Shown: in pieces, positions 1 to 64,000 of the stretch
Layout: every line of letters begins with the position of its first letter
Numbering within the stretch: position 1 is the stretch's first letter
Assembly (NCBI GenBank): GCA_016186205.1
Contig: JACPMA010000017.1
Coordinates: forward strand, 1-64,000
Length of the DNA: 64,000 nt
DNA from: Candidatus Peregrinibacteria bacterium
Lineage (GTDB): Bacteria > Patescibacteriota > Gracilibacteria > UBA1369 > UM-FILTER-53-11
Direction of reading: 5' to 3'
Notes under the pieces: model-generated
The model's database searches: none
Seen by the model: only the letters and a program-made list of their open reading frames with translations
Told to the model about the DNA's origin: nothing
Made by a program: the position numbers and the translations under genes

Positions 1-299
1 CCAGGAATGCTCAAGCATCCTTCTTCATTATTTTCCATTCCATCGGATTTTTCCAAAAATTCCGCATTTAGCATCGGCACAATCATTTCGTTCGGCGTAT
101 TAAAATTCAGCCGCGCAATATAAATCCGCAGATTCACGCCGACCTGTGGAGCCGCAATGCCAAGCCCATCAACGGCCTGCATGGTTTCGGCCATGTCCGC
201 AATCAGCTTTTTAAGCTTCCGATCGATTTTCTTCACAGGCGCAGACTTTGCGCGAAGGATTTTATTCTCAACGCCGGTTACAATCGGTAACATAGCCAT
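1..299 (-). CDS. def: Peptide deformylase, C-terminus cut by window edge
   Basis: Not in the ORF track because it runs off the window. Translating the minus strand from 299 gives MAMLPIVTG and then both deformylase signatures: motif I GLGIAAPQ near residue 45 and motif II EGCLSIP near residue 95. The HExxH metal motif lies beyond the edge. The enzyme removes the formyl group from nascent N-terminal methionine, using an Fe/Zn centre that includes the motif II cysteine. ATG at 293 is an alternative start. It is divergent from the aminotransferase gene, so about 110 bp between them hold both promoters. Confidence 0.93.
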   Translation of the reverse strand, partial: MAMLPIVTGVENKILRAKSAPVKKIDRKLKKLIADMAETMQAVDGLGIAAPQVGVNLRIYIARLNFNTPNEMIVPMLNAEFLEKSDGMENNEEGCLSIP

Positions 300-353
300 A
301 TCAGGCCTATTTATACCGCGTCATAAAGTTTTGCTCAAGCCAAGCGGTCTCGA

Positions 354-381
354 TTGCAGTTTTGTCACAACTTTATATAAT
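354..381 (+). promoter_or_regulatory. Promoter of the aminotransferase gene
   Basis: TTGCAG, a 16-nt spacer and TATAAT. The predicted start is about 388, giving a leader of roughly 22 nt before ATG 411. Inferred from sigma70-type consensus only. Confidence 0.5.
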
Positions 382-410
382 AATCTCTTATATTTAACCT
401 ACTTTAGCAT

Positions 411-1757
411 ATGTCTCTTACTACTTTGGATCCAGCGGAAGCAGACCGAATTTACGAAGCGGCTCGTGTGACAGACGGCCCATATAATCAAGGCAAACCA
501 TTTCGACTCAAGGGACGTGAACCGTATCATCTTGTACGAGATGACGGTTTTAAAGTTCTCGATCTTCATGGACATATTCTTGCGGACTGCATGGGGGATC
601 CGGCCATCCGGAAACATGTACGGGAAGTCATGGATGAAGTTAATGACGTGGCGGTTTTTGCTCCTGATTTTACCCATCCGGAACTCGACCGCGCGCAGGC
701 AAGAATTGCCCAAATTCTGGATGAGGTGCTAGGCGGTGGCCCGTGGGTGGTTTCGTTTAAATCCAGCGGGACACGGGCAAATGAAGAAAATGTCGGCCAC
801 GCCAGAGCGGTGCTAGGTGGAGATATGCATGCTGTGCTGAATGCAGAAGCCTATCATGGAGCTGGATTCATGAAAAGTCTTATAGGCCTTTCGTCCTGGA
901 AAGCTCGTGCGACAGTACCTCTTGGTATACCGGTGACACATTTAGATTATGCCGATACTCCGGAAGGACGCAATCATCTTCCCGATTTTCGGCGATTTAA
1001 GGAACGACGCCTTGGGGCTGACGGCCGTCCTCTTTATATAAGTGAAGCCGGCGTTGGCGGAGTTATGGGATTTCGTTTAATTGAACCTGGCAGCACGAGG
1101 AATATTATTGTCGAGGTCCATGAACGAAAAGGGAAAGTTATCCTTGATGCCGTTCAAACTATGGACTTCAGAACTGGCGATAATCCTGTAGGCGTTGATG
1201 GTATTGTTGATAGAAACGATCCGAGAACTATTCCGGATTATGTTACTGGCGGAAAAGGTATCGGCGTAGGCTATCCGTTGGCGTTTTCGGCGGCACGCAA
1301 AGCAGTCATTGACGAAGGCATGGAAGTTGTTGGACAGGATGCCGGCGGAAAAGATATTGTCCAAAGCCACTTCGCTGCAGACTATGATACAAATGCACGA
1401 TCTTTGCAGGGCTCGGCAGCATTTAATGCACTTGATCAAAAAATGATTTCTCCTGGTTTTGTCGACGGCATGCGCACTAATATGGCCCAATGGAGAGGAG
1501 GACTAGAAACTATTGCTGCAGCACATAGTGAACGGGCTATGGGTGTCACAGGAAAAGGTTATATGAGCGGTCTAGAATTAGATAGCGGAGATCGCGTAGC
1601 GGCATTTCGAAAAATTGGCGTTGAAAGAACGGGTATTGTATGTTGCGTCGGTGGCGTACGGAAGAATGTTCTGCGCCTCGGTATGAAGCTTGATGCTCCG
1701 CCAGAAATTGTCGCCGAAGCGCTGCAAAAAATTGAAGATACCTTAAGAGCCGCCTAG
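411..1757 (+). CDS. Class III PLP-dependent aminotransferase, substrate unknown
   Basis: A 448-aa fold-type I aminotransferase of the acetylornithine/GABA group. Visible features are the cofactor-binding segment SFKSSGTRANEENVGHAR near residue 115, the DAVQT motif near residue 246 (the family usually has DEVQTG), and the Schiff-base lysine in TGGKGIGVG (K282). It would move an amino group between an omega- or alpha-amino compound and a keto acid in the cytosol. The DxVQ change and the rewritten loop around the lysine make it a divergent member, so I do not name a substrate; lysine, ornithine or GABA are all possible. Its stop overlaps the convergent prfB stop by 4 bp. Confidence 0.8.
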   Translation: MSLTTLDPAEADRIYEAARVTDGPYNQGKPFRLKGREPYHLVRDDGFKVLDLHGHILADCMGDPAIRKHVREVMDEVNDVAVFAPDFTHPELDRAQARIAQILDEVLGGGPWVVSFKSSGTRANEENVGHARAVLGGDMHAVLNAEAYHGAGFMKSLIGLSSWKARATVPLGIPVTHLDYADTPEGRNHLPDFRRFKERRLGADGRPLYISEAGVGGVMGFRLIEPGSTRNIIVEVHERKGKVILDAVQTMDFRTGDNPVGVDGIVDRNDPRTIPDYVTGGKGIGVGYPLAFSAARKAVIDEGMEVVGQDAGGKDIVQSHFAADYDTNARSLQGSAAFNALDQKMISPGFVDGMRTNMAQWRGGLETIAAAHSERAMGVTGKGYMSGLELDSGDRVAAFRKIGVERTGIVCCVGGVRKNVLRLGMKLDAPPEIVAEALQKIEDTLRAA

Positions 1758-2858
1758 TTTTTCTTCTTCGCCGCCCATTCAATCTCCGCTTCAATAAATC
1801 CATCAAGTTCACCGTCCAGCACTTTGTCGGTTTGCGATGTTTCGTAGTCCGTGCGGTGATCTTTTACCATCGTATAAGGATGCAGCACGTACGAACGAAT
1901 TTGATTTCCCCACGACATTTCAACGCGTTTTCCTTTAAGTTCTTTCAGCTCCTCAAGCTGTTTTTCTTCGTGGAGCTGCGCGAGTTTTGATTGCAAAATC
2001 GTCATGGCGCGCTGCCGATTTTGGAGCTGACTCCGTTCGCTTTGGCACCCGACCACAATACCGGTTGGAAGATGCGTAATGCGCACCGCGGAACTGACTT
2101 TATTCACATTTTGGCCGCCTTTGCCTCCGGAACGGAACGCGTCGAGCTGCAAATCCTCCGGTTTTATTTCAATTTCCGGAATTTCCGGAACTTCCGGCAT
2201 TATTTCTACAAGCGCAAAAGAAGTCTCGCGCGAATTTTTCGCATTGAATGGCGAAAGCCGCACCAAACGGTGTACTCCTTTTTCGCCTTTCAAATAACCG
2301 TACGCATACATTCCGGAAATTAAAATCGTCGCGCTTTTGAGTCCTACTTCCTCCCCGCGTGATTCATCAAAAATTTCCACTTTCCATCCGCGGCGCTCTG
2401 CGTGGCGCATAAACATACGCATGAGCATCTGCGCCCAATCCTGCGCATCTTTTCCGCCGGTGCCGGCGTGAATAGAAAGAATGGCATTATTTTTGTCGTA
2501 CTTTCCTGAAAAAAACGACTCTCGGTTTAGACGGTCAAAACGTTTTTCCAGTTCCGAAACCATGCCGCGGAATTCCTCTGCCGATTTTGGATCCTCTTCC
2601 GCGTGGATCGTGGGAAAAAGCGCTATCAGTTCGTCAATATCGCGTTTTGTATTCTCCCAGTCTTTCACAATCGTTTGGAGCTGTTTGAGTTCCTGCCCGA
2701 TTTCCCGCGCCTGATTTTTGTTGCTCCAAAATTCCGGCGCGCCAGAAATATCCTCAAGTTCTTTTATGCGTCTTTTTAATTTTGGCAGGTCAAAGACAGT
2801 CCAGACCACGCGCGATCTGGTTGTTAAGATATTCTAGTTTTGGCTTTAATTCATGCAT
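1754..2858 (-). CDS. prfB: Peptide chain release factor 2 with programmed +1 frameshift
   Basis: RF2 hydrolyses peptidyl-tRNA at UAA/UGA codons. The main frame shows the RF2-type SPF codon-reading tripeptide (RLSPFNA) and the catalytic GGQ in SGGKGGQNVNK. The ORF track starts at an internal GTG (2809), but the real gene starts at ATG 2858. A short frame MHELKPKLEYLNNQIARGLDCL runs into the slippery CTT TGA C at 2795-2789, where a +1 shift enters the main frame as LDLPKLKRR. The full product is about 367 aa, normal for RF2. The shift is autoregulatory in other bacteria: low RF2 favours frameshifting. The upstream purine stimulator is weak here compared with E. coli AGGGGG. Confidence 0.95.
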
Positions 2859-2894
2859 AGGAAGTTTACGCTTTTAGTATATCATGGTGTCCGT

Positions 2895-4421
2895 ATGTCT
2901 TTGGCCCGCAAAATTCTTTCAAATACCGCGTGGCAAATTCTCGGCAAAGTCGTCACGGCGATTTTAGGAATTATCAGCATTAAGTTCATCACAAATTATC
3001 TTTCGCGTTCGGCCTACGGCGAGTATACGACCATTTACGACTACACGGCGCTTTTTACCATTATTGCGGACTTCGGCCTTTTTACGATTGCTGTGCGCGA
3101 AATGGCTCACCATAACACAAAGGAAAACGTTGAAAAAATTGTCGGCAACGTGCTTTCCATTCGCACAGCGCTTGCTGTCATTTCATTAAGCGTTGGCGTT
3201 ATCGCTGCTGCGCTCATCCCGGCTTACCGCGGCAGCCATATTCCTTATGGAGTTTTTATAGTTTCTTTTGCAACCATCATCGCTCTGGTCGCCAGCACCA
3301 TGTCTTCCGTCCTCCAGTTCCATCTGCGCATGCACTGGGCGTCTATAAGTTTAAGCATCGGCAAATTTGTTACGGTTGCATATATCGTTGCTGTGATCTT
3401 TTTCTTTTTTCCGAAAAATCCGGAGGCCGGATTTCCGCACCTGCTTTTTGCTTGGATTATAGGAAGCCTTGTAACAATTCTTATCACTTACGGCGCATCT
3501 TCAAGGCTTGTGCCGATAAAATACAAATTTGATTTTTTATTTTGGAGAGAAGTTTTATTAAAAGCTCTGCCTTATGGAATCGCTCTTGTGCTCGGTACGA
3601 TTTATTTTCGAATGGGAACCATTGCGCTTTCTCTTTTTAAATTAAAGGAACAGACCGGACTTTACGGCGTCCCTCTGCGATTTTTGGAAATCCTACAAAT
3701 CATTCCGCATTATTTTATGAATTCTGTGCTGCCGATTTTAACCATCAGCCTCAAGGAAAATCACGGCCGCGCTGTTAATGTAGTGCGGTATTCCATCAAT
3801 GCTCTGGCCATGATGGCTTTTCCGATTTTGATCGGCGGTTACCTTCTTGCGTGGCCGATTACGGCTGCAGTAAGCAGTCCGGATTTTCTTACGCATCGCG
3901 CAATGGACGGCGGGATTGTGTGGGGATCCGATCTCGCGCTAAAAATTCTGCTCGTTGCCATGACTTTTACATATCTTCATGTGGTATTAAGTTATACGCT
4001 TGTTGCAATGGGTCGGCAGGTCGAGCTTCTTTGGATCAACGCCATTGTTGTTGTTATAAATGTAACTCTAAATTTTATTCTCGCGCCGCAGTTTGGATTC
4101 GTCGGCGCGGCAATAAGCGCGGTTACCGCGGAAGTAGTTATGTTTATCGGTTTATTTCTGCGCGTCAGGAAACGAATTAGCGCTGTTTGGGATCTGAAAT
4201 TTTTGGCTAAGACGGCTTTTTCTTCAGCAGCAATGGGCGTTGTATTATTTTTTGCAGCTGATCCGCTTGTAAAATTGTGGTATTCGCAAAGCCTCGTTGT
4301 CCTCATTCCGCTCGGCGGTTTGGTTTTTGCAGGAGCTATGTTTCTAACGCGCGCAATTTCAAAAGATATGCTGCTGCTCCTCAAAAAAACCGATCAAAAC
4401 GCCGAATTATCCCATATCTAA
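2895..4421 (+). CDS. Polysaccharide flippase, MATE/MVF superfamily (Wzx-like)
   Basis: An integral membrane protein of about 508 aa with roughly 12-14 hydrophobic helices. It opens with MSLARKILSNTAWQILGKVV, typical of RfbX/Wzx polysaccharide biosynthesis proteins that flip lipid-linked glycans across the membrane. The ORF track begins at 2853, but that lies inside the prfB leader, so ATG 2895 is chosen. No Shine-Dalgarno is visible. The 3' end overlaps murD by 15 bp in convergent orientation. The Wzy-like ligase at 21682 could act on the same envelope glycan. Confidence 0.82.
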   Translation: MSLARKILSNTAWQILGKVVTAILGIISIKFITNYLSRSAYGEYTTIYDYTALFTIIADFGLFTIAVREMAHHNTKENVEKIVGNVLSIRTALAVISLSVGVIAAALIPAYRGSHIPYGVFIVSFATIIALVASTMSSVLQFHLRMHWASISLSIGKFVTVAYIVAVIFFFFPKNPEAGFPHLLFAWIIGSLVTILITYGASSRLVPIKYKFDFLFWREVLLKALPYGIALVLGTIYFRMGTIALSLFKLKEQTGLYGVPLRFLEILQIIPHYFMNSVLPILTISLKENHGRAVNVVRYSINALAMMAFPILIGGYLLAWPITAAVSSPDFLTHRAMDGGIVWGSDLALKILLVAMTFTYLHVVLSYTLVAMGRQVELLWINAIVVVINVTLNFILAPQFGFVGAAISAVTAEVVMFIGLFLRVRKRISAVWDLKFLAKTAFSSAAMGVVLFFAADPLVKLWYSQSLVVLIPLGGLVFAGAMFLTRAISKDMLLLLKKTDQNAELSHI

Positions 4422-5753
4422 AACAAAATTTCTGAATATATCGCCGCGTTCTTTGTAATTTGCAAACATATCAAAGCTTGCGCAGGCGGGGGAAAGCAAA
4501 ACTATGTCGCCCGGTGAGGAAATTGTCCGCGCAACCATAAATGCTTCTTGATAGCTGTCAGCCGAAATAAGTTCCAGCGGCGCGGAGCGGCGCGCTGGAG
4601 ATTTTGCAGCCGCAGTTTCAATAGCATGTTCGATTTTTGGCTTTGTCTGGCCCATAAGTACTACGGCTTTTATGTTCGGCCGCTCAACAATTTCTTGAGC
4701 CATGGAACTGAAGTCGGCATTTTTATCCGAACCGCCGGCGATAAGAATAGTCGGCGCGGCAAAAGCACGCAGCGCAGCGATGGCTGTGTCCGGATTGGTT
4801 GATGCGGAATCGTTATAGTATTTTACGCCGCCGGCTTCTTTCACAAATTCAAGGCGATGGGGGAGTCCGCGAAATTCACGCACTGTTTTTGTTATAACTT
4901 CTATGGGTGCGCCGAGAATATGTGCGGCGGCCGCGGCAGCAAGAATATTTTTTATATTATGATTGCCGAGAAGTTTTACATTATTTTTTTCTCCGAAGAT
5001 CATGCCGGTTTTCCCGTGCTTTAAAATGAGACTTCCAACCTTCAAAAATCCTCCTTCGCCTACTGGTTTTTCAATGGAAACGCCGGAGATTTTTGCTTTT
5101 GTATTCTTCTCAAATGAGGCGGATTGTTTATTGTCCATATCCAACACGGCGAAGTCTTTCGGACCTTGAAAACGCACGATATTCCGCTTTGCATCAACAT
5201 ATTCATCCATATCTTTATGATGATCTAGATGGTCCGGCGTAATGCCGAGGACCACGGCAACATGCGGACTTTTCTGTAAATCCTGCAGCTGAAAACTGGA
5301 TAGTTCGAGAATGACTAGATCCCGCGGTGCAAGTTCATCAAGAAATTCCATTGGCGATTTGCCGATATTCCCGCCGAGAAAAACTTTTCTTCCTGCAGCT
5401 TTTAGGATTTCAAAAAGAAGCGTTGATACAGTGCCTTTCCCCTTCGTACCGGTCACGCCGACTATTGCACACGGACATTTTTCAAAAAAATACTTTGTAG
5501 CGCTTGTGAGTTGTTTGCGTATGGGGTCAAATTCTTTCTTCAAATACGGTATGCCGGGACTGCGAAAGATTAAATCGAAACCGCCGAGATTTTGAAGATA
5601 ATGCGGGCCGAGCTTCGTGTGGATTTTGTTTTTCTCAAGCTCTTTTTTCGACCCTTCGCTGACATCACATACAGTCACGTCATGCCCGTGCTTTCTAAAA
5701 TATTGCGCAAGCGCCTTACCTTCCACCCCATAGCCGACAATCGCAATTTTCAT
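4407..5753 (-). CDS. murD: UDP-N-acetylmuramoylalanine-D-glutamate ligase
   Basis: MurD adds D-glutamate to UDP-MurNAc-L-Ala in cytosolic peptidoglycan precursor synthesis. From ATG 5753 the 448-aa product has the N-terminal Rossmann segment MKIAIVGYGVEGKALAQ, the ATP P-loop VGVTGTKGKGTVS near residue 112, the GITPDHLDHH motif, and NDSASTNPD with GGSDKNADF in the C-terminal domain. The track extends the frame to 6515, but that part lies antisense to RNase J and has no homology. A GC-rich palindromic stretch near 4573-4599 codes for SPARRSAPLEL and may be a small in-frame insertion. It is divergent from the RNase J gene. Confidence 0.96.
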   Translation of the reverse strand: MKIAIVGYGVEGKALAQYFRKHGHDVTVCDVSEGSKKELEKNKIHTKLGPHYLQNLGGFDLIFRSPGIPYLKKEFDPIRKQLTSATKYFFEKCPCAIVGVTGTKGKGTVSTLLFEILKAAGRKVFLGGNIGKSPMEFLDELAPRDLVILELSSFQLQDLQKSPHVAVVLGITPDHLDHHKDMDEYVDAKRNIVRFQGPKDFAVLDMDNKQSASFEKNTKAKISGVSIEKPVGEGGFLKVGSLILKHGKTGMIFGEKNNVKLLGNHNIKNILAAAAAAHILGAPIEVITKTVREFRGLPHRLEFVKEAGGVKYYNDSASTNPDTAIAALRAFAAPTILIAGGSDKNADFSSMAQEIVERPNIKAVVLMGQTKPKIEHAIETAAAKSPARRSAPLELISADSYQEAFMVARTISSPGDIVLLSPACASFDMFANYKERGDIFRNFVLDMG

Positions 5754-5798
5754 AGTTCTGGGATACATGGTACGATAATAAAGAGGCCTCTGCAAAAT

Positions 5799-7628
5799 AT
5801 GGGAGATGAAAAAGAAAAACTTGAGGGTTGGATTACAAAAAATATAGGCGGCGCAGCCGGTGAAAAAATTGTTTTTGCGGCGGCGGCGCAGCCCAGCCGC
5901 AAACCTCCGCAGCACGGTCCGCATCCGGCGGCGCGCGGACAAAACCAGAATAAAAAACCTGCGCATGGCGTTCTTCGCGTTATTCCGCTCGGCGGCCTGG
6001 ATGAAGTCGGTAAGAACATGATGATTTTTGAATATGAACGCGACATTGTCATTGTGGATATGGGATTTCAGTTTCCGGAAGAAGACATGTTGGGCATCGA
6101 TTATGTGATTCCGGACGTCAGCTACCTCATGAACAAACTGGATCGGATCCGCGGCGTGCTCATCACCCACGGCCATCTTGATCATATCGGCGCTATCCCT
6201 TATCTGCTTCCAAAGCTCAACTTCCCGCCAATTTTCAGCGCGAAACTCACTATCGGCCTCGTAAAAAAACGTCTGGAAGAATTTCATCTGGAACGCAAGG
6301 CGCGGCTCCATGAAATCGACCCGAGTAAACAGCTTCGCCTTGGTAATTTTCTTGTCGATTGGTTTCGCGTTAATCACAGTATTCCCGACGGCCTCGGCAT
6401 TATTCTCCGCACGCCTGCGGGAAATATAGTCCACACCGGTGATTTTAAATTTGATTACACGCCGGTTTTTCAGCAGCCTGCGGATTATGCAAAGATCGCT
6501 TCGCTCGGCTCGCAAAATGTCGCAGCGCTTTTTTCAGACTCTACAAACGCCCTCAAGCCCGGCTATACCATGTCGGAAAAAAAGATCGGCGAAACGCTCG
6601 ATGAAATTATCAAAACCGCCCGCGGAAGAATCATTATTGCCGCTTTTTCCTCGCTAATCGGACGCATTCAGCAAATTATCAATTCGGCTGCGTTTTATGG
6701 ACGGAAGGTTTTTATTTCCGGCCGAAGCATGACGGATAATATTTCCATTGCCCAGCGTTTGCAGTTTATAAAGGCGCCGCCGGGCCTTGTTCATCCGATT
6801 AACAAAGTCGGAAAAACGAAAGATGAAGATACGCTTATCTTGACGACCGGTGCGCAGGGCGAAGCCATGTCCGCGCTTACGCGCATGTCCATCGGCGACC
6901 ATTCGCAAATCGAAATTAAACGCGGGGATACTATTGTCCTTTCTTCATCACCGATCCCCGGTAATGAACGCTCTATTTATACAGTAATAAACAATCTTGT
7001 TCGCCGCGGCGCACGCGTAATTTTTAATCAAGTTATGGACGTGCATACTTCCGGCCACGCGCAGCGGGAAGATTTAAAACTAATGATAAATCTCGTGAAG
7101 CCGAAATATCTTGTGCCGATTCACGGCGAGCTTTTTATGCGCCAGGCTCATGCGGAAATCGGCCGAGAGCTAGGCATGCCTGAGCACAACACAATTATTC
7201 TAGAAAATGGCGATGTTATGGAAATCCAGCGCGGCGAAGCCAAAAAAACCAATGAAAAGGTAAGCGCAAATTATATTATGATTGACGGAAAAGGCATTGG
7301 GGATGTCGGCGCGCAAATTATTATGGACAGGCAAATCATGGCGGAAAACGGTGTATTGATTGTCTTGTTCACGGCTGACAATAAAACGAAGAAGCTTATC
7401 CGTGATCCGGAAGTGATTTCGCGCGGATTTATTTATATGAAAGAATCACAAGAGATCGTGAATGAAACCGTTGGTGTTTCAAAAAAAGCGTATGAGGATG
7501 CGATTGGCAGAATGCCACAAGGGAAACGCGGTGAAATCAAGGCTTTTATCCGTGGTTGCCTGGACCGATTTTCCCATAGAAAAATAGAACGCCACCCACT
7601 TATTCTACCGGTTATTGTTGAGATATAG
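5799..7628 (+). CDS. rnj: Ribonuclease J
   Basis: A metallo-beta-lactamase/beta-CASP RNase with 5'-3' exo- and endonuclease activity in mRNA decay and rRNA maturation. ATG 5799 follows AAGAGG at about 12 nt and gives 609 aa. Residues 1-55 are a basic, Pro/Gln-rich extension. The catalytic HGHLDH motif is at 124-129, followed by VHTGDFKFD, the beta-CASP region (SSSPIPGNE) and VHTSGHA, with the C-terminal domain starting near IMIDGKGIGD. The 69 codons before 5799 in the ORF track overlap murD and the shared promoter region, and are rejected. Confidence 0.94.
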   Translation: MGDEKEKLEGWITKNIGGAAGEKIVFAAAAQPSRKPPQHGPHPAARGQNQNKKPAHGVLRVIPLGGLDEVGKNMMIFEYERDIVIVDMGFQFPEEDMLGIDYVIPDVSYLMNKLDRIRGVLITHGHLDHIGAIPYLLPKLNFPPIFSAKLTIGLVKKRLEEFHLERKARLHEIDPSKQLRLGNFLVDWFRVNHSIPDGLGIILRTPAGNIVHTGDFKFDYTPVFQQPADYAKIASLGSQNVAALFSDSTNALKPGYTMSEKKIGETLDEIIKTARGRIIIAAFSSLIGRIQQIINSAAFYGRKVFISGRSMTDNISIAQRLQFIKAPPGLVHPINKVGKTKDEDTLILTTGAQGEAMSALTRMSIGDHSQIEIKRGDTIVLSSSPIPGNERSIYTVINNLVRRGARVIFNQVMDVHTSGHAQREDLKLMINLVKPKYLVPIHGELFMRQAHAEIGRELGMPEHNTIILENGDVMEIQRGEAKKTNEKVSANYIMIDGKGIGDVGAQIIMDRQIMAENGVLIVLFTADNKTKKLIRDPEVISRGFIYMKESQEIVNETVGVSKKAYEDAIGRMPQGKRGEIKAFIRGCLDRFSHRKIERHPLILPVIVEI

Positions 7629-7999
7629 ATCCGGATGTTTAAAACTTAATAAATACACCGTTTTAGTTTTTGCGGGTTTTTCTCATATATATGTTTCCTG
7701 TTGGTGGTTTTTTCAGGAAAGATCGGTTTGGTTTGTATCTGTATACCCATCTTATTAAGGATCTTTAAACTTCTTTTAAACTAGTTTTGAACATATTGTT
7801 AATTACTAATTGAGAAATTTTTTGTTCGCTGGTTTTGCTTTTAAATAAAGGGTTTATGTGTCGTTGACTTTTATTTTTGTGATTTTTGTTGTTGGTGTGA
7901 TTGGTGGTTTTGGGTTGTTGGTTGTGTTTTTAGTTAACCGGTTTAAAGGATGAATAAATTTTTTAGTTAATTTCTTTGTTTTGCTCTATTTTAATGGAT

Positions 8000-8027
8000 T
8001 TGTTTTGTGTTTGATGTGTGGTATAAT
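8000..8027 (+). promoter_or_regulatory. Distal dnaN promoter P1
   Basis: TTGTTT, 16-nt spacer, TATAAT. The predicted start near 8034 gives a leader of about 100 nt to dnaN. Confidence 0.5.
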
Positions 8028-8097
8028 AAAACACCAGCAATATATTTATTAAGCAAGTCACTTTAATAAACAGCGGTTTATGAAATTTAATTTTTAG

Positions 8098-8125
8098 TTG
8101 TTTTAAGGGGTGTTTTGCGTATAAT
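8098..8125 (+). promoter_or_regulatory. Proximal dnaN promoter P2
   Basis: TTGTTT, 16-nt spacer, TATAAT, identical boxes and spacing to P1. Transcription would start near 8132, only about 7 nt before ATG 8139. This argues against the upstream TTG start (8115), which would lie inside the promoter. Confidence 0.55.
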
Positions 8126-8138
8126 AACCCTCGAATTC

Positions 8139-9245
8139 ATGCGTTTAAATTGTTCCCAAAAAGATCTACGTTTCGCTCTCGAGATAGTGAGTCTTGCGGT
8201 AAATACCTCAACCACACTTCCGGTTCTTAATAATATTCTTCTTAAGGCTGCCGGAAAGAAGTTGTATTTTTCCGCAACAAACCTAGAAATAGCCATTAAC
8301 TATTCGATCGCGGCCGACATAAAAAACGAAGGCGCAATCACTATCCCAGCGAAATTAATTACCAATTATGTAAACCTTTTAGAGGACGAAAACGTTGAAA
8401 TGAAGGTTGATGATGGAAACACGCTCCACATAAAAACCAAAACATCACAGACGAAAATAAAGGGTATTTCACCAAACGAATTTCCGCTTATTCCGAAGGT
8501 TGAAAAAGAAACCACAATCCAAATAAGCGCGAAAGACTTATCTCAAACAATAGACAGTACTATTTTTTCCGCAGCCACAACATCAACACGTCCAATTTTG
8601 GCAGGCGCCTATGTGGTTGTAGAAAAAGATGTTTTGAAAATGGTGGCCACGGACAGTTTTAGGTTGGCCGAGAAAAAAACAAAACTTTTGAAGAAATCAG
8701 AAAAAAGCATCGGCTGTATTGTACCGGTGCGCACCCTTCTTGAGCTCGGAAGAATTCTTAATACAAAATACGAGAAAGAACCGGTGGAAATTCAGGTGTC
8801 AAAAACACAAATTCTTTTTTCTGTCGACGGCGTTGAGCTTGTTTCTAGGCTTATTGAAGGGAAGTATCCTGACTATGAAAAAATAATCCCAAAAGCCACA
8901 CGTACAAAACTTGAAATCCCGGTTGACCACCTTTCCTTGGCCACAAAACGTGTGAGCCTTTTCGCACGGGAAAACAATAACAACGTGAAACTTACGGCGA
9001 CGAACGACGGAAAGCTTCAGATAGCCACAGATGAAACCAGTGTTGGCGAGGAGAAAGCAGAGGTGGATATAAAAATCGACGGCGAAAACAACAAAATCGC
9101 GCTTAACTCACAATATCTTCTGGATGTACTCGGGCACCTTAAGGAGAATGTATGTATCGAGATGGACGAAAAACTCACGCCGGTAGTTGTGAAGCCTGCA
9201 AAAAAAGACGATTATTTATATATCATTATGCCGCTTAAGGTTTAG
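8139..9245 (+). CDS. dnaN: DNA polymerase III sliding clamp (beta subunit)
   Basis: The ring-shaped processivity factor of the replicase. The product from ATG 8139 (368 aa) begins MRLNCSQKDLRFALEIVSLAV, matching the usual clamp start, and shows the three-domain pattern with LPVLNNILL, a central RPILAGAYVVVE segment and the C-terminal YLYIIMPLKV (family: MPMRL/MPLRL). The track start at 8115 is a TTG 8 codons upstream, within the -10 region. No Shine-Dalgarno precedes the ATG. It is separated from dnaA (not in the window) and followed after 43 bp by mfd. Confidence 0.95.
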   Translation: MRLNCSQKDLRFALEIVSLAVNTSTTLPVLNNILLKAAGKKLYFSATNLEIAINYSIAADIKNEGAITIPAKLITNYVNLLEDENVEMKVDDGNTLHIKTKTSQTKIKGISPNEFPLIPKVEKETTIQISAKDLSQTIDSTIFSAATTSTRPILAGAYVVVEKDVLKMVATDSFRLAEKKTKLLKKSEKSIGCIVPVRTLLELGRILNTKYEKEPVEIQVSKTQILFSVDGVELVSRLIEGKYPDYEKIIPKATRTKLEIPVDHLSLATKRVSLFARENNNNVKLTATNDGKLQIATDETSVGEEKAEVDIKIDGENNKIALNSQYLLDVLGHLKENVCIEMDEKLTPVVVKPAKKDDYLYIIMPLKV

Positions 9246-9288
9246 GCATCAAGCGCTTAGCGGCAACTAATAACCTAAAATTCCAGTT

Positions 9289-12200
9289 GTGTCTTTTGTG
9301 AAGGAGCTTGTTCAGATTTTTCCAGAGCTCCAGAATATTTCTGTTTTTGAGGCCTTTCAAAAATTTCCGGCAGTAACCCTTTCCGGTTCCGGCAATTTTT
9401 CCTCAAAGGCCTTTTTACTAGCTGACATCCTTCGTTTTTCGGCTACTGAAAGCGCAAAAAAGGCCCAGCCGTTGGTGTGGATCGTTAACGATAAGGTGGA
9501 ACAAGAGGGTGTGAACCAGGCCTGCCAGGAATGGTTTTTAAACGGATTTTCAGTATTGAGGCTAAATTCGCCGAACGGTTCGGATGCCACACAGACATCC
9601 AAAGAAGAACAGCGCAAAGAAAAACTAAAACTTCTTTCTATTATTTCGCGCATTCAAAAAGAGGAAAAATGCATATTGGTAGCTCCGTATCAGGCATTTA
9701 TGGCCGGTGTTCCAAATCAGGACGATCTCAAAAAAAGGATTATTACCGTCCGCACCGGAGAAAAAATAAGTCCGGTTGAGTTTTTTGAAAAACTCATTGC
9801 GCAAGGGTATGAGGTTTCGCACGATGATTATTTGGAGCACGGCGCTTATTTGGGGAAAGGAGATGTGCTTTCGGTGTTTCCAGTAAACGGTTCTACGCCG
9901 GTGCGAATCGAGTTTGAATTTGACACCGTAACGAATATTTTTACTTACTCGCAGGATTCGGGCGAGGTTGTAAAGCGCGTAAAGAAGCTGGAATTATATC
10001 CGGCGGAAATTGAGTGCAAAGATCCGGATTTTTTTCGATATCTTCCGCAGAGCGCACTTACCGTCGAAGACGAGCTCGAGGTAACAGACGAGCATTATGA
10101 GGTATGGGACGAGGTTTTTGCAAAACGGCCAAAAGAAAGCCAGCTTATTACATTTACTTCTTTTCCGGAAGATGCGCCGAACAACCGTAACCTCCGCTAT
10201 CTTTCGGTTTTGAAGTATCAGGACCTTATTGATTTGGCGCACGATATTAAAGAACGTTCCATGCAGGGGTGGAGAATTGTGTTTTTCACAAAACACGGGG
10301 ATGCAATGCGCGAACTTCTTAAAGAAAGGAAGGTGAATTTTGAAACTTCGCTTGCGCCTTTTAACGGTTCCGCAATACCGGTTCGCATCGTTGATGTCGA
10401 AAAAGAAGAACTTTTCCCGCGCGCATTCCAATCCGGCGATTTAAAAATTCTCGTCGTGTCGGATAAAGAAATCGCAAATCTCCACGAGGAAAAACAAAAG
10501 AGAATTTCCGAACGAGTATTTTGGGAATTCCTCACTACCCTAAAGCAGAACGACCTCGTTGTTCATATTAACCACGGCATCGCGCGTTTTGAGGGTCTGG
10601 AGCGCCGCATGATCGATGGTATTACGCGTGAATATCTCAAACTTGCCTATGCCGAGAACGACAAATTATATGTTCCGATTGATCAGGCGGACAAAATTAA
10701 TAAATTCATCGGCGCTGAAGAAGAAGCGCCCAAACTCACGCGGCTTGGCTCTGCGGAGTGGGCCACCATGACCAAGCGCGTTCGCAAAGAGACCGAAAAA
10801 ATCGCACGCGAACTTTTGGAACTTTACGCTAAACGAAAACAGGCACAAGCCGAAAGTCTTAATACGGAATCGCAAGACCAAATCGCTTTCGAAAAAACAT
10901 TTCCTTATCAGGAAACTCCGGGACAAATTAAAGCTATCCATGATGTGAAAGAAGATATGGCAAAACCGGCGCCTATGGATCGGCTTATTTGCGGAGATGT
11001 GGGATTTGGGAAAACAGAAGTGGCCATGCGCGCGGCGTTTAAGGCTGTGACGAATAAAAAACAGGTCGCTCTCATATCGCCGATCACAATTTTGGCGGAT
11101 CAGCACTACCGGTCTTTCAAAAAACGCATGGATGATTTTCACATCCGCGTGGAAATGCTATCCCGCTTCAGGTCGCCAAAAGAGCAAAAAGACATTTTGG
11201 AACGACTCGCAAAAGGTGAAATCGATATTATCATCGGAACGCACCGGCTTCTCCAGAAAGATATTCGTTTTAAAGATCTTGGTCTCGTGATCGTTGATGA
11301 AGAGCAGCGGTTTGGCGTGAAACAGAAAGAGCAGTTCAAAAAAATGCGCACCGAGGTGCACATTTTAACCCTTACCGCAACGCCGATTCCGCGGACGCTG
11401 AATATTTGTCTTAATAAACTGCGCGATATTTCAACAATCACCACCCCTCCGCCAGGCCGTCTGCCGGTTATCACCGAAGTAAGAAAATATTCGCACGAAC
11501 TCATCCGCGAGGCGATTCTGCGCGAGGTTAAGCGCGGCGGGCAGATATACTTTCTCCACAACCGCGTGCAGACTATCGATGCCATTGCGGAGCGGTTGCG
11601 TGCGCTTGTTCCGGAAGCGCGTTTCAGCGTGGCGCACGGCAAACTTTTAAGCAAAGAGCTTGAGGAGCGCATTATAGATTTTAAAGATCATAAATTTGAT
11701 GTGCTTGTAAGTTCAACCATTATTGAAAACGGGATCGATCTTGCAAATGCCAATACGCTTATTGTGAATAACGCGGAAAAATTCGGGCTCGCTCAACTTT
11801 ATCAGCTTCGCGGCCGGGTGGGGCGCAGCAAGACGCAAGCATTCGCATATTTTCTATATCACTCGCAGAGATTAAGGCTTGATGCAAAAAAACGGTTGCG
11901 TGCGATTGTGGAGGCGTCCGAACTCGGCTCCGGATTTCAAATCGCCATGAAAGATTTAGAAATCCGCGGCGCAGGCGACATTCTCGGCGTGAATCAGCAC
12001 GGCGTCATTAATGTCGTGGGCGTGAGCCATTTTATACGTATGCTCAATAAAGCCGTGGAAGATTTGCAAGCGGGCAAGACGACGGAAGAAGTGACCGAAG
12101 AGCCCGAGGTATCTATTGAGCTTCCGCTCACAGCTTTTATTCCCGATGATTATATCGTTAACTCAAAAGAAAAAATAAATATATACCAGCGCATGGCTGC

Positions 12201-12618
12201 AGCGGATTCGCCGGATTATCTTGATGAGCTTAAAGAAGACGTGCTGGAGGATTTTGGAAAAATGCCGCGCGAAGTCGTGAATCTCTTCCGCGTCATCGAG
12301 CTGAAAATTTTGGCAAAAAAAGCCGGACTAGTAGTTGTAAAGGCGGAAAATATCCACATGAAAGTAGGGAAGGAGATTGTTTTATTTATGGGGAAATCGG
12401 TTAAGCCGGAGAGTATTGTCTATATGTTGAGCCATAATCCGAAATGGCAAATTAGCAGCAATAAATTACGCGCCAAAATAGAAGACCTCGGCTTAAACTG
12501 GTTTGATGAACTGCGGGAATGTATAAAAATGCTCGGCGAACAGGTTGATAAGGCAAAGATAGAGTCAAATGGAAGCGTTTCCGTAAAACCGGACTTCCTT
12601 GACAAAAAGTTGCAATAA
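9289..12618 (+). CDS. mfd: Transcription-repair coupling factor
   Basis: Mfd pushes stalled RNA polymerase off DNA and recruits UvrA. The 1109-aa product has a UvrB-like N-terminal module, the RNA-polymerase interaction (CarD-like) domain around residues 415-500 (NDLVVHINHGIARFEGL), Walker A GDVGFGKTE near 569, the DEEQ box near 670, the helicase C motif QLRGRVGRS, and the TRCF domain at the end. GTG start, no clear ribosome site. Length and domain order are normal for the family (about 1100-1150 aa). Confidence 0.96.
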   Translation: MSFVKELVQIFPELQNISVFEAFQKFPAVTLSGSGNFSSKAFLLADILRFSATESAKKAQPLVWIVNDKVEQEGVNQACQEWFLNGFSVLRLNSPNGSDATQTSKEEQRKEKLKLLSIISRIQKEEKCILVAPYQAFMAGVPNQDDLKKRIITVRTGEKISPVEFFEKLIAQGYEVSHDDYLEHGAYLGKGDVLSVFPVNGSTPVRIEFEFDTVTNIFTYSQDSGEVVKRVKKLELYPAEIECKDPDFFRYLPQSALTVEDELEVTDEHYEVWDEVFAKRPKESQLITFTSFPEDAPNNRNLRYLSVLKYQDLIDLAHDIKERSMQGWRIVFFTKHGDAMRELLKERKVNFETSLAPFNGSAIPVRIVDVEKEELFPRAFQSGDLKILVVSDKEIANLHEEKQKRISERVFWEFLTTLKQNDLVVHINHGIARFEGLERRMIDGITREYLKLAYAENDKLYVPIDQADKINKFIGAEEEAPKLTRLGSAEWATMTKRVRKETEKIARELLELYAKRKQAQAESLNTESQDQIAFEKTFPYQETPGQIKAIHDVKEDMAKPAPMDRLICGDVGFGKTEVAMRAAFKAVTNKKQVALISPITILADQHYRSFKKRMDDFHIRVEMLSRFRSPKEQKDILERLAKGEIDIIIGTHRLLQKDIRFKDLGLVIVDEEQRFGVKQKEQFKKMRTEVHILTLTATPIPRTLNICLNKLRDISTITTPPPGRLPVITEVRKYSHELIREAILREVKRGGQIYFLHNRVQTIDAIAERLRALVPEARFSVAHGKLLSKELEERIIDFKDHKFDVLVSSTIIENGIDLANANTLIVNNAEKFGLAQLYQLRGRVGRSKTQAFAYFLYHSQRLRLDAKKRLRAIVEASELGSGFQIAMKDLEIRGAGDILGVNQHGVINVVGVSHFIRMLNKAVEDLQAGKTTEEVTEEPEVSIELPLTAFIPDDYIVNSKEKINIYQRMAAADSPDYLDELKEDVLEDFGKMPREVVNLFRVIELKILAKKAGLVVVKAENIHMKVGKEIVLFMGKSVKPESIVYMLSHNPKWQISSNKLRAKIEDLGLNWFDELRECIKMLGEQVDKAKIESNGSVSVKPDFLDKKLQ

Positions 12619-12644
12619 AATAGCTTTTTGGTCAAACTCTTGGT

Positions 12645-12664
12645 TATAATTCACTCCCGGGAGT
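12645..12664 (+). promoter_or_regulatory. Probable -10 box followed by perfect 12-bp palindrome
   Basis: TATAAT at 12645-12650 is followed 2 nt later by ACTCCCGGGAGT, a perfect palindrome that would sit over the transcription start, a typical operator position. The downstream gene is the repeat lipoprotein at 12813. No convincing -35 box is seen. Confidence 0.35.
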
Positions 12665-12812
12665 AAACTATAACATAAAACATAACCCATTTAGGCTATT
12701 TTTGGTATTCACGCACAAGAATATTACGAAGTCCGGCGGCTCCGACATTCGATTCCCGGTTTGTTGAATGGTTTGCGCTAGAGGGTTTTACGGCTTATAG
12801 TTACCCCTAATT

Positions 12813-13772
12813 ATGGAACTACCTAAAGGCCAGAAGGAGAAATTACTTGTTATTCCATTGATAGCTGCACTTGCAGGGTGCGGTTGTCCTGGGAAATCAC
12901 CCGCAATTACCGAAACGCAGCATGGCACAGCGCAGGCGGTAAGAAAAGCCGCTGACCCCGAGAATATTTTTGTAACCATGTGGCGTCTTTTGGATGAACC
13001 TGTGTATTTGGAGAAAGAGGAGGAAGATAAGTATCATACTATAGGGGGGCGGCTATCACCTCATTATGCTTTCGCATACCCCGAAAGATTTACTGCCTAC
13101 GGGATTACATGTCTTGTACTTGCAGGCATTTCGCCCGAAGAAGCTGAAGAGTGGCCTGAAGCGCTCCGCGGCGAAGATATTGCAGTTCTTAAAAATAGGT
13201 ATCGTGTATCGCTAGAAGCAGCAAAACAATATCGCGGTTCCCGATTTTCTGGTTCTGAAATAATAGAGCTTTTAATAAGCAAAGTTCCTATTGAAACTGC
13301 CAATGCTTATTCCAAGCGGTTTACTGGATCAGATATAGATCTTTTGGCTAAAGGATATTTTATGCATTCTCCCCGAATTCCCCCGGTTCCTCCAGAGCAG
13401 GCGAATAAATTTTCCAAAAGATTTAACGCGTACGAAATAGGACTTCTTGCGACACAAAGTATCGGCCCAGAATTTGCAGAACAATACCCAGAAAGATTTA
13501 ACGCGGGGGATATCTTAATCCTCATTACCTGTGGGGTGGATCCGCAAAAAGCCGCAAGTTACCCGGAAAATCTGCATATTATAGATATTTGTGAACAACT
13601 TGGATTTAAGAGAGAATGTGTAGGGGCACTTGATACGTGCGGCTGCATGGCCACGGAGGCTTTAAAGGACGGAAAGAAGAGTTATGAATATCGGGACGGG
13701 AGGATTGTTCCATACCAGCCAGATGAGATCGATTTACTAATACTCCGGGAAGAAACGGAAAATAAAAAATGA
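12813..13772 (+). CDS. Lipoprotein with tandem RF-x-xx-I repeats, function unknown
   Basis: 319 aa. The N-terminus has charged residues, a hydrophobic stretch and the lipobox LAGC near residues 20-23, so lipid attachment and surface exposure are likely. Residues about 85-270 consist of roughly six repeats of 25-35 aa with the pattern A..YP.RF.A.DI..L...GI.PE.A, for example YPERFTAYGITCLVLAGISPEEAEEWPE and YPERFNAGDILILITCGVDPQKAASYPE. Such helical repeats suggest a solenoid for protein contacts. A CGCMA cysteine pair lies near the end. No named domain is recognised. Its -10-like TATAGT lies about 11 nt before the ATG. Confidence 0.7.
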   Translation: MELPKGQKEKLLVIPLIAALAGCGCPGKSPAITETQHGTAQAVRKAADPENIFVTMWRLLDEPVYLEKEEEDKYHTIGGRLSPHYAFAYPERFTAYGITCLVLAGISPEEAEEWPEALRGEDIAVLKNRYRVSLEAAKQYRGSRFSGSEIIELLISKVPIETANAYSKRFTGSDIDLLAKGYFMHSPRIPPVPPEQANKFSKRFNAYEIGLLATQSIGPEFAEQYPERFNAGDILILITCGVDPQKAASYPENLHIIDICEQLGFKRECVGALDTCGCMATEALKDGKKSYEYRDGRIVPYQPDEIDLLILREETENKK

Positions 13773-13943
13773 GCTTCACTTTGTAAAGACAACGGCACTC
13801 GTCGCTAAAACAAAACCACCCGCTTGCTGAGAGCTTATTTATAATGACAACTTCGTTCATCTCTGCGCGACATGCTGCTCGCTCGGGCTGCGCCTAGGCA
13901 GCGCAAAAGACCGTTTATACGCCTCGCTAAACTCGCTCGGCGG

Positions 13944-13973
13944 CGCAACAGAAGCGCTTCGCTTTCTGTTGCG
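13944..13973 (-). terminator. Stem-loop directly downstream of ssrA
   Basis: CGCAACAGAA pairs with TTCTGTTGCG, with an inner GCG-CTT-CGC extension, 3 nt beyond the mature tmRNA 3' end. There is no U-run, so it may act in 3' processing rather than as a classical terminator. Confidence 0.45.
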
Positions 13974-13976
13974 TGT

Positions 13977-14401
13977 TGGTGGAGATGGGGGGAATCGAAC
14001 CCCCGTCCAAGGATAAAGAGAGGCCACGTCTACAATCATAGTCCGTTTTGAATTTTTGTCCGTGCGGATAAAAAAGGAACAAAAAGCCCGCGCGGCTTAA
14101 GCATAAAATTTCGGCTCATCCGCATGCCGGCGGATTTGCTTGAGCCTCATGAGTTGCGCCTTTCGCGGTTATGAGGCCTTGCCGCAAGAGACGTCAGCCG
14201 ATAAAAATCAGCCGAGCACGATTAGGCAAAAGCCGGGACGCGCGCAGGAGCTCCGCGAAGAGCCTTGAGCGCACGGACAGTTGCCATTTCGCCTGCATTA
14301 GCAGTTAATTTGCGCTGGACGGATATAACGGGGGACAGCGCGACCCCGTGAATGCAGAAACCTGTCTTTCAAAGATCCCTGTCGAATACCGGTGCATCCC
14401 C
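13977..14401 (-). ncRNA. ssrA: tmRNA (transfer-messenger RNA)
   Basis: The 5' end GGGGATGCACCGGTATTCGACAGGG and the 3' end with T-arm GGGGTTCGATTCCCC and CATCTCC-A-CCA form the tRNA-like domain with a 7-bp acceptor stem (one G-U pair). About 425 nt, one piece. The tag frame most likely resumes at GCT after TTAACT and reads ANAGEMATVRALKALRGAPARVPAFA then TAA. That is 26 residues, longer than the usual 8-15, with a small hydrophobic C-terminus as expected for proteolysis. The resume codon is inferred from the ANxx pattern. smpB is at 52488-52943. Confidence 0.95.
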
Positions 14402-14427
14402 TACGCGAGCGCAGCGAGCGCTTCTAG

Positions 14428-14456
14428 TCTGTACGGGTACAAACTATTTTTAACAA
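14428..14456 (-). promoter_or_regulatory. Probable ssrA promoter
   Basis: On the minus strand TTGTTA, 17-nt spacer, TACAGA. The predicted start is about 20 nt upstream of the mature tmRNA. The short leader contains the GC-rich GCGCTCGCTGCGCTCGCG. Confidence 0.4.
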
Positions 14457-14508
14457 CGCTTGTTCCCGGAAACATAAGTTTATCACGGGAGCAAAACAAT
14501 ACAACCCG

Positions 14509-15198
14509 TCACGTCAAAAGCACCCCTATCCCATATGATCCTCCTGCAGCAAGTGCGCCAACAATAAGCGTTTCCAAAGCGCTTATAATGACATTACGTT
14601 TTGTGAAACGGGTTTTTAATCCCCCAACGGCAAGAAGGCCTATGGCGGAAAGAATCATGGCAATTCTAAAAATAGATTCAAAATATGATTCCTGAAAAAA
14701 ATACGGAAGAGTCGGAATAAATGAACCGACGATAAATGATACACTCATAATAATCCCGTTTAAACCCGGCTTCGGCGGCGCCTCGGCAAAACCAAGTTCG
14801 TCTGTCATCATGGTTTTAAGCCACACGTCGCGGTCGCTTGTAATTTTTGCAACAACGTCGTCCAATAATTTTCCTTTAAATCCTTTTGCTGAATAAATGT
14901 CGCGAATTTCCTGAATTTCCGCCTCGGGCATGTTGTCAATTTCCCAATTTTCGCGCGCAAGCTCGCTTTCATAATGATCCTTTTCGGATTTAGAGCCGAG
15001 ATATGTGCCAAGGCCCATGGAAAAAGCGCCTGCAACCAAAGTTGCAAGAGCAGCAAGCAGGACGGTTTTGTTTTCAATAGCGCCGCCCGTAAGGCCGGCG
15101 ATTACGGCGAATGTGGAAACTACGCCGTCATTAAAACCAAAAACCGCCTCCTTTAGCAGGCCGCCGACTTTCCGATGAAATTCAACATGAATTGCCAT
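14509..15198 (-). CDS. VIT1/CCC1-family Fe/Mn transporter
   Basis: 229 aa with the family N-terminal motif AVFGFNDGVVSTFAVIAGLTGG and an early helix rich in small residues. An acidic cytoplasmic insert (ESELARENWEIDNMPEAEIQEI) follows, of the type that binds metal in VIT1, and then three further membrane segments. It probably exports or sequesters Fe2+/Mn2+. Its ATG abuts the nrnA stop with no gap, so the two are surely co-transcribed. Confidence 0.85.
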   Translation of the reverse strand: MAIHVEFHRKVGGLLKEAVFGFNDGVVSTFAVIAGLTGGAIENKTVLLAALATLVAGAFSMGLGTYLGSKSEKDHYESELARENWEIDNMPEAEIQEIRDIYSAKGFKGKLLDDVVAKITSDRDVWLKTMMTDELGFAEAPPKPGLNGIIMSVSFIVGSFIPTLPYFFQESYFESIFRIAMILSAIGLLAVGGLKTRFTKRNVIISALETLIVGALAAGGSYGIGVLLT

Positions 15199-16167
15199 TT
15201 ATACTCCGATTGTAATCCGCGGAGAGGTTTCCAGCAAACGGCCGGGAAAGGAAAATCCAGCAGCTTTTTTATGTCCGCCGCCGCCAAAGATCCCGGCAAG
15301 TTTTGAAAGATCAATGTCATCAACGCGCGAGCGAAACGAGCCCTTGATAGTTTGACCGCGATCTTCATAAAGCAAGCAGCAAAAATCACCGTCCGGTACA
15401 GCGTTGAGATAGTCAATGGCGCCGGTCGTGTCATCCGGTGTTGCATGAACCGACCGGAAATCCGCTGCAGCCATTGCAGATACGGTTACTTTTTTATCAT
15501 TTACGCGCATGCGTTCAAAAATTTTTCCATAAATTTTAAGTTGCTGTGTCGGCATAGTATGAAATTGCAGACGAGTAATTGTTTTGAAGTCCGCGCCTTT
15601 CCACATAAGATCAGCTGCAACCTCCAGCACTTCCGGCGTAACGTTGGAATGCATGAATGAACCCGTGTCGTAATAAAGGCCATTAAGAAGACACGTGGCA
15701 ATAGCGCGATCGATTTTCAGACCGCAGTAGGTTAGCACGCCATAAACAATTTGCGTTGCCGAAGCTGCGACCGGATCAACAATATTTATTTGTCCGAAGA
15801 AATCATTGCTTGCATGATGGTCAATGTTGATGACCGGCGGTTTGCCGATAAAAAGATCCGGTTTGGTTTCATGAAATTTAGTCATGTAATGAGCTCCGCA
15901 GTCTACCGTGATGATGAGATCCGCCCACGATTGGTCAAAATCGCGCACATAAGAATCGAATTCCGGAAGAAAATTGCAGTTCGCCGGCGGAGAATCAATG
16001 CATGCCGAAATAATTTCTTTGTCCCATTGATATTTTAGGGCGCGCCGGAGTCCAAGGTTTGCGCCTACCGTATCTCCATCCGGCCCGCGATGCGAGAGAA
16101 TGATAATTTTACGCGCCTGCGCGATGAGATTTTTCGCCTTAAAAAGTTCAGTTTCAGAAATACGCAT
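15199..16167 (-). CDS. nrnA: DHH/DHHA1 phosphoesterase, NrnA-like
   Basis: 322 aa. The DHH part shows ILSHRGPDGDTVGANLGL near residue 23, the DCG motif, and VINIDHHASN near residue 113; the DHHA1 part ends with GGGGHKKAAGF. These are the metal-binding and substrate motifs of the oligoribonuclease/pAp-phosphatase family that degrades 2-5-nt RNAs and cyclic dinucleotide products. The exact substrate is inferred. The -10 box TATAAT sits exactly 6 nt before ATG 16167, so the mRNA is probably leaderless. First gene of a two-gene operon with the VIT transporter. Confidence 0.85.
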   Translation of the reverse strand: MRISETELFKAKNLIAQARKIIILSHRGPDGDTVGANLGLRRALKYQWDKEIISACIDSPPANCNFLPEFDSYVRDFDQSWADLIITVDCGAHYMTKFHETKPDLFIGKPPVINIDHHASNDFFGQINIVDPVAASATQIVYGVLTYCGLKIDRAIATCLLNGLYYDTGSFMHSNVTPEVLEVAADLMWKGADFKTITRLQFHTMPTQQLKIYGKIFERMRVNDKKVTVSAMAAADFRSVHATPDDTTGAIDYLNAVPDGDFCCLLYEDRGQTIKGSFRSRVDDIDLSKLAGIFGGGGHKKAAGFSFPGRLLETSPRITIGV

Positions 16168-16173
16168 AGGTCG

Positions 16174-16179
16174 ATTATA
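16174..16179 (-). promoter_or_regulatory. Leaderless -10 box of nrnA
   Basis: TATAAT CGACCT ATG: the hexamer ends 6 nt before the start codon, so transcription should begin at or next to the A of ATG. Confidence 0.55.
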
Positions 16180-16302
16180 GTAACAAAAAATCTCCCGCCA
16201 TGTCGCGCGTTTACTGTTGCAGGAAATGAATTCGTTGGTGAGATTTATGCCGTGACGGTCGGCGGAGGCTCCTCGGCGTCGCTGACTTGGCGCGCAGCGG
16301 GT

Positions 16303-18255
16303 TTAGCTGGCGCTGGGGGGGGGCGCTATGGCTGGCACAGCAGGTTGGGCCGGTGGTGTTGTTGCTACTGCAGCTGGCGGATTTGCTTTTGCTTCTACAG
16401 CAGCCAAAACAGCCGCCATATCCTGGTTGGCCGCACGCGCAACGCGCGTCTCTTCGCGAATACCCCCACGAGAAATATATCCTTCCACTCCGTCCTTTGT
16501 CCGGATCATATATCCACCATCATCGGTTTTCCCCAATATCATGACTACTTCATTTTCACCAACTTTGACCGGTACGCTCACACCGGTTTTTTCACCTCGC
16601 TGAAAAACATATACACTTCCATTCACTTTTGCATACTGTTGCCCCGTTGCCGCTTCATCAAATTTTACGTCTTTCACTGGTAGTTGGCCCGGCGCAACAT
16701 TAAACTGATGGGCTGTTCCACTGATAGTTACAATATAACCATCCTTTAAATTCCATGTTGACTTGCCTCTTGCGCCAGCCTTAACAGCTACTCCATTGAC
16801 ATCCGTCGCATCGTTTGCAAAAACAACATCGCGGTCATAAAGATGATCTGTGTCTTCAAGTCTTTGTTTATCCCATGCAGCTTTTTCTCGAGCAAATTTT
16901 CTGTCAACAAATGCGCGTATTTGCGCCTCGTTAGGTTTTTCAAGATCGTCCTCGGCCGATAGTTCGCCAAGATCTTTACCGTCCACTGTAGCCACGCGCA
17001 TAGATATATTTTCATTATCTTCCTTGCGCGGCTCAGCAGAAACAATAACCGGTGTGCCAGCTTCATATTCAGTATTGCCGCTTCCATCTTTTTTATCTTT
17101 ATATAATACAAGGATGGCGCCTTTTTTCGCAGAGTATTCGTCATAGTCTATCTTTGGATAAGACGACGGGGCCAGAGGGCCGGCGTTGAATGTCGGTCTG
17201 CTTGCAACAGGTAAATCCGGCAACAGCGCAGCAGCTATTTCTGGTCCAGCCGGCGCAGTCGGCGGTGCAGCCGGAGCGCCTTCAGCGACAGCGGCAGCCT
17301 GTGCAGCAGGCGGATTAAGTTTTGCTAATTTAGCCGCAAAGCCTCTATCTTTGCCGTCCGTATATTTTGCCACTGCTTCAAATAAAGCCTGCGTATCTTG
17401 CCCCCAAATTCCATCGCCAAACCTTTTTGCATTTCTATAACGCGCCTCAAATTTCTTTTTGTCTGCCGGCGTAGCAGCTTCCCACAATTCCTGCTGAAAT
17501 TTTCTTACGGCCGTCACCAGTTTTGCATCATTTGATTTATCTGCCTCCGGCACGTCGAGCGCCTTAGCGATTTTATCTTTATTAACAACATTTATTTTTA
17601 ATGTACGGGCGATTCTTTCTGTATCAGTTAGGCGCCTTATTTCCGGAGATGCCGGTCTCGATTCGCCTCCAGTTGGTGTTGTTGGAGGTAATATTTCTCC
17701 TTCTGCTTCTCCTTCGCCCTCCTCCCCATCCGCAGCCGGCAGAGGAGATTCATCTGCAGTATTTACAGCTGTCTGTGTATAGTAAGATAAATCGTAACGA
17801 TCAATATGGGTCTGGAGATCTTCAATAATGGCCATACGCTCTTCCACGGTTCTGGCCAAATTCAAATCCTTGTCAGCGTCTAAATATGCTTTTTGCGCTT
17901 CATCATCAGTCTTAAGCGCTGGAGGCAAAGATTCAAACATGCCACGTAAATACTGCTTCGCAGAATCATGTGTGAGCGCGGCATTTCTGATAAGACTTTC
18001 TTGGCCGGTTTCCACATATCTTTGTGCAACTGTATGGGTTGCTACATCGGCATCCGCTGGCGTTTCATCGTCAGTATCAGCAGAGTCTGTATCCACCGAT
18101 TCATCCGCGCCTTCTTCGGCGGCAGGCACGCCTCCATCAGGGATGTCCGCACCGCCAGGCGGGTCAAAAAATGCAAATCGCTGCTCGCCAAGCGGAATAT
18201 GCCAAGGCGCGATTCCAATGCAGCGCAGAAATTTCCAAGGATTTTTATTTTTCAT
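16303..18255 (-). CDS. Large Ala/Pro-rich protein with peptidoglycan-binding-like and SH3-like segments
   Basis: About 650 aa from ATG 18255 (the track start at 18336 is inside the preceding gene). A Pro/Asp/Glu/Ala-rich region covers residues about 25-80. A segment resembling peptidoglycan-binding domain 1 lies near 275-320 (AVRKFQQEL...DGIWGQDTQAL). Ala/Pro linkers follow, and the C-terminal third ends in a bacterial SH3-like strand pattern (VVMILGKTDDGGYMIRTKDGVEGYISRGG). Wall association is plausible, but the N-terminus MKNKNPWKFLRCIGIAPWHIPL is not a clear signal peptide. Lies 50 bp downstream of the secreted protein at 18306. Function unknown. Confidence 0.6.
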   Translation of the reverse strand: MKNKNPWKFLRCIGIAPWHIPLGEQRFAFFDPPGGADIPDGGVPAAEEGADESVDTDSADTDDETPADADVATHTVAQRYVETGQESLIRNAALTHDSAKQYLRGMFESLPPALKTDDEAQKAYLDADKDLNLARTVEERMAIIEDLQTHIDRYDLSYYTQTAVNTADESPLPAADGEEGEGEAEGEILPPTTPTGGESRPASPEIRRLTDTERIARTLKINVVNKDKIAKALDVPEADKSNDAKLVTAVRKFQQELWEAATPADKKKFEARYRNAKRFGDGIWGQDTQALFEAVAKYTDGKDRGFAAKLAKLNPPAAQAAAVAEGAPAAPPTAPAGPEIAAALLPDLPVASRPTFNAGPLAPSSYPKIDYDEYSAKKGAILVLYKDKKDGSGNTEYEAGTPVIVSAEPRKEDNENISMRVATVDGKDLGELSAEDDLEKPNEAQIRAFVDRKFAREKAAWDKQRLEDTDHLYDRDVVFANDATDVNGVAVKAGARGKSTWNLKDGYIVTISGTAHQFNVAPGQLPVKDVKFDEAATGQQYAKVNGSVYVFQRGEKTGVSVPVKVGENEVVMILGKTDDGGYMIRTKDGVEGYISRGGIREETRVARAANQDMAAVLAAVEAKANPPAAVATTPPAQPAVPAIAPPPSAS

Positions 18256-18305
18256 ATTTTTTGTGTTAAGAATTTGTGGATTGTTTTGCTTCGCTCGCAA
18301 TGATA

Positions 18306-19379
18306 TCAATAAACTTCCGGTTTGCTTATTTGCCAACCGCCGCCTTTCCAGAAAAGTTTGAACTTCAGTCGATTGTTTGAAGCATCGGCGTCTTTCCGAA
18401 GTTCCAGCGGCGCATCAGCCGGCACAATTCCATCCAGCGCCACATAGCACGAAAATGACTTTTTCTTTTTTAAAGCATCCCATTTTTCGTCTAATGCGCT
18501 GAATTCATAAAAAATTTGCTGCGAACCGGAATTTGCCACTTTAAAATTAAAACCTTGCCATCCTTCATCATTCGGATATTCCTTGCGCAGCGTGCAGTCC
18601 ATACTGCCTTGTATAACCACGGTATCAGAAGCACTGCTTGCCGCAGCTATTCTAAAGCGCAAACCGAGTGCTTTTGTGCTCTTTTTTCTTTGCAGTTTTT
18701 TGCTTCCAAGCACTACGTCAATGAGTTTTATATCAATATCGCCAATGTCGTTTTCTGCATCTTCCACGTCTTCAAAATCATCCTCTGTTGGTTTTGTAAA
18801 AGTTATTCCGGGCGGCGCCACAGTAGTTTTCGGCGCCTCCGGACTTTTTGCCGTTTCATTTTTATTCACCCAATCATATCCGCCTTTCGCGTTCGGCACG
18901 CATTTCATTGTCAAAAAACTCTCCGCAAAAATTGTATAGTAGCTAGCGGAATCTTTTTTCACGCCGTCCCAATATTGGTAAATTTTCCCAGCCGCTGGAT
19001 TATATCGAAATGTCACGCGCAGACAGCCATAATTGGGTTCGATCTCGTGTCCGTATAGCTCCACTGCCTTTCCGGTTTCTTTATTGAGCTCCGCGCCGAT
19101 AAAATGAACATCACCATCTTTTTCCGAAATTACGAAAGTGCATTGGCCGGTGGCGTTTGATACGCAATATTCTTTTACATCTCCGGTGCCGGTTAAAATT
19201 TGCTGAACTTGAACATTTGGTGCAGCCGTTAGCATGTCTTTATATGCCCATATTGTAATTTTTGCTTCGGTCGCAGTTTGCGCATAAGCAAGAACTCCGC
19301 CGGCCAATACCCCAAGCACTACCAAAAGCGAAGCGCCTCTGCTGATATACGATAAACCGTGGGAATTTTCCTCTGTCAT
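18306..19379 (-). CDS. Secreted or membrane-anchored protein, unknown function
   Basis: 357 aa. Residues about 14-35 (ISRGASLLVVLGVLAGGVLAYAQTA) form a signal peptide or anchor. The mature part has two cysteine-containing beta-rich regions joined by an acidic linker (FEDVEDAENDIGDIDI); paired cysteines suggest disulfides, and a DsbA-like protein is encoded at 24707. No family recognised. First gene of a probable two-gene unit with the PG-binding-like protein. Confidence 0.6.
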   Translation of the reverse strand: MTEENSHGLSYISRGASLLVVLGVLAGGVLAYAQTATEAKITIWAYKDMLTAAPNVQVQQILTGTGDVKEYCVSNATGQCTFVISEKDGDVHFIGAELNKETGKAVELYGHEIEPNYGCLRVTFRYNPAAGKIYQYWDGVKKDSASYYTIFAESFLTMKCVPNAKGGYDWVNKNETAKSPEAPKTTVAPPGITFTKPTEDDFEDVEDAENDIGDIDIKLIDVVLGSKKLQRKKSTKALGLRFRIAAASSASDTVVIQGSMDCTLRKEYPNDEGWQGFNFKVANSGSQQIFYEFSALDEKWDALKKKKSFSCYVALDGIVPADAPLELRKDADASNNRLKFKLFWKGGGWQISKPEVY

Positions 19380-19476
19380 AGATTTTTGTTTTTATATAAT
19401 ATGCCCCGTTTATTACTATAATACCATAAACTAGTTTATTACGCAAATATACTGTTAATAACGGAATTTAAGGTTA

Positions 19477-20576
19477 AAAAGTGTGCCCGGGCGGGATAAA
19501 GCAATTAATTTGGTTGAATTTTTGGTCTACAAGTTATGGTTTTCTGATACTTGCAAAACCCGGTTGCCCAGATCATGAATGATTTTGGTGTACGGAATCC
19601 TCTGGCTCGATATTGAAGATCACGAATAAGCCCAATAAGATGCTCGGCGCTGTTGCTAGTTGTTGGCAAACAATAAAGTGGAAATTCCAAATACCTTCGA
19701 TAATCCAGATAGTGTTTTAAAAGTCCGGAAATCACCGTCCTGAACGCAGGTGAAGTGATTGTTGGTTTGATCACGGCAAGCTGGTTAAGTGCATCAATAG
19801 CTTCACGATCATCACGATACAAAACGCACTGAGCTAATTTTCTTAGTCGGATAGCCAGCTTGATGTTTTTCCCGCGTGATCCGCATGACATACAGTGCTG
19901 AATACGTGACAGCAGATGAAAATGACATCGCTGAACTATCCAACCAAAGCCTTTTGCAACTACAATAAGACCGGTGTGTCCATCGCATACCAATGCGATA
20001 ATCCGGTCATACACTTCTTGCGGCAGTCGTAGCAATGCTTCATTCCATCCATGGCCGGATTCGGTACCAACTTTCAAATATGGTGGCAAAATCACTGCTT
20101 TATTACCAGAAATACTTCTCAGAAGAATGAGATAGAGCGTATATTTCTTTCCATTGAAATATTCAACGAGACCATCAACGATGGCAATTAATGGTCCATC
20201 CGGAACCGGATGCCAAGAAGTTTTTTCGTTAAATATGCTCAAGGTTTTACGCAGACGAGCTGCACGAGTATGTCTATCCAGCGATGTTTTAGATAAATTT
20301 CCTCGAAAGTACCGAAGCAGAATCTCAAACTGAATCCTACGTTCAGTTCGTCCTCGTTTCCGCTTCTAAACACGCCATGTTTTTCGACAGCTTGAACATT
20401 GCCGACGACGTTGTCCAAAACGATAAACTGCCTCACCGCAGCAGATGGATTTCTCATGTATTTTGCTCATACACGAGAAAATGCCACAAAAATCCTTTTG
20501 AAGCCTTTTAGCAACGCCATTACCTTATCTCTCTATCAACCAAATTTATTTAACTATCCCGTCCGGGCACACTTTT
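19477..20576. mobile_element. Insertion sequence with about 22-bp terminal inverted repeats
   Basis: The left end AAAAGTGTGCCCGGGCGGGATA (19477-19498) matches the reverse complement of the right end TATCCCGTCCGGGCACACTTTT (20555-20576) with one mismatch. Internal TTTGGTTG also recurs near both ends. TTTAAGG occurs at 19467-19473 and 20574-20580 and may mark a target duplication, though the exact edge is ambiguous. The element of about 1.1 kb carries one transposase gene on the minus strand. It separates secreted-protein genes from the Fe-S genes. Confidence 0.85.
19505..20470 (-). pseudogene. Zinc-ribbon DDE transposase interrupted by TAG
   Basis: The track shows only the 245-aa part from a TTG. 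Reading the same frame upstream gives ATG 20470, then MSKIHEKSICCGEAVYRFGQRRRQCSSCRKTWRV, a TAG at 20368-20366, and KRKRGRTERRIQFEILLRYF running into the 245-aa part. The whole frame is about 321 codons. The zinc ribbon (CC..., CSSC), VDG and CDGHTGL aspartates and the late TTSNSAEH...RARGFR segment fit a DDE transposase related to the ISL3/IS256 groups; family not assigned. The amber codon separates the DNA-binding ribbon from the catalytic core, so it is probably inactive unless TAG is read through. Confidence 0.8.
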
Positions 20577-20605
20577 AAGGCGCACTCCGCTTCGCTTCGT
20601 GCGTG

Positions 20606-20992
20606 CTAAGCAAATGACTTTCCGCACCCGCAGGTACTGGTCATATTTGGATTGTTTATTTTTAGGCCGGTGGCTTCTAGGGAAGCTGTATATTCGATAT
20701 TGCTTCCTTTAATGAAACCGAGCGACATGAGGTTTAAAAAGAGTTTTGCGCCGTGAAATTCAAAAGTTTTTTCATCCGGCCCGGCTTTTTCCTGAAATGC
20801 CATAAAGTATTTAAAGCCCGCACAGCCGCCTGGAACCACGTCTATTTTAAGACCCCAACCTTGTTTTTCTTCGCGCTTGAGGAGGTCTTTGATATAGCCG
20901 GCAGCTTCCTCGGTCATAGCGAGGGTTTCTTTTGATTTGGGCGCGTCTGATTTTATTTTGGTGACGCTGCCGTCACCGTCGCAGCAAGACAT
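20606..20992 (-). CDS. Fe-S cluster assembly protein, IscA/ErpA (HesB) family
   Basis: 128 aa. A-type carriers pass Fe-S clusters to apo-proteins through three cysteines: here GGCAGFKY and the C-terminal CGCGKSF pair. The N-terminus has an extra SCCDGDGS segment with two further cysteines, absent from the typical family member of about 107 aa. It lies with the NfuA-like gene and a small orphan in one orientation, indicating a small Fe-S unit. Confidence 0.9.
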   Translation of the reverse strand: MSCCDGDGSVTKIKSDAPKSKETLAMTEEAAGYIKDLLKREEKQGWGLKIDVVPGGCAGFKYFMAFQEKAGPDEKTFEFHGAKLFLNLMSLGFIKGSNIEYTASLEATGLKINNPNMTSTCGCGKSFA

Positions 20993-21003
20993 AGTATGTA
21001 TGA

Positions 21004-21315
21004 TTAAGCTTGAGGCTGCATATAAGAAGCTCCGCCAGGGCCGCCTAGACGTTCTTCTAGCGCAGCGCGGATGGCCGCATTTATATCGCCTTGATGAGGA
21101 GTAAGATCAGCTTCATATATATGCGGTTGTCCCGGCAAGGTAGGGCCTGTAAAGCTTACGTATCCATTACGCACTTCAACTCTCGTGACAGTATGTGGCA
21201 CATTTTTCGGTCCGGCTTCCACTGTACGAATTTCACCCATCGACCCCGGAATACTATCGGCAATAACATCTCTATCCCTACGACCGTCTGAATTTACATC
21301 CGGATCTCTTCGCAT
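21004..21315 (-). CDS. Small orphan protein between the Fe-S genes
   Basis: 103 aa with no recognised domain. It starts with an acidic DPDVNSDGRRDRD stretch that resembles a calcium-binding DxNxDG loop, then a beta-rich part (TVTRVEVRNGYVSFTGP) and a helical end (INAAIRAALEERLGG). Spacing of 11 bp to iscA and 33 bp to nfu suggests co-transcription. Could be a real small gene; function unknown. Confidence 0.5.
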   Translation of the reverse strand: MRRDPDVNSDGRRDRDVIADSIPGSMGEIRTVEAGPKNVPHTVTRVEVRNGYVSFTGPTLPGQPHIYEADLTPHQGDINAAIRAALEERLGGPGGASYMQPQA

Positions 21316-21348
21316 AAAATAAATTTTAAAAAATAAATGTTGCGTTAA

Positions 21349-21627
21349 TTACTCAACAAGCTGAAGTTGTATATCTTCTTCCGGGAATTCTTCATTGATG
21401 GCGTTTTGAACGCCGTATTGGAGCGTGATGGAAGAAGCCATGCAGCCCACGCATGCGCCATGAAGTTTGACTTTGAGAATTTTTTCCTGCGTGAGTTCGA
21501 CGAGTTCGATTTCGCCGCCGTCCATTTGGATGAACGGCCGGATTTTTTCGTCAATGCATTGTTGGATGCGGCCGAAAAGATTCGTTTCTACTGCACCGAC
21601 TGCCTGTTTTGCTTTATTGTCAGCCAT
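21349..21627 (-). CDS. NifU C-terminal-domain (Nfu-type) Fe-S scaffold
   Basis: About 92 aa from ATG 21627: an Nfu domain with the cluster-binding CxxC in HGACVGCMASS and the conserved IRPFIQMDGGEIELVEL segment. It holds a 4Fe-4S cluster between two monomers and passes it on. The track start at 21654 is rejected because TATAAT ends 6 nt before ATG 21627, which would place the longer start upstream of transcription. First gene of the Nfu - orphan - IscA unit. Confidence 0.9.
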   Translation of the reverse strand: MADNKAKQAVGAVETNLFGRIQQCIDEKIRPFIQMDGGEIELVELTQEKILKVKLHGACVGCMASSITLQYGVQNAINEEFPEEDIQLQLVE

Positions 21628-21633
21628 GCGCCG

Positions 21634-21661
21634 ATTATAGCAAAAAACGCTCATCCGGCAA
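21634..21661 (-). promoter_or_regulatory. Leaderless promoter of the Fe-S unit
   Basis: On the minus strand TTGCCG, 16-nt spacer, TATAAT, CGGCGC, ATG. Both boxes are good and the start codon coincides with the expected transcription start. Confidence 0.65.
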
Positions 21662-21681
21662 GCCCAAAATGTTAAACTGGT

Positions 21682-23607
21682 GTGGTGATACGTATTATTT
21701 TCGGAATCGTTCTTCTTGTAGAAGTTTTTGCGCTGGCAAACCGTGGCGGCGGACCTCTTTTATCCCATCTGTTTTTAACCGGCGCTGCGGCTGCTATTTT
21801 GGTGATTTGTTATCTTAAAAAGATACAGTTGCGGCGCATGAACAGTTGGCCGATTTTGAGTTTTGCGGCATTTTTTATCTTTTTTGCGCTATCGCTTTTA
21901 GCTTCTCTTACGCCGGGCTACGACTTGGCTTGGTTGCTTTTGTTCGCCAACGCAGGCCTTTTGTTTTTTATAATCAGCAGCCTGGAAATTTCCGAAAAAG
22001 ATTTGCGGATTTTTTCCATCGGTTTGATTGGCGTTGCAGTTGCGGATACGCTCATCGGTTATTTTATTTATACCCAGACCGCATTCCCGCGTTTCGCAGG
22101 AACATTTATAGATCTCGCTGCGCCATACACTTCTTTTGGCAATGATTACGCCGATTTTATTTTGTTGATTTTGCCGCTTGCACTTGCGCGGTTTTTTGAA
22201 AAACACAGGCGTTTAACCACCACGGTTGTGTTCGGATTCGCCGCCGCAATTTTGTTTTCAGGATTTTTGTTGAGTTTTTCGCGAGCTGCATGGGTGAGTC
22301 TTTTCATAGTCATTATTTTAGCCGGAGTATGGTTTTTTTATTACAAAAGTTTTCCGCAAAACTTTACATCTCCGCGCCGTATTTTTATGCGACTGGCCGC
22401 TGGAATTCTTTTAACCGTTTTGCTTGTTACGGCGCTGCAGACTGTTCGAAGTAGAAAGTTTCAAACCACGCCTTTGTTTTATAAGGCTTTGTTTCAAGCG
22501 GACGAAGGAAGCGCATCCGTAAACGAAAGGATCGATTTTTGGAAAGGCGCTGTCAAGCTTATTGCCGAGCGTCCGCTTTTTGGAAGCGGTGTTTTGAGTT
22601 TCAAATATCTATACCCGCGCTATCAGGAAAAATTCGGCGCCAACTGGGATCATCCGCATAATCTATTTTTAAATATCGGAGTTGAAAACGGTATTTTTGC
22701 CGCGCTGTTTTTTATGGTTTTTCTCGGGAGCATAGCCGTCATTTGCGCGCGTTTTTTGTGGAAAAACCCCGGGCATGGAATTTTATTTTTTTTGCTGGGG
22801 TCGCTCGGGGCTTTTGGCCACAACCTTTTGGATTTAAATTTTATCGTTTCGAATTTTACCCTCTTTATCGTTTTTCTTGCGATTGGAGCCGCGCACGCGC
22901 GGGCGGCAAAATCGGTACAGCGGCTTCACAGCAGCATATTTATTCTGCGTTTTGCGATGATAGCGAGTTTATTGTTGGTTATGCTCGGTTTACACGAGGG
23001 GTTTTATAATTATCATTTTAAAAAAGGGCGCGCCGCACTGACATCTGGAAATCTTGGCGAAGCTACCCTGCGACTGGAAAAATCAAAAAATCTTTTTTTT
23101 CAGCGGGATTTGGCAAATTATCTTTCTGCTGCGTATAAAAAACAGTACGAATCGACGCGCGATATTGCGTGGCGGCAGAAAGAAATTCGGCTTCTTCGAG
23201 AAACCGATCAAGCAACGCTTGATGCAAAGCTTTTAAGCAGGCTTGGGGAAATTTACATGGATGAAAAGAAATACGCGGAAGCGGAAAATTTATTCACACG
23301 GGCGATAAATTTGGATTCGTCGAACAATTTGAAATATTATTTTCTTTTTCTTGATGCGCAGAAAAAACAGGGGAAGCGCACGCCGCCGGGGATGCGCGAA
23401 AAAATCAAAAACTTGCTCGCGGAATATATTACGATTCTGCGCTTCAACCATCATATGACTATTTTGACGGATAATCCTACTTACGCCGGCAAATTATATG
23501 ATTTTTTCAGCATGAGAAAGGAACGCGAGCAGCTTGATGCGATTTGGTTTGAGGAATTGATTAAATTTACGAGTAAATACGGGAAAGTTCCCAAGTCGGT
23601 TTTGTAA
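21682..23607 (+). CDS. O-antigen ligase/polymerase (Wzy/WaaL-like) with TPR tail
   Basis: 641 aa starting at GTG 21682 (GTG 21685 also possible). About 11 membrane helices occupy residues 1-425. The O-antigen ligase signature region is clear: SRAAWVSL in mid-protein, then NERIDFWKGAVKLIAERPLFGSG and HPHNLFLNIGVENG, the large outer loop that handles the glycan. Residues about 440-600 form TPR-like helices (LSRLGEIYMDEKKYAEAENLFTRAINLD). It probably polymerises or ligates a surface glycan supplied by the flippase at 2895. Divergent from the nfu promoter. Confidence 0.82.
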   Translation: MVIRIIFGIVLLVEVFALANRGGGPLLSHLFLTGAAAAILVICYLKKIQLRRMNSWPILSFAAFFIFFALSLLASLTPGYDLAWLLLFANAGLLFFIISSLEISEKDLRIFSIGLIGVAVADTLIGYFIYTQTAFPRFAGTFIDLAAPYTSFGNDYADFILLILPLALARFFEKHRRLTTTVVFGFAAAILFSGFLLSFSRAAWVSLFIVIILAGVWFFYYKSFPQNFTSPRRIFMRLAAGILLTVLLVTALQTVRSRKFQTTPLFYKALFQADEGSASVNERIDFWKGAVKLIAERPLFGSGVLSFKYLYPRYQEKFGANWDHPHNLFLNIGVENGIFAALFFMVFLGSIAVICARFLWKNPGHGILFFLLGSLGAFGHNLLDLNFIVSNFTLFIVFLAIGAAHARAAKSVQRLHSSIFILRFAMIASLLLVMLGLHEGFYNYHFKKGRAALTSGNLGEATLRLEKSKNLFFQRDLANYLSAAYKKQYESTRDIAWRQKEIRLLRETDQATLDAKLLSRLGEIYMDEKKYAEAENLFTRAINLDSSNNLKYYFLFLDAQKKQGKRTPPGMREKIKNLLAEYITILRFNHHMTILTDNPTYAGKLYDFFSMRKEREQLDAIWFEELIKFTSKYGKVPKSVL

Positions 23608-23618
23608 GAGGCTTTTTT

Positions 23619-24230
23619 ATGCAACTTTTGATCGCCACAAAGAACCCCGGGAAATTTTCTGAAATATCAGAGGTTTTGCGTTCACTGCCGCTTGAACTAT
23701 TAAGTCTGCGCAACCTCGGAATCAAAGATGAAGTCGAGGAGCATGGTGACACGCACGAAGCGAACGCAATTTTAAAAGCGCGCTATTTTTATGAAAAAAC
23801 CGGCTTGCCGACGCTTGGCGAAGATTCCGGAATTTACGTAGATGCGTTTCCAGGCGAGCTTGGCGTGCAGACACGGCGGTGGGAAGGGCTTCATCATGCT
23901 TCTGATGAAGAATGGGTTGAATATTTTTTGAAGAAGCTGGAAGTTTTTCCGAAAGAAAAGCGCACCGCAAAATTTGTGTGTGCGGCAGCGCTCATTTTTG
24001 ACAGCGCGTCTTTTAAAAAACCACATATATTCTTTGGAGAAACGCACGGAATTATTACACCGCAGCTCGAAGCTCCGCTTAAAGCCGGGATTCCGATTTC
24101 ATCATGCTTTCGTCCTGAAGGTTGCTCAAAAGTCTACGCGGCGCTTACAGCGGAAGAAAAAAACCGCGTAAGCCATCGCGGGAAAGCGATGCATGCAGTG
24201 AAGAATTTTTTAGAGCAATTACTGGTATAA
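23619..24230 (+). CDS. rdgB: RdgB/HAM1 non-canonical purine NTP pyrophosphatase
   Basis: 203 aa. Hydrolyses dITP/XTP to monophosphates and keeps deaminated purines out of DNA and RNA. Family motifs: N-terminal ATKNPGKFSEI, LGEDSGIYVDAFPGELGVQTRRW, and the C-terminal SHRGKAM. A little longer than E. coli RdgB (197 aa). It follows the ligase gene after 11 bp, and its stop is followed closely by the tRNA-Pro gene. Confidence 0.94.
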   Translation: MQLLIATKNPGKFSEISEVLRSLPLELLSLRNLGIKDEVEEHGDTHEANAILKARYFYEKTGLPTLGEDSGIYVDAFPGELGVQTRRWEGLHHASDEEWVEYFLKKLEVFPKEKRTAKFVCAAALIFDSASFKKPHIFFGETHGIITPQLEAPLKAGIPISSCFRPEGCSKVYAALTAEEKNRVSHRGKAMHAVKNFLEQLLV

Positions 24231-24263
24231 TATGGCGGCGAAATAAATAGGCAAAGTCAGTAT

Positions 24264-24340
24264 CGGGGTGTAGCGCAGATGGCTAGCGCGCTTCGTTCGG
24301 GACGAAGAGGTCCCGGGTTCAAATCCCGGCACCCCGACCA
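24264..24340 (+). tRNA. tRNA-Pro, anticodon CGG
   Basis: CGGGGTG acceptor pairs with CACCCCG; anticodon stem CTTCG/CGAAG with loop TTCGGGA; T-arm CCGGG-TTCAAAT-CCCGG; CCA encoded. It reads CCG. TATAAT at 24226-24231 lies 32 nt upstream. Its last 21 nt are repeated at 24483. Confidence 0.95.
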
Positions 24341-24503
24341 GTATTAGATTTAATTTCGGTACCATTGGTTTTGTACAAAATGGGATTTGAATGCCGGACC
24401 GCGCGGGCACCCGAGCGGAGCGAAGGGTCGCGCGGGAGGCAAGCCGGCGCGCCGAGCGCGAAGAGCGCGAGGACGGCGCCGGCAAATCCCGGCACCCCGA
24501 CCA
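24341..24503 (+). repeat. 163-bp insert ending in a duplicate of the tRNA-Pro 3' end
   Basis: CAAATCCCGGCACCCCGACCA occurs at 24320-24340 inside tRNA-Pro and again at 24483-24503. The intervening DNA holds an inverted T-arm copy (GGGATTTGAA) and a very GC-rich stretch with GAGCG/GCGAG units. This looks like an att-type scar left in a tRNA gene, or a decayed tandem tRNA copy. The conserved post-tRNA repeat follows the second copy, not the first. Confidence 0.7.
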
Positions 24504-24554
24504 CACACACGAGCTTTAGCGAGTATGCTTCGTTCTCTCGGCCCAGCAGGGCAG
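24504..24554 (+). repeat. Post-tRNA repeat, copy 1
   Basis: CACGAGC..AGCGAGT.TGCTTCGTTC.CTCGGCCC.GCAGGG matches the segment downstream of tRNA-Pro(GGG) at 29962-30010 at most positions. It can fold on itself (GCGAA/TTCGC type pairing). It may be a 3'-processing or termination element, or a mobile GC-rich repeat. Confidence 0.55.
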
Positions 24555-24588
24555 TATTTGCATACGCTAATATATTCTTTAGCAGGTT

Positions 24589-24614
24589 AAAATTCACTCA
24601 CATGAGTGAATTTT
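24589..24614. terminator. 12-bp perfect hairpin, AAAATTCACTCA-CA-TGAGTGAATTTT
   Basis: Ends in a T-run on both strands, so it could terminate tRNA-Pro transcription and insulate the dsbA promoter. The 2-nt loop would open to 4-6 nt in RNA. Confidence 0.5.
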
Positions 24615-24648
24615 AAAAGACAATTGATCTTTGGCAATACAGTGTAAA

Positions 24649-24677
24649 TTGGCAAGATGGGCGATTTCTGTTATACT
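24649..24677 (+). promoter_or_regulatory. Promoter of the DsbA-like gene
   Basis: TTGGCA, 17-nt spacer, TATACT; leader of about 23 nt to ATG 24707. Confidence 0.55.
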
Positions 24678-24706
24678 AATGAGAATATTTTTAACAAATA
24701 CTTAAT

Positions 24707-25450
24707 ATGCAAACAAAAGTGAATCCATGGATGGTATCTACCTTATTGCTCGCCGGACTTGTAATTGGTTTTGGCGTAGCGCAACTTCCGGCATTTGGCG
24801 CTGCGGCGAAAGAAGGAGCACAAGGCGAAAGACCGGCAGCTGTCCAACCCAAGCCTGCGCCGTCGCAAGCCGAACTTCCATCCGCAGCCAACGAAATCAA
24901 TCTTGCGCCAATATCAACATCTGACCATGTTCGCGGTCCGGCTAATGCGAAAATCACGCTTGTTGAATTTTCCGATACCGAATGTCCGTTCTGTAAACGT
25001 TTTCATTCCACTATGCAACAGGTTCTTCAGAAATATCCCAATGATGTGCGGTGGGTTTATCGGCATTTCCCGCTTGATCAACTTCATTCCAAAGCGCGTA
25101 AAGAAGCGGAAGCAACCGAATGCGCCAATGAACTTGGCGGGCCAGAAACATTCTGGGCGTATATTGACCGTCTTTTTGAAGTTACGCCGTCGAATGACGG
25201 CCTCGATCCGCAGCAGCTTCCGATCATCGCGGCTTATGTAGGCTTGGATAAATCAAAATTTGCATCATGTCTTGCAAGCGGAAAGTACGCACAGCACGTT
25301 GCGGACGATCTTGCAGGCGCTGAAGCGGCCGGCGGTAGAGGCACGCCGTATACTATCCTTCTTGCTCCTGACGGCTCAAAATACCCGCTTTCCGGTGCAT
25401 TGCCTTTTGAAAAAGTCGCAGCGACTATTGAACAGGCGCTTGGAAAGTAA
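24707..25450 (+). CDS. Membrane-anchored DsbA-family thiol oxidoreductase
   Basis: 247 aa. Residues about 9-32 (MVSTLLLAGLVIGFGVAQLPAFGAAA) are a signal anchor, followed by an Ala/Pro linker and a DsbA/BdbD-type thioredoxin domain with the active-site CPFC (FSDTECPFCKRFHS, about residue 97). RGTPYTILL carries the cis-proline. It would form or shuffle disulfides outside the membrane. Cys-containing secreted orphans such as 18306-19379 are possible clients. The 3' end overlaps the DUF3048 gene by 26 bp, convergent. Confidence 0.88.
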   Translation: MQTKVNPWMVSTLLLAGLVIGFGVAQLPAFGAAAKEGAQGERPAAVQPKPAPSQAELPSAANEINLAPISTSDHVRGPANAKITLVEFSDTECPFCKRFHSTMQQVLQKYPNDVRWVYRHFPLDQLHSKARKEAEATECANELGGPETFWAYIDRLFEVTPSNDGLDPQQLPIIAAYVGLDKSKFASCLASGKYAQHVADDLAGAEAAGGRGTPYTILLAPDGSKYPLSGALPFEKVAATIEQALGK

Positions 25451-26450
25451 AAGAATTTTGGAACGGTAATATTTCAATCCACACGGGCGTGAGATCTAAA
25501 AAAATCTCGCGCCCTTTTTCGTCAAAAAATTTTGTCGGAGATTCAAGCGATTCCTTTTTCCATTTTCCTTGGATGACGCGGCCATGCTGAAAAACCGTTG
25601 CTTCGCCATCGGCGATTGTTTTTATGGAAATTGTAAGCTGGGGGTCGCCGTTATCCCAAGCTTTGACGCGTTGGACTATTACCGTGCGAGGCGAAATTTG
25701 ATTGTTGTTTGCTTGATCTATATGCGGTTTTTTCGCCTGAAAGCGGTTGTATGAATTTGCCGCTGGATCATATTCATAATCAACACGATATGTTGGAAAG
25801 CCAAAATCGATCGAGACTTTAGATACAGCAGGATAATTTTCAAAATCCGCAGAGCGCTGCGTGCGCTGTGAATTTTTTTGCAGATTTTCCAAATGAGCCG
25901 GTTTCTGCCAAACCCAATTTTTATCCGCAGCCAATTTTTCCATCGCTTCGCGGCCGGAAAACATTGTGTGTTCAAGACTTGTTTTCCCCACATTTTCGCG
26001 CCGGAAATAATCTTCCAAAACAAACTGATCCGCATTTAAAATATCTTCTTTTGCGAGGCGCCGTAAGACGTCGCTGTGCCCGCCCACGTGTACATACACG
26101 CCTTTCCATTCGTGCATCCAGTCGAGAAAGTAACTGCGGGCGCTTCTAACCGGACCGAATTTTTCCGGAATATTTCCAGGCATAAAAATCGCCAAAAACC
26201 GCGTAATGCCGCCTTCGGTCGGCGCTTCATATACTTTGTCCGCTAAAGAAAGTCCTTTTTGAAACGGTCGCGCAAGCAGTTCATTTTCAATCATTACGCC
26301 GATAGGTGGAGTAAGCGGTTTGTAAAGATTGATACCCGGTGCGCCATCTATTCCGCGAAATATCAAAAACGCAAAATATCCAGCTGATGCAGCTGCAGTT
26401 ACGGCTAGAAATAAAAAAATGCCTTTTCGCAAAAACCGATATGCTGACAT
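25425..26450 (-). CDS. DUF3048 (YerB-like) membrane-anchored protein
   Basis: 341 aa with an N-terminal membrane segment (IFLFLAVTAAASAGYFAFLIF) and the DUF3048 hallmark PPIGVMIEN...GLSLADKVYEAPTEGGITRFLAIF...FGPVRSARSYFLDW, then the second half starting near PAVSKVSIDFGF. The family is extracytoplasmic with unsettled function; YerB is a lipoprotein in Bacillus, while here the anchor is a membrane helix without a lipobox. Confidence 0.85.
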   Translation of the reverse strand: MSAYRFLRKGIFLFLAVTAAASAGYFAFLIFRGIDGAPGINLYKPLTPPIGVMIENELLARPFQKGLSLADKVYEAPTEGGITRFLAIFMPGNIPEKFGPVRSARSYFLDWMHEWKGVYVHVGGHSDVLRRLAKEDILNADQFVLEDYFRRENVGKTSLEHTMFSGREAMEKLAADKNWVWQKPAHLENLQKNSQRTQRSADFENYPAVSKVSIDFGFPTYRVDYEYDPAANSYNRFQAKKPHIDQANNNQISPRTVIVQRVKAWDNGDPQLTISIKTIADGEATVFQHGRVIQGKWKKESLESPTKFFDEKGREIFLDLTPVWIEILPFQNSFTFQAPVQ

Positions 26451-26469
26451 AACTCATTGGATTATATCA

Positions 26470-27636
26470 CTAGGCGCCACCGTGAGCCGTCCCTCCATGA
26501 ACTTCCTCGGCTGCATGCGGAGTATGTTTAGCCACTTCTTTCGCCGCTTCTTTCGGCGTTTCTTTTGCAACTTCTTTTCCAGCATGACCTGCGGCGCGAG
26601 CCGCTTTTCGCGATCCTTGCGCTGCCAATTCTCCAGCGCGCGCTACGACCTGCCTTGCTGTTCCGGCACCAGCTTCTTCCGCAATTAGAGTCCGTATTCC
26701 GACTGCGCCAGCCGCGGTCAATACCTCTCCTACGGCCGGTTTTTCCGCTACACGGGCGGCGGTCGCAGCAGCATCGGTAGCCGCTTCAATCGCTTTTTGA
26801 GCAGCTGAACGAGCGCTAGCGGCCGCAGCTTCTCCGGTCCTTTTCACCGCATCTTTTGCAACGCCGCCGCCTATAAGCATAAGAGCAACATCAAAATAAT
26901 GTTTTCCTAAAACATAACCCGTGGTCGCGCCGCCTTCTTGATGTATGGATTCGGCGTATTCTCCACTGCGTAGAAATCCGGCCGCCAATTCATCCAAATG
27001 TTTAAGAGATTCTCCAACGGCCCCCATAACTTGTTGTGCTTGCCGCTGTTCTTCTTCTGAAGCAAAAACTCCAAGTGATTTTCGTCCTTCGTTGGCAAGG
27101 GTAGCGACGCCGCTGCCAAGTTCGGCAGCGCCGCCGAAAATACCAGCGACAAAGTTCACCCCCGGAATCCTTTTTACTTTTTCCCAAAATTTTCGCGGTC
27201 GCGCATAATCCTCCTTTTCTTTTTTAAAAACACGAAGAAGCCATACGGGATCTTCATGTTCCATTGCGCTGCTAATTTGGTGTTTATATGAAGTCCACGC
27301 TTCGCTAAAAGGAGGCAACCCTCCATATGCCTCGCGGAATTTATCAGTACAGGTAATGTACGCACGCCAAAGTTCGGCTCGTTTTTCCGAAGGAGCTGCA
27401 TCATACGCAGCTTTTCCTAAACGCATAATTACAGCAAGTTGTTTTTCTAAAGTCGGCGGTTGTTCAGGTTCGGTTTCAGGCAGCTTTGGCGCTGAATTTA
27501 ATCTTGCCATAGCACCGCCTACAACATGTTCTCCGGCAGCAGTATCAATTCCAGCTTTAGGTTTTTGCCCGGAAGATTCACGCTGTTGTTCGGGTTCTGC
27601 GTTAATCCGATTATCTCCATGCATTTCTGCGCCCAT
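26470..27636 (-). CDS. Ala-rich protein with helix-rich C-terminal tail, unknown function
   Basis: 388 aa. Hydrophilic N-terminus, a possible membrane-touching Gly-rich stretch (IPGVNFVAGIFGGAAELGSGVATL) near residue 165 and another near 245 (FDVALMLIGGG). The last 130 residues are an Ala/Lys/Glu-rich helix ending GKEVAKETPKEAAKEVAKHT, similar in composition to histone H1 or LEA tails. No domain recognised. A 17-bp palindrome lies just upstream (27653-27669). Confidence 0.5.
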   Translation of the reverse strand: MGAEMHGDNRINAEPEQQRESSGQKPKAGIDTAAGEHVVGGAMARLNSAPKLPETEPEQPPTLEKQLAVIMRLGKAAYDAAPSEKRAELWRAYITCTDKFREAYGGLPPFSEAWTSYKHQISSAMEHEDPVWLLRVFKKEKEDYARPRKFWEKVKRIPGVNFVAGIFGGAAELGSGVATLANEGRKSLGVFASEEEQRQAQQVMGAVGESLKHLDELAAGFLRSGEYAESIHQEGGATTGYVLGKHYFDVALMLIGGGVAKDAVKRTGEAAAASARSAAQKAIEAATDAAATAARVAEKPAVGEVLTAAGAVGIRTLIAEEAGAGTARQVVARAGELAAQGSRKAARAAGHAGKEVAKETPKEAAKEVAKHTPHAAEEVHGGTAHGGA

Positions 27637-27652
27637 ATTTTATGATTAGATT

Positions 27653-27669
27653 ATATGATAATATCATAT
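27653..27669. promoter_or_regulatory. Palindrome ATATGATA-A-TATCATAT
   Basis: Perfect 8-bp arms, 17 bp upstream of the minus-strand ORF start at 27636 and in the divergent region shared with efp. Candidate operator; AT-rich composition makes chance occurrence possible. Confidence 0.3.
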
Positions 27670-27772
27670 TTTTAGCTGTTCGCCAACTGGCGTATGGTCC
27701 AAGTTTGATTTCATAAACGTTGTCCTTATATTATAATGCACGAGGCAATTTTAAGATTGTCTTTATTTTTAT

Positions 27773-27799
27773 AAAAGGCTCGCCCTGCGAGCTCGCCTA
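27773..27799 (+). repeat. GGCTCGCC start-codon-proximal element, efp copy
   Basis: AAAAGGCTCGCCCTGCGAGCTCGCCTA ends directly before the efp ATG. It can fold as GCTCGC-CCT-GCGAGC. Copies with the same AAAAGGCTCGCCC lead and GCTCGCCT end lie before pheT (37861-37898) and aguB (62382-62416). It takes the place of a Shine-Dalgarno. Confidence 0.7.
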
Positions 27800-28360
27800 A
27801 TGGCAGAGTCAATCACCGATTTAAAGGTAGGCCGCCTAGTAAATTACAACAACGAGCCGTGCATAATTGTTTCGAACGGTTTTATGCGTACGGCCCAGCG
27901 CAAGCCGGTTATGCGGACAAAGTTGCGCGGAGTTATTACCGGCAAAGTTTTTGAAAAAACATTCATTGCCGGCGAAAATTTTGAACTGGTCAATATTGAA
28001 AAAGTGCGAGCACAATATATGTATAAAGATGCAGATACGGCGTATTTTATGGACTCTGCGACATTCGATCAATTTTCCATGCCGCTTGAGGTCGTGGGCG
28101 AAATGGTGAAATTTTTAAAGGAAGGAGAGGACGCGGCGGTTACTCGTTATGAAGGAAGGCCAATCGGCATTGATTTGCCTGTGAAGGTTGCCTTGAAAGT
28201 TTCCGAAACAACCCCGGGTGTTCGTGGAGATACTGCGCAGGGAGGAACAAAAGCAGCGACCCTTGAAACGGGAATAGTTGTGCAGGTGCCGCTGTTTATT
28301 GAAGAGGGAGACAGTATCCGCGTCAATACGGAGACAGGGGAGTATGTGGAGCGCGCATAG
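27800..28360 (+). CDS. efp: Elongation factor P lacking the modifiable tip lysine
   Basis: 186 aa, three OB-like domains, normal EF-P length. EF-P relieves ribosome stalling at polyproline. The strongly conserved RTKLRGVITGKVFEKTF anchors the alignment: E. coli VKPGKGQAF corresponds to MRTAQRKPV here, so the position of K34 is Gln (Q33), followed by Arg-Lys. Neither lysyl, rhamnosyl nor aminopentanol modification fits a Gln. The C-terminal domain (ETTPGVRGDTAQGGTKAATLETG) is intact. TATAAT at 27732-27737 gives a leader of about 55 nt containing the GGCTCGCC element. Confidence 0.93.
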   Translation: MAESITDLKVGRLVNYNNEPCIIVSNGFMRTAQRKPVMRTKLRGVITGKVFEKTFIAGENFELVNIEKVRAQYMYKDADTAYFMDSATFDQFSMPLEVVGEMVKFLKEGEDAAVTRYEGRPIGIDLPVKVALKVSETTPGVRGDTAQGGTKAATLETGIVVQVPLFIEEGDSIRVNTETGEYVERA

Positions 28361-29180
28361 CAGCCCATTTTTCCAATCCGATATTTCCCCAAACACGTAC
28401 GACCGGAAGGCGGAAGAAATTTTCACGTGTGATTATATTTTCTTCCGGATTGCGCGGCTGGGTAAAACTTCTGGCTAAATCATAGCCGGCTTCTTGCGCA
28501 AGTTTTTCAATTTCATTGTTAAAATCGCCGAAAGGATAAGCAAAAACTTGAATTGGCGTGCCGAATTTTTCCTCAAGTATTTTTTTCGATTCAAAAATTT
28601 CTTCGCGCGCTTTTTTGCTGCGCGTGAGATACGGATGCCAAAGCGTATGTGATCCTATTTCCATCCCGGCGTCTTTTAATTGCTGGAGTTGTTCCCACGT
28701 AAGATACGCGCGATGCCCGATGAGATTCGCCGGCACAAAAATAGTCGCAGTCATATTGTATTTTTTTAGAAGCGGATACGCAGTGGTAAAAACGCTTTTG
28801 TAAGCATCATCAAAATTAATAATCACAGGGCGTTTTCCGGCCGCGATCGGCAGCGGCTTGCTGTCTTTAAAATAAGCGATGACATCGGAAAAATGGACAG
28901 TTTGAAAATTATTTTCCTGGAGATATTGAAGATGTTTTTCGAACCATTCCGGCTCGATAAAAAAACTTTTTGTGGCGGAATTTGCGTTTTTCGGCGGCGA
29001 GCCGATATGGTGGTAGACGAGAATTGGGATTGAGAGAGCGGCGGGAGTAGTGATAGTGGTAGGAGATGGTGGTAGATAGTAGGAGATAGTGGCGGATTGT
29101 TTAGGCGGATTTTTTAAGGCAAAAGCAAAGATACTTACGGTGAATAAAATGCCGGCTGCGGCCAAAAAGATTTTTTTCAT
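28323..29180 (-). CDS. Extracytoplasmic polysaccharide deacetylase (NodB domain)
   Basis: 285 aa with an N-terminal signal/anchor (IFLAAAGILFTVSIFAFAL). NodB motifs: VIINFDDA (metal Asp pair, usually TFDDG), GSHTLWHPYL (the two metal histidines), and FAYPFGDFN. It would remove acetyl groups from peptidoglycan or a surface glycan. The ATG overlaps the rluA-type stop by 4 bp (ATGA), and its 3' end overlaps efp by 38 bp in convergent orientation. Confidence 0.9.
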   Translation of the reverse strand: MKKIFLAAAGILFTVSIFAFALKNPPKQSATISYYLPPSPTTITTPAALSIPILVYHHIGSPPKNANSATKSFFIEPEWFEKHLQYLQENNFQTVHFSDVIAYFKDSKPLPIAAGKRPVIINFDDAYKSVFTTAYPLLKKYNMTATIFVPANLIGHRAYLTWEQLQQLKDAGMEIGSHTLWHPYLTRSKKAREEIFESKKILEEKFGTPIQVFAYPFGDFNNEIEKLAQEAGYDLARSFTQPRNPEENIITRENFFRLPVVRVWGNIGLEKWAAMRAPHTPLSPY

Positions 29181-29854
29181 TTACCCAATCTTAATTTTTT
29201 AAGAACGCTTTGTAAATCCGGAGGCAATGGCGCCTCGATAAAGATTTGTTTTTTGAGCATAGGGTGGGAAAAAGCAATACTCTTTGCATGAAGAAACTGT
29301 CTGCCGAGTCGGAACGCAATGCGAAAACGACGGTTGAAACGTTCATCGCCATATCGACTATCAAGAATTATCGGACATCCGATTCCTGCAAAATGCTGTC
29401 TGATTTGGTGTTTCCGGCCGGTTTTTATTTCCGCCTCGACAAGAGCGCAAGGCGGCACCGGAAATATTTCAAGAATCCGAAAATCCGTCTGCGCCGGAAT
29501 TTTTTCTTTTGATGCGCGCGCCGGAAGAGGCACGGTGATCATGCGGCCGTGCGGTACGCCTTTTACAAGCGCTGTGTATTTTTTATGCGTTTCCGGACTG
29601 CGAAAAATGCCCTCCAGCGCCTCGCGGTCTTTTGCATGTTTTCCAAACAATAAAACGCCGGAGGTTTGAGCATCAAGCCGATGTAGTAGGTAAGGCTGGA
29701 TTCCTTTTTTTGCAAACATCCACTGAATTTTTCCGAGAACCGTTTCTTGAATCGGAATATGCGAAGCCGGCACGCACGCCATACGCGGCGGTTTCTGCAT
29801 GGCAAAAAGATGCGGGTCTTCGTATAAAATTTGAAGCAGCGATTTGGTTTTCAC
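29177..29854 (-). CDS. RluA-family RNA pseudouridine synthase
   Basis: 225 aa. The catalytic Asp lies in LLHRLDAQTSGVLLFGK, and KKYTALVKG, GRKHQIRQHF are family motifs. It converts uridine to pseudouridine in rRNA or tRNA; no S4 domain is present, so the target (RluA, RluC/D-like or TruC-like) is not decided. Start is GTG 29854, with GAG just before it. Translationally coupled to the deacetylase by ATGA. Confidence 0.9.
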   Translation of the reverse strand: MKTKSLLQILYEDPHLFAMQKPPRMACVPASHIPIQETVLGKIQWMFAKKGIQPYLLHRLDAQTSGVLLFGKHAKDREALEGIFRSPETHKKYTALVKGVPHGRMITVPLPARASKEKIPAQTDFRILEIFPVPPCALVEAEIKTGRKHQIRQHFAGIGCPIILDSRYGDERFNRRFRIAFRLGRQFLHAKSIAFSHPMLKKQIFIEAPLPPDLQSVLKKLRLGK

Positions 29855-29887
29855 CTCAATAAGATATCACAGGTATAATGAAAATAT

Positions 29888-29961
29888 CGGGGTGTAGTAT
29901 ACCGGTAGTACGAGCCCATGGGGTGGGTTTAGACCGGGTTCGATTCCCGGCACCCCGACCA
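29888..29961 (+). tRNA. tRNA-Pro, anticodon GGG
   Basis: Acceptor CGGGGTG/CACCCCG, D-arm GTA/TAC, anticodon stem AGCCC/GGGTT with loop ATGGGGT, T-arm CCGGG-TTCGATT-CCCGG, CCA encoded. It reads CCC (and CCU). TATAAT at 29874-29879 is only 8 nt upstream, so the primary transcript begins almost at the mature 5' end. Confidence 0.95.
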
Positions 29962-30010
29962 CTACAAACGAGCGAAGCGAGTTTGCTTCGTTCCCTCGGC
30001 CCCGCAGGGT
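29962..30010 (+). repeat. Post-tRNA repeat, copy 2
   Basis: ACGAGCGAAGCGAGTTTGCTTCGTTCCCTCGGCCCCGCAGGG; closely related to 24504-24554 and to the CGAGCGAGTTTAGCGAGG segment downstream of ssrA. Folds as AACGA.CGAAGC...GCTTCGTT. Confidence 0.55.
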
Positions 30011-30076
30011 GGAGCGTGTACATATGGGCTTCAGCGTGTGTTATTATTCCAATAATATTTCTTAACCCGCTTCATT

Positions 30077-30484
30077 ATGTTCAATACTGGCCAGAAACTC
30101 GGATGGATTGGAGGCATCGGTTTTGTCCTTTTAATCTTTGGGTTTTATGTAGGTATAAAAACAGTGATTAATTTCGCCGCGTTCGAAAAATATCCTTCGA
30201 CCAGCTCCGGTCCTCTAAATTTTAACCTTAATTACGGCCAGGGCGGCTATGGCCCTCGCGAACAAGATTGCATGTACCCGCAACTTTACTACAATGCAGA
30301 TTCAACGCCTCGCAAAGCAACAGAAGAAGAAAAAAAGATGGCCGATGAGCAAAAGAGCGCGTGTCTTTCCGGCGTTACAGAGGCCAGAGATTCCGCAAAA
30401 GTTGGCGATATCACACAAGCCATTTTTGGCCTTGTAGTAGGCGGTGGATTGTTCTTACTGGCGCGCCGAAAAACAGCGGCTTAA
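30077..30484 (+). CDS. Small two-helix membrane protein, unknown function
   Basis: 135 aa. Hydrophobic helices near residues 8-35 (GWIGGIGFVLLIFGFYVGIKTV) and 112-128 (IFGLVVGGGLFLLA), with an extracellular-type middle part containing two cysteines (QDCMYP, SACLSG) that could pair. No family recognised. Overlaps the PBP gene stop by 4 bp, convergent. Confidence 0.6.
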   Translation: MFNTGQKLGWIGGIGFVLLIFGFYVGIKTVINFAAFEKYPSTSSGPLNFNLNYGQGGYGPREQDCMYPQLYYNADSTPRKATEEEKKMADEQKSACLSGVTEARDSAKVGDITQAIFGLVVGGGLFLLARRKTAA

Positions 30485-33204
30485 TCTTTCTCATACTGAA
30501 ATTCCACTTTCGCGTCCGCTACATATCCGACTTTATCGAATAATTTTGCCGTAATCATATGCGTTCCGGTTTTTGTTGATTTTGGGAAATGCACTTTGCC
30601 GGTATATGGCGGTTTTCGCTGGACTGAACTTGGTAAATTGCGGTCATCAAAAGAGAAAATAACGCGGTCAATGCCGTTTTTCGCTTCAACATCGACTTCC
30701 ACTTGTATGTCCCGTCCATCGATAGTCGAAAAAGCCGCAGGCGAAATAATTGTAATTTGAGGTGGATTTTTTGCCGTTTCAGCAGTGAAAATTTTTGTGG
30801 TTTCGGTTGGCGGAAAATCCGGATACGTCGGTTCTTCTGTGCGTTTTTTAGCCAACCATTCCTTAATTCCCGAAAGCCACCGGCCGTAATCCGTGATCGG
30901 ATCGCGATGGTTCATAAATAATTTTTTCTCGATTTGTTCTTTCGGCGTGAATTCATTCGGTAATAAATTATCGAGTTTATTCACCTCGATCATTTTATAA
31001 ATATCGTCGAGTTCCGTCGGCACAGAAAAACTCGCAAAAACATCGGTTGCCGTCGCATATTCCGGCGTGTCCGGCGTCGGCAATTTTCCAGAAGCTCGAC
31101 TCACCTTTACATGTTTTATGCCATCCGGCACCGGAAACGATTCATCCGGTTGATTTTTGAGCGCTTCAGTCATAAATTTACTCCAAACCGGAGCCGCCAC
31201 GTTGTACCCGTCTGCATTTCCTTTTGCCGCGGCACCGTCGCTGTTGCCGGCCCACACGCCTGCAACAAGGCTCGGCGTATAACCGACAGTCCAAAGATTC
31301 GACGGAAGAATTTTCACAGGCGTGATTTCTTTATTGCTTGTGCCTGTTTTCGCCGCCGTCGTGTGCCCGGCCACATCAAGATATCCGCCCAAATAAACGC
31401 TTTTGTCAGACAAAATGCTGTTTACAAGATATGCGGCCTGCGGATCGAGCACAGGTTGGTCAGGATGATCTTCCGGTTTTCTTTCATAGATTACATCTCC
31501 CTCGCGGTCAACCACTTTTAAAATGGAATAGAAATCGCGTTTCACTCCGCTGTTTGCAAAAACAGAAAACGCCTGAACCATTTCAGATAATTTTACTTCA
31601 CCGGCCCCTATGGCAAGCGGCGGGCCGTAGTTTCCGTTCGGACTCAATGTTGAAATTCCCATTTTATTGGCAAGCCCCACAATTTCTCCTTCTTCTCCTG
31701 CAAGAAAATATGTTTTGAGTGCAGGAATATTCCGCGATTGCCCAAGAGCCTGACGAATTGGCATCGGACCTTTAAATCCGCCTTCAAAATTCTGCGGTTT
31801 GTAATTACTGCCAAAGTTCGTCGGCGTGTCATAGATCACCGTGGCCGGCGCGTAGCCTTTTGTGAAAGCTTGCGCATAAACAATTGGCTTAAACGAAGAA
31901 CCCGGCTGGCGTTTCGCAAAAACGTGATTTACATTTCCGCGCGCTTCCTCATCAAAATAATCCGCTGCGCCGACCATGGCCAGCACCTCGCCGGTTTTCG
32001 CGGACATGGCAAAAAGCGCGGCATTCGTTACGCCATGTTGTTCTTTGCTTTTTTCAATTTGCTGCGCCACGATGTCTTCCGCTGCAGCCTGAAGATTCGG
32101 GTCAAGCGTGGTATAAACCTGCAAACCCCCCTGTTCAATAAGATCTTTTCCGAATTGTTCTTCTAAAAGGGAACGGACGTAAAAGACAAAATGCGCAGCG
32201 CGGATCCGTTCTTTATATTTCTGGAAATCAATATGCTGAATTTCGTTTGTAGCAGCGGCTTTTTCTTCTTCAGAAATCAAATCAAGCTCCTCCATGCGCT
32301 TTAAAACCAAATCCGCGCGGCCAGGAATATAAAGGCGGTCGGTTTCAGAAAACGTAATGTCCCGGCCGACCAAACCGATGGTGTAATCGCGGTCGGAAAT
32401 ATCCGTGACGGTTTTTGGAAAATTTCCAGCAGCGAGTTTGGCTGGATTAAGTTCGCGCTCCAATTTTGAATAAGCATTCGGTCCGTATGGCGAATAATAT
32501 GTGGGAGCCTTTGGTAAAGATGCGAGAATCGCCGCTTCACCGAGCGTGATGGAACTCGCCGATTTCCCAAAATACATTTTTGAAGCAAGCTCCGCGCCGT
32601 ACGCATTGTTCCCGTATGGAATGCGGTTTAAATAGAGTTCGAGAATTTTGTTTTTGTCATAAGCTCGTTCAAGACGAATGGCGAGAATGAGCTCTTTTAA
32701 TTTTCGAAGATAGCTCCGTTTTGCCGAAAGAAAAGCGTTTTTCGCAAGCTGCTGGGTGATAGTAGACCCGCCGCGGCGCGTGCCAATACCGAAAACTTCA
32801 TACAAAATTCCTTTTGCAATGCCCGGAATATCAAATCCGCTGTGTTCATAAAATTCATCATCCTCAATTGCAATTGTGGCTTTCTGTAAAAACGGAGAAA
32901 TTTCGGAAAGAGGAACATATTTTCGGTTTTCTTCGCCATGGATGGTATATAAAATGCCGCCTTCGCGGTCTAAAATAATGGTTGATTCAACGCCTGCCAG
33001 TTTGTCGAAATTTCGAACATCCGGAAGCCCGATAGACAGAAAGGCGACCGTGACGGTAAAAAGAAAGAGTCCGGCAAGAATAAAAGTTACAGATCCCAAA
33101 ATCAGCCACGCAAAAGCTCGTTTCCAAAACGGTTCATGCAGAGCAGGCATGGCAGCGGCAATATGATGATGGAGTTTTTCCTTCAGTTCGCGTCCAAATT
33201 TCAT
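30481..33204 (-). CDS. Class A penicillin-binding protein (PBP1A-like)
   Basis: 907 aa. A cytoplasmic tail and one membrane helix (LILGSVTFILAGLFLFTVTV) are followed by a GT51 glycosyltransferase (EDDEFYEHSGFD, GGSTITQQLAKN, LYLNRIPYGNNAYG) and a transpeptidase with SxxK in PGSSFKPIVY and KTGTSNK. The last 100 residues add an Ig-like beta domain (PPQITIISPAAFSTIDGRDIQVEVDV). It polymerises and crosslinks peptidoglycan. Lies 21 bp downstream of the arginine decarboxylase gene. Confidence 0.95.
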   Translation of the reverse strand: MKFGRELKEKLHHHIAAAMPALHEPFWKRAFAWLILGSVTFILAGLFLFTVTVAFLSIGLPDVRNFDKLAGVESTIILDREGGILYTIHGEENRKYVPLSEISPFLQKATIAIEDDEFYEHSGFDIPGIAKGILYEVFGIGTRRGGSTITQQLAKNAFLSAKRSYLRKLKELILAIRLERAYDKNKILELYLNRIPYGNNAYGAELASKMYFGKSASSITLGEAAILASLPKAPTYYSPYGPNAYSKLERELNPAKLAAGNFPKTVTDISDRDYTIGLVGRDITFSETDRLYIPGRADLVLKRMEELDLISEEEKAAATNEIQHIDFQKYKERIRAAHFVFYVRSLLEEQFGKDLIEQGGLQVYTTLDPNLQAAAEDIVAQQIEKSKEQHGVTNAALFAMSAKTGEVLAMVGAADYFDEEARGNVNHVFAKRQPGSSFKPIVYAQAFTKGYAPATVIYDTPTNFGSNYKPQNFEGGFKGPMPIRQALGQSRNIPALKTYFLAGEEGEIVGLANKMGISTLSPNGNYGPPLAIGAGEVKLSEMVQAFSVFANSGVKRDFYSILKVVDREGDVIYERKPEDHPDQPVLDPQAAYLVNSILSDKSVYLGGYLDVAGHTTAAKTGTSNKEITPVKILPSNLWTVGYTPSLVAGVWAGNSDGAAAKGNADGYNVAAPVWSKFMTEALKNQPDESFPVPDGIKHVKVSRASGKLPTPDTPEYATATDVFASFSVPTELDDIYKMIEVNKLDNLLPNEFTPKEQIEKKLFMNHRDPITDYGRWLSGIKEWLAKKRTEEPTYPDFPPTETTKIFTAETAKNPPQITIISPAAFSTIDGRDIQVEVDVEAKNGIDRVIFSFDDRNLPSSVQRKPPYTGKVHFPKSTKTGTHMITAKLFDKVGYVADAKVEFQYEKD

Positions 33205-33225
33205 GCGAAACCAGTATATCAGAAT

Positions 33226-34590
33226 TTACCACCCGAACAGCTTGCCTACATCATCCGGCGTCTCCCGTTTGCGGATAAGCGTCACGTCGCCATTCTGGCA
33301 TATCACTTTCGCCGGCGTTGCATTCAGGCAGTGATGATTAGCAAATCCATCTTGATAATTTCCGGTGTCCAAAAATGAGATGTATTGTTTCGCGCCGGAT
33401 TCAAGATCTTCAAGGCGCGGCAGTAGGATGTAATTGCCGCCCGCGGTATATTTATCATCCGAGTCGCATGAAAGCCCGGCAAGCCACGTCCTCGTCAATT
33501 TTTTGCTGTAAGCGTTATTGACCGGCACCACATGCCATTGTTTGTGGATGGCCCATGTATCCAAAAGCTGCGTCTGGAAACTGCCGTCAACGATATACCA
33601 TTGTTTAGCCACTGCTTTAGGAATGCGTTTTTGGGAAATGACGGAAAAAACCGTAATTTGAGAAGGCGCGGCGACATATGATCCCCATTCACAAATAATA
33701 TTTGGATGAGGAATTTCATTTTCTCGGCAGAATTTATCCAAGAAACGTATGAGGCTGCGTACTACGCTCGCAACGCTGTACTTTTTCTTTCCATTATAAT
33801 TTCCGGGAGCTCCGCCGCCGATATCGATCGTATCAAGAAAAGGATTGTCTTTTTTAAGGCGCTTATAAACATCCATGGCTTTTCGGAGAGGCCGAAGAAT
33901 ATCCGTTTCTTTTTGAATTTCGGAACCGGAATGATAATGAAGCATGGTGAGATTTTTTATTCGTCCAAGTTCCCACAGCTCATCAAGCTGCAATCCGAAA
34001 CGTTCGACTTTTTTATCCCAATAGGAGTCCACTTTCACGCCCATATCCACCCGTATGCCGACTTGGCCGCGGAATTTTTGCAGCGATTCGCGTTCCGATA
34101 AATCTTCGATGATTGGAACAATGTCGAGGCCGTTGCTTTTGAGTTCCGCTATAAGCGCAAGATATTGATCGGTTTTCGGTCCGTTGCAAATGACTTTTAT
34201 GCGGGAATTAAATCGATTTGATTCCCACAACCGTTTCACAACCCAGAGTTCATTTGCAGAAGTTGTTTCGAGGTTTGAGCCTTCGCTGATAATCGGCAGC
34301 ACAAATTCGCGGTTTTGGTTCACCTTCATCGGATAATGGTAGTAGAACTGGCCTTTATATTTGTATTCGCGAATAACGTCGTCGAATAAATCCATCAAAT
34401 CCTCCACGCGCTGCTCGATGATGTACGGAAGCATGATTTTTAGCGGCGTGCCGTATTTTTCCGCCATCTCGCGAACGTTATAGCGGTAGTTGCCTTCATA
34501 TATAACCAAATCGCCGTCTTTTGAGAGGTCAAAATATTGAGTGTTAAATTCCCGCCGCCCGAGCTTCCAGAATTTCTTGAAGTTTTTCAA
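33226..34590 (-). CDS. speA: Arginine decarboxylase (SpeA-like, fold type III)
   Basis: 454 aa. The PLP lysine is in YPMKVNQNREFV (K89, E. coli SpeA YPIKVNQ). Other features are the TIM-barrel motifs ICNGPKTDQYLALI and MLHYHSGSEIQ, IDIGGGAPG for phosphate binding, and a C-terminal part with LSCDSDDKY carrying the active-site Cys-Asp. It is shorter than the 630-660 aa of E. coli SpeA, apparently lacking much of the insert and C-terminal helical region. It converts arginine to agmatine; agmatine deiminase (63850) and N-carbamoylputrescine amidase (62417) complete the route. Confidence 0.87.
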   Translation of the reverse strand: MKNFKKFWKLGRREFNTQYFDLSKDGDLVIYEGNYRYNVREMAEKYGTPLKIMLPYIIEQRVEDLMDLFDDVIREYKYKGQFYYHYPMKVNQNREFVLPIISEGSNLETTSANELWVVKRLWESNRFNSRIKVICNGPKTDQYLALIAELKSNGLDIVPIIEDLSERESLQKFRGQVGIRVDMGVKVDSYWDKKVERFGLQLDELWELGRIKNLTMLHYHSGSEIQKETDILRPLRKAMDVYKRLKKDNPFLDTIDIGGGAPGNYNGKKKYSVASVVRSLIRFLDKFCRENEIPHPNIICEWGSYVAAPSQITVFSVISQKRIPKAVAKQWYIVDGSFQTQLLDTWAIHKQWHVVPVNNAYSKKLTRTWLAGLSCDSDDKYTAGGNYILLPRLEDLESGAKQYISFLDTGNYQDGFANHHCLNATPAKVICQNGDVTLIRKRETPDDVGKLFGW

Positions 34591-34628
34591 TTCAGCATGA
34601 AGCGCGCTTTAAAGTTTCGCGCAAAAAC

Positions 34629-34649
34629 TAAATTTCTATAGCTTTTTGT
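34629..34649 (-). promoter_or_regulatory. Conserved upstream motif, speA copy
   Basis: Minus strand ACAAAAAGCTATAGAAATTTA. Related sequences AAAAAGTTTATAGAAATTTCAT and AAAAGTTTAGAGAAATTTCAT lie upstream of the tRNA-like gene (41002-41023) and of the ORF6N gene (63817-63837). Probably a promoter-associated element. Confidence 0.35.
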
Positions 34650-34702
34650 ATAGCAGGTTCACTTTGCGTATGCAAGAAGATTTTTATTCTTTCTTCGCCA
34701 AT

Positions 34703-35326
34703 TTATTCCCAGGAAAAAGTTTTTTTAACTTCGCTGACCCATTCACGTGGTTCTTGTAGTTCTTCCGATGAATCTTGTGAGGCGCTGTAGGTCGCTACAT
34801 AATTTCCTTTTTCGCCCAATTTTTCCAATGTAAAATATCCTCCGCCTTCATTCTTTGCTTTATTCCATTCTGATTTTATCCATACTCCTACCGTCATAAG
34901 ATTTTCAAACTTTCCATCATTATTTAAAAGACCGAAGTTATAATTCGTAAGCGGCGTCGCTTCCCCCGAAGGTTTCACGACCGTAGAAGGATGCTGTGTT
35001 TCATATAAATAACCGCGCCAATTTTCAGGAAACGATAACGAAAATCCATACCATGGATCCCTAAAAAGCTGCGGTCCCGGTTGAAAATGAACATTATAAG
35101 CGAATTTTTCGAGCATGACGGCAATTTGATCGCGTGTCACCGATTTTCCAGGGGCAAAATTACCATTGGTGCCTTTTATGAATCCGTGGTCACGCGCAAA
35201 ATTTGCCGCACCATAATACCATTCACTACCCTGTAAATCATTAAAACCGGCGCCGCCGAATGCAAATACCGCTAGAGAGGTAAACAGTGTTGCAGTGCCA
35301 ACGATAGAGAAAACTATTTTTTTCAT
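34703..35326 (-). CDS. Secreted protein with one S-layer homology domain
   Basis: 207 aa. A signal peptide (KKIVFSIVGTATLFTSLAVFAFGG) is followed by an SLH motif at residues about 27-75 (FNDLQGSEWYYGAANFARDHGFIKGTNGNFAPGKSVTRDQIAVML), which anchors proteins to wall polysaccharide. A C-terminal domain (WYGFSLSFPENWRGY...) resembles PsbP-like secreted folds, though that match is weak. Only one of the usual three SLH repeats is present. Confidence 0.82.
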   Translation of the reverse strand: MKKIVFSIVGTATLFTSLAVFAFGGAGFNDLQGSEWYYGAANFARDHGFIKGTNGNFAPGKSVTRDQIAVMLEKFAYNVHFQPGPQLFRDPWYGFSLSFPENWRGYLYETQHPSTVVKPSGEATPLTNYNFGLLNNDGKFENLMTVGVWIKSEWNKAKNEGGGYFTLEKLGEKGNYVATYSASQDSSEELQEPREWVSEVKKTFSWE

Positions 35327-35417
35327 AGAGATAGATAAGTTAAGAGATTATTTATGTTTAAAATACCCCCCCTCGAATTTGTCAAAACGATGTTGCCGTT
35401 TAACAAATTAAAGCCTA

Positions 35418-35429
35418 GTCCCCGGGGAC
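35418..35429. promoter_or_regulatory. Perfect palindrome GTCCCCGGGGAC
   Basis: Lies between pheT and the SLH gene, about 90 bp upstream of the SLH start. TTGACA with a 17-bp spacer to TTTAAA lies between it and the ATG, so it could be an upstream operator. A similar palindrome (ACTCCCGGGAGT) precedes the lipoprotein gene at 12813. Confidence 0.35.
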
Positions 35430-35457
35430 AAACTTTAACCTGTTAAATTGTATAATT

Positions 35458-37860
35458 TTAGCCCCCGCGGATCACAAAGCCGCTGCCCTGCAGCGCGGAG
35501 AAAATGCGTTGTTGTATTTGTTTCATTTCTTCGTCAGTGAGGGTGCGGTCCGGCGACTGGAGTAGCACACGGAATGTGAATGATTTTTTATCAGCGCCCA
35601 AACTTTTATCTTCGAAAATATCAATGAGCGAAACATTGGCGATGAGTTGCTGGTCGGTTTTTCGAATAAGTTCAAGCGCCTCGCGCACGGGCGTAAGTTT
35701 TGGAACAAGTACGGAAATATCGATTTCAATTCCGGGAAAACGTGGCAGAGAATGGTATGCATGCTGTGTTTGGCCGACCGCGACGAGTCGCGAAAAATTG
35801 ATTTCAAAAGCTGCAACGCTGGATTCAATGCCGAAATTCTTGAGTACTTGCGGATGTACTTCGTATATTGTTGCAATTTCTTGGCCTGCGCTTTTAGCCG
35901 CAGCACATTTTGATGGATGAGCATATGGCGGAAGAGTTTGCGCTACATCTATGCGTACTTTCGCGCCGAATTGATCCAAAAAAGCCTGAAGTGCGCCAAG
36001 CGCGTTATAGAAAATTTCTTGAGATTGCTTCGTCGTTTCGCTCCTCGCAATGACACCTGTGATAAATTTTTCTTCGCGCGGAAAATATTCTTTTTCTTTT
36101 ATATACGTCCTGCCGATTTCATACAGCTTAAGATTATCGCGTGAATAAAGCGTTACGGCAGCGGATTTAAGCATATTTGGCAGCAGGCTGATGCGGAGAT
36201 GCGTCTGGTCTTCTGTAAGCGGATTTTCGAGCCGCATATGAAGTTCTTCCGGCAACAGCGCCTTTCTCACTTCCGGCGCGCCATAGAACGAATATAGAGA
36301 AACTTCGGTAAATCCGAGTCCCATTGAAAAAATCTGCCGAGTCCGATGTTTTAAAACGCGTTCCCGATTTTCTATTGGAAGTTTGATCGGAAGCATTGGC
36401 AAAATCGGAGGAATTTTCTCATATCCGTGCATGCGCGCGATTTCCTCAACCAAATCGTCTTCGATGTTAATGTCTTTTGTAGCGCGGAAGCTCGGCACAG
36501 TAATTTTTAAGAATCCCTTTTTTGCTTTACCAACCGCGAATTCAAGCGCTTTAAGATGCGCCGCCATTTCTTTTTCTGAAATATCCACGCCAATTTTTTT
36601 ATTTACTTGAGCTATATTAAGAAGCACGGAAACCGGTTTATATTTTCGTGGATAAACGTCAGTTACCGGCCCGGCGAGTTTTGCAGTCGGGCAAATTTTG
36701 AGAATAAGTTCCACTGCGCGATGAAATGCAATTCCCGTAATTTCCGGATCCAGACTTTTTTCAAATCGCTGCGCCGCGTCTGTGCGCAGCCCGTGCCGCT
36801 GCGCGGTTTTCCGAATCATAATCGGATTCCATGTCGCAACTTCTAAAATAATATCGGTTGTTTTTGGCGTGATTTCGGAGTTGAGCCCGCCCATCACTCC
36901 GGCAATGCCAAGAACTGTATCGCCGTTGGTTACGAGCGCATCTTCTGTGGAAAGTTGGCGTTTTTTGTGGTCGAGGGTCGTGGTAACTTCGCCGGATTTG
37001 GCATATCGAATCACAAAATGGTCGTTTTCAACCACGCGGCGGTCAAATGCATGGAGCGGTTGGCCGAGTTCGAGCATCACATAGTTGGTGATATCTACAA
37101 TATTATTCACCGGCCGCATGCCAACCGCGAGTAAGCGATTTTTGAGCCACTGCGGTGACTCTTCAACTTTTATTCCGAAAACAATCGTCGCCAAAAACCG
37201 CGCTGCAATTTCTTTTTTTGCGATATCCACTTTTGCCTTCGGCCCGCTGCCGGTTAATCTTCCCGGCGTTCGCGCCACGAATGATTTCAATTTTTTACCA
37301 AGGAATGCGGCAAATTCTCGAGCCATACCATAATGCCCCCATAAATCCGGCCGATGAGTGATGGATTTGTTGTCGATTTCAAAAATAACGTCGTTTAACC
37401 CAAGCGCCTCTGCCAAAGGCGTGCCCGGTTTTGTTTTTGGAAAGTAGAGAAGTGAAACGCCCGTTTCTTTCATACCCAATTCTTGTTCAAGGCACAGCAT
37501 TCCTTCAGACCGAACGCCGCGCAAATCTTTTGCTTCAATTTTCAACCCCGTCGGCAGCACTGTTGGCGCAACGGCAATAGGAATGCGGTCCCCGATATGC
37601 ATCGTTACCATTTGGCCAAAAATAAGATTAAGCGGTTCCTTGCGTCCGATGTCCACCTTTGCCACATTGAGCTTGTCAGCATTCGGATGTTTTGAAAATT
37701 TGAGCATTTCGCCAATAACCACGCCTTCGAGCCCGCGCCCTTGATCTTCATATCCTTCCACCTCGCATGTCCGCAGCGTCAATAAATCCGCCAGCATTTT
37801 AGCCGAATACTTTGCCGGAATATCCACAAATTCCTTAATCCAATTGAGAGAGACTTTCAT
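35458..37860 (-). CDS. pheT: Phenylalanyl-tRNA synthetase beta subunit
   Basis: 800 aa, normal length for PheT. Order seen: N-terminal MKVSLNWIKEFVDIPAKYSAKML, tRNA-binding OB domain (VVIGEMLKFSKHPNADKLNVAKVDIG), B3/B4 editing domain (EIDNKSITHRPDLWGHYGMAREFA), B5 domain (IEDDLVEEIARMHGYEKIPP), a catalytic-like core, and a C-terminal anticodon-binding FDX-ACB domain (YHSLPRFPGIEIDISVLVPK). It works with PheS at 39612. The ATG follows a GGCTCGCC direct-repeat element rather than a ribosome site. Confidence 0.96.
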   Translation of the reverse strand: MKVSLNWIKEFVDIPAKYSAKMLADLLTLRTCEVEGYEDQGRGLEGVVIGEMLKFSKHPNADKLNVAKVDIGRKEPLNLIFGQMVTMHIGDRIPIAVAPTVLPTGLKIEAKDLRGVRSEGMLCLEQELGMKETGVSLLYFPKTKPGTPLAEALGLNDVIFEIDNKSITHRPDLWGHYGMAREFAAFLGKKLKSFVARTPGRLTGSGPKAKVDIAKKEIAARFLATIVFGIKVEESPQWLKNRLLAVGMRPVNNIVDITNYVMLELGQPLHAFDRRVVENDHFVIRYAKSGEVTTTLDHKKRQLSTEDALVTNGDTVLGIAGVMGGLNSEITPKTTDIILEVATWNPIMIRKTAQRHGLRTDAAQRFEKSLDPEITGIAFHRAVELILKICPTAKLAGPVTDVYPRKYKPVSVLLNIAQVNKKIGVDISEKEMAAHLKALEFAVGKAKKGFLKITVPSFRATKDINIEDDLVEEIARMHGYEKIPPILPMLPIKLPIENRERVLKHRTRQIFSMGLGFTEVSLYSFYGAPEVRKALLPEELHMRLENPLTEDQTHLRISLLPNMLKSAAVTLYSRDNLKLYEIGRTYIKEKEYFPREEKFITGVIARSETTKQSQEIFYNALGALQAFLDQFGAKVRIDVAQTLPPYAHPSKCAAAKSAGQEIATIYEVHPQVLKNFGIESSVAAFEINFSRLVAVGQTQHAYHSLPRFPGIEIDISVLVPKLTPVREALELIRKTDQQLIANVSLIDIFEDKSLGADKKSFTFRVLLQSPDRTLTDEEMKQIQQRIFSALQGSGFVIRGG

Positions 37861-37898
37861 CCAGGCGAGCCCGCCCGTGGGCGAGCCTTTTTATTAAT
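37861..37898 (-). repeat. GGCTCGCC start-codon-proximal element, pheT copy
   Basis: Minus strand TTAATAAAAAGGCTCGCCC-ACGGGC-GGGCTCGCCTGG directly before the pheT ATG. Two direct GGCTCGCC copies with an inner CGCCC/GGGCG hairpin. Confidence 0.7.
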
Positions 37899-37921
37899 TA
37901 AATGCGGCCAACGGCCGCTCC

Positions 37922-38305
37922 TTATTTCAAGCTTACCAGTTTTAAGCCTTTAATAAAGGAAAAATGTTTTGTATTGAGAGTAAAAAGAGAAAGTTTTTTT
38001 ACGAATGCCGTAGCGGCGATAATAACATCATTTTTATCCCGTATTCGTTTTTTTACATAAAGCGGAGCCAACACGCGCATACCTTCTAAAATCTGGGTAT
38101 CGATGAATATTCGCTTGCCGCTCGCGAGTAATTTTTCTATTTCTATAACTTCGCCTTTCTTAAGGCCGCGTTTTCTAGACAATTCTTTTTCTGTTATCAC
38201 TGAATAATAAAATAGGCCGTTTTTCAAAAAACGGAGCATTTTTTTGCTGCCGCGGAGAGCTTCAATAATAATACATGTATCTACGAGAGGAATTGCTTCT
38301 GCCAT
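37922..38305 (-). CDS. PIN-domain toxin (VapC family)
   Basis: 127 aa. PIN ribonuclease fold with acidic residues in PLVDTCIIIEAL (D9), an E in ITEKELSRKRG, and IRDKNDVIIAATAF (ND near residue 93). These bind Mg2+ for RNA cleavage in VapC toxins. It overlaps the antitoxin gene by 25 bp, the usual antitoxin-first order. The pair sits between pheS and pheT. Confidence 0.88.
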   Translation of the reverse strand: MAEAIPLVDTCIIIEALRGSKKMLRFLKNGLFYYSVITEKELSRKRGLKKGEVIEIEKLLASGKRIFIDTQILEGMRVLAPLYVKKRIRDKNDVIIAATAFVKKLSLFTLNTKHFSFIKGLKLVSLK

Positions 38306-38595
38306 TCTATAACTTCTTTGAGATATTGGTCGAAAGGTTTTTTATTATCTTCCTTGCGGAGCTCTCGAAGAATCTGTCGCCATGTTTTGCCTTTCCACTC
38401 ACGAAAGAGATTTTTTTCTTCATTACGCCGTTTTTTCTCCCCGAATGTATTTTTAAAGTAGACCATGGATACCATAACCACCTCTGGATTTCCACGATTC
38501 ATTATAAAACGGTAGCCATCTTCCTTTACTGCCTCGACTACCTGTTTCGTTTTCTTCTGGAGATCACTCATTTTGACGATAGGAAGATGTTCCAT
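38281..38595 (-). CDS. Phd/YefM-like antitoxin
   Basis: 104 aa. The N-terminal half (LPIVKMSDLQKKTKQVVEAVKEDGYRFIMNRGNPEVVMVSM) has the Phd/YefM pattern for DNA binding; the basic C-terminal half would wrap the toxin. Partner of the PIN toxin by overlap. Probably represses its own promoter in the AT-rich DNA at 38596-38665. Confidence 0.78.
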   Translation of the reverse strand: MEHLPIVKMSDLQKKTKQVVEAVKEDGYRFIMNRGNPEVVMVSMVYFKNTFGEKKRRNEEKNLFREWKGKTWRQILRELRKEDNKKPFDQYLKEVIEWQKQFLS

Positions 38596-38667
38596 AATTA
38601 ATTATGGTTTTAAATATATATCTATTTATAGCATACATCTATGGCTGTATGCAAGTCACACGAAATT

Positions 38668-39606
38668 TTACAGTGCTTTAGCCAATTCTACCGCATCCAT
38701 AACAAGATATTTTCCATGGAGTCCCTTTTCGACAAGTCTGTCTTTAAGTTCCCCAACTTTTTTAAAGTATTCATCTTTCGCATACGGTTTGTTAAGAATA
38801 TGGAATTCTTTATGCCGCATATAGACGCACCCGAAGCAGTTTGTGGCGCTCTGAACGCAGAAACAATATTCGCAATCACGCGATCCGGTTATCCACCAAG
38901 AACTGTTTACGTTATAGCATTCTGACGCGCTCATAAGATTATAACAGAGCTCGCAATTTTGTATGTGCGTGCAATCAACGCAATCGCGCACATCAACCAT
39001 TTCATCATAACAATAAAAACAGTCCTCCGCATTTTCAACATGAAAACACATAAAACAATTCCTCGAGTTTTTTATGTAATCGCCGTTAACATTTTCACAG
39101 CTCATGCTATGTATGGCAGGATGTGGAAACTCCCGCCGCAATCCCCCCATTTTTTTACGAATTTCTCCTTCAGGCATTTCCCCCAATTCACCCAAGCGTT
39201 CTCGATATTCTTCTCGGGAGTATTTTTTATTAAAAATATAAAATTCCTTTTTTCGAAGGCCGACGCAGCCAAAGCAATTGGTGCATCCTTGGCATTCAAA
39301 GCAAAAATTACAATCCGTGCAATTTTTGCAGTCCTGACAAAAATTAGAATTATAACAAGAATCGCAGTGCAAACATTCGTAGCACAGTTCGCAGTGATTT
39401 ATAAACGCTCCGTCCACGCAGTCTTTATTATGGGATGCCGTATCAAGATAGAGGCAAGACTCCAAATAGCTCGAAGAAAAACAGAGGTGGCAGTCCTTGG
39501 AGCGATACAAAAAACTGTTATATGGAGAATTTACACACTCTTGTTGAGGTAAACATAATTTAGGCGTGTATTTAATAAGTTTTGCTAATTCAAGAACAAA
39601 ATCCAT
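38668..39606 (-). CDS. Cysteine-rich repeat protein, about 35 Cys, unknown function
   Basis: 312 aa. Cysteines recur every 3-9 residues in CxxC-type runs such as CELCYECLHCDSC and CQDCKNCTDCNFCFECQGC. Two halves each end in a shared module: NCFGCVGLRKKEFYIFNKKYSREEYRERLGEL and NCFGCVYMRHKEFHILNKPYAKDEYFKKVGEL. The short-period repeats suggest a right-handed beta-helix stabilised by metal or stacked cysteines. No signal peptide, so zinc or Fe-S binding in the cytosol is more likely than disulfides. Lies 5 bp after pheS in the same orientation. Confidence 0.72.
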   Translation of the reverse strand: MDFVLELAKLIKYTPKLCLPQQECVNSPYNSFLYRSKDCHLCFSSSYLESCLYLDTASHNKDCVDGAFINHCELCYECLHCDSCYNSNFCQDCKNCTDCNFCFECQGCTNCFGCVGLRKKEFYIFNKKYSREEYRERLGELGEMPEGEIRKKMGGLRREFPHPAIHSMSCENVNGDYIKNSRNCFMCFHVENAEDCFYCYDEMVDVRDCVDCTHIQNCELCYNLMSASECYNVNSSWWITGSRDCEYCFCVQSATNCFGCVYMRHKEFHILNKPYAKDEYFKKVGELKDRLVEKGLHGKYLVMDAVELAKAL

Positions 39607-39611
39607 AGAAC

Positions 39612-40733
39612 CTAAAACTGCTCTAAAAACCTTAAGTCGCCGCTGGAAAGCAGCCGAATATCATCAATTCCATATCGCATCATCACGAGCCGCGTGAGGC
39701 CGAAACCAAAAGCCCAACCTTGGTATTTTTTTGAATCAATGCCGCCGGCCTTGAGTACATTTGGATGCACCATTCCGGCACCCATGAATTCAAGCCAGCC
39801 TGTATGTTTGCACACGCGGCAGCCGGTTTCATTGCAAAGCAGGCAAGACATGTCGAGCTCCACGCCGGGCTCCACAAAAGGAAAATAGCCCGGTCGAAAT
39901 CTCACGCGTATCCCTTTATTTATAGGCTCGGCCTCACTCGCGCTGGCTGAGCCAGACGTTCGTTCGGCCATCGCGCTCGCGCCGTGCGCTCGCCCAAACA
40001 GCCGAGTTAAAAATTCCCGCATCACGCCTTTTAAATGCGCGAGTGAAATATCCCTATCAACAAGAAGCCCCTCCACTTGGCTGAAAGTGTGTTCGTGACT
40101 CGCGTCCGTGGCTTCGTTGCGAAACACGCGGCCCGGAACAATGATCCGGAGCGGCGCACCGTATTTTTCCATGGTCCGGACTTGTACCGGCGAAGTTTGC
40201 GTGCGCAGCACAAGGCGCCCATGTTTTTTGTCAGGCGTTTGTTTTAAGAAAAAAGTATCCTGCATGTCTCGCGCCGGGTGCCACGACGGTATATTAAGTC
40301 CTTCAAAGTTATAATATTCACTCTCCGCTTCCGGTCCGTCCATAATTGCGAAACCCATGTCGCTGAAAATTTGCTCAACTTCATATTGGACCTGCGACAG
40401 TGGATGAATATGGCCGATGTTATACTTTGCGCCCGGAGCCGTGACATCAACCCACGCATCAGAAAGTTTTTTTTGAATGTCTGCGCTATCAATTTGTTCC
40501 TGTTGCCGCGCAAAAGCTTCTTCAAGCGCTTGTTTGATTTCATTGCACATGCGTCCCATGGCCGGCTTTTCTTCTTTTGGCAGATCCGCAATGCCTTGCA
40601 TCAAAAGCGTCAGCTCGCCTTTGCGGCCAAGATATTTTACTTGAACTTGGTAGAGCGCTTCTGCGGACGCTGCCTTTTCAATTTCCGCCAAAGCCTGCGT
40701 TTTTATCTTTCCTAAGAGCTCTTGCATACGCAA
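39612..40733 (-). CDS. pheS: Phenylalanyl-tRNA synthetase alpha subunit, with GC-rich insertion
   Basis: 373 aa. The N-terminal coiled coil is followed by the class II core: motif 2 (GRVFRNEATDASHEHTFSQVEGL), RFRPGYFPFVEPGVELDM, and motif 3 (GWAFGFGLTRLVMMRYGIDDIR). A four-Cys loop (CLLCNETGCRVC) is present, as in many PheS. Between FLTRLFG and GIRVRF, residues about 248-272 (RAHGASAMAERTSGSASASEAEP) are extra, Ala/Ser-rich, and encoded by a GC-rich GAGCG-type stretch at 39918-39992. The start is 40733, or MQELL two codons later. Confidence 0.95.
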   Translation of the reverse strand: MRMQELLGKIKTQALAEIEKAASAEALYQVQVKYLGRKGELTLLMQGIADLPKEEKPAMGRMCNEIKQALEEAFARQQEQIDSADIQKKLSDAWVDVTAPGAKYNIGHIHPLSQVQYEVEQIFSDMGFAIMDGPEAESEYYNFEGLNIPSWHPARDMQDTFFLKQTPDKKHGRLVLRTQTSPVQVRTMEKYGAPLRIIVPGRVFRNEATDASHEHTFSQVEGLLVDRDISLAHLKGVMREFLTRLFGRAHGASAMAERTSGSASASEAEPINKGIRVRFRPGYFPFVEPGVELDMSCLLCNETGCRVCKHTGWLEFMGAGMVHPNVLKAGGIDSKKYQGWAFGFGLTRLVMMRYGIDDIRLLSSGDLRFLEQF

Positions 40734-40805
40734 GATACTTTACTATAAAGAGATGCCGTGATACAATTCAGACGTGGTCCTTGCTGCCATGAAAGATTAG
40801 CAAGG

Positions 40806-40846
40806 TGGTTGACCGGTGGGGATTAATATAATCCCTTGACCCGCCA
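40806..40846 (-). other. Short 41-nt tRNA-like remnant
   Basis: Minus strand TGGCGGGTCAAGGGATTA...TAATCCCCACCGGTCAACCA. It shares its first 7 nt (TGGCGGG) and last 8 nt (GTCAACCA) with the 71-nt element at 40898-40968, with a GGGATTA/TAATCCC hairpin in place of the cloverleaf centre. Looks like a deletion derivative. Confidence 0.45.
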
Positions 40847-40897
40847 AAAGAGAAGGAACATTAGGTTCCTTTTTCTTTAATTTAAAAATCGCCAATG

Positions 40898-40968
40898 TGG
40901 TTGACGGGAGGAGAATCGAACTCCCCTGCCGAGGTGCTAACCCTCGGTTGTCACCATTGACCCCGCCA
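40898..40968 (-). tRNA. Atypical tRNA or tRNA-like gene, identity undetermined
   Basis: 71 nt including CCA. A 7-bp acceptor TGGCGGG/CCCGTCA (one G-U), a canonical T-arm GGGAG-TTCGATT-CTCCT and discriminator A are clear. The D-arm is a compact hairpin GTCA-ATGG-TGAC without the normal linker and GG loop. The anticodon stem is 6 bp (CCGAGG/CCTCGG) around GTTAGCA. By position the anticodon would be UAG with C at 37, odd for a Leu tRNA without a long variable arm. CGCCAATG/CATTGGCG flank the gene as an outer inverted repeat. It could be a degenerate tRNA. Confidence 0.6.
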
Positions 40969-41001
40969 GCGTCATTGGCGTGGTGGCTATACCATACACT
41001 C

Positions 41002-41023
41002 ATGAAATTTCTATAAACTTTTT
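41002..41023 (-). promoter_or_regulatory. Conserved upstream motif, tRNA-like copy
   Basis: Minus strand AAAAGTTTATAGAAATTTCAT about 35 nt upstream of the tRNA-like gene, followed by TATGGT. Matches the copy at 63817-63837 with one difference. Confidence 0.35.
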
Positions 41024-41129
41024 GTGACACCCAAAATCCACCGTGGCGGATTTAAGCTTTATACAAAACAAAAAAACCTTATTGTAATTTCAGAAAAATT
41101 TTCTATTTCCTCATACGGTTTCTTAACAA

Positions 41130-41186
41130 AAAATCCCCTCTGGCTTCGACAGGCTAGAGCCTGACATAAACCCAAGAGGGGATTTT
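41130..41186 (-). terminator. Rho-independent terminator of the HU gene
   Basis: 12-bp outer stem AAAATCCCCTCT/AGAGGGGATTTT with an inner CAGGCT-AG-AGCCTG hairpin, ending in TTTTTTG on the minus strand, 15 bp after the HU stop. Confidence 0.85.
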
Positions 41187-41200
41187 CTTCTTGTTCAATA

Positions 41201-41476
41201 CTATCTAACAGCGTCCTTGAGAGATTTGCCGGCCTTGAAAGCTGGAAGCTTCATGGCTGGGATTTTGATTCTCTCGCCCGGCTTGCGTGGATTTACACCC
41301 ATGCGTGCCGCTCTTTTGGAAACGCGGAACGTGCCGAAACCTGTGACGGTTACGTTCTCTCCTTTCTTGAGAGATTTGGTAATATTACCGAGTACTGCTT
41401 CGAGAATTTCCGAAGCTTGCCGTTTGGTGACGCCGGTAGCCGTGGCTGCCGCGTTCACGAGATCTTGCTTTGTCAT
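41201..41476 (-). CDS. HU/IHF-family DNA-binding protein
   Basis: 91 aa from ATG 41476: MTKQDLVNAAATATGVTKRQASEILEAVL, TVTGFGTFRVSKRAARMGVNPRKPGERIKIPAMKLPAFKAGKSLKDAV. The family length and the beta-arm signature GFGTFxxxxRxxRxGxNPxTGE (here NPRKPGE) are present. A histone-like dimer that bends DNA. The longer frame in the track (41611) has no homology. Followed by a strong terminator. Confidence 0.96.
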   Translation of the reverse strand: MTKQDLVNAAATATGVTKRQASEILEAVLGNITKSLKKGENVTVTGFGTFRVSKRAARMGVNPRKPGERIKIPAMKLPAFKAGKSLKDAVR

Positions 41477-41769
41477 AAAGCAAAAGGAGTTAAAAAATAA
41501 AATTGTAAAGAAACTAGCACCATTATAGGAAGGTATGTTCGGCTTGCAAGAGGAAAAGAAAAAAGAAAGCAACGGGTAACCGGTAACGAGTAACGGGTAA
41601 TAAAGATGCAATTTGGCGGCTCGGCGAGCATACTTATTTTTTGGCTTACATAAGGCAAAAAACGTCTATTTCCAACAAGCTTTATTTTAGCGACGGTCGC
41701 TTTTTGGCTCTATGAAAGGGAAAATGATTATGATATAATCGAACAATGCATGCAATTCAAAATTTCTTT

Positions 41770-41798
41770 TTGACTTTTAATTTTCGATCTCGTATATA
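41770..41798 (+). promoter_or_regulatory. topA promoter
   Basis: TTGACT, 17-nt spacer, TATATA; leader of about 7 nt to ATG 41812. A further TATAAT lies upstream near 41733. Confidence 0.6.
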
Positions 41799-41811
41799 GT
41801 TGCCTTTGTAT

Positions 41812-44064
41812 ATGGCCGTTGCAAAAAATCTCATAATTGTTGAGTCTCCGGCAAAAGCGAAGACGATTTCGAAGTTCGTCGGCAAAGAATATGTCGTGAA
41901 GGCTTCCATGGGGCATGTGCGCGATTTGCCGAAGTCAAAAACCGGCGTTGACACGGAGCATAATTTTGAGCCGACCTATTTAATTCCGGTTGATAAGAAA
42001 AAAGTAATTAAGGATTTGGATTCGCATATCGGAGAAAAAACCATCGTTTGGATCGCGACTGATGAGGACCGCGAAGGGGAGGCGATCGGCTGGCATTTGC
42101 TTCAAGCTTTGAAGCATCCGGAAGACGACCACGTGAGGCGGATTGTATTTCATGAAATTACGAAACCGGCGATCCTCCACGCGCTTGAAACTCCGCGCAA
42201 ACTCGATCATCACCTTATTGATGCGCAGCAGGCGCGCCGCGTGCTCGACCGCCTCGTCGGCTACGAACTTTCGCCGCTTCTTTGGAAAAAGGTGCGATAC
42301 GGACTTTCTGCCGGGCGCGTTCAGAGCGTGGCCGTGCGTTTGATCGTTGAACGCGAGCGGGAAATCAAGGCTTTTAAAGCCGAAGAATATTGGAGCATTA
42401 CGGCACAGTATAAGCATGATGATAAAGAATTTGATGCGGAACTTAATAAAATCGCCAATAAAAAAGCGAAAATAGACGATAAAGCCGCTGCGGACAAAAT
42501 TTTAAAAGAGCTCGAAGGAGGTGTTCATAAAGTCGCCTCGCTCGAAAAGAAAGAAGTTAAGCGTTATCCGTCGCCTCCATTTACAACTTCCACGCTGCAG
42601 CAAGAGGCCGCGCGCAAACTCGGATTTTCCGTGAAAAAAACCATGGTGCTCGCACAAATCATGTATGAAGGCGTGGATGTGTTCGGCGAAACTGTGGGTA
42701 TTATCACTTATATGAGAACGGATTCCGTGAATTTGGCAGAGACGGCATTGCGTCAAGCGCAGGAAGTTATTTCAAAAGAGTTCGGAAAAGAATTTGGATT
42801 GGCATCGCCGCGATTTTATAAAAGCAAGAAAGGCGCGCAAGAAGCGCACGAGGCGATCCGTCCGACAGATCTCTCGCTTCATCCGCAAGCCTTGAAGCCA
42901 TTTTTGGATAAAGATCAGCATCGGCTCTATGAACTTATTTGGATGAGGACGGTTGCGTGCCAAATGAAAGAGGCGATTTTGGAACAAGTTGGCGCTGATG
43001 TTGCCACGGAAAAATCCGGCCACGCTTTGCCATATATATTTCGCGCCACCGGCCAAACGATTGTATTTCCGGGTTTTATGAAAGCTTATACGGAGGGTAA
43101 AGATAATCCGGAAGAGGAGCTGGAGGAAATGGAAAAAGTTTTGCCAGAGCTTCAAAAAGATGAAGCGCTTAATGTCCAAAAAATCACGCCGGAGCAGCAT
43201 TTCACAAAACCGCCGCCGCGGTATACTGAAGCGAGTCTTGTGAAAAAATTGGAGTCGGAAGGGATTGGCCGGCCAAGCACGTATGCGCCGACCATTTCTA
43301 CTATTGTAGATCGCGGGTATATTAAAAAAGAAAAGAAACAACTTATACCGACCGATACTGCAGAAGTGGTGAACGACGTTTTGGTGGAACATTTTCCGGA
43401 TGTGGTGGATTATAAATTTACCGCGAAAATGGAAGAAGATTTAGATGCGATTGCGGAGGGAAAGCGCGCATGGGTGCCTGTAATTAAAGATTTTTATGAT
43501 CCATTTCATCACGCAATTGAAGTGAAACAAGATACTCTAAAAAAAGAGGATATTGTAAATGAAGAGACGAGCGAGAAGTGCGAAAAGTGCGGACTGCCGA
43601 TGGTGATTAAGCTCGGGCGGTTCGGAAAATTTTTGTCATGCTCCAATTATCCGAAATGCAAAAATGCGAAGCCGCTCCATGCGCCGGAAAAATCACCGGC
43701 GGATATTGAACTCGAGAAAAAATTGGCCGGAAAAAAGTGCGATAAATGCGGAAAGCCGATGGTGATAAAAACCGGCCGTTACGGAAGTTTCTTGGGATGC
43801 AGCGGATATCCGGACTGCAAGGGCATCCAGCCAATCATTCATTTCACTGGCGTGAAATGTTCCGGTTGCGGCGAGGGGCAGCTTATCGAACGGCGCACGC
43901 GAAAAGGCGGCCGTACTTTTTACGGCTGCAATAAATTTCCGAAATGCAAATTCGCCACATGGGACAAGCCGCTCAAAAATTGCGAAACGTGCGGAAAAGG
44001 AGTAGTGGTGACGACGAAAGACGGCGCTGAAAAATGCTTGACGTGCTCCGGAGAAAAAGAGTAG
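41812..44064 (+). CDS. topA: DNA topoisomerase I
   Basis: 750 aa from ATG 41812 (the track uses a TTG at 41800 inside the promoter leader). Type IA enzyme relaxing negative supercoils. It has the TOPRIM part LIIVESPAKAKTISKFVG with DEDREGEAIGWHL, the active-site Tyr in GIITYMRTDSV, and three C-terminal zinc ribbons starting CEKCGLPMVIK, CDKCGKPMVIK and CSGCGEGQLIE, plus a final CETCGKG...CLTCSG. No ribosome site; short leader. Confidence 0.96.
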   Translation: MAVAKNLIIVESPAKAKTISKFVGKEYVVKASMGHVRDLPKSKTGVDTEHNFEPTYLIPVDKKKVIKDLDSHIGEKTIVWIATDEDREGEAIGWHLLQALKHPEDDHVRRIVFHEITKPAILHALETPRKLDHHLIDAQQARRVLDRLVGYELSPLLWKKVRYGLSAGRVQSVAVRLIVEREREIKAFKAEEYWSITAQYKHDDKEFDAELNKIANKKAKIDDKAAADKILKELEGGVHKVASLEKKEVKRYPSPPFTTSTLQQEAARKLGFSVKKTMVLAQIMYEGVDVFGETVGIITYMRTDSVNLAETALRQAQEVISKEFGKEFGLASPRFYKSKKGAQEAHEAIRPTDLSLHPQALKPFLDKDQHRLYELIWMRTVACQMKEAILEQVGADVATEKSGHALPYIFRATGQTIVFPGFMKAYTEGKDNPEEELEEMEKVLPELQKDEALNVQKITPEQHFTKPPPRYTEASLVKKLESEGIGRPSTYAPTISTIVDRGYIKKEKKQLIPTDTAEVVNDVLVEHFPDVVDYKFTAKMEEDLDAIAEGKRAWVPVIKDFYDPFHHAIEVKQDTLKKEDIVNEETSEKCEKCGLPMVIKLGRFGKFLSCSNYPKCKNAKPLHAPEKSPADIELEKKLAGKKCDKCGKPMVIKTGRYGSFLGCSGYPDCKGIQPIIHFTGVKCSGCGEGQLIERRTRKGGRTFYGCNKFPKCKFATWDKPLKNCETCGKGVVVTTKDGAEKCLTCSGEKE

Positions 44065-44093
44065 TTCGCCGCCCAAAATGCCGCAAAATATGG

Positions 44094-44099
44094 TATAAT
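44094..44099 (+). promoter_or_regulatory. Leaderless -10 box of the DUF6922/AbiEii pair
   Basis: TATAAT AATAGT ATG: hexamer ends exactly 6 nt before ATG 44106. Confidence 0.55.
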
Positions 44100-44105
44100 A
44101 ATAGT

Positions 44106-44384
44106 ATGGCGGCCATCTCAAAAAAGGCAGCGAGAAAGCGTAAAAAACCCAAGGTTATGCGATTTCGCCAGTCGCTTTTTTGGGATGTTGACCCGAAAAC
44201 CATCAAGCCAAAACGGCATGCGGTATACATTATCGAGCGGATTCTGGATTTTGGAAACGACAATGAAGTGCGGTGGATGTGGTATTACTACCCTCACTCG
44301 CTTATTGCGAAAGTGGTGAAAGAATCAAGGGTGCTGCATGCTCAAACCCGACCATTATGGACTCTTTTGCTCGCAAAACCTTAA
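44106..44384 (+). CDS. DUF6922-type small protein, probable antitoxin
   Basis: 92 aa from ATG 44106 (the track start at 44034 is inside topA). Basic N-terminus (KKAARKRKKPKV), then LFWDVDPKTIKPKRHAVYIIERILDFGNDNEVRWMWYYY, the pattern of DUF6922 proteins found upstream of AbiEii-type nucleotidyltransferases. It overlaps the next gene by 28 bp, as antitoxin genes often do. Antitoxin role is inferred from context. Confidence 0.7.
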   Translation: MAAISKKAARKRKKPKVMRFRQSLFWDVDPKTIKPKRHAVYIIERILDFGNDNEVRWMWYYYPHSLIAKVVKESRVLHAQTRPLWTLLLAKP

Positions 44385-45034
44385 CGTGGCATACGGTATC
44401 TCTGCCGCAAGCCACTCAAAAGGCACTCAATTTTCTTTCCAAAGAAAAATGGCTACGCATGAGTTCGTGGTATTTAGCCGGAGGTACAGCATTGGCTCTT
44501 CAGGTTGGCCACCGTGTTTCTGTAGATCTTGATTTCTTTCTACCCAACAATGATTTTTCCACAGGCAGATTAGTAAAACATTTTCATAAATCAGCATGGC
44601 ATACAAACATTGCACGAGATGGAACAATTTATGGACGTTTGTTAAATGCAAAAGTAAGTTTTATAGCTTATCCATTTTTTGTTCCAGCACAGCCTTTTCT
44701 TCATTATGGCGGAATTAAGGTTTTATCTGCTCACGATATAGCCGTTATGAAAGTTATCGCGATCAGCCAGCGCGGCCGGAAACGCGATTTTATAGATCTT
44801 TTTTGGTACTGCAAAAATATAGGATCCATGGATACGGTATTATATTCAATTACGAAACAATATCCGACCGTGAATCACAATTATGCCCATGTTTATAAAA
44901 GTCTCATATATTTCGATGATGCTGAAGATGATCCCATGCCAAAGATATTTTTTAAAACAAGCTGGAGCGAAATAAAGAATTTTTTCAAAAAAGAAGTGCC
45001 AAAAGCGACAAAGAAAGTATTAAGATTGGCTTAG
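44357..45034 (+). CDS. AbiEii/AbiGii-family nucleotidyltransferase toxin
   Basis: 225 aa from ATG 44357. The nucleotidyltransferase core is WYLAGGTALALQVGHRVSVDLDFFL (GG...DLDFF near residues 35-60), followed by HDIAVMKVIAISQRGRKRDFIDLFWYC, the K...R.KDFxDL motif of the family. AbiEii-type toxins add nucleotides to tRNA or similar targets and serve as phage defence or TA modules. The track start at 44273 is out of homology. Its stop overlaps the convergent orphan by 4 bp. Confidence 0.85.
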   Translation: MDSFARKTLTWHTVSLPQATQKALNFLSKEKWLRMSSWYLAGGTALALQVGHRVSVDLDFFLPNNDFSTGRLVKHFHKSAWHTNIARDGTIYGRLLNAKVSFIAYPFFVPAQPFLHYGGIKVLSAHDIAVMKVIAISQRGRKRDFIDLFWYCKNIGSMDTVLYSITKQYPTVNHNYAHVYKSLIYFDDAEDDPMPKIFFKTSWSEIKNFFKKEVPKATKKVLRLA

Positions 45035-45318
45035 GCAACTCCTTTTATAATTTGGTGGACGGCTTTTACTGTCGCATGCATTGCTGCAATGGCGCAATTT
45101 TGAATAAATTGATTTCCGTCTTTTGCCAACAATTTTTTCTCTAAATCTGTAATTCTTTCACGAAGAATTCGCACAACATCTGGGAATCGGGCCTCGATTT
45201 CATCAACAAGACCGTATAATTCTTCTAAATATGGAGAACGGGTTTCTGTTGCAGCAGCGGGCGTAGGTCCTGGCGGTTCTCCAGCTGTTTCATGCGCAAC
45301 TGCAATGGCTGATTTCAT
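45031..45318 (-). CDS. Small helical orphan protein
   Basis: 95 aa from ATG 45318, which has GTAGGA 5 nt upstream, a rare good ribosome site in this window. A Pro/Thr-rich start is followed by an acidic helix (YLEELYGLVDEIEARFPDVVRILRERITDLEKKLLAK) with coiled-coil spacing. No family recognised. It lies between the AbiEii pair and the GC-rich island. Confidence 0.55.
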   Translation of the reverse strand: MKSAIAVAHETAGEPPGPTPAAATETRSPYLEELYGLVDEIEARFPDVVRILRERITDLEKKLLAKDGNQFIQNCAIAAMHATVKAVHQIIKGVA

Positions 45319-45369
45319 AACGTTCCTACTATACATATAGAGGTTTTGATGTCAATTTTTCCTTGCGCC

Positions 45370-45406
45370 GAGCGCGAAGGAGTCATACAATGACTCCTTC
45401 GCGCTC
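45370..45406. repeat. Perfect 17-bp hairpin
   Basis: GAGCGCGAAGGAGTCAT-ACA-ATGACTCCTTCGCGCTC. Strong enough to terminate or to block RNA decay, but there is no T-run of more than three on either side. It lies just left of the structured segment before the OPT island. Confidence 0.6.
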
Positions 45407-45425
45407 TTTGACATGTCAGAAAATC

Positions 45426-45517
45426 TCAACAGAGAGAATCCTGGTGATTCGTGCGATAATCCTGAACAAAAAATCAGAGAGATGCGCCAAGTTAGTCGCT
45501 GGGCCACTCTCTGTTGA
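45426..45517 (+). other. Possible structured RNA bounded by an 11-bp inverted repeat
   Basis: TCAACAGAGAG at 45426 and CTCTCTGTTGA at 45507 enclose about 70 nt, followed by ATAAAAAATAC. It could be a 5' leader or a small RNA before the OPT gene; no known riboswitch family recognised. A related TCAATAGAGAGTGG is at 47588-47601 on the other side of the island. Confidence 0.4.
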
Positions 45518-45667
45518 ATAAAAAATACTTAAACAGTTTACTCATTTCAGGCTGCGCCGGCACGCAGTCCTGTTGATCGATAACAAACGAAGAAGAAGCG
45601 GTATAGGTAGTTTTGGCACTTACGCGACGCCAGCGATTAATTTCAAAAGCGTCGAAGGAAAACAGCG

Positions 45668-47503
45668 ATGATGGAGATTACCTGGCAGTCGATCGTTGGC
45701 GCCTTGCTGGTGTCCTCGATCGTCAGCGCGGCGTACCCCTACGTCGTGCTGAAACTCGGACTGGGGCCGAACGTGAGCGTGGTGAGCGCATTTCTGGGCG
45801 CGCTCTTCCTCAGCTTCACGGCTCGGAGGACGATCGGAACCAACCGGTACCAGAACAACGTCATCCAGACGGCCGGAACGTCGGCGGCCATGACGGCCTT
45901 CATGTGCGTCGTGGCAGCGGCGTTCGGGTACATCGAGATGAACGAAAGCGTGCAGGTCAAGGCGAGCATCAGCCCCTGGCAGATGTTCTTCTGGCTCACG
46001 CTGACGGGCATGCTCGGTGTCATCTTTACGGTCCTCTTCCGCCGGCACTTCATTGAGGACCCCAAGATGATCTTCGTCGACGGAGTCGTTGCGGCGGAAA
46101 CGGTCAACGTGCTCGACTCGCGCGGCGGCGAGGCGAGCAAGAAAATGAGGGCCATGGGCGTGACCGCGCTCGTTTCGGCGGTCATGGCCTTTTTCCGGGA
46201 CGGTATCCAGAAGCTCGCCCCGTTCTGGTTCTCGAAGAGCTACAAGGCTGCCATGCCGTGGGACCTTCTCACGATCGGCAGCGGCATGCTCCTGGGCCTC
46301 AACATGGGCCTCTCGCTCCTCGCGGGAACGGTGTTGGGTGTGTACGTGATCGGGCCGTGGCTCCTCGAAAGCGGAGTCGGTCTCGAGATCGTGCGCTCCA
46401 ACATCGCAGCAGTCAACCTCGCGCGGTGCGATGCCCTCTTCGCGATTAAGGAGATCGCGGAGAAGAGCCCGGACGCCATGTTCTTCGCGCAGCACTGCGG
46501 AGGCATGGCTGGTTTCAAAGGAGGTAGCTACTTCGCCACCATGATGCTCTGGGCCATGTGGCCGGCCACGGGCATGATGATCGCGGCGTCCCTTGCCGCA
46601 CTCCTTCTGAAGTGGCGTACGCTTGTGGATACGTTCCACATGCTGCGCAGGCGTCAGGCGGATGCGGTTCGGGAAGATGTCTCGATGAAGACTATCGTAG
46701 TGCTGGGCCTCGGCCTCACCGTGATCCTGGCGGTGGTGCAGAAGGCGAACTTCGGGATGGGATACGTGCAGACGGTGGTATCGGTCGCGGCTTCGCTTCC
46801 CTTGATGCTCATCGGCATCCGGGTGTTGGGGGAGACGAACCAGGGTCCGGTCAGTCTGATGGCGAACGCGCTCCAAGCGCTCTTCGCCGTCTTCTGGCCG
46901 AACCAGATCGTGCTGAACTTGATCGGCGCGGGCATGGCAGGCAATACTAGCGCGCAGTCCGAAGGGCTCATGCAGGACTTCAAGACGGGGAAGATCGTCG
47001 GATCGACCCCGAGGATCCTCACGTGGGTCCAGTTCTGCGCGGTACCCATCGGTGCGGCTGCGGTCGCGATCATGTACCCCTTGCTCATCGCGAAGTACGG
47101 GCTTGGGGGAGACGGGCTTGCGGCTCCCACGGGCCTCAAGATCGCGAACCTCGCGGTCGTGCTGTCGAAGGGCATCGAGGCGCTCCCGCGCCACGCGCTC
47201 TCGATCACGGTGTGGGCCATGCTGGTCGGTGCGGCGATCGAGTGCGCCAAGCACTACCGTCCGAAGTGGGGAGAGTATCTCCCCTCGCCGTCGGGACTCG
47301 GGTTCGGAGTGATCCTGCCCGGGATCCTCAACATTCCGATGGCGCTCGGTTGCGTGCTCGGGTGGGTCTGGGAGAAGAACGGCAAGGAGTCGTACGACAA
47401 GTACGCCGCGACGGTGGCGGCGGGATTCGTTGGCGGTGACGCCCTCATCGCCGGAATCCTCATCCCGATTCTGGCCGCGATCGGGATCCTGACTCTGCAG
47501 TAG
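45668..47503 (+). CDS. OPT-family oligopeptide/metal-chelate transporter
   Basis: 611 aa with about 14-16 membrane helices. OPT signatures: GLGPNVSVVSAFLGALFLSF, RYQNNVIQTAGTSAAM, KMIFVDGVVAAETVN, and VLGETNQGPVSLMANALQALFA (family GETDxxP). Bacterial members import peptides or metal chelates driven by protons. GAAGGA lies 8 nt before ATG 45668 (ATG 45671 also possible). GC-rich codon choice unlike every neighbour indicates recent acquisition. The long minus-strand ORF over it is a GC artefact. Confidence 0.88.
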   Translation: MMEITWQSIVGALLVSSIVSAAYPYVVLKLGLGPNVSVVSAFLGALFLSFTARRTIGTNRYQNNVIQTAGTSAAMTAFMCVVAAAFGYIEMNESVQVKASISPWQMFFWLTLTGMLGVIFTVLFRRHFIEDPKMIFVDGVVAAETVNVLDSRGGEASKKMRAMGVTALVSAVMAFFRDGIQKLAPFWFSKSYKAAMPWDLLTIGSGMLLGLNMGLSLLAGTVLGVYVIGPWLLESGVGLEIVRSNIAAVNLARCDALFAIKEIAEKSPDAMFFAQHCGGMAGFKGGSYFATMMLWAMWPATGMMIAASLAALLLKWRTLVDTFHMLRRRQADAVREDVSMKTIVVLGLGLTVILAVVQKANFGMGYVQTVVSVAASLPLMLIGIRVLGETNQGPVSLMANALQALFAVFWPNQIVLNLIGAGMAGNTSAQSEGLMQDFKTGKIVGSTPRILTWVQFCAVPIGAAAVAIMYPLLIAKYGLGGDGLAAPTGLKIANLAVVLSKGIEALPRHALSITVWAMLVGAAIECAKHYRPKWGEYLPSPSGLGFGVILPGILNIPMALGCVLGWVWEKNGKESYDKYAATVAAGFVGGDALIAGILIPILAAIGILTLQ

Positions 47504-47546
47504 AGCCTTCATCGGTGCCGGCTGATGGAGGTTGGGAAGAAGGGGG

Positions 47547-47588
47547 CGGGTCGGTGTGAAAGCCGGCTCGTCCCCTTCGACCCGTTTT
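47547..47588 (+). terminator. Terminator after the OPT gene
   Basis: CGGGTCG pairs with CGACCCG with an inner AGCCGGCT, followed by TTTT; 44 bp after the stop. GC-rich like the island. Confidence 0.6.
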
Positions 47589-47616
47589 CAATAGAGAGTG
47601 GATTTTCCTAAAATTT

Positions 47617-49122
47617 TCAGTTTATTTTCCGTATCTTCTCCGTCACGCTGAAGCCGAGCGGTTTCCCTAGCATGAGCCGTGTTTGCGCATCTAGCGCAGG
47701 AACTGCTCCATAAAAAATCGTTACGAACGGCAAGAATATCCACGGCAAAACCACTGCCAGAATTTTTCCGAGCCGCGCTTTTCCTTTTGGCAACGGGAGA
47801 GTTAGAAGCGAAATCCACAAATAAGTCAGAATACCGATGAGCATGAAGGTAAATACGATATTAAGTACGGCACTGAAGTTATAAGCAAACAGCGAAGCAT
47901 TAAATCTAGGATTCAAAACGGTCGGTATCAATTTGTTGAAGAAGACGATGATCGCAGCCGTGGTCCATGTAATTTGCAAAAAACAAAGATAGAAAAAACG
48001 CTCGAACGTTTTTAAAAAGGGAATTTTATGGCGTTCTTTCCACATTTTTACGAGCACATACGGAATTTCCGAAGCGCCCCAAGCCCAGCGCCGCAGCTGT
48101 TTATACTGGCCGATGAGGCTCGTGAAGTATGTTTTGTTTTGAAGTGCGTCCTGGTACACCGGTACAAACAGCGGCACAACTTCATAGTCGCCGCGAAAAT
48201 GAAAATAGGCGCGCCAGTATTGGTGGAGATCTTCCACGATAGTATGGCGTGACCAATAATCCATCGCCACAAGCGAGTCCAAACTTTGCGCATAGACAGA
48301 GGCATTAAAAAGACGGTTTGCTTCGCCGGATTCCGAGAGATACCAAAAGGTATTTGCAAGAGCAATAACGCGGTTTACAAACGGTACATCCCAAATGTTG
48401 TTGTAAAAAAACGCAAGCGGCTGGAAACTTCGCCGCGCACGATTCGGTTCGATTAAATAATGATAAGTCAGTGTGGCGAAATAAGCCGGATGCGGGCGGT
48501 TATCCGCATCGAGCGTGGTAACAAGCACATTTGAAAAATCAATGCATTGCTCTTTGAGGATTTTGCTGATTTGCCGAGCTGCATGAGTGATATTCGCTCC
48601 TTTTGCCGGAATTTCATTCGGAAGATTTTTTGGATGCATGAAGTGATAAAAATTCCGAAAGGAATTTCCAAAACGCCGCTCCAGATATGCTGCATTTGTT
48701 TCCGCGCGCATGCGGTCGCGTTCTTCGGTTGCGAGCACGAAGATGATTTGGTCGCGCGGAAAATCAACCTGCGTAAGCGCTTCAATGCTTGATTCCAAAA
48801 CTTCTTTTTCTTCCTTATATGTCGGCATGATGACGATATGCAAAACTTTGCGCCATTTTTGCGAAATGCGGTCGTCTTTTTCCATTTTTTGAATCCAGTC
48901 GAGCCGCTGGAATTTTTTGCTTTTCAAAAAAGAGTAGATGAGAAAAGCGCTAGATTTAAGCACGCGAAAAAACCAAAGAAGCACGTATACCATAATAAAA
49001 ATCGCCACCGCTCTCGGAAACCAAAATGCCAGCACAAACGGTCCGATTAAAATAAACCAACTCACTGCGCCAGGCAGAATTTCAAGGAATCTATATAGAC
49101 GGGTTCGCGGAATATCATCCAT
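47617..49122 (-). CDS. Membrane glycosyltransferase family 2 (processive type)
   Basis: 501 aa from ATG 49122. Two N-terminal helices, then the GT-A domain: VIMPTYKEEKEVLESSI, TTLDADNRPHP (D,D and DxD), a VEDLHQYWR acceptor Asp region and QYKQLRRWAWGAS (QxxRW motif of processive enzymes), followed by four or more C-terminal helices. It would build and perhaps export a beta-glycan. TATAAT lies 13 nt before the ATG. The track start at 49197 runs through the promoter of the antitoxin gene. Confidence 0.87.
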   Translation of the reverse strand: MDDIPRTRLYRFLEILPGAVSWFILIGPFVLAFWFPRAVAIFIMVYVLLWFFRVLKSSAFLIYSFLKSKKFQRLDWIQKMEKDDRISQKWRKVLHIVIMPTYKEEKEVLESSIEALTQVDFPRDQIIFVLATEERDRMRAETNAAYLERRFGNSFRNFYHFMHPKNLPNEIPAKGANITHAARQISKILKEQCIDFSNVLVTTLDADNRPHPAYFATLTYHYLIEPNRARRSFQPLAFFYNNIWDVPFVNRVIALANTFWYLSESGEANRLFNASVYAQSLDSLVAMDYWSRHTIVEDLHQYWRAYFHFRGDYEVVPLFVPVYQDALQNKTYFTSLIGQYKQLRRWAWGASEIPYVLVKMWKERHKIPFLKTFERFFYLCFLQITWTTAAIIVFFNKLIPTVLNPRFNASLFAYNFSAVLNIVFTFMLIGILTYLWISLLTLPLPKGKARLGKILAVVLPWIFLPFVTIFYGAVPALDAQTRLMLGKPLGFSVTEKIRKIN

Positions 49123-49152
49123 AGAGGTCTTTGGTATTATATCATCAATGAT

Positions 49153-49183
49153 TTGACAAGGTGATACACTTTTGATACACTTT
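49153..49183 (+). promoter_or_regulatory. Promoter with tandem operator of the RelBE-like pair
   Basis: TTGACA, 17-nt spacer, TACACT. Two adjacent copies of TGATACACTTT (49162-49172, 49173-49183) cover the spacer and the -10 box, an ideal site for antitoxin autorepression. Confidence 0.65.
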
Positions 49184-49200
49184 AATCGACCCTTCAATGT

Positions 49201-49422
49201 ATGCCAACTACTAAAAAACGCATCAATATCAGTCTACCGGCCGACGTGGAAGCATCGCTTTCCAAATTGGCCGAGAGAGACGATATGCCTCAAGCCACAA
49301 AAGCCGTTTATCTCTTAAAGCTCGCCATTGAGATAGACGAGGATGATGTTTTTAATTCTGTTGCTGCCGAGAGGGATACAAAGGGCGCAAAATTTGTGTC
49401 TCATAAAAAAGCCTGGGCATGA
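49201..49422 (+). CDS. Ribbon-helix-helix antitoxin (RelB-like)
   Basis: 73 aa. KKRINISLPADVEASLSKLAERDDMPQATKAVYLLKLAIEI is a ribbon-helix-helix DNA-binding fold; the acidic and basic C-terminus would bind the toxin. It overlaps the toxin gene by 4 bp (ATGA). Tandem 11-bp repeats in its promoter are the likely binding sites. Confidence 0.83.
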   Translation: MPTTKKRINISLPADVEASLSKLAERDDMPQATKAVYLLKLAIEIDEDDVFNSVAAERDTKGAKFVSHKKAWA

Positions 49423-49700
49423 ATTTCGAGGTGCAATATCACGAAGACGTAGTGAGAAAAGATATCCCCCGGCTTTCAGCGACGGCCAAAAAACAGATCA
49501 AAAAAGCCATTGAACAAAAAATAGTTATTGCCCCCGAGCATTTTGGAAAACCCCTTCGGAGATCGTTAAAAGGGTATCGAAAACTTCGCGTCGCCGATTA
49601 CCGCGTGATTTTTCGTATCGAAGGAAATATCGTAAAAATTTTCCTTATTCAGCATCGGTCTGTGGTTTATCAAAATGCTGCTCAAAGGCTTTTTAATTAA
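49419..49700 (+). CDS. RelE/ParE-superfamily toxin
   Basis: 93 aa. LSATAKKQIKKAIEQKI, FGKPLRRSLKGYRKLRVADYRVIFRIEGNIVKIFLIQHRSVVY is the RelE core with basic residues for mRNA contact (LKGYRKLRVADYRVIF). A ribosome-dependent mRNA interferase is expected. Its end overlaps the convergent phosphomutase gene by 8 bp. Confidence 0.87.
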   Translation: MNFEVQYHEDVVRKDIPRLSATAKKQIKKAIEQKIVIAPEHFGKPLRRSLKGYRKLRVADYRVIFRIEGNIVKIFLIQHRSVVYQNAAQRLFN

Positions 49701-51099
49701 TTCTGCTTAAATCCACTTCAGGGTACTCCTTCAGCTTATCAATAAATATTTTTTGTATTAACTTGAGCGTTTTTTCATCGTGTGCTTCGAAACGAAGGGT
49801 GAGGCATGGACTCGTATTTGATGCGCGCACCGCTCCCCACGCGCCTTTTCCAAAATCCACCCAAACGCCGTCGATTGTGAGACATGGATAGCGTTTCGTG
49901 AAAAATTGTTTTACGTCTTCCACTACGCGAAATTTTGTCGTGTCCGAGCACGGAACTTTCAATTCAGGTGTTGTGAAGATTTTCGGTATGTCGGAAAAAA
50001 GCTGGGAGAATGGTTTTTGGCTTTTACTTAACAATTCCACGATCCGCGCCGCCGCATACATTCCGTCGTCGAATCCAAACCAGCGTTCCGCGAAGAATAT
50101 ATGCCCGCTAGTTTCACCGCCCAATAGCGCGCCGGTCTCCTTCATTTTGGTTTCTATAAAAGAGTGCCCTGTTTTGTATCTGATCGGTTTTCCTCCGCGA
50201 ATGCGAATATCATCTTCTAAAACTTTTGAAGATTTAATATCAAAAATAATCGATGCGCCCGGATGCCGAGCCAGCATGTCGCGCGCCAAAGGAATAAGAA
50301 GATAGTCTGATTGATAAAAATGCCCTTTTTCGTCCACCACTCCCACGCGGTCGCCGTCGCCGTCAAAGCCGATTCCAAGATCGGCTTTTTCCCCAAGCAC
50401 GCGCGCTTTTACGTCCTCCATATTTTTTTCGGATTCCGGATTTGCCTCATGATTCGGGAAATTTCCGTCAAGTTCGCAATGCTGTTCTATCACTTCACAG
50501 CCAAGTTCGCGCAAAAGTTGCGGCGCAAAAATTCCCGTAATGCCGTTGCCTGCATCAACTATAATTTTCAGCGGCCTGTCGCCCTTACTAAGGGTGGCCT
50601 GTTTTTTCACCTCCGCTACATAATCCGGAAAAATCTCCTTAGAAAAAAGTTCGCCTTTTCCTTCGATAAAATCTTCATCCTGAATTATTTTTAAAATTTC
50701 CTGAATTTCATCTCCGCATACGCTGTGCGCATTTTTCGCCACAAGTTTTACGCCGTTGTATTGTTTTGGATTATGGCTCGCCGTGATATTTATACCGCCG
50801 TCAAAATCATACGCGCACGAAGCAAAATAAATCATCGGACTGCTCGCGTGGCCGACGCTCGTCACAATGGCGCCGGTCGTGAGCATGCCGGAAATAAAGG
50901 CTTCATGTAGAGCATCGCTCGAGAGACGATTGTCTTTTCCGCATACTATTTTTTTGCCGTATTTTTTCTGAAAATATGTGCCGACGCCTTGCCCCAAAGC
51001 GTACATCGCCTCAACTGTAAGATCCGCCGGTTCGCCGAGATCAGACTCCGCAATGCCGCGGATATCATAGGCCCGAAAAATGAGAGGATTTATTTGCAT
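49693..51099 (-). CDS. Phosphomannomutase/phosphoglucomutase
   Basis: 468 aa of the alpha-D-phosphohexomutase family. The phosphoserine is in NITASHNPKQYNG, the metal loop GFDGDGDRVGVVD, the sugar loop GGETSGH, and the phosphate loop near RASNTSPCLTLRFE. N-terminal FRAYDIRG is typical of AlgC-type PMM/PGM. It interconverts mannose or glucose 6- and 1-phosphates for glycan precursors. It overlaps the nadM gene by 10 bp and ends the smpB-nadE-nadM-pmm unit. Confidence 0.93.
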   Translation of the reverse strand: MQINPLIFRAYDIRGIAESDLGEPADLTVEAMYALGQGVGTYFQKKYGKKIVCGKDNRLSSDALHEAFISGMLTTGAIVTSVGHASSPMIYFASCAYDFDGGINITASHNPKQYNGVKLVAKNAHSVCGDEIQEILKIIQDEDFIEGKGELFSKEIFPDYVAEVKKQATLSKGDRPLKIIVDAGNGITGIFAPQLLRELGCEVIEQHCELDGNFPNHEANPESEKNMEDVKARVLGEKADLGIGFDGDGDRVGVVDEKGHFYQSDYLLIPLARDMLARHPGASIIFDIKSSKVLEDDIRIRGGKPIRYKTGHSFIETKMKETGALLGGETSGHIFFAERWFGFDDGMYAAARIVELLSKSQKPFSQLFSDIPKIFTTPELKVPCSDTTKFRVVEDVKQFFTKRYPCLTIDGVWVDFGKGAWGAVRASNTSPCLTLRFEAHDEKTLKLIQKIFIDKLKEYPEVDLSRIN

Positions 51100-51563
51100 A
51101 AATTTTCAACAGCGCTCGGTACTAAATGCTGCCATTTTTTCTTTGTCTTCATGAGCGCCCGGATTTTTGTTCCGGAAATATTCAAGTTGAATTTTGGCCT
51201 TACGGTTTTATGTTTTCCGTCTTTGCGGAATAATTTTTGGACTTTTTTCGTCCCGCTCCATACGTCTCCAAATTGCGGAGCGAGTTTTTCCACATGCTTC
51301 ACCCAGCGGTTATCATTATGGATATCAGAAATTTTCACAAGAGCGAATTTTCGCGTTGAAATATTCGCCGCACGCAGACTGCCACGAATCATCCGAATGC
51401 GCTGCGCGGCGGAAAATGGATTTTTAGGCATGCCGGAATATTGCGCGCTTCCAATCCCGATAATAATTTTTGGATATAGGCGCAGTACTTGCCGCACCAC
51501 GTCCAAATGGCCTTTATGAAAAGGCTGGAAACGTCCGATGAAAAGGGCGGAAAGTTGACGCAT
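51090..51563 (-). CDS. Nicotinamide-nucleotide adenylyltransferase, archaeal NadM type
   Basis: 157 aa. Nucleotidyltransferase motif GRFQPFHKGHLDVV and C-terminal NISGTKIRALM, with GSAQYSGMPKNPFSAAQRIRMI, the pattern of archaeal-type NMNAT (about 170 aa) rather than bacterial NadD. It makes NAD or its deamido form from the mononucleotide and ATP. The nadE gene 13 bp upstream supplies the next step if the deamido form is made. Confidence 0.88.
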   Translation of the reverse strand: MRQLSALFIGRFQPFHKGHLDVVRQVLRLYPKIIIGIGSAQYSGMPKNPFSAAQRIRMIRGSLRAANISTRKFALVKISDIHNDNRWVKHVEKLAPQFGDVWSGTKKVQKLFRKDGKHKTVRPKFNLNISGTKIRALMKTKKKWQHLVPSAVENLCK

Positions 51564-51576
51564 AGGCGAACAGCTC

Positions 51577-52491
51577 CTAATGAGCCTGAATCACGAGCGG
51601 AAGTTCACTTTTGTGTTTGTTTTGTTTGATGCGGTCATCAACGAGTTGTACAAGCGATTGCAGAAGTCCGTGCGCAACGCATTCCTCCGGCGTCGCGCCG
51701 AGCTGGAGTTTCATTAAAACTTTATCCATGTCTTTATATGTAGCTCCGATTTCTTCTTCATCAGTTTGGCCCGGAGCAAGTTCCGCAGACGGCGTTTTGT
51801 TCACGATTTCCGGCGGCAAACCGACATGGTCCGCGAGCGCAACGACCTCTGTTTTATACAAATCGCCAATCACTTCAACGTCGGCAGCAAGGTCTCCGTA
51901 CTTTGTTCCGTATCCGAGCAACAGTTCGCTTTTGTTTGATGTTCCAAGCACGAGCGCGTTTTCCGTATTTGCATAGTTATAAAGCAGTACCGCCCGGACG
52001 CGCGCTTTCGTATTCATATGAGCGAGCGCGCTTGGCCGCCATGGCACAATGGAAAAATCCGTCAGAAAATTATTGATGGGCTGATAGAAACAATTCACGC
52101 CGAAAAATTGGCAGAGCAGTTTTGAATGATCGATGTTTTCCTGTTTTGTGAGTCCTAATTCCGGCATCAAAAGCGCTGTAACATTTTCAGCGCCCAAAGC
52201 ATCCGCGGCGATTTTTAGCGTGAGCGAAGAATCTACGCCTCCGGAAAGTCCGAGCGCGCCGCGTTTAAAATTTCTGTCAGCGAAATATTTCTTAAGACCG
52301 TTTACGAGCGCTTCGTAAATTTGATCAAGCGAGCTGATTCGGGGCTGGATTTTTTGCGCTACCTGAGTTTGCCCAGCCGCAGGTTTTTGCACCGCCGGAA
52401 TTTTCGGCGCCTGCGCGGTTTGTTGTACAGGCTCTATGGGTATCTCCATAAAAAGTGAAGCTTGGTGTTGGTCAGATTTTTGATGCGTCAT
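51577..52491 (-). CDS. nadE: NH3-dependent NAD+ synthetase
   Basis: 304 aa. A Gln-rich extension of about 55 residues precedes the ATP-pyrophosphatase core: GALGLSGGVDSSLTLKIAADALG, GTSNKSELLLGYGTKYGDLAADVEVIGDLYKT, and TPSAELAPGQTDEEEIG. No glutaminase domain, so ammonia is the nitrogen donor. Its ATG overlaps the smpB stop by 4 bp. Confidence 0.94.
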   Translation of the reverse strand: MTHQKSDQHQASLFMEIPIEPVQQTAQAPKIPAVQKPAAGQTQVAQKIQPRISSLDQIYEALVNGLKKYFADRNFKRGALGLSGGVDSSLTLKIAADALGAENVTALLMPELGLTKQENIDHSKLLCQFFGVNCFYQPINNFLTDFSIVPWRPSALAHMNTKARVRAVLLYNYANTENALVLGTSNKSELLLGYGTKYGDLAADVEVIGDLYKTEVVALADHVGLPPEIVNKTPSAELAPGQTDEEEIGATYKDMDKVLMKLQLGATPEECVAHGLLQSLVQLVDDRIKQNKHKSELPLVIQAH

Positions 52492-52943
52492 CGCGAGAAT
52501 TTTTTAAGGCCCTGATCTATTTCGCGAGTCATCGCGCGCCGCTTGAGGACATCGCGCTTATCGTGCTGTTTTTTCCCTCGGCAGACCCCGAGAACAACTT
52601 TGACGAGATTTTTTTTGAGAATTATTTCGAGCGGTATAAGCGTGAATCCTTTTTGATTCGAGAGGCCTGCGAGATGATCGATTTCTTTCCGCTTGAGAAG
52701 GAGTTCGCGCCGCCGAAGTGGATCATAGCCTTCATGCGGGGCGTACCGGTACGGCGATACATGCATATTTTCCGTCACAACGCGCCCGTTGACCACCGAG
52801 ACAAAACTTCCTTTCAGCTGCACGTGGCTTTCCTTGATGGATTTTACTTCCGGCCCGGTCAACACAATGCCTGTTTCATACTTTTCAACGACTTCATAAT
52901 CAAAGTACGCCTTCTTATTTTTCGCTAAAATCTTACCATCCAT
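52488..52943 (-). CDS. smpB: SsrA-binding protein SmpB
   Basis: 151 aa from ATG 52943. Typical order: KILAKNKKAYFDYEVVEKYETGIVLTGPEVKSIKE, SFVSVVNGRVVTENMHVSPY, LIPLEIILKKNLVKVVLGVCRGKKQHDKRDVLKRR and a basic tail. It carries tmRNA into the stalled ribosome; ssrA is at 13977. First gene of a four-gene unit with nadE, nadM and the phosphomutase. A TGCTAGTAT extended -10 lies 9 nt before the ATG. Confidence 0.96.
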   Translation of the reverse strand: MDGKILAKNKKAYFDYEVVEKYETGIVLTGPEVKSIKESHVQLKGSFVSVVNGRVVTENMHVSPYRYAPHEGYDPLRRRELLLKRKEIDHLAGLSNQKGFTLIPLEIILKKNLVKVVLGVCRGKKQHDKRDVLKRRAMTREIDQGLKKFSR

Positions 52944-52984
52944 CGGAAGCAAATACTAGCAGAAAGCACTTCGCAAAGCCAATT

Positions 52985-53413
52985 TTACCACTTCATCTTA
53001 TTATCAACTGCCCACGCGCCGCCGCCAGTCAGCACCAATGCAAGCGCCATGCCCAAGAACGCAAAGTCTTTATTCGGAATTACTTTTGCTCCGGGATCCA
53101 TAAAAAGAGTTAGATCCGGACTCGCCACGCTGACGCCGATAATAAAGCTGACAAACATAAGCGCCACGACAGTTCCGGTAAGCCGCGTGAAAAGGCCGAG
53201 AACAAGAAAAATTCCCGTGATAAGTTCCACATAAGGCAGAGCATAGCCGTAGGCGTTTACGAAAAATGCCGGAAGATAATTTCCTGCCATGTTTTTAACA
53301 ATTTCCACGAATACCGCCGGTTCAAATATTTTACTGTATCCCGCAAAAATCAGTATTACGCCGAGTACGATCCGCAGCACGAGCGGCGCCCATTTGGCAG
53401 TCGGTCGAAGCAT
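52985..53413 (-). CDS. DoxX-family membrane protein
   Basis: 142 aa with four helices: APLVLRIVLGVILIFAGYSKIF, YVELITGIFLVLGLFTRLTGTVVALMFVSF, and a C-terminal FLGMALALVLTGGGAW. The LRIxxGxxxxxxGxxK pattern is that of DoxX/MauE-type proteins, linked to redox balance. Divergent from relA across a perfect 20-bp palindrome. Confidence 0.87.
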   Translation of the reverse strand: MLRPTAKWAPLVLRIVLGVILIFAGYSKIFEPAVFVEIVKNMAGNYLPAFFVNAYGYALPYVELITGIFLVLGLFTRLTGTVVALMFVSFIIGVSVASPDLTLFMDPGAKVIPNKDFAFLGMALALVLTGGGAWAVDNKMKW

Positions 53414-53450
53414 ATAAAAAAGGTTAAAGAATTAATGAACTTAACATTTA

Positions 53451-53470
53451 AACCTATTCTATAATAGGTT
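53451..53470. promoter_or_regulatory. Palindrome AACCTATT-CTAT-AATAGGTT in a divergent promoter
   Basis: Perfect 8-bp arms between doxX and relA. It contains TATAAT (53460-53465), a plausible -10 for relA with a 21-nt leader. A repressor here could switch both genes. Confidence 0.45.
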
Positions 53471-53486
53471 ACAATAAGACTCCAGC

Positions 53487-54656
53487 GTGTTTTCGCATTT
53501 CTTCCCGACTACGGCCCAGTTTCGCCAGAAACTTCTTCGCCAGTGGTTTCGATTCCTTGTGACGGTTAATAACGAACCTTCAAATCGGGAGTTGGCCCTG
53601 CAGTATTTTTTCGAACGCTGCGCCCAAGCGCCGGAAATGTTTCATGCTTTTTTGGAGTTTTTTAAAAAGAAGTTGCAGCGATCACGCAATGCCGAGGCAA
53701 AGCATCTTGCTGAAAAATACCTTCATATTCTTTCAACGCTCTGCGAACGGTTCAGTTTTTTTGAAGAAAAACAGATTCTCGATGATCGTTGTTTTGCCAT
53801 TACGCATCCTAAAAAATATCGCGAAATTGATCAACTCCTCGGTCGCTACAAAAAACAATCCAAAAAACTCATCAATCATATTCTTCAAACGCTCACGCTT
53901 ATTTTGCGCGAAAAAAACCATCTCTGCGACATCAAAGGCCGATACAAAAACATTTACAGCATTGCGCGAAAACTCCAAAAAAAACCCCGCAAAACAGCGC
54001 TTACGCTCAATGACATTTTTGCATTTCGCATCATACCGCGAAGGAATTCCATTAAGCCGTGTTTCGAAATTCTAAACCTCCTCCATGATACTTTCTACCC
54101 CGATGCCGATTATTTTAAAGATTACATAACGATCCCCAAAATAAACGGGTATCAAAGCCTTCATACCGGTTTGTATAACGTGGTTCCGGAGCTCGATCTT
54201 CCAATTGAAGTGCAGATCCGTACAAAGCCAATGGACGATTTTTCAGAGCATGGACTTGCATCGCACTGGCTCTATGCGCAGGGCAAAAAATCAAAACTTA
54301 TTACGGAAAAGGAAAAAAAATTGCTGAATTATTTTTCGTCGATCGGGCAAACTCCGGAGGCTTCCAATTTTATCTATGGTTTCTCGTATAAAGGCGATAT
54401 AGTAAAGCTCGAAAAGGGCTCAACGATTCTTGATTTTGCTTATTTAATCCATACGGATTTGGGAAATAAAACGCGCGGCGCGTTGGTGAATGATACGAAG
54501 AAAACGTTCAACTATGAAATTCAAGAAGGTGATGTTGTGCAGATTTTGAAGGATGCAAAACCGCAGGTAAGTCCTGCATGGATGGCCGCTATTCATACGA
54601 AACACGCGCGCAAAAAAATATCCGAATATCTTAAAAAACATGCCAGCAAAACTTAA
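53487..54656 (+). CDS. RelA/SpoT-type (p)ppGpp synthetase without HD hydrolase domain
   Basis: 389 aa, GTG start. Residues 1-120 are helical with no HDxxED hydrolase motif. The synthetase follows: G-loop IKGRYKNIYSIARK (149-162), DIFAFRII, DYITIPKINGYQSLHTGLY and EVQIRTKPMDDFSEHGLASHWLY with the catalytic Glu (E241). A TGS domain lies near 300-365 (GDIVKLEKGSTILDFAYLIHTDLG). It makes the alarmone but cannot hydrolyse it, and lacks the ACT/ZFD regulatory end. The last 17 bp overlap the PAS-GAF gene. Confidence 0.9.
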   Translation: MFSHFFPTTAQFRQKLLRQWFRFLVTVNNEPSNRELALQYFFERCAQAPEMFHAFLEFFKKKLQRSRNAEAKHLAEKYLHILSTLCERFSFFEEKQILDDRCFAITHPKKYREIDQLLGRYKKQSKKLINHILQTLTLILREKNHLCDIKGRYKNIYSIARKLQKKPRKTALTLNDIFAFRIIPRRNSIKPCFEILNLLHDTFYPDADYFKDYITIPKINGYQSLHTGLYNVVPELDLPIEVQIRTKPMDDFSEHGLASHWLYAQGKKSKLITEKEKKLLNYFSSIGQTPEASNFIYGFSYKGDIVKLEKGSTILDFAYLIHTDLGNKTRGALVNDTKKTFNYEIQEGDVVQILKDAKPQVSPAWMAAIHTKHARKKISEYLKKHASKT

Positions 54657-55929
54657 ACTTAAACTTAAACTTAAACTTTCTCTCCCGCCAGACGTCATTT
54701 ATAAACGGCTCGTCGAACATATGAACGAAGCTGTGTGGATGGGAGATGAGCATGAGCGAACCGTATACGCGAATCCGAAATTCTGCGAGATCATGGGATA
54801 TACGCTGAAAGAAATGCTCGGCCGCGAATCGTATGAATTTTGGGATGAAGAAAGCGCCAAGCGAGTAAAAAACGTAAATCTTACGAAACGGAAAAAAGGT
54901 ATAAGTTCAAGCTATGAAGGAAATTTGTTGACAAAAGACGGAAGAAAAATTCCTGTGCTCTTGAGCGGTACACCGTTACCGGACGGCGGGACGATCGGCA
55001 TTATGACGAATCTTACCGAGTTGAAGAAAAAAGAAGAGGCGGAAAAAATTCTCGGCAGTGCGGTGCAGTATGCCACGGATGCCATCGTTATTTTTGACAA
55101 TAAAGGCCGGATCAATACATGGAACAAAGGCGCCAAAATCATATTTGGCTATAAAAAAGAAGAAATGATGAACGCGAAGCTGGAAAAAGTATTCCCAAAG
55201 GATTCCATTAAAAATCTCCTCCAGCATTCTTCGGTGCTCTATAATCTTGAGCTCAAGGGACTTCACAAAAACAAGCGTCCAATCGATATATCCGCTACGT
55301 TAACGCCTATTTTTAGCGAAGACAAAAAAACTACGGCCTATTGCTTGCTCATTGCGCGCGACATTACGAATCAAACGAAATTTGAAGAAGAACTCACCAT
55401 GAAGTATCAAAAACTGAAAGAGATCAATAATAAATTCGGGATTATTCGGCGGCAGATGGATTATATTTTTGAGATCCTTGACCTTTTAAAGAGCCACAGC
55501 GATCCGAAAACCATCGCCGATTTTATCGTAAGCTCGATCATTATGCTTACACGCGTGGATGCTTGCGTGCTGCGCCGATACAACTCGCAAAAAGACACCC
55601 TCGAATTCATTGCCGGTTTCGGCGTGGATGAGTCATGGAAAGGAAAAGCGAGCCTCCGATACAATAAAAGCCTCATCGAAAAAGCCGTTTTGCAAAAAAC
55701 TCCTCTCAAAATTATCGATGTGACGAAAGAACCGCGCTATCACTCCGCTTATCTCGCCAAAAAACACAATCTTTGCTCTCTCCTTCTCATTCCGCTGCAA
55801 TTTAAAGGAAAACTTGTCGGAAGTTTGTCGCTCTATTCGAGCCCGCAAAAAAAGCTCGAGATTTTCGAAAACGAATTCATTGAAAAATACGCAAAACTTG
55901 TGGAAGTTGCAGTAGGGACGATGTTCTAA
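54640..55929 (+). CDS. PAS-PAS-GAF sensor protein without output domain
   Basis: 429 aa. PAS 1 at about 20-130 (MNEAVWMGDEHERTVYANPKFCEIMGYTLKEMLG), PAS 2 at about 145-255 (YATDAIVIFDNKGRINTWNKGAKIIFGYKKEEM), a short coiled coil, and GAF at about 285-429 (ILDLLKSHSDPKTIADFIVSSIIMLTRVDACVLRRY). No kinase, GGDEF or HTH follows, so it must signal through a partner. Residues 4-13 are five Lys-Leu pairs encoded by a tandem AAACTT repeat. It overlaps relA, so it may tune alarmone synthesis. Confidence 0.85.
   Translation: MPAKLKLKLKLKLSLPPDVIYKRLVEHMNEAVWMGDEHERTVYANPKFCEIMGYTLKEMLGRESYEFWDEESAKRVKNVNLTKRKKGISSSYEGNLLTKDGRKIPVLLSGTPLPDGGTIGIMTNLTELKKKEEAEKILGSAVQYATDAIVIFDNKGRINTWNKGAKIIFGYKKEEMMNAKLEKVFPKDSIKNLLQHSSVLYNLELKGLHKNKRPIDISATLTPIFSEDKKTTAYCLLIARDITNQTKFEEELTMKYQKLKEINNKFGIIRRQMDYIFEILDLLKSHSDPKTIADFIVSSIIMLTRVDACVLRRYNSQKDTLEFIAGFGVDESWKGKASLRYNKSLIEKAVLQKTPLKIIDVTKEPRYHSAYLAKKHNLCSLLLIPLQFKGKLVGSLSLYSSPQKKLEIFENEFIEKYAKLVEVAVGTMF
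54649..54678 (+). repeat. Five tandem AAACTT units at the start of the PAS-GAF gene
   Basis: Encodes KLKLKLKLKL and also spans the relA stop codon region. Hexamer slippage would change the number of Lys-Leu pairs without breaking the frame. Confidence 0.85.
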
Positions 55930-58900
55930 GCTGTTTTGAGTTGGCGGCTAATGGAGTCGGCATGATGTTGAAGTGTGGCGAGAAACCACGCGGGACCAAT
56001 ATCTCTTTCAATCCAAGGTACTCGTTTGCCATTTTTATCAACCGCGCCGAAGTTAAGCGTATGATTATTTATGTAATACGTTGAATTAAGTTCGGCCGGC
56101 CGTACGCGCAGGCGAGGATGGTGAGGTTTTTGTGCTTCATTGGGTTCTACTATTTCTCGTGGCCGTCTTTTTAATGAAAGCCCTAGAGGATCTGGATTTT
56201 TTCCTGCCATAAGCCGCGCAGCTTGCAGTGAAGTTCCTGTAACAATTTCAGCAAATTCTCTACGAATACCATCAGTATGTCTTGCAAGATGTCGTTTTAA
56301 AACTAGACGGTGGTGTCTGTCCGCCAATTGAACTTCCGGATGGAATTGTGAAGTGATAATTTTTCCATTTGCAAAAGAAAACGCGACCGGCGGCAGCGAA
56401 GAATCAATTGCACCCTTTCCTGGCTTCGAGAAACCACTGCACGGAAAAGCCAATGGTTTTACATCATCAACGGTTTCATATCCCGGAACGAGTACATATC
56501 CCGAATGCGTCATGGCTAACGTACAAGTCTGTCCTTGGAGATGCTTGAGGCTTGCATGGCTGTCGGCAAAGCGCACTGGGAAAGCGCCGAATTCCAAAGC
56601 TCCACGCACAGTTTTAAAAGGTAAACCATTTACTTTGCCATATGCTTCAAGCAGGGCTTGGTGTCCGAAGCACACCCCGACCGCCCTTAAAGTATTTCCG
56701 TTTTGAATGCGTTTTACTAAGGGAACTGCACATTCTTCTGTAAAGGCCATGCCGCGCGGGTCGTAAGTATCATCCAGACTGCCGCCTAAAATAACTACTC
56801 CGGTATCTGGAAATGACGGATATTCTCCGCTTCTTAGTCTGACATTTTTAACCGTCATCAATCTCTTTGCCGCTTCTCCGCCGAGCAATTGTTCCAAGGC
56901 GCCTCTCATGAGAGGATTTGTGAAACAGTCGCCGAATTCAACAAGGGTGAGCGGCGGCTGGCCTCCTGTCCGCTCACAAATTTCTTCAAGGGTTGCAACA
57001 AGATTTCTTTGTTCATCCTGCAAATCGACTAGACGCGGAATGCGCGAATTTCTAGGCAGTTCATTTACGGGAATACGGCGTTTTTTATGAATTCCTTCGC
57101 CATCCTTTCCTCTTAGAGGGAAAGTTTCGGTGCTGAACTCCGGATCATTATTTAATAGAATGGCGCCTCCTTCCATTGCTCGCACTCGGTTTCGAACTTT
57201 CTTTATTTCCGAATTTACCAAACCGACTGCGTTCAAACGGCAAGCTTCCCATAGCGGAGCACCAACCTCTCCCGCGCTGGCATTGCGCCATTGATCAGTG
57301 CCAAAAATACTTCTTTCCAAAAGATCGTCAACTTCTCGATGAACGCCTTGAAATTCAAATCTGCCGCGTCTTATTTTTAGCGCCCTGTCTGCTTCAGAGT
57401 CGCCGGTAATTAAAGTCGAATCGATAAGAATTCTCCGAAGTTCTCCCATGATTTGGCTTCGAAGAACCCGTTCAGGCCAAGATGTAGCATACTCATCGAT
57501 AGGTACGCCGGAACACCCTGAACGCAATAATTCCGCTTTCTCGGCTGCATTGAAAAAAGCGAATGAACCATCTTCTCCTGCTATGCATCGTTGCACGAGA
57601 ATTGACCTTGGTCCCGCGGCAGAGCAAATCACTTCAACTCGATATTGCGGTCCGAGTTTTTGTTGAAGCCTTTGCCAAATCTCTATGCGTTCGTAGCGGG
57701 TATATGACTCACGCATGCCGTCATCTAAAATAATGCCTCCCGGTTTAAGTCGGCGGCAAAAAGATTCCATGAGAGTTTCATATGCTGCATCTTCAAGATG
57801 AGAAGAAGCTCGAAAACAATTCACCATGTCCAAGAGCGGTTTTTCTTCCACTAATTGACCAAACTCTTCAAATTTTCCAAGAATGACATGGTGGGGCCAG
57901 ATTGTTATGTGCTGGGCTAAATCGGTCGGTTGCTCCTTCGGTTTTTTTATTGGATCCCAGAATTCAGGCGTGAAATATTTTTTTACAAACTCTGCGCCGG
58001 ACTTTGAAGATTCTGCCCCCTTTTTTTCGCCAGCAAAAAGCGATTGAATAAGCGCTCGGCATTCTGGCGAAATATCCATATCCGTGTCGCGAATAAATTC
58101 TCCGTCAGCCTTGATCTTTTTAAGACCGATGAGATTCGGGAGGTAGCCGGGAAGCCCGAGAAGAATACTCCTGATGTAGTTTGGATCCATTTGAAGCAGG
58201 CATAGTCTTTGCAGCAATTTCGATGGATCGTTATTGAACTCTTTTGAATAATGGAGGCGCCGCAGTAAGAGGGTGCAGATAATATGAATTAATTCATGAA
58301 CAGCTCCGTCCTTTTTATATTCATCCTTCAGAAAGGTTGTCATGAGATCTTCCAACGTATAATAAATTCGATCGGCATAGCCGATTTCCGTAAAGTAATC
58401 AATAAGTCTTCTTCCGTTTCCAAAAGGGTCAGTGCGGTCTCTGCGCAAACGTTCCAGCATTACGCCGGTGCCACAACCGGCGTGGAGATGAACGAGCTTT
58501 CCTTCGCGGATAGGAGCTGTCGTAGCAAGCTGGCCGTTTCGACGATGAAATCTTAATAAAATAGCCTCTGCCTGTGCGAGAGAAGCGACCCCAAAACCTT
58601 CTGAAATTTCATCCTCTCGATTTACGCTCCAGTCTCCCTGGGTTAGCATTTCTGCTATTCCGAGTTTTAAATAAAGCGCCTTTATTCCCATTTGATTTGA
58701 TGAATTCCGGAGGTACGCTTCACGTTCTTCATAATGCGCGCCGTCATATCTCATTTGTCCTAAAGCTCTGCGTTCGTCATCAAGAAGACGCATAAGAGCT
58801 TTTGCGGTCGGTTTTCCTCTGTGTTTTATTTTTCCGGTCCTTTCATCGGTATAACTTTCACCCGGATCAGCTGCGGTAGCTATTGCTTTTATACGATGAT

Positions 58901-59024
58901 ATTCGATATCAGTTAAATCGCGCGGATTTGCGAACAGTCGAACATCAGGAGTTCTTTCGTGTCCCCCTAAATCTTTTAATTCAACCGTGCGTATATGGTC
59001 TGGTTGGTCTGGCCGATCTGGCAT
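55926..59024 (-). CDS. Large fusion: methyltransferase-like domain plus class I glutamine amidotransferase
   Basis: 1032 aa, the second largest protein in the window. Residues about 175-480 resemble a SAM-dependent methyltransferase: motif I VHLHAGCGTGVMLERL near 181 and RRLKPGGIILDDGMRES near 430, with a long helical insertion between. A middle part without recognised family (about 490-690) follows. Residues about 700-910 are a GATase1: TGVVILGGSLDDTYD, the nucleophile elbow GVCFGHQALLEAYG (C785), and SQFHPEV (H895, E897). The tail ends NSTYYINNHTLNFGAVDKNGKRVPWIERDIG. The ammonia acceptor is unknown. Stops 4 bp inside the convergent PAS-GAF gene. Confidence 0.75.
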   Translation of the reverse strand: MPDRPDQPDHIRTVELKDLGGHERTPDVRLFANPRDLTDIEYHRIKAIATAADPGESYTDERTGKIKHRGKPTAKALMRLLDDERRALGQMRYDGAHYEEREAYLRNSSNQMGIKALYLKLGIAEMLTQGDWSVNREDEISEGFGVASLAQAEAILLRFHRRNGQLATTAPIREGKLVHLHAGCGTGVMLERLRRDRTDPFGNGRRLIDYFTEIGYADRIYYTLEDLMTTFLKDEYKKDGAVHELIHIICTLLLRRLHYSKEFNNDPSKLLQRLCLLQMDPNYIRSILLGLPGYLPNLIGLKKIKADGEFIRDTDMDISPECRALIQSLFAGEKKGAESSKSGAEFVKKYFTPEFWDPIKKPKEQPTDLAQHITIWPHHVILGKFEEFGQLVEEKPLLDMVNCFRASSHLEDAAYETLMESFCRRLKPGGIILDDGMRESYTRYERIEIWQRLQQKLGPQYRVEVICSAAGPRSILVQRCIAGEDGSFAFFNAAEKAELLRSGCSGVPIDEYATSWPERVLRSQIMGELRRILIDSTLITGDSEADRALKIRRGRFEFQGVHREVDDLLERSIFGTDQWRNASAGEVGAPLWEACRLNAVGLVNSEIKKVRNRVRAMEGGAILLNNDPEFSTETFPLRGKDGEGIHKKRRIPVNELPRNSRIPRLVDLQDEQRNLVATLEEICERTGGQPPLTLVEFGDCFTNPLMRGALEQLLGGEAAKRLMTVKNVRLRSGEYPSFPDTGVVILGGSLDDTYDPRGMAFTEECAVPLVKRIQNGNTLRAVGVCFGHQALLEAYGKVNGLPFKTVRGALEFGAFPVRFADSHASLKHLQGQTCTLAMTHSGYVLVPGYETVDDVKPLAFPCSGFSKPGKGAIDSSLPPVAFSFANGKIITSQFHPEVQLADRHHRLVLKRHLARHTDGIRREFAEIVTGTSLQAARLMAGKNPDPLGLSLKRRPREIVEPNEAQKPHHPRLRVRPAELNSTYYINNHTLNFGAVDKNGKRVPWIERDIGPAWFLATLQHHADSISRQLKTA

Positions 59025-59121
59025 GGAGGCGTAAAATACACCACAAACATGAATATGTCAAAGAGGGCCTTTATCCTAATCTGTAAGCCCTCTTTTTAAT
59101 CTTGCCGATAGAAGAGTTAGT

Positions 59122-59802
59122 TTACCCCGCGTGCCTCTTCAAAAACCCAAAATGGTACACAAATCCTGCTACTAGCGCGCCGATCACCGGGCCGACCCAG
59201 TAAATGTAGTGCGTTCCCCAGTGAGAGCTCACGAGCGCCGGTCCGAAAGATCTTGCCGGATTTAAAGCTGCCATCGTGAAACTGCCGCCGATCATAACTC
59301 CAACCGCAAATACAAGTCCGACGCAAAGTCCGCCGAATCCTCCGGTAGCTCTTTTATCAACGAGCGTTGCAAATACTGTCCAGACTAGGAAGAATGTGAG
59401 AATCGCTTCCACTAAAATTCCCATGCCCGGCGTAGTTCCTGGAAGGAGCATTGTGTCGCCAAGAAAATATTGCGGCGAGACGCCGACAAAAACCACTTTC
59501 AAAAAAAGCGCCGCTACGACCGATCCGACGAGCTGCGCCAGAATGTATCCGACTGCCATGAGCGTTTTTACATGGCCGGTAGCCCATAAAGCTACAGTCA
59601 CCGCCGGATTTACATGAGCGCCGGAAATATGCCATGCGCTATAAATTATTGCCGTGAGCGCAAGGCCGTGCGCGAGCGCAATGCCGACAGTGCCTAGCCC
59701 GCCAGCAGTTTTCCAGTTAGCCAGAACGGATCCGGCTGCTATGAAGACGAACGCAAAAGTCGCGAACGCTTCCGTGAGATATTTTTGCCAATTATCCTGC
59801 AT
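59122..59802 (-). CDS. Aquaporin/glycerol facilitator (MIP family)
   Basis: 226 aa, six helices and both NPA half-helices: SGAHVNPAVTVALW near residue 65 and ALNPARSFGPALV near 180. The Arg after the second NPA is present. Overall closer to AqpZ-type water channels than GlpF (R-S-F-G-P-A after NPA), though selectivity is inferred. Separated by 91 bp from the guanine deaminase gene. Confidence 0.93.
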   Translation of the reverse strand: MQDNWQKYLTEAFATFAFVFIAAGSVLANWKTAGGLGTVGIALAHGLALTAIIYSAWHISGAHVNPAVTVALWATGHVKTLMAVGYILAQLVGSVVAALFLKVVFVGVSPQYFLGDTMLLPGTTPGMGILVEAILTFFLVWTVFATLVDKRATGGFGGLCVGLVFAVGVMIGGSFTMAALNPARSFGPALVSSHWGTHYIYWVGPVIGALVAGFVYHFGFLKRHAG

Positions 59803-59893
59803 AGGAATATTTGGTTAGGAAATAAAAATAAGCATTTCAAAAATTACTCACAGAATATAACTTTTATGTTTTTTTGTCAAAAGACGTGAGACA

Positions 59894-61207
59894 TCAAAAG
59901 ACGCGTCGGCCGGCGATGTATGTTTTTCGGACAATTGCTTCTAAATCCGCCTGGCTGCCTGCAAAAATTTCCGCCAAGAGATGATTGGGGTTTGCATATG
60001 CGCGCGTTCCAGGACTTCCTAGAACAGCAAAAGTTGCTTCTTTATCGCGATTGAGATTTCCGGCAACACGATCAACGCCGAGAATTTCTGCGCCTGCGAG
60101 CGTTCCGCGGTAAAGGGCTTCGGTTTCAGAAACATCAGCGTGGCCAGCATGCACGCGGTTATATGCTTGCATAACATGAAGCATACTTAAACTCGGACCG
60201 GCGCCGACATCGGAACCAAGCGCATACAAAATGCCGCGTTCGCGAATTCGTTCAACCGGCATGCGTCCGCTGCCAAGCGCTTCATTTGAAGTCGGGCAGT
60301 GCGCAACGCATGTGCCGGTTTGCGCAAGTACATCAAGTTCTTCGTCCGAAGCATGAATAACATGCGCCATTATTGTGTGGCGTCCAAGCAATCCAGCGCG
60401 CGCATAGACATCGGTATAACTTTTTGCATCCGGAAAGAGCCGCCGTACCAATTCCACTTCATCGTGTTCAGTTCCGTCATGATTTTCGCTTAAGTGGGTT
60501 TGAACCCATACATTTCTCTGTTTTGCAATTCTACCAGCTGCCTTTAGCACTTCTGCGCTGCACGAAGGCGCAAAACGCGGAGTAACGGCGTAACTTCCGC
60601 CGAATTCTTCCGCAAATCTATCCGTCATAGCCAAAGCTTCTTCCGGATCCTGTTTTAGGTATGGAGGAAAATCGCTCGTCATGATCACGTTTCCAATAAC
60701 CATGCGTCCCGCAGCGTGTTGAAATGCCGCGCGTAAAGCGCTTTCATGAACAGAAGAATAAACAGCAGCTACTGTTGTGCCATGCCTTGCAAGTTCATCA
60801 AAAAAAGTTTGTGCCCGCGCATCGGCTAACTGGGCATCTGCATAACGGTGTTCTTCCGGCCAAATATGTTCTTCAAGCCATGGCATGAGAGAATTGCGAA
60901 ATCTTCCACGCACTTCATTTTGCACCCAGTGAACATGAAGATCGTTCATGCCTGGAATAATAGTAGGCCGTTCGCCATGTTTAGTTTCATCTATTACCTC
61001 ATAGCGATCGGCAAAAGCTACTGCAAGAAGTGTGAAATCGCCGACTGCCGCTACAGTGCCATCCGCGCGTACTGCCAGTCCGCCGTCTTCATGGTAATCG
61101 CAATCATTCGGACCTTGCGGGTTAACTATTCTGGCGCGATGAACAGCTTTTATCGGCGGAGGAAATGCTTCCATTCCCCGCAGCTGCGGTGCATTCGGAA
61201 AATTCAT
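59894..61207 (-). CDS. Amidohydrolase, guanine deaminase-like
   Basis: 437 aa from ATG 61207 (the track start at 61255 would overlap the DHS-like gene). Metal motif PGMNDLHVHW, then HLSENHDGTEHDEV, MAHVIHAS, and ALGSDVGAGPSLSMLHVMQAYN, which matches guanine deaminase GTDVxGGxSxSML. It would convert guanine to xanthine and ammonia with Zn. Related deaminases (chlorohydrolase/TRZ group) share the fold, so the base is inferred. Lies 22 bp after the DHS-like gene in the same orientation. Confidence 0.8.
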   Translation of the reverse strand: MNFPNAPQLRGMEAFPPPIKAVHRARIVNPQGPNDCDYHEDGGLAVRADGTVAAVGDFTLLAVAFADRYEVIDETKHGERPTIIPGMNDLHVHWVQNEVRGRFRNSLMPWLEEHIWPEEHRYADAQLADARAQTFFDELARHGTTVAAVYSSVHESALRAAFQHAAGRMVIGNVIMTSDFPPYLKQDPEEALAMTDRFAEEFGGSYAVTPRFAPSCSAEVLKAAGRIAKQRNVWVQTHLSENHDGTEHDEVELVRRLFPDAKSYTDVYARAGLLGRHTIMAHVIHASDEELDVLAQTGTCVAHCPTSNEALGSGRMPVERIRERGILYALGSDVGAGPSLSMLHVMQAYNRVHAGHADVSETEALYRGTLAGAEILGVDRVAGNLNRDKEATFAVLGSPGTRAYANPNHLLAEIFAGSQADLEAIVRKTYIAGRRVF

Positions 61208-61229
61208 TGGCCAGCAATGTACCAAAAAC

Positions 61230-62342
61230 CTACAACCCGAGCAATACCGCCGCAATCCACGGAAATGCCACGGTTACGTCGCTCTGGATAATTTGGTAGT
61301 AACTTTTTGTCGAGAGTTTGTCCCAGGTGATTTTTTCTTTTCCGCCGGCGCCGGAATAGGAGCCGTATGACATTGGGGAGGAGCCGATTTCAATGAAGCC
61401 GGCCCAGTCGCGCACCTTAGGGAATTGGAGGTCGTGTTTGAGCGACGGTACGATACAAATTGGAAAATCGGCCGCAATGCCGCCGCCAAGCTGCAGAAAA
61501 GCGATCGAATGATTTTTTGCTGTTTCCATATACCAATCGTACATGTATGTGAAGTATTCGAGGCCGCTTTTCATAATATTTTGGTCGAGCACCGGCCCCC
61601 CGCCTGTGCGATATTTGCCGCTGTATGTGTAGCTCGCAAAAATATTTCCCATAGTTGAGTCTTCAAACCCCGGAATCACCACTGGAATATTTTTTTTGTA
61701 TGCCGCGTATGCCCAGCAGTCATTTTCGTTCGCAGCCGGATCCGGCTTTATGAGTTTTTCTTTAAAAAGCCGCCTGAAATATTCATGCGGAAAATAGCGT
61801 TCGCCTTTTTTCTGCGCTTGCTGCCACATTTTGAGCAAGTGCGGCTCCATAATTCGGACGCTTTCATCTTCCGGCAAAAATGTGTCTGTGATGCGGCGCA
61901 GCCCTGCATCGCGAAGCTCGGCTTCTTGCTCCGGAGTTAGTTCGGTATAGCGCGGGATGTATGCGTAGTGGGAGTGGGCGACGTATCGGTAATAGGATTC
62001 TTCGTGGTTCGCGGCAGTTGCGGAAATCAAATGCACTTTATTTTTTCGGATGAGTTCGGCGAGCATCACGCCGACTTGAAATGAGCTTAAGGCGCCCGCG
62101 ATCGTGACTGCCAATTTTCCTCCGCGGTCTAAATGATTTTTTAGCCAGAGCGCGGCCTGATAGGTTGCTCCGCCGTTGCAATGATTGAGGGTGCGCTCGG
62201 CAAACGCTGATACAGGCGTTTTACTTTTTGCCACATACGCGCCGAGCGTGCCGCTCGCTCCTTTTCCAGCGCCGGCACCGTTATGAATTACAATATGTTT
62301 TTTGAGGCCCGGCGAGAGTCGGCTGAATTTCGTCTTTTGCAT
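61230..62342 (-). CDS. Deoxyhypusine-synthase-like protein
   Basis: 370 aa from ATG 62342 (the track extends the frame to 62477 into aguB). DHS-family segments: CNGGATYQAALWLKNHL, NENDCWAYAAYKKNIPVVIPGFEDSTMGNIFASY, SIAFLQLGGGIAADFPICIVPS, and ITWDKLSTKSYY, where the Lys aligns with the catalytic lysine of DHS (SWGKI). Bacteria have no eIF5A, and some bacterial homologues act on free polyamines, for example homospermidine synthesis. With a putrescine route alongside, a polyamine aminobutyltransferase is the best guess. Confidence 0.85.
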   Translation of the reverse strand: MQKTKFSRLSPGLKKHIVIHNGAGAGKGASGTLGAYVAKSKTPVSAFAERTLNHCNGGATYQAALWLKNHLDRGGKLAVTIAGALSSFQVGVMLAELIRKNKVHLISATAANHEESYYRYVAHSHYAYIPRYTELTPEQEAELRDAGLRRITDTFLPEDESVRIMEPHLLKMWQQAQKKGERYFPHEYFRRLFKEKLIKPDPAANENDCWAYAAYKKNIPVVIPGFEDSTMGNIFASYTYSGKYRTGGGPVLDQNIMKSGLEYFTYMYDWYMETAKNHSIAFLQLGGGIAADFPICIVPSLKHDLQFPKVRDWAGFIEIGSSPMSYGSYSGAGGKEKITWDKLSTKSYYQIIQSDVTVAFPWIAAVLLGL

Positions 62343-62381
62343 GTGTATATAGTAATATCTGTATGCAGAATGAACAACCTT

Positions 62382-62416
62382 TAATAAAAAGGCTCGCCCG
62401 CAGCGGGCTCGCCTAT
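62382..62416 (+). repeat. GGCTCGCC start-codon-proximal element, aguB copy
   Basis: TAATAAAAAGGCTCGCCCGCAGCGGGCTCGCCTAT directly before ATG 62417. Two GGCTCGCC direct copies and an inner GCCCG-CAG-CGGGC hairpin. Same layout as the efp and pheT copies. Confidence 0.7.
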
Positions 62417-63265
62417 ATGAAAAAAATTGTAAAAATCGGCCTAGTTCAAATGGCTTGCAGTAAAGATGCGGATGCAAATCTTAAAAAAGCTGTTGCCGGA
62501 ATTGAAGATTGCGCTTCGCGCGGCGCGCAAATCATCTGCCTGCCGGAACTTTTTTTGAATCCTTATTTTTGCCAAGGACCGAAAGACGATCATTATTTTG
62601 ATTTGGCGGAAAAGATTCCCGGCCCAACTACGGATGCGCTCGCTAAACTCGCTCAAAAAACAAAAACCGTAATTCTATGCCCTTTATTTGAAAAAACAGC
62701 TGCAGGAAAATTTTTCAATTCCATTGCAGTGTTGAATACAGACGGAAAATTTCTCGGCACATACCGCAAAATGCATATTCCGTCGTTGCCGCCGGATTTT
62801 TATGCAGAAGATTATTATTTTGAAAAAGGGGAGGAGGGTTTTAAAGTTTTCGATACGGCCTACGCAAAAATTGGGCCTATGATTTGTTATGATCAATGGT
62901 TTCCGGAAGGGGCAAGAATCGCTGCAGCAAAAGGCGCGCAGATTTTATTTTATCCGACAGCCATCGGATGGCCGGTAAATCAATCGCAGGAAAAAAGCTC
63001 TGCTGAACATGAAGCATGGCAAATCACGCAGCGCAGTCACGGCATCGATAATAATGTATTTGTTTGCGCCGCGAATCGAGTTGGCCGCGAAGGAGATTTA
63101 AAATTCTGGGGTACTTCTTTTGTGAGTGATCCCTATGGTCGGGTTTTAGCAAAAGCTTCGATTGACCACGAAGAAAATCTCGTAGTTGCGTGCGATCTTT
63201 CGCTTATTGATGAGATGCGCAAGGAGTGGCCGTTTTTGGAAGAGAGACGCATTAAGTTAGCCTGA
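62417..63265 (+). CDS. aguB: N-carbamoylputrescine amidase
   Basis: 282 aa nitrilase-superfamily enzyme. The Glu-Lys-Cys triad is visible: LPELFLNPYFCQ (Glu), YRKMHIPSLPPDFYAEDYYFEKGEEGF (Lys), and GPMICYDQWFPEGAR (Cys). HIP.....YEKxYF and YDQWFPE are typical of N-carbamoylputrescine amidase, which yields putrescine, CO2 and ammonia. ATG 62417 is chosen over 62363, since the extra codons cover the GGCTCGCC element. agmatine deiminase follows at 63850. Confidence 0.92.
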   Translation: MKKIVKIGLVQMACSKDADANLKKAVAGIEDCASRGAQIICLPELFLNPYFCQGPKDDHYFDLAEKIPGPTTDALAKLAQKTKTVILCPLFEKTAAGKFFNSIAVLNTDGKFLGTYRKMHIPSLPPDFYAEDYYFEKGEEGFKVFDTAYAKIGPMICYDQWFPEGARIAAAKGAQILFYPTAIGWPVNQSQEKSSAEHEAWQITQRSHGIDNNVFVCAANRVGREGDLKFWGTSFVSDPYGRVLAKASIDHEENLVVACDLSLIDEMRKEWPFLEERRIKLA

Positions 63266-63788
63266 ATCCGATTGACTGTTTCGGTTTTTCTTCGACCGCC
63301 AATAATTTTTTAATGACGTCAAAGATTATACGAAACTGTTTATCGTATCTTTTTTCTAGCTTCTCAATTTTTTCCTTGAGTTCTCGGTGGGTTGCGAGCA
63401 TTTCCCTAAGTTTTGTAAAAGTGCGCATAATTTGGATATTAACTTGGATCGCGCGTTCGCTATTGAGTACGCTAGATAACATAGCTACACCCTGTTCAGT
63501 AAATGCGTAGGCATGATATCTTCTGCCTCCGTAACTTGAGGTCACAATTTGTGACCTCAAGTTTGAGGTCGCCATATATAATGACCAAATTTTCATTTCT
63601 CTATTATTTAGCCGAAACATAAAATCGGCCGGGAATCGTTTTATATTCCTCCGAACAGCCTGGTTTAACGCCTTTGTCTTGACGTCATATAAAGCGGCTA
63701 GATGATTGTCGAGTATTACTTTCTTTCCCCGAATCAAAAATATCTTCCTCTCTATTCTTGCATGCGGTAGTGTTATGGCGCGCGTCAT
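63252..63788 (-). CDS. ORF6N-domain protein
   Basis: 178 aa. IERKIFLIRGKKVILDNHLAALYDVKTKALNQAVRRNIKRFPADFMFRLNNREM and YAFTEQGVAMLSSVLNSERAIQVNIQIMRTF form the ORF6N domain found in phage and chromosomal regulators, followed by a coiled coil (REMLATHRELKEKIEKLEKRYDKQF). DNA binding is likely, target unknown. Placed between aguB and aguA on the opposite strand; its stop overlaps aguB by 14 bp. Phage-derived origin is probable. Confidence 0.88.
   Translation of the reverse strand: MTRAITLPHARIERKIFLIRGKKVILDNHLAALYDVKTKALNQAVRRNIKRFPADFMFRLNNREMKIWSLYMATSNLRSQIVTSSYGGRRYHAYAFTEQGVAMLSSVLNSERAIQVNIQIMRTFTKLREMLATHRELKEKIEKLEKRYDKQFRIIFDVIKKLLAVEEKPKQSIGFRLT
63535..63561. repeat. Inverted repeat CTTGAGGTCAC-AATTT-GTGACCTCAAG inside the ORF6N gene
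   Basis: Perfect 11-bp arms within the coding region; GTTTGAGGTCGCC right after it repeats part of one arm. It could be an internal binding site or an RNA hairpin. Confidence 0.6.
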
Positions 63789-63816
63789 AGAATACCAGGC
63801 AGTATATCAAAACAAG

Positions 63817-63837
63817 ATGAAATTTCTCTAAACTTTT
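63817..63837 (-). promoter_or_regulatory. Conserved upstream motif, ORF6N copy
   Basis: Minus strand AAAAGTTTAGAGAAATTTCAT, about 30 nt upstream of the ORF6N start, followed by TTGTTT and GATATACT. It also lies just before the aguA start on the other strand. Confidence 0.35.
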
Positions 63838-63849
63838 CATGAACTTTTT

Positions 63850-64000
63850 ATGACATATCAGATGCCCGCCGAGCGGGAGCCGCATATCGGTACGTGGCTC
63901 GCATGGCCGCATAATAAGGAACATTGGCCTGGAAAATTTGAACCAATTCCGCGCGTTTATTGTGAAATTGTTCGTGCGCTTCTGCAGGGCGGCGAGCGCG
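63850..64000 (+). CDS. aguA: Agmatine deiminase, N-terminus only
   Basis: Not in the ORF track because it runs off the window. From ATG 63850: MTYQMPAEREPHIGTWLAWPHNKEHWPGKFEPIPRVYCEIVRALLQGGER, which matches the start of agmatine deiminase (MPAEWxPHxxTWLAWPxNxxDWPG). It converts agmatine to N-carbamoylputrescine and ammonia. Its position 585 bp after aguB and the arginine decarboxylase at 33226 support a full arginine-to-putrescine path. Confidence 0.92.
   Translation, partial: MTYQMPAEREPHIGTWLAWPHNKEHWPGKFEPIPRVYCEIVRALLQGGER

Follow-up and report, generated by a model that had tools for sequence, protein, structure and literature searches.

What kind of sequence stands flush against the start codons of efp, pheT and aguB in this Candidatus Peregrinibacteria genome, and does it act there or has it only settled there? 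The first-pass annotation of the window, by which is meant the whole 64,000-nt stretch of DNA analysed, had placed one repeat directly before the ATG of all three genes, and each of the copies (3/3) was borne out at its position. The elements and their genes are as follows.

27760..27799, plus strand: element before efp, consisting of an A/T-rich tract, the hairpin AGGC-TC-GCCC TGC GAGC-TC-GCCT and 1 nt before ATG 27800 (sequence; R1 model, 56.4 bits; curated list)
27800..28360, plus strand: efp, elongation factor P, 186 aa (Pfam EFP_N, EFP, Elong-fact-P_C)
37861..37902, minus strand: element before pheT, consisting of an A/T-rich tract, the hairpin AGGC-TC-GCCC ACGGGC GGGC-TC-GCCT and 2 nt before ATG 37860 (sequence; R1 model; curated list)
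35458..37860, minus strand: pheT, phenylalanyl-tRNA synthetase beta chain, 800 aa (Pfam B3_4, tRNA_synthFbeta, FDX-ACB, B5)
62378..62416, plus strand: element before aguB, consisting of an A/T-rich tract, the hairpin AGGC-TC-GCCCGC A GCGGGC-TC-GCCT and 2 nt before ATG 62417 (sequence; R1 model; curated list)
62417..63265, plus strand: aguB-like carbon-nitrogen hydrolase, 282 aa (Pfam CN_hydrolase)

The copies read TATAAAAGGCTCGCCCTGCGAGCTCGCCTA (efp, plus strand), AATAAAAAGGCTCGCCCACGGGCGGGCTCGCCTGG (pheT, minus strand) and AATAAAAAGGCTCGCCCGCAGCGGGCTCGCCTAT (aguB, plus strand), each abutting its ATG, and share one layout, in which an A-run is followed by GGCTCGCCC, a short variable centre, GCTCGCCT, 1-2 nt and the start codon. 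The two GGCTCGCC words within a copy are direct repeats, and the overall anatomy is that of an inverted repeat, GGC-TC-GCCC...GGGC-TC-GCC. The frequency is well beyond chance, the doublet GGCTCGCC..GCTCGCC occurring five times in the 1.39-Mb genome, compared to once for the reversed control. A scan of the window with Rfam covariance models left the element unmatched at the gathering score and found only the tmRNA and one tRNA. The nearest relatives of the EF-P encoded here are from Patescibacteria MAGs.

A repeat family at gene starts

The three window copies form one sub-family within a larger, genome-specific family. In searches of the whole genome (a draft in 18 contigs, about 92% complete at 91.9%, with start sites assigned from a simple codon model), the start-adjacent placement and the orientation both held, and a wider structural family came to light. 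Searches made without regard to starts returned seven copies of the GGCTCGC sub-family, six of them directly before starts and in the same orientation (GT2 glycosyltransferase, efp, pheT, aguB, pilC, lysA), while the exact core CTCGCTKCGCTCG was found 19 times against approximately 0.08 expected from simple base counting, with eight occurrences directly before starts, all oriented alike. Structure scans revealed the same layout with other stems, and a covariance model built from the first seven copies recovered more, so that at least 23 elements, checked letter by letter, are now known before 22 ATG starts and one GTG start. All 23 start copies share one orientation, but because some were found by seeking start-flush copies, this count carries most weight for the GGCTCGC sub-family (six at starts, one mirrored) and the exact core (eight at starts), which were found regardless of starts. 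The strict orientation claimed in the annotation therefore stands for 23/23 start copies and gives way in one copy of the same sub-family, which is mirrored after the atpE stop. A loose hairpin scan around all starts was too permissive and was left out.

Each element runs from an A/T-rich tract of approximately 14 nt (TTWWTTWATAAAA), alike in all elements and ending in ATAAA, through a hairpin with a TC/TC internal loop to a gap of 0-4 nt (1 nt in ten elements, 2 nt in seven) and the start codon, for a total length to the start codon of approximately 33-56 nt. On the mRNA strand the internal loop is a 2x2 TC/TC loop kept in 19/23 elements; the variants are TCC/TCC (once) and 7x7 loops in ssb, rplN and rpsL. 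The outer stems next to the loop include GGC/GCC, CGC/GCG, GCC/GGC and CAC/GTG, and the inner stems GC/GC, AC/GT, GCTC/GAGC, GCCCGC/GCGGGC and GGC/GCC. Since these stem changes are paired on both sides, the hairpin is conserved, with the caveat that the copies may share recent ancestry. The genes that carry the element are listed below.

Ribosomal: rpsL, rpsG, rpsJ, rpsI, rplV, rplN (GTG start), rplE, rplK
Other: efp, pheT, aguB, GT2 glycosyltransferase, pilC, lysA, purQ, rpoD, secA, prfA, purF, glmS, gcvP-like gene, ssb
Without identity: the gene whose element lies at C8:48451

Identities are backed by Pfam for efp, pheT, aguB, rpoD, rpsI, glmS, the gcvP-like gene, purQ and GT2, and come from reading the protein sequences for rpsL, rpsG, rpsJ, rplV, rplN, rplE, rplK, secA, prfA, purF, ssb, lysA and pilC. 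The rpsL frame (L163:4540-4698) ends in a stop after 52 aa, 156 nt before rpsG, probably owing to a frameshift in the draft assembly. Ribosomal-protein genes make up 8/23 of the carriers (hypergeometric probability approximately 1e-6 against an assumed 54/1350) and 3/12 in the genome-wide pattern list (p approximately 0.01), a bias which argues that the copies are compatible with, or useful for, high expression.

Gain of the element as a block

When the start codon was made part of a generalised pattern, this genome gave 13 matches and the reversed control none, and the same pattern was absent from 88 further genomes of the order, of which five belong to the same family. Twelve of the 13 matches are gene starts and the thirteenth is the 3' end of a tRNA-Arg. 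The element was likewise not found at the orthologous ribosomal junctions of relatives, whose operons were located with an L5-like query rather than the exact own protein. The rplX-rplE gap is 35 nt here versus 5 in the relative G002, the rpsS-rplV gap is 49 nt versus 11, and the tuf-rpsJ gap consists entirely of the element. A natural empty site lies within the genome itself, where fusA and efp have a common promoter and leader (TATAAT..CACGAGGCAATTTTAA..GATTG), which in fusA runs directly into CTTTTT-ATG and in efp is followed by the element before the ATG. Together, the element-free junctions and the fusA leader indicate that the element arrived as a block after this lineage and its relatives had diverged. 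Exact GGCTCGCC doublets in relatives were set aside as mostly coding sequence (for example, Gly-Glu-Pro repeats) and not the element, and an integron-type cassette array was rejected for the cluster of matches on contig C9, which is the rpsL-fusA-tuf and S10/spc ribosomal region. No copy of the element was found in a scan of one viral contig, and no description of start-flush repeats in Patescibacteria was found in the open-licence literature. The family is real, unusual and lineage-specific, and is most safely described as a palindromic mini-repeat that has dispersed recently and become fixed at gene fronts in a single orientation.

The closest known parallels are the REP sequences, palindromic repeats tagged with a GTAG or CGTC tetranucleotide at one end, of which the CGTC-type families lack a dedicated transposase (PMC3733652). 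The element resembles REP sequences (PMC3733652) and REPINs (PMC3116915) in being a dispersed, extragenic, imperfect palindrome of 20-40 bp with variable stems and lineage-specific copy number. In contrast to REP sequences, however, it has neither GTAG nor CGTC beside the hairpin, being flanked by ATAAA-type sequence on one side and by 0-4 variable nt and the ATG on the other, and its copies precede start codons at a distance of 0-4 nt, oriented alike. A Y1 (RAYT-type) transposase (PF01797) was not found in the 91.9%-complete genome (G000), in which the controls were detected. By its tag and, for the GTAG type, by the transposase as well, the element falls outside the REP superfamilies.

These observations bear on the possibility that the element is a purely selfish REP- or MITE-like palindrome of no benefit to the host, which either inserts in one orientation by start codons or survives only there in a compact genome. 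The near-identical copies within sub-families (ACGCTCACTGCGTTCGCGT before rpsJ, rplK and rpsI), the absence of the element from relatives and its insertion as a block are consistent with this explanation. On the other hand, a single orientation and a gap of 0-4 nt are hard to reach by neutral survival alone, the bias toward ribosomal-protein genes is strong and no Y1 transposase was found in the 92%-complete genome, so that a selfish origin and nothing more is unlikely, if still a serious contender. A mobile mini-repeat was one of the two possibilities suggested in the annotation; a dispersed, inserted element is upheld by its absence in relatives, the shorter orthologous junctions and the fusA/efp pair, but the search yielded no transposase candidate to go with it.

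Mirrored copies, related cores and the opposite strand

The copies are neither at random positions nor mostly terminators at gene 3' ends, the two patterns that the annotation had named as incompatible with its reading: only three mirrored copies end genes, namely atpE, rpsJ and tRNA-Arg. The mirrored copy of the GGCTCGC sub-family (C13:15327-15350) lies between atpE and atpF, 1 nt from the stop of the former and 12 nt from the latter, and the tRNA-Arg copy lies at the tRNA 3' end in mirror orientation relative to that tRNA. With the layout of a sense terminator, the atpE-atpF copy could tune the output of the c-subunit relative to the downstream ATP synthase genes. In addition, cores related to the element but lacking the A/T tail are present beside stable RNA genes, including the following in the window.

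14404..14420, minus strand: related core GCGCTCGCTGCGCTCGCGT, lacking the A/T tail, a few nt upstream of the 5' end of the tmRNA (exact core match C16:14406-14418)
13977-14401, minus strand: tmRNA, with the related core just 5' of it
29965..29985, plus strand: related core in mirror orientation (CAAACGAGCGAAGCGAGTTTG), no A/T tail, just after tRNA-Pro(ggg) at 29888-29961

Tail-less related cores directly follow two tRNA-Pro genes. These cores and the mirrored copies show that the family is not confined to start codons, and the position of the cores at the edges of tmRNA and tRNA-Pro genes hints that its role may lie in marking or processing RNA ends instead of being purely ribosomal. The tmRNA and two tRNA-Ser genes (L091, L103) also have a near-identical 3' trailer of approximately 60 nt (window 13919-13976 for the tmRNA) with two hairpins, ACACGCAA..GCGAAGC..TTGCG and then CGCCGAGCGAG..AGCGAGGCG.

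On the opposite strand the internal loop becomes a tandem G-A in a CGAG context, and the common TGC and TTC loops read GCA and GAA, which are GNA triloops. Both tandem G-A and GNA triloops stabilise hairpins. The G-A strand has the better folding energy in 16/23 elements, the worse in six and an equal one in one element, which favours a role or an origin on the opposite strand. For a selfish palindrome, these features would give one strand a stable single-strand hairpin, as in single-strand transposition systems.

Alternatively, it is possible that the opposite strand is the functional one, its G-A hairpin followed by TTTTAT acting as a weak intrinsic terminator, antisense at gene fronts and sense at gene ends. 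The better folding of that strand points in this direction, as do the mirrored copies, all three of which have the layout of a terminator, and a single rule, with the hairpin adjoining the gene body and the A/T tail facing away from it, fits both placements. Like intrinsic terminators, the opposite strand presents a G+C-rich hairpin and then a T tract; unlike them, the element has a conserved tandem G-A loop and a tract of just 3-5 T (compared to 6-9 T in several clear terminators of this genome), and most of its copies would be antisense at gene starts. Other terminator-like hairpins in the genome are not clustered in antisense at starts, and a need for antisense termination at ribosomal operon genes is left unexplained, which makes this explanation improbable. 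Sense termination was rejected for the start copies, whose T tract belongs to the antisense strand.

Gene starts without Shine-Dalgarno pairing and a possible leader role

The annotation was correct that the three window genes have no normal Shine-Dalgarno, but this is a condition of the whole genome. SD-like 4-mers precede 19/224 starts versus 17.7 in shuffles, a statistic drawn, like the others on gene starts, from approximately 0.38-0.53 Mb of stretches partly picked around matches, and pairing of starts to the own or the canonical 16S tail was not above shuffles. At the 16S 3' end the anti-SD has decayed from CCTCCTTT to CCTCTTTTT. The CCTCC anti-SD has been lost at the own 16S 3' end (L271; C18, approximately 174 kb) and at several of the relatives' 16S loci (L285-L312), with CCTCTTTT(T) in this genome, G004, G018 and G029, TCTCTTTTT in G003 and ATTCCCTT in G020, while other relatives keep CCTCCTTT. 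In this order, with no SD to be seen at its ribosomal genes, the anti-SD seems to be undergoing repeated decay. Several relatives with similar decay are free of the element, so decay and element are not strictly linked. The 16S rRNA gene (C18:171049-174169) was matched as two pieces approximately 600 nt apart, which suggests an intervening sequence such as an intron.

The altered 16S tail raises the possibility of a split ribosome-binding site, in which the A-run would pair with that tail (CCUCUUUUU) and the hairpin would bring it near the AUG, as in T4 gene 38. The T4 genes 38 and 25 (PMC3014915) likewise have a hairpin between an upstream tract and the AUG, but they are single genes rather than a dispersed family of at least 23, and most elements here are without upstream Shine-Dalgarno pairing. 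The change of the own anti-SD to CCTCTTTTT would suit such a site, and the tails of the gcvP-like gene, ssb and rplN (AAGAGG) pair with it at approximately -8 kcal/mol; most elements, however, pair weakly (mean -2.2 kcal/mol versus -1.2 when shuffled), those of secA, rpsJ, rplK and rpsI are unpaired, and starts overall show no SD-like pairing. A split site is accordingly very hard to credit for the family.

A promoter is similarly far-fetched. The A/T-rich tract could serve as a -10 region, making the element a promoter with a structured leader, and TATAAA or AATAAA is indeed present in the tracts. However, -35 sequences at 16-18 nt spacing are not enriched (4 matches in 4/23 elements, versus 7.3 in shuffles), many copies lie within ribosomal operons, and TATAAT-like boxes in this genome are concentrated 12-20 nt before the ATG, the distance expected where leaders are absent or very short, and not at approximately 33 nt. 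T occupies position -1 at 56% of starts, and the gene starts together point to many leaderless or near-leaderless genes. A second start-proximal repeat, an unstructured ACCCTCTACCCTCAACCCTAAATCC-type sequence, lies directly before the ATG of several genes, at starts on C9 near 131.7, 145.6, 159.4 (rpsC) and 168.5 kb.

The explanation preferred here, if tentatively, is that these are genome-specific, dispersed palindromic mini-repeats at gene 5' edges that most likely act as an mRNA 5' boundary. Judging from the sequence, the mini-repeat probably acts in the mRNA leader: the block would be transcribed as part of a leader or intercistronic gap, and the TATAAT upstream of the efp copy implies that this element should be in the transcript. 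The unpaired A/U-rich tract may then favour ribosome loading or RNA cleavage, and the self-contained hairpin that follows would leave the AUG free. Downstream of an element, the AUG region is no less unpaired than in other genes (0.54 versus 0.47, p = 0.03), and the weakest mRNA-strand hairpins reach only approximately -3 to -4 kcal/mol. Spread was probably by a mobile or copying process, with copies kept where they are compatible with, or helpful to, core-gene expression. An A/U-rich single-strand tract followed by a stem-loop between cistrons is the arrangement of RNA-processing or stabilising hairpins in operons. The element shares this arrangement but differs in that its sequence recurs as a family in many operons and abuts the start codon.

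A role in translation, the other reading in the annotation, is plausible because of the start-flush position, the ribosomal-protein genes and the SD-less genome. The element is nevertheless absent from the majority of gene starts here and is therefore not required. The stronger version, that an SD-less lineage with a decaying anti-SD recruited the hairpin as a portable translation-initiation or 5'-end module before dozens of core genes, including those for ribosomal proteins, EF-P, RF1 and the main sigma factor, is rather doubtful. A start-flush hairpin bears on the way in which ribosomes locate start codons in bacteria that do without Shine-Dalgarno pairing. If the element is only selfish, it would represent an unusually precise association of a mobile palindrome with gene fronts, which extends even to ribosomal operons. 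A start-flush repeat at core genes of one lineage, together with the element-free orthologous junctions of relatives, provides natural pairs with and without the element.
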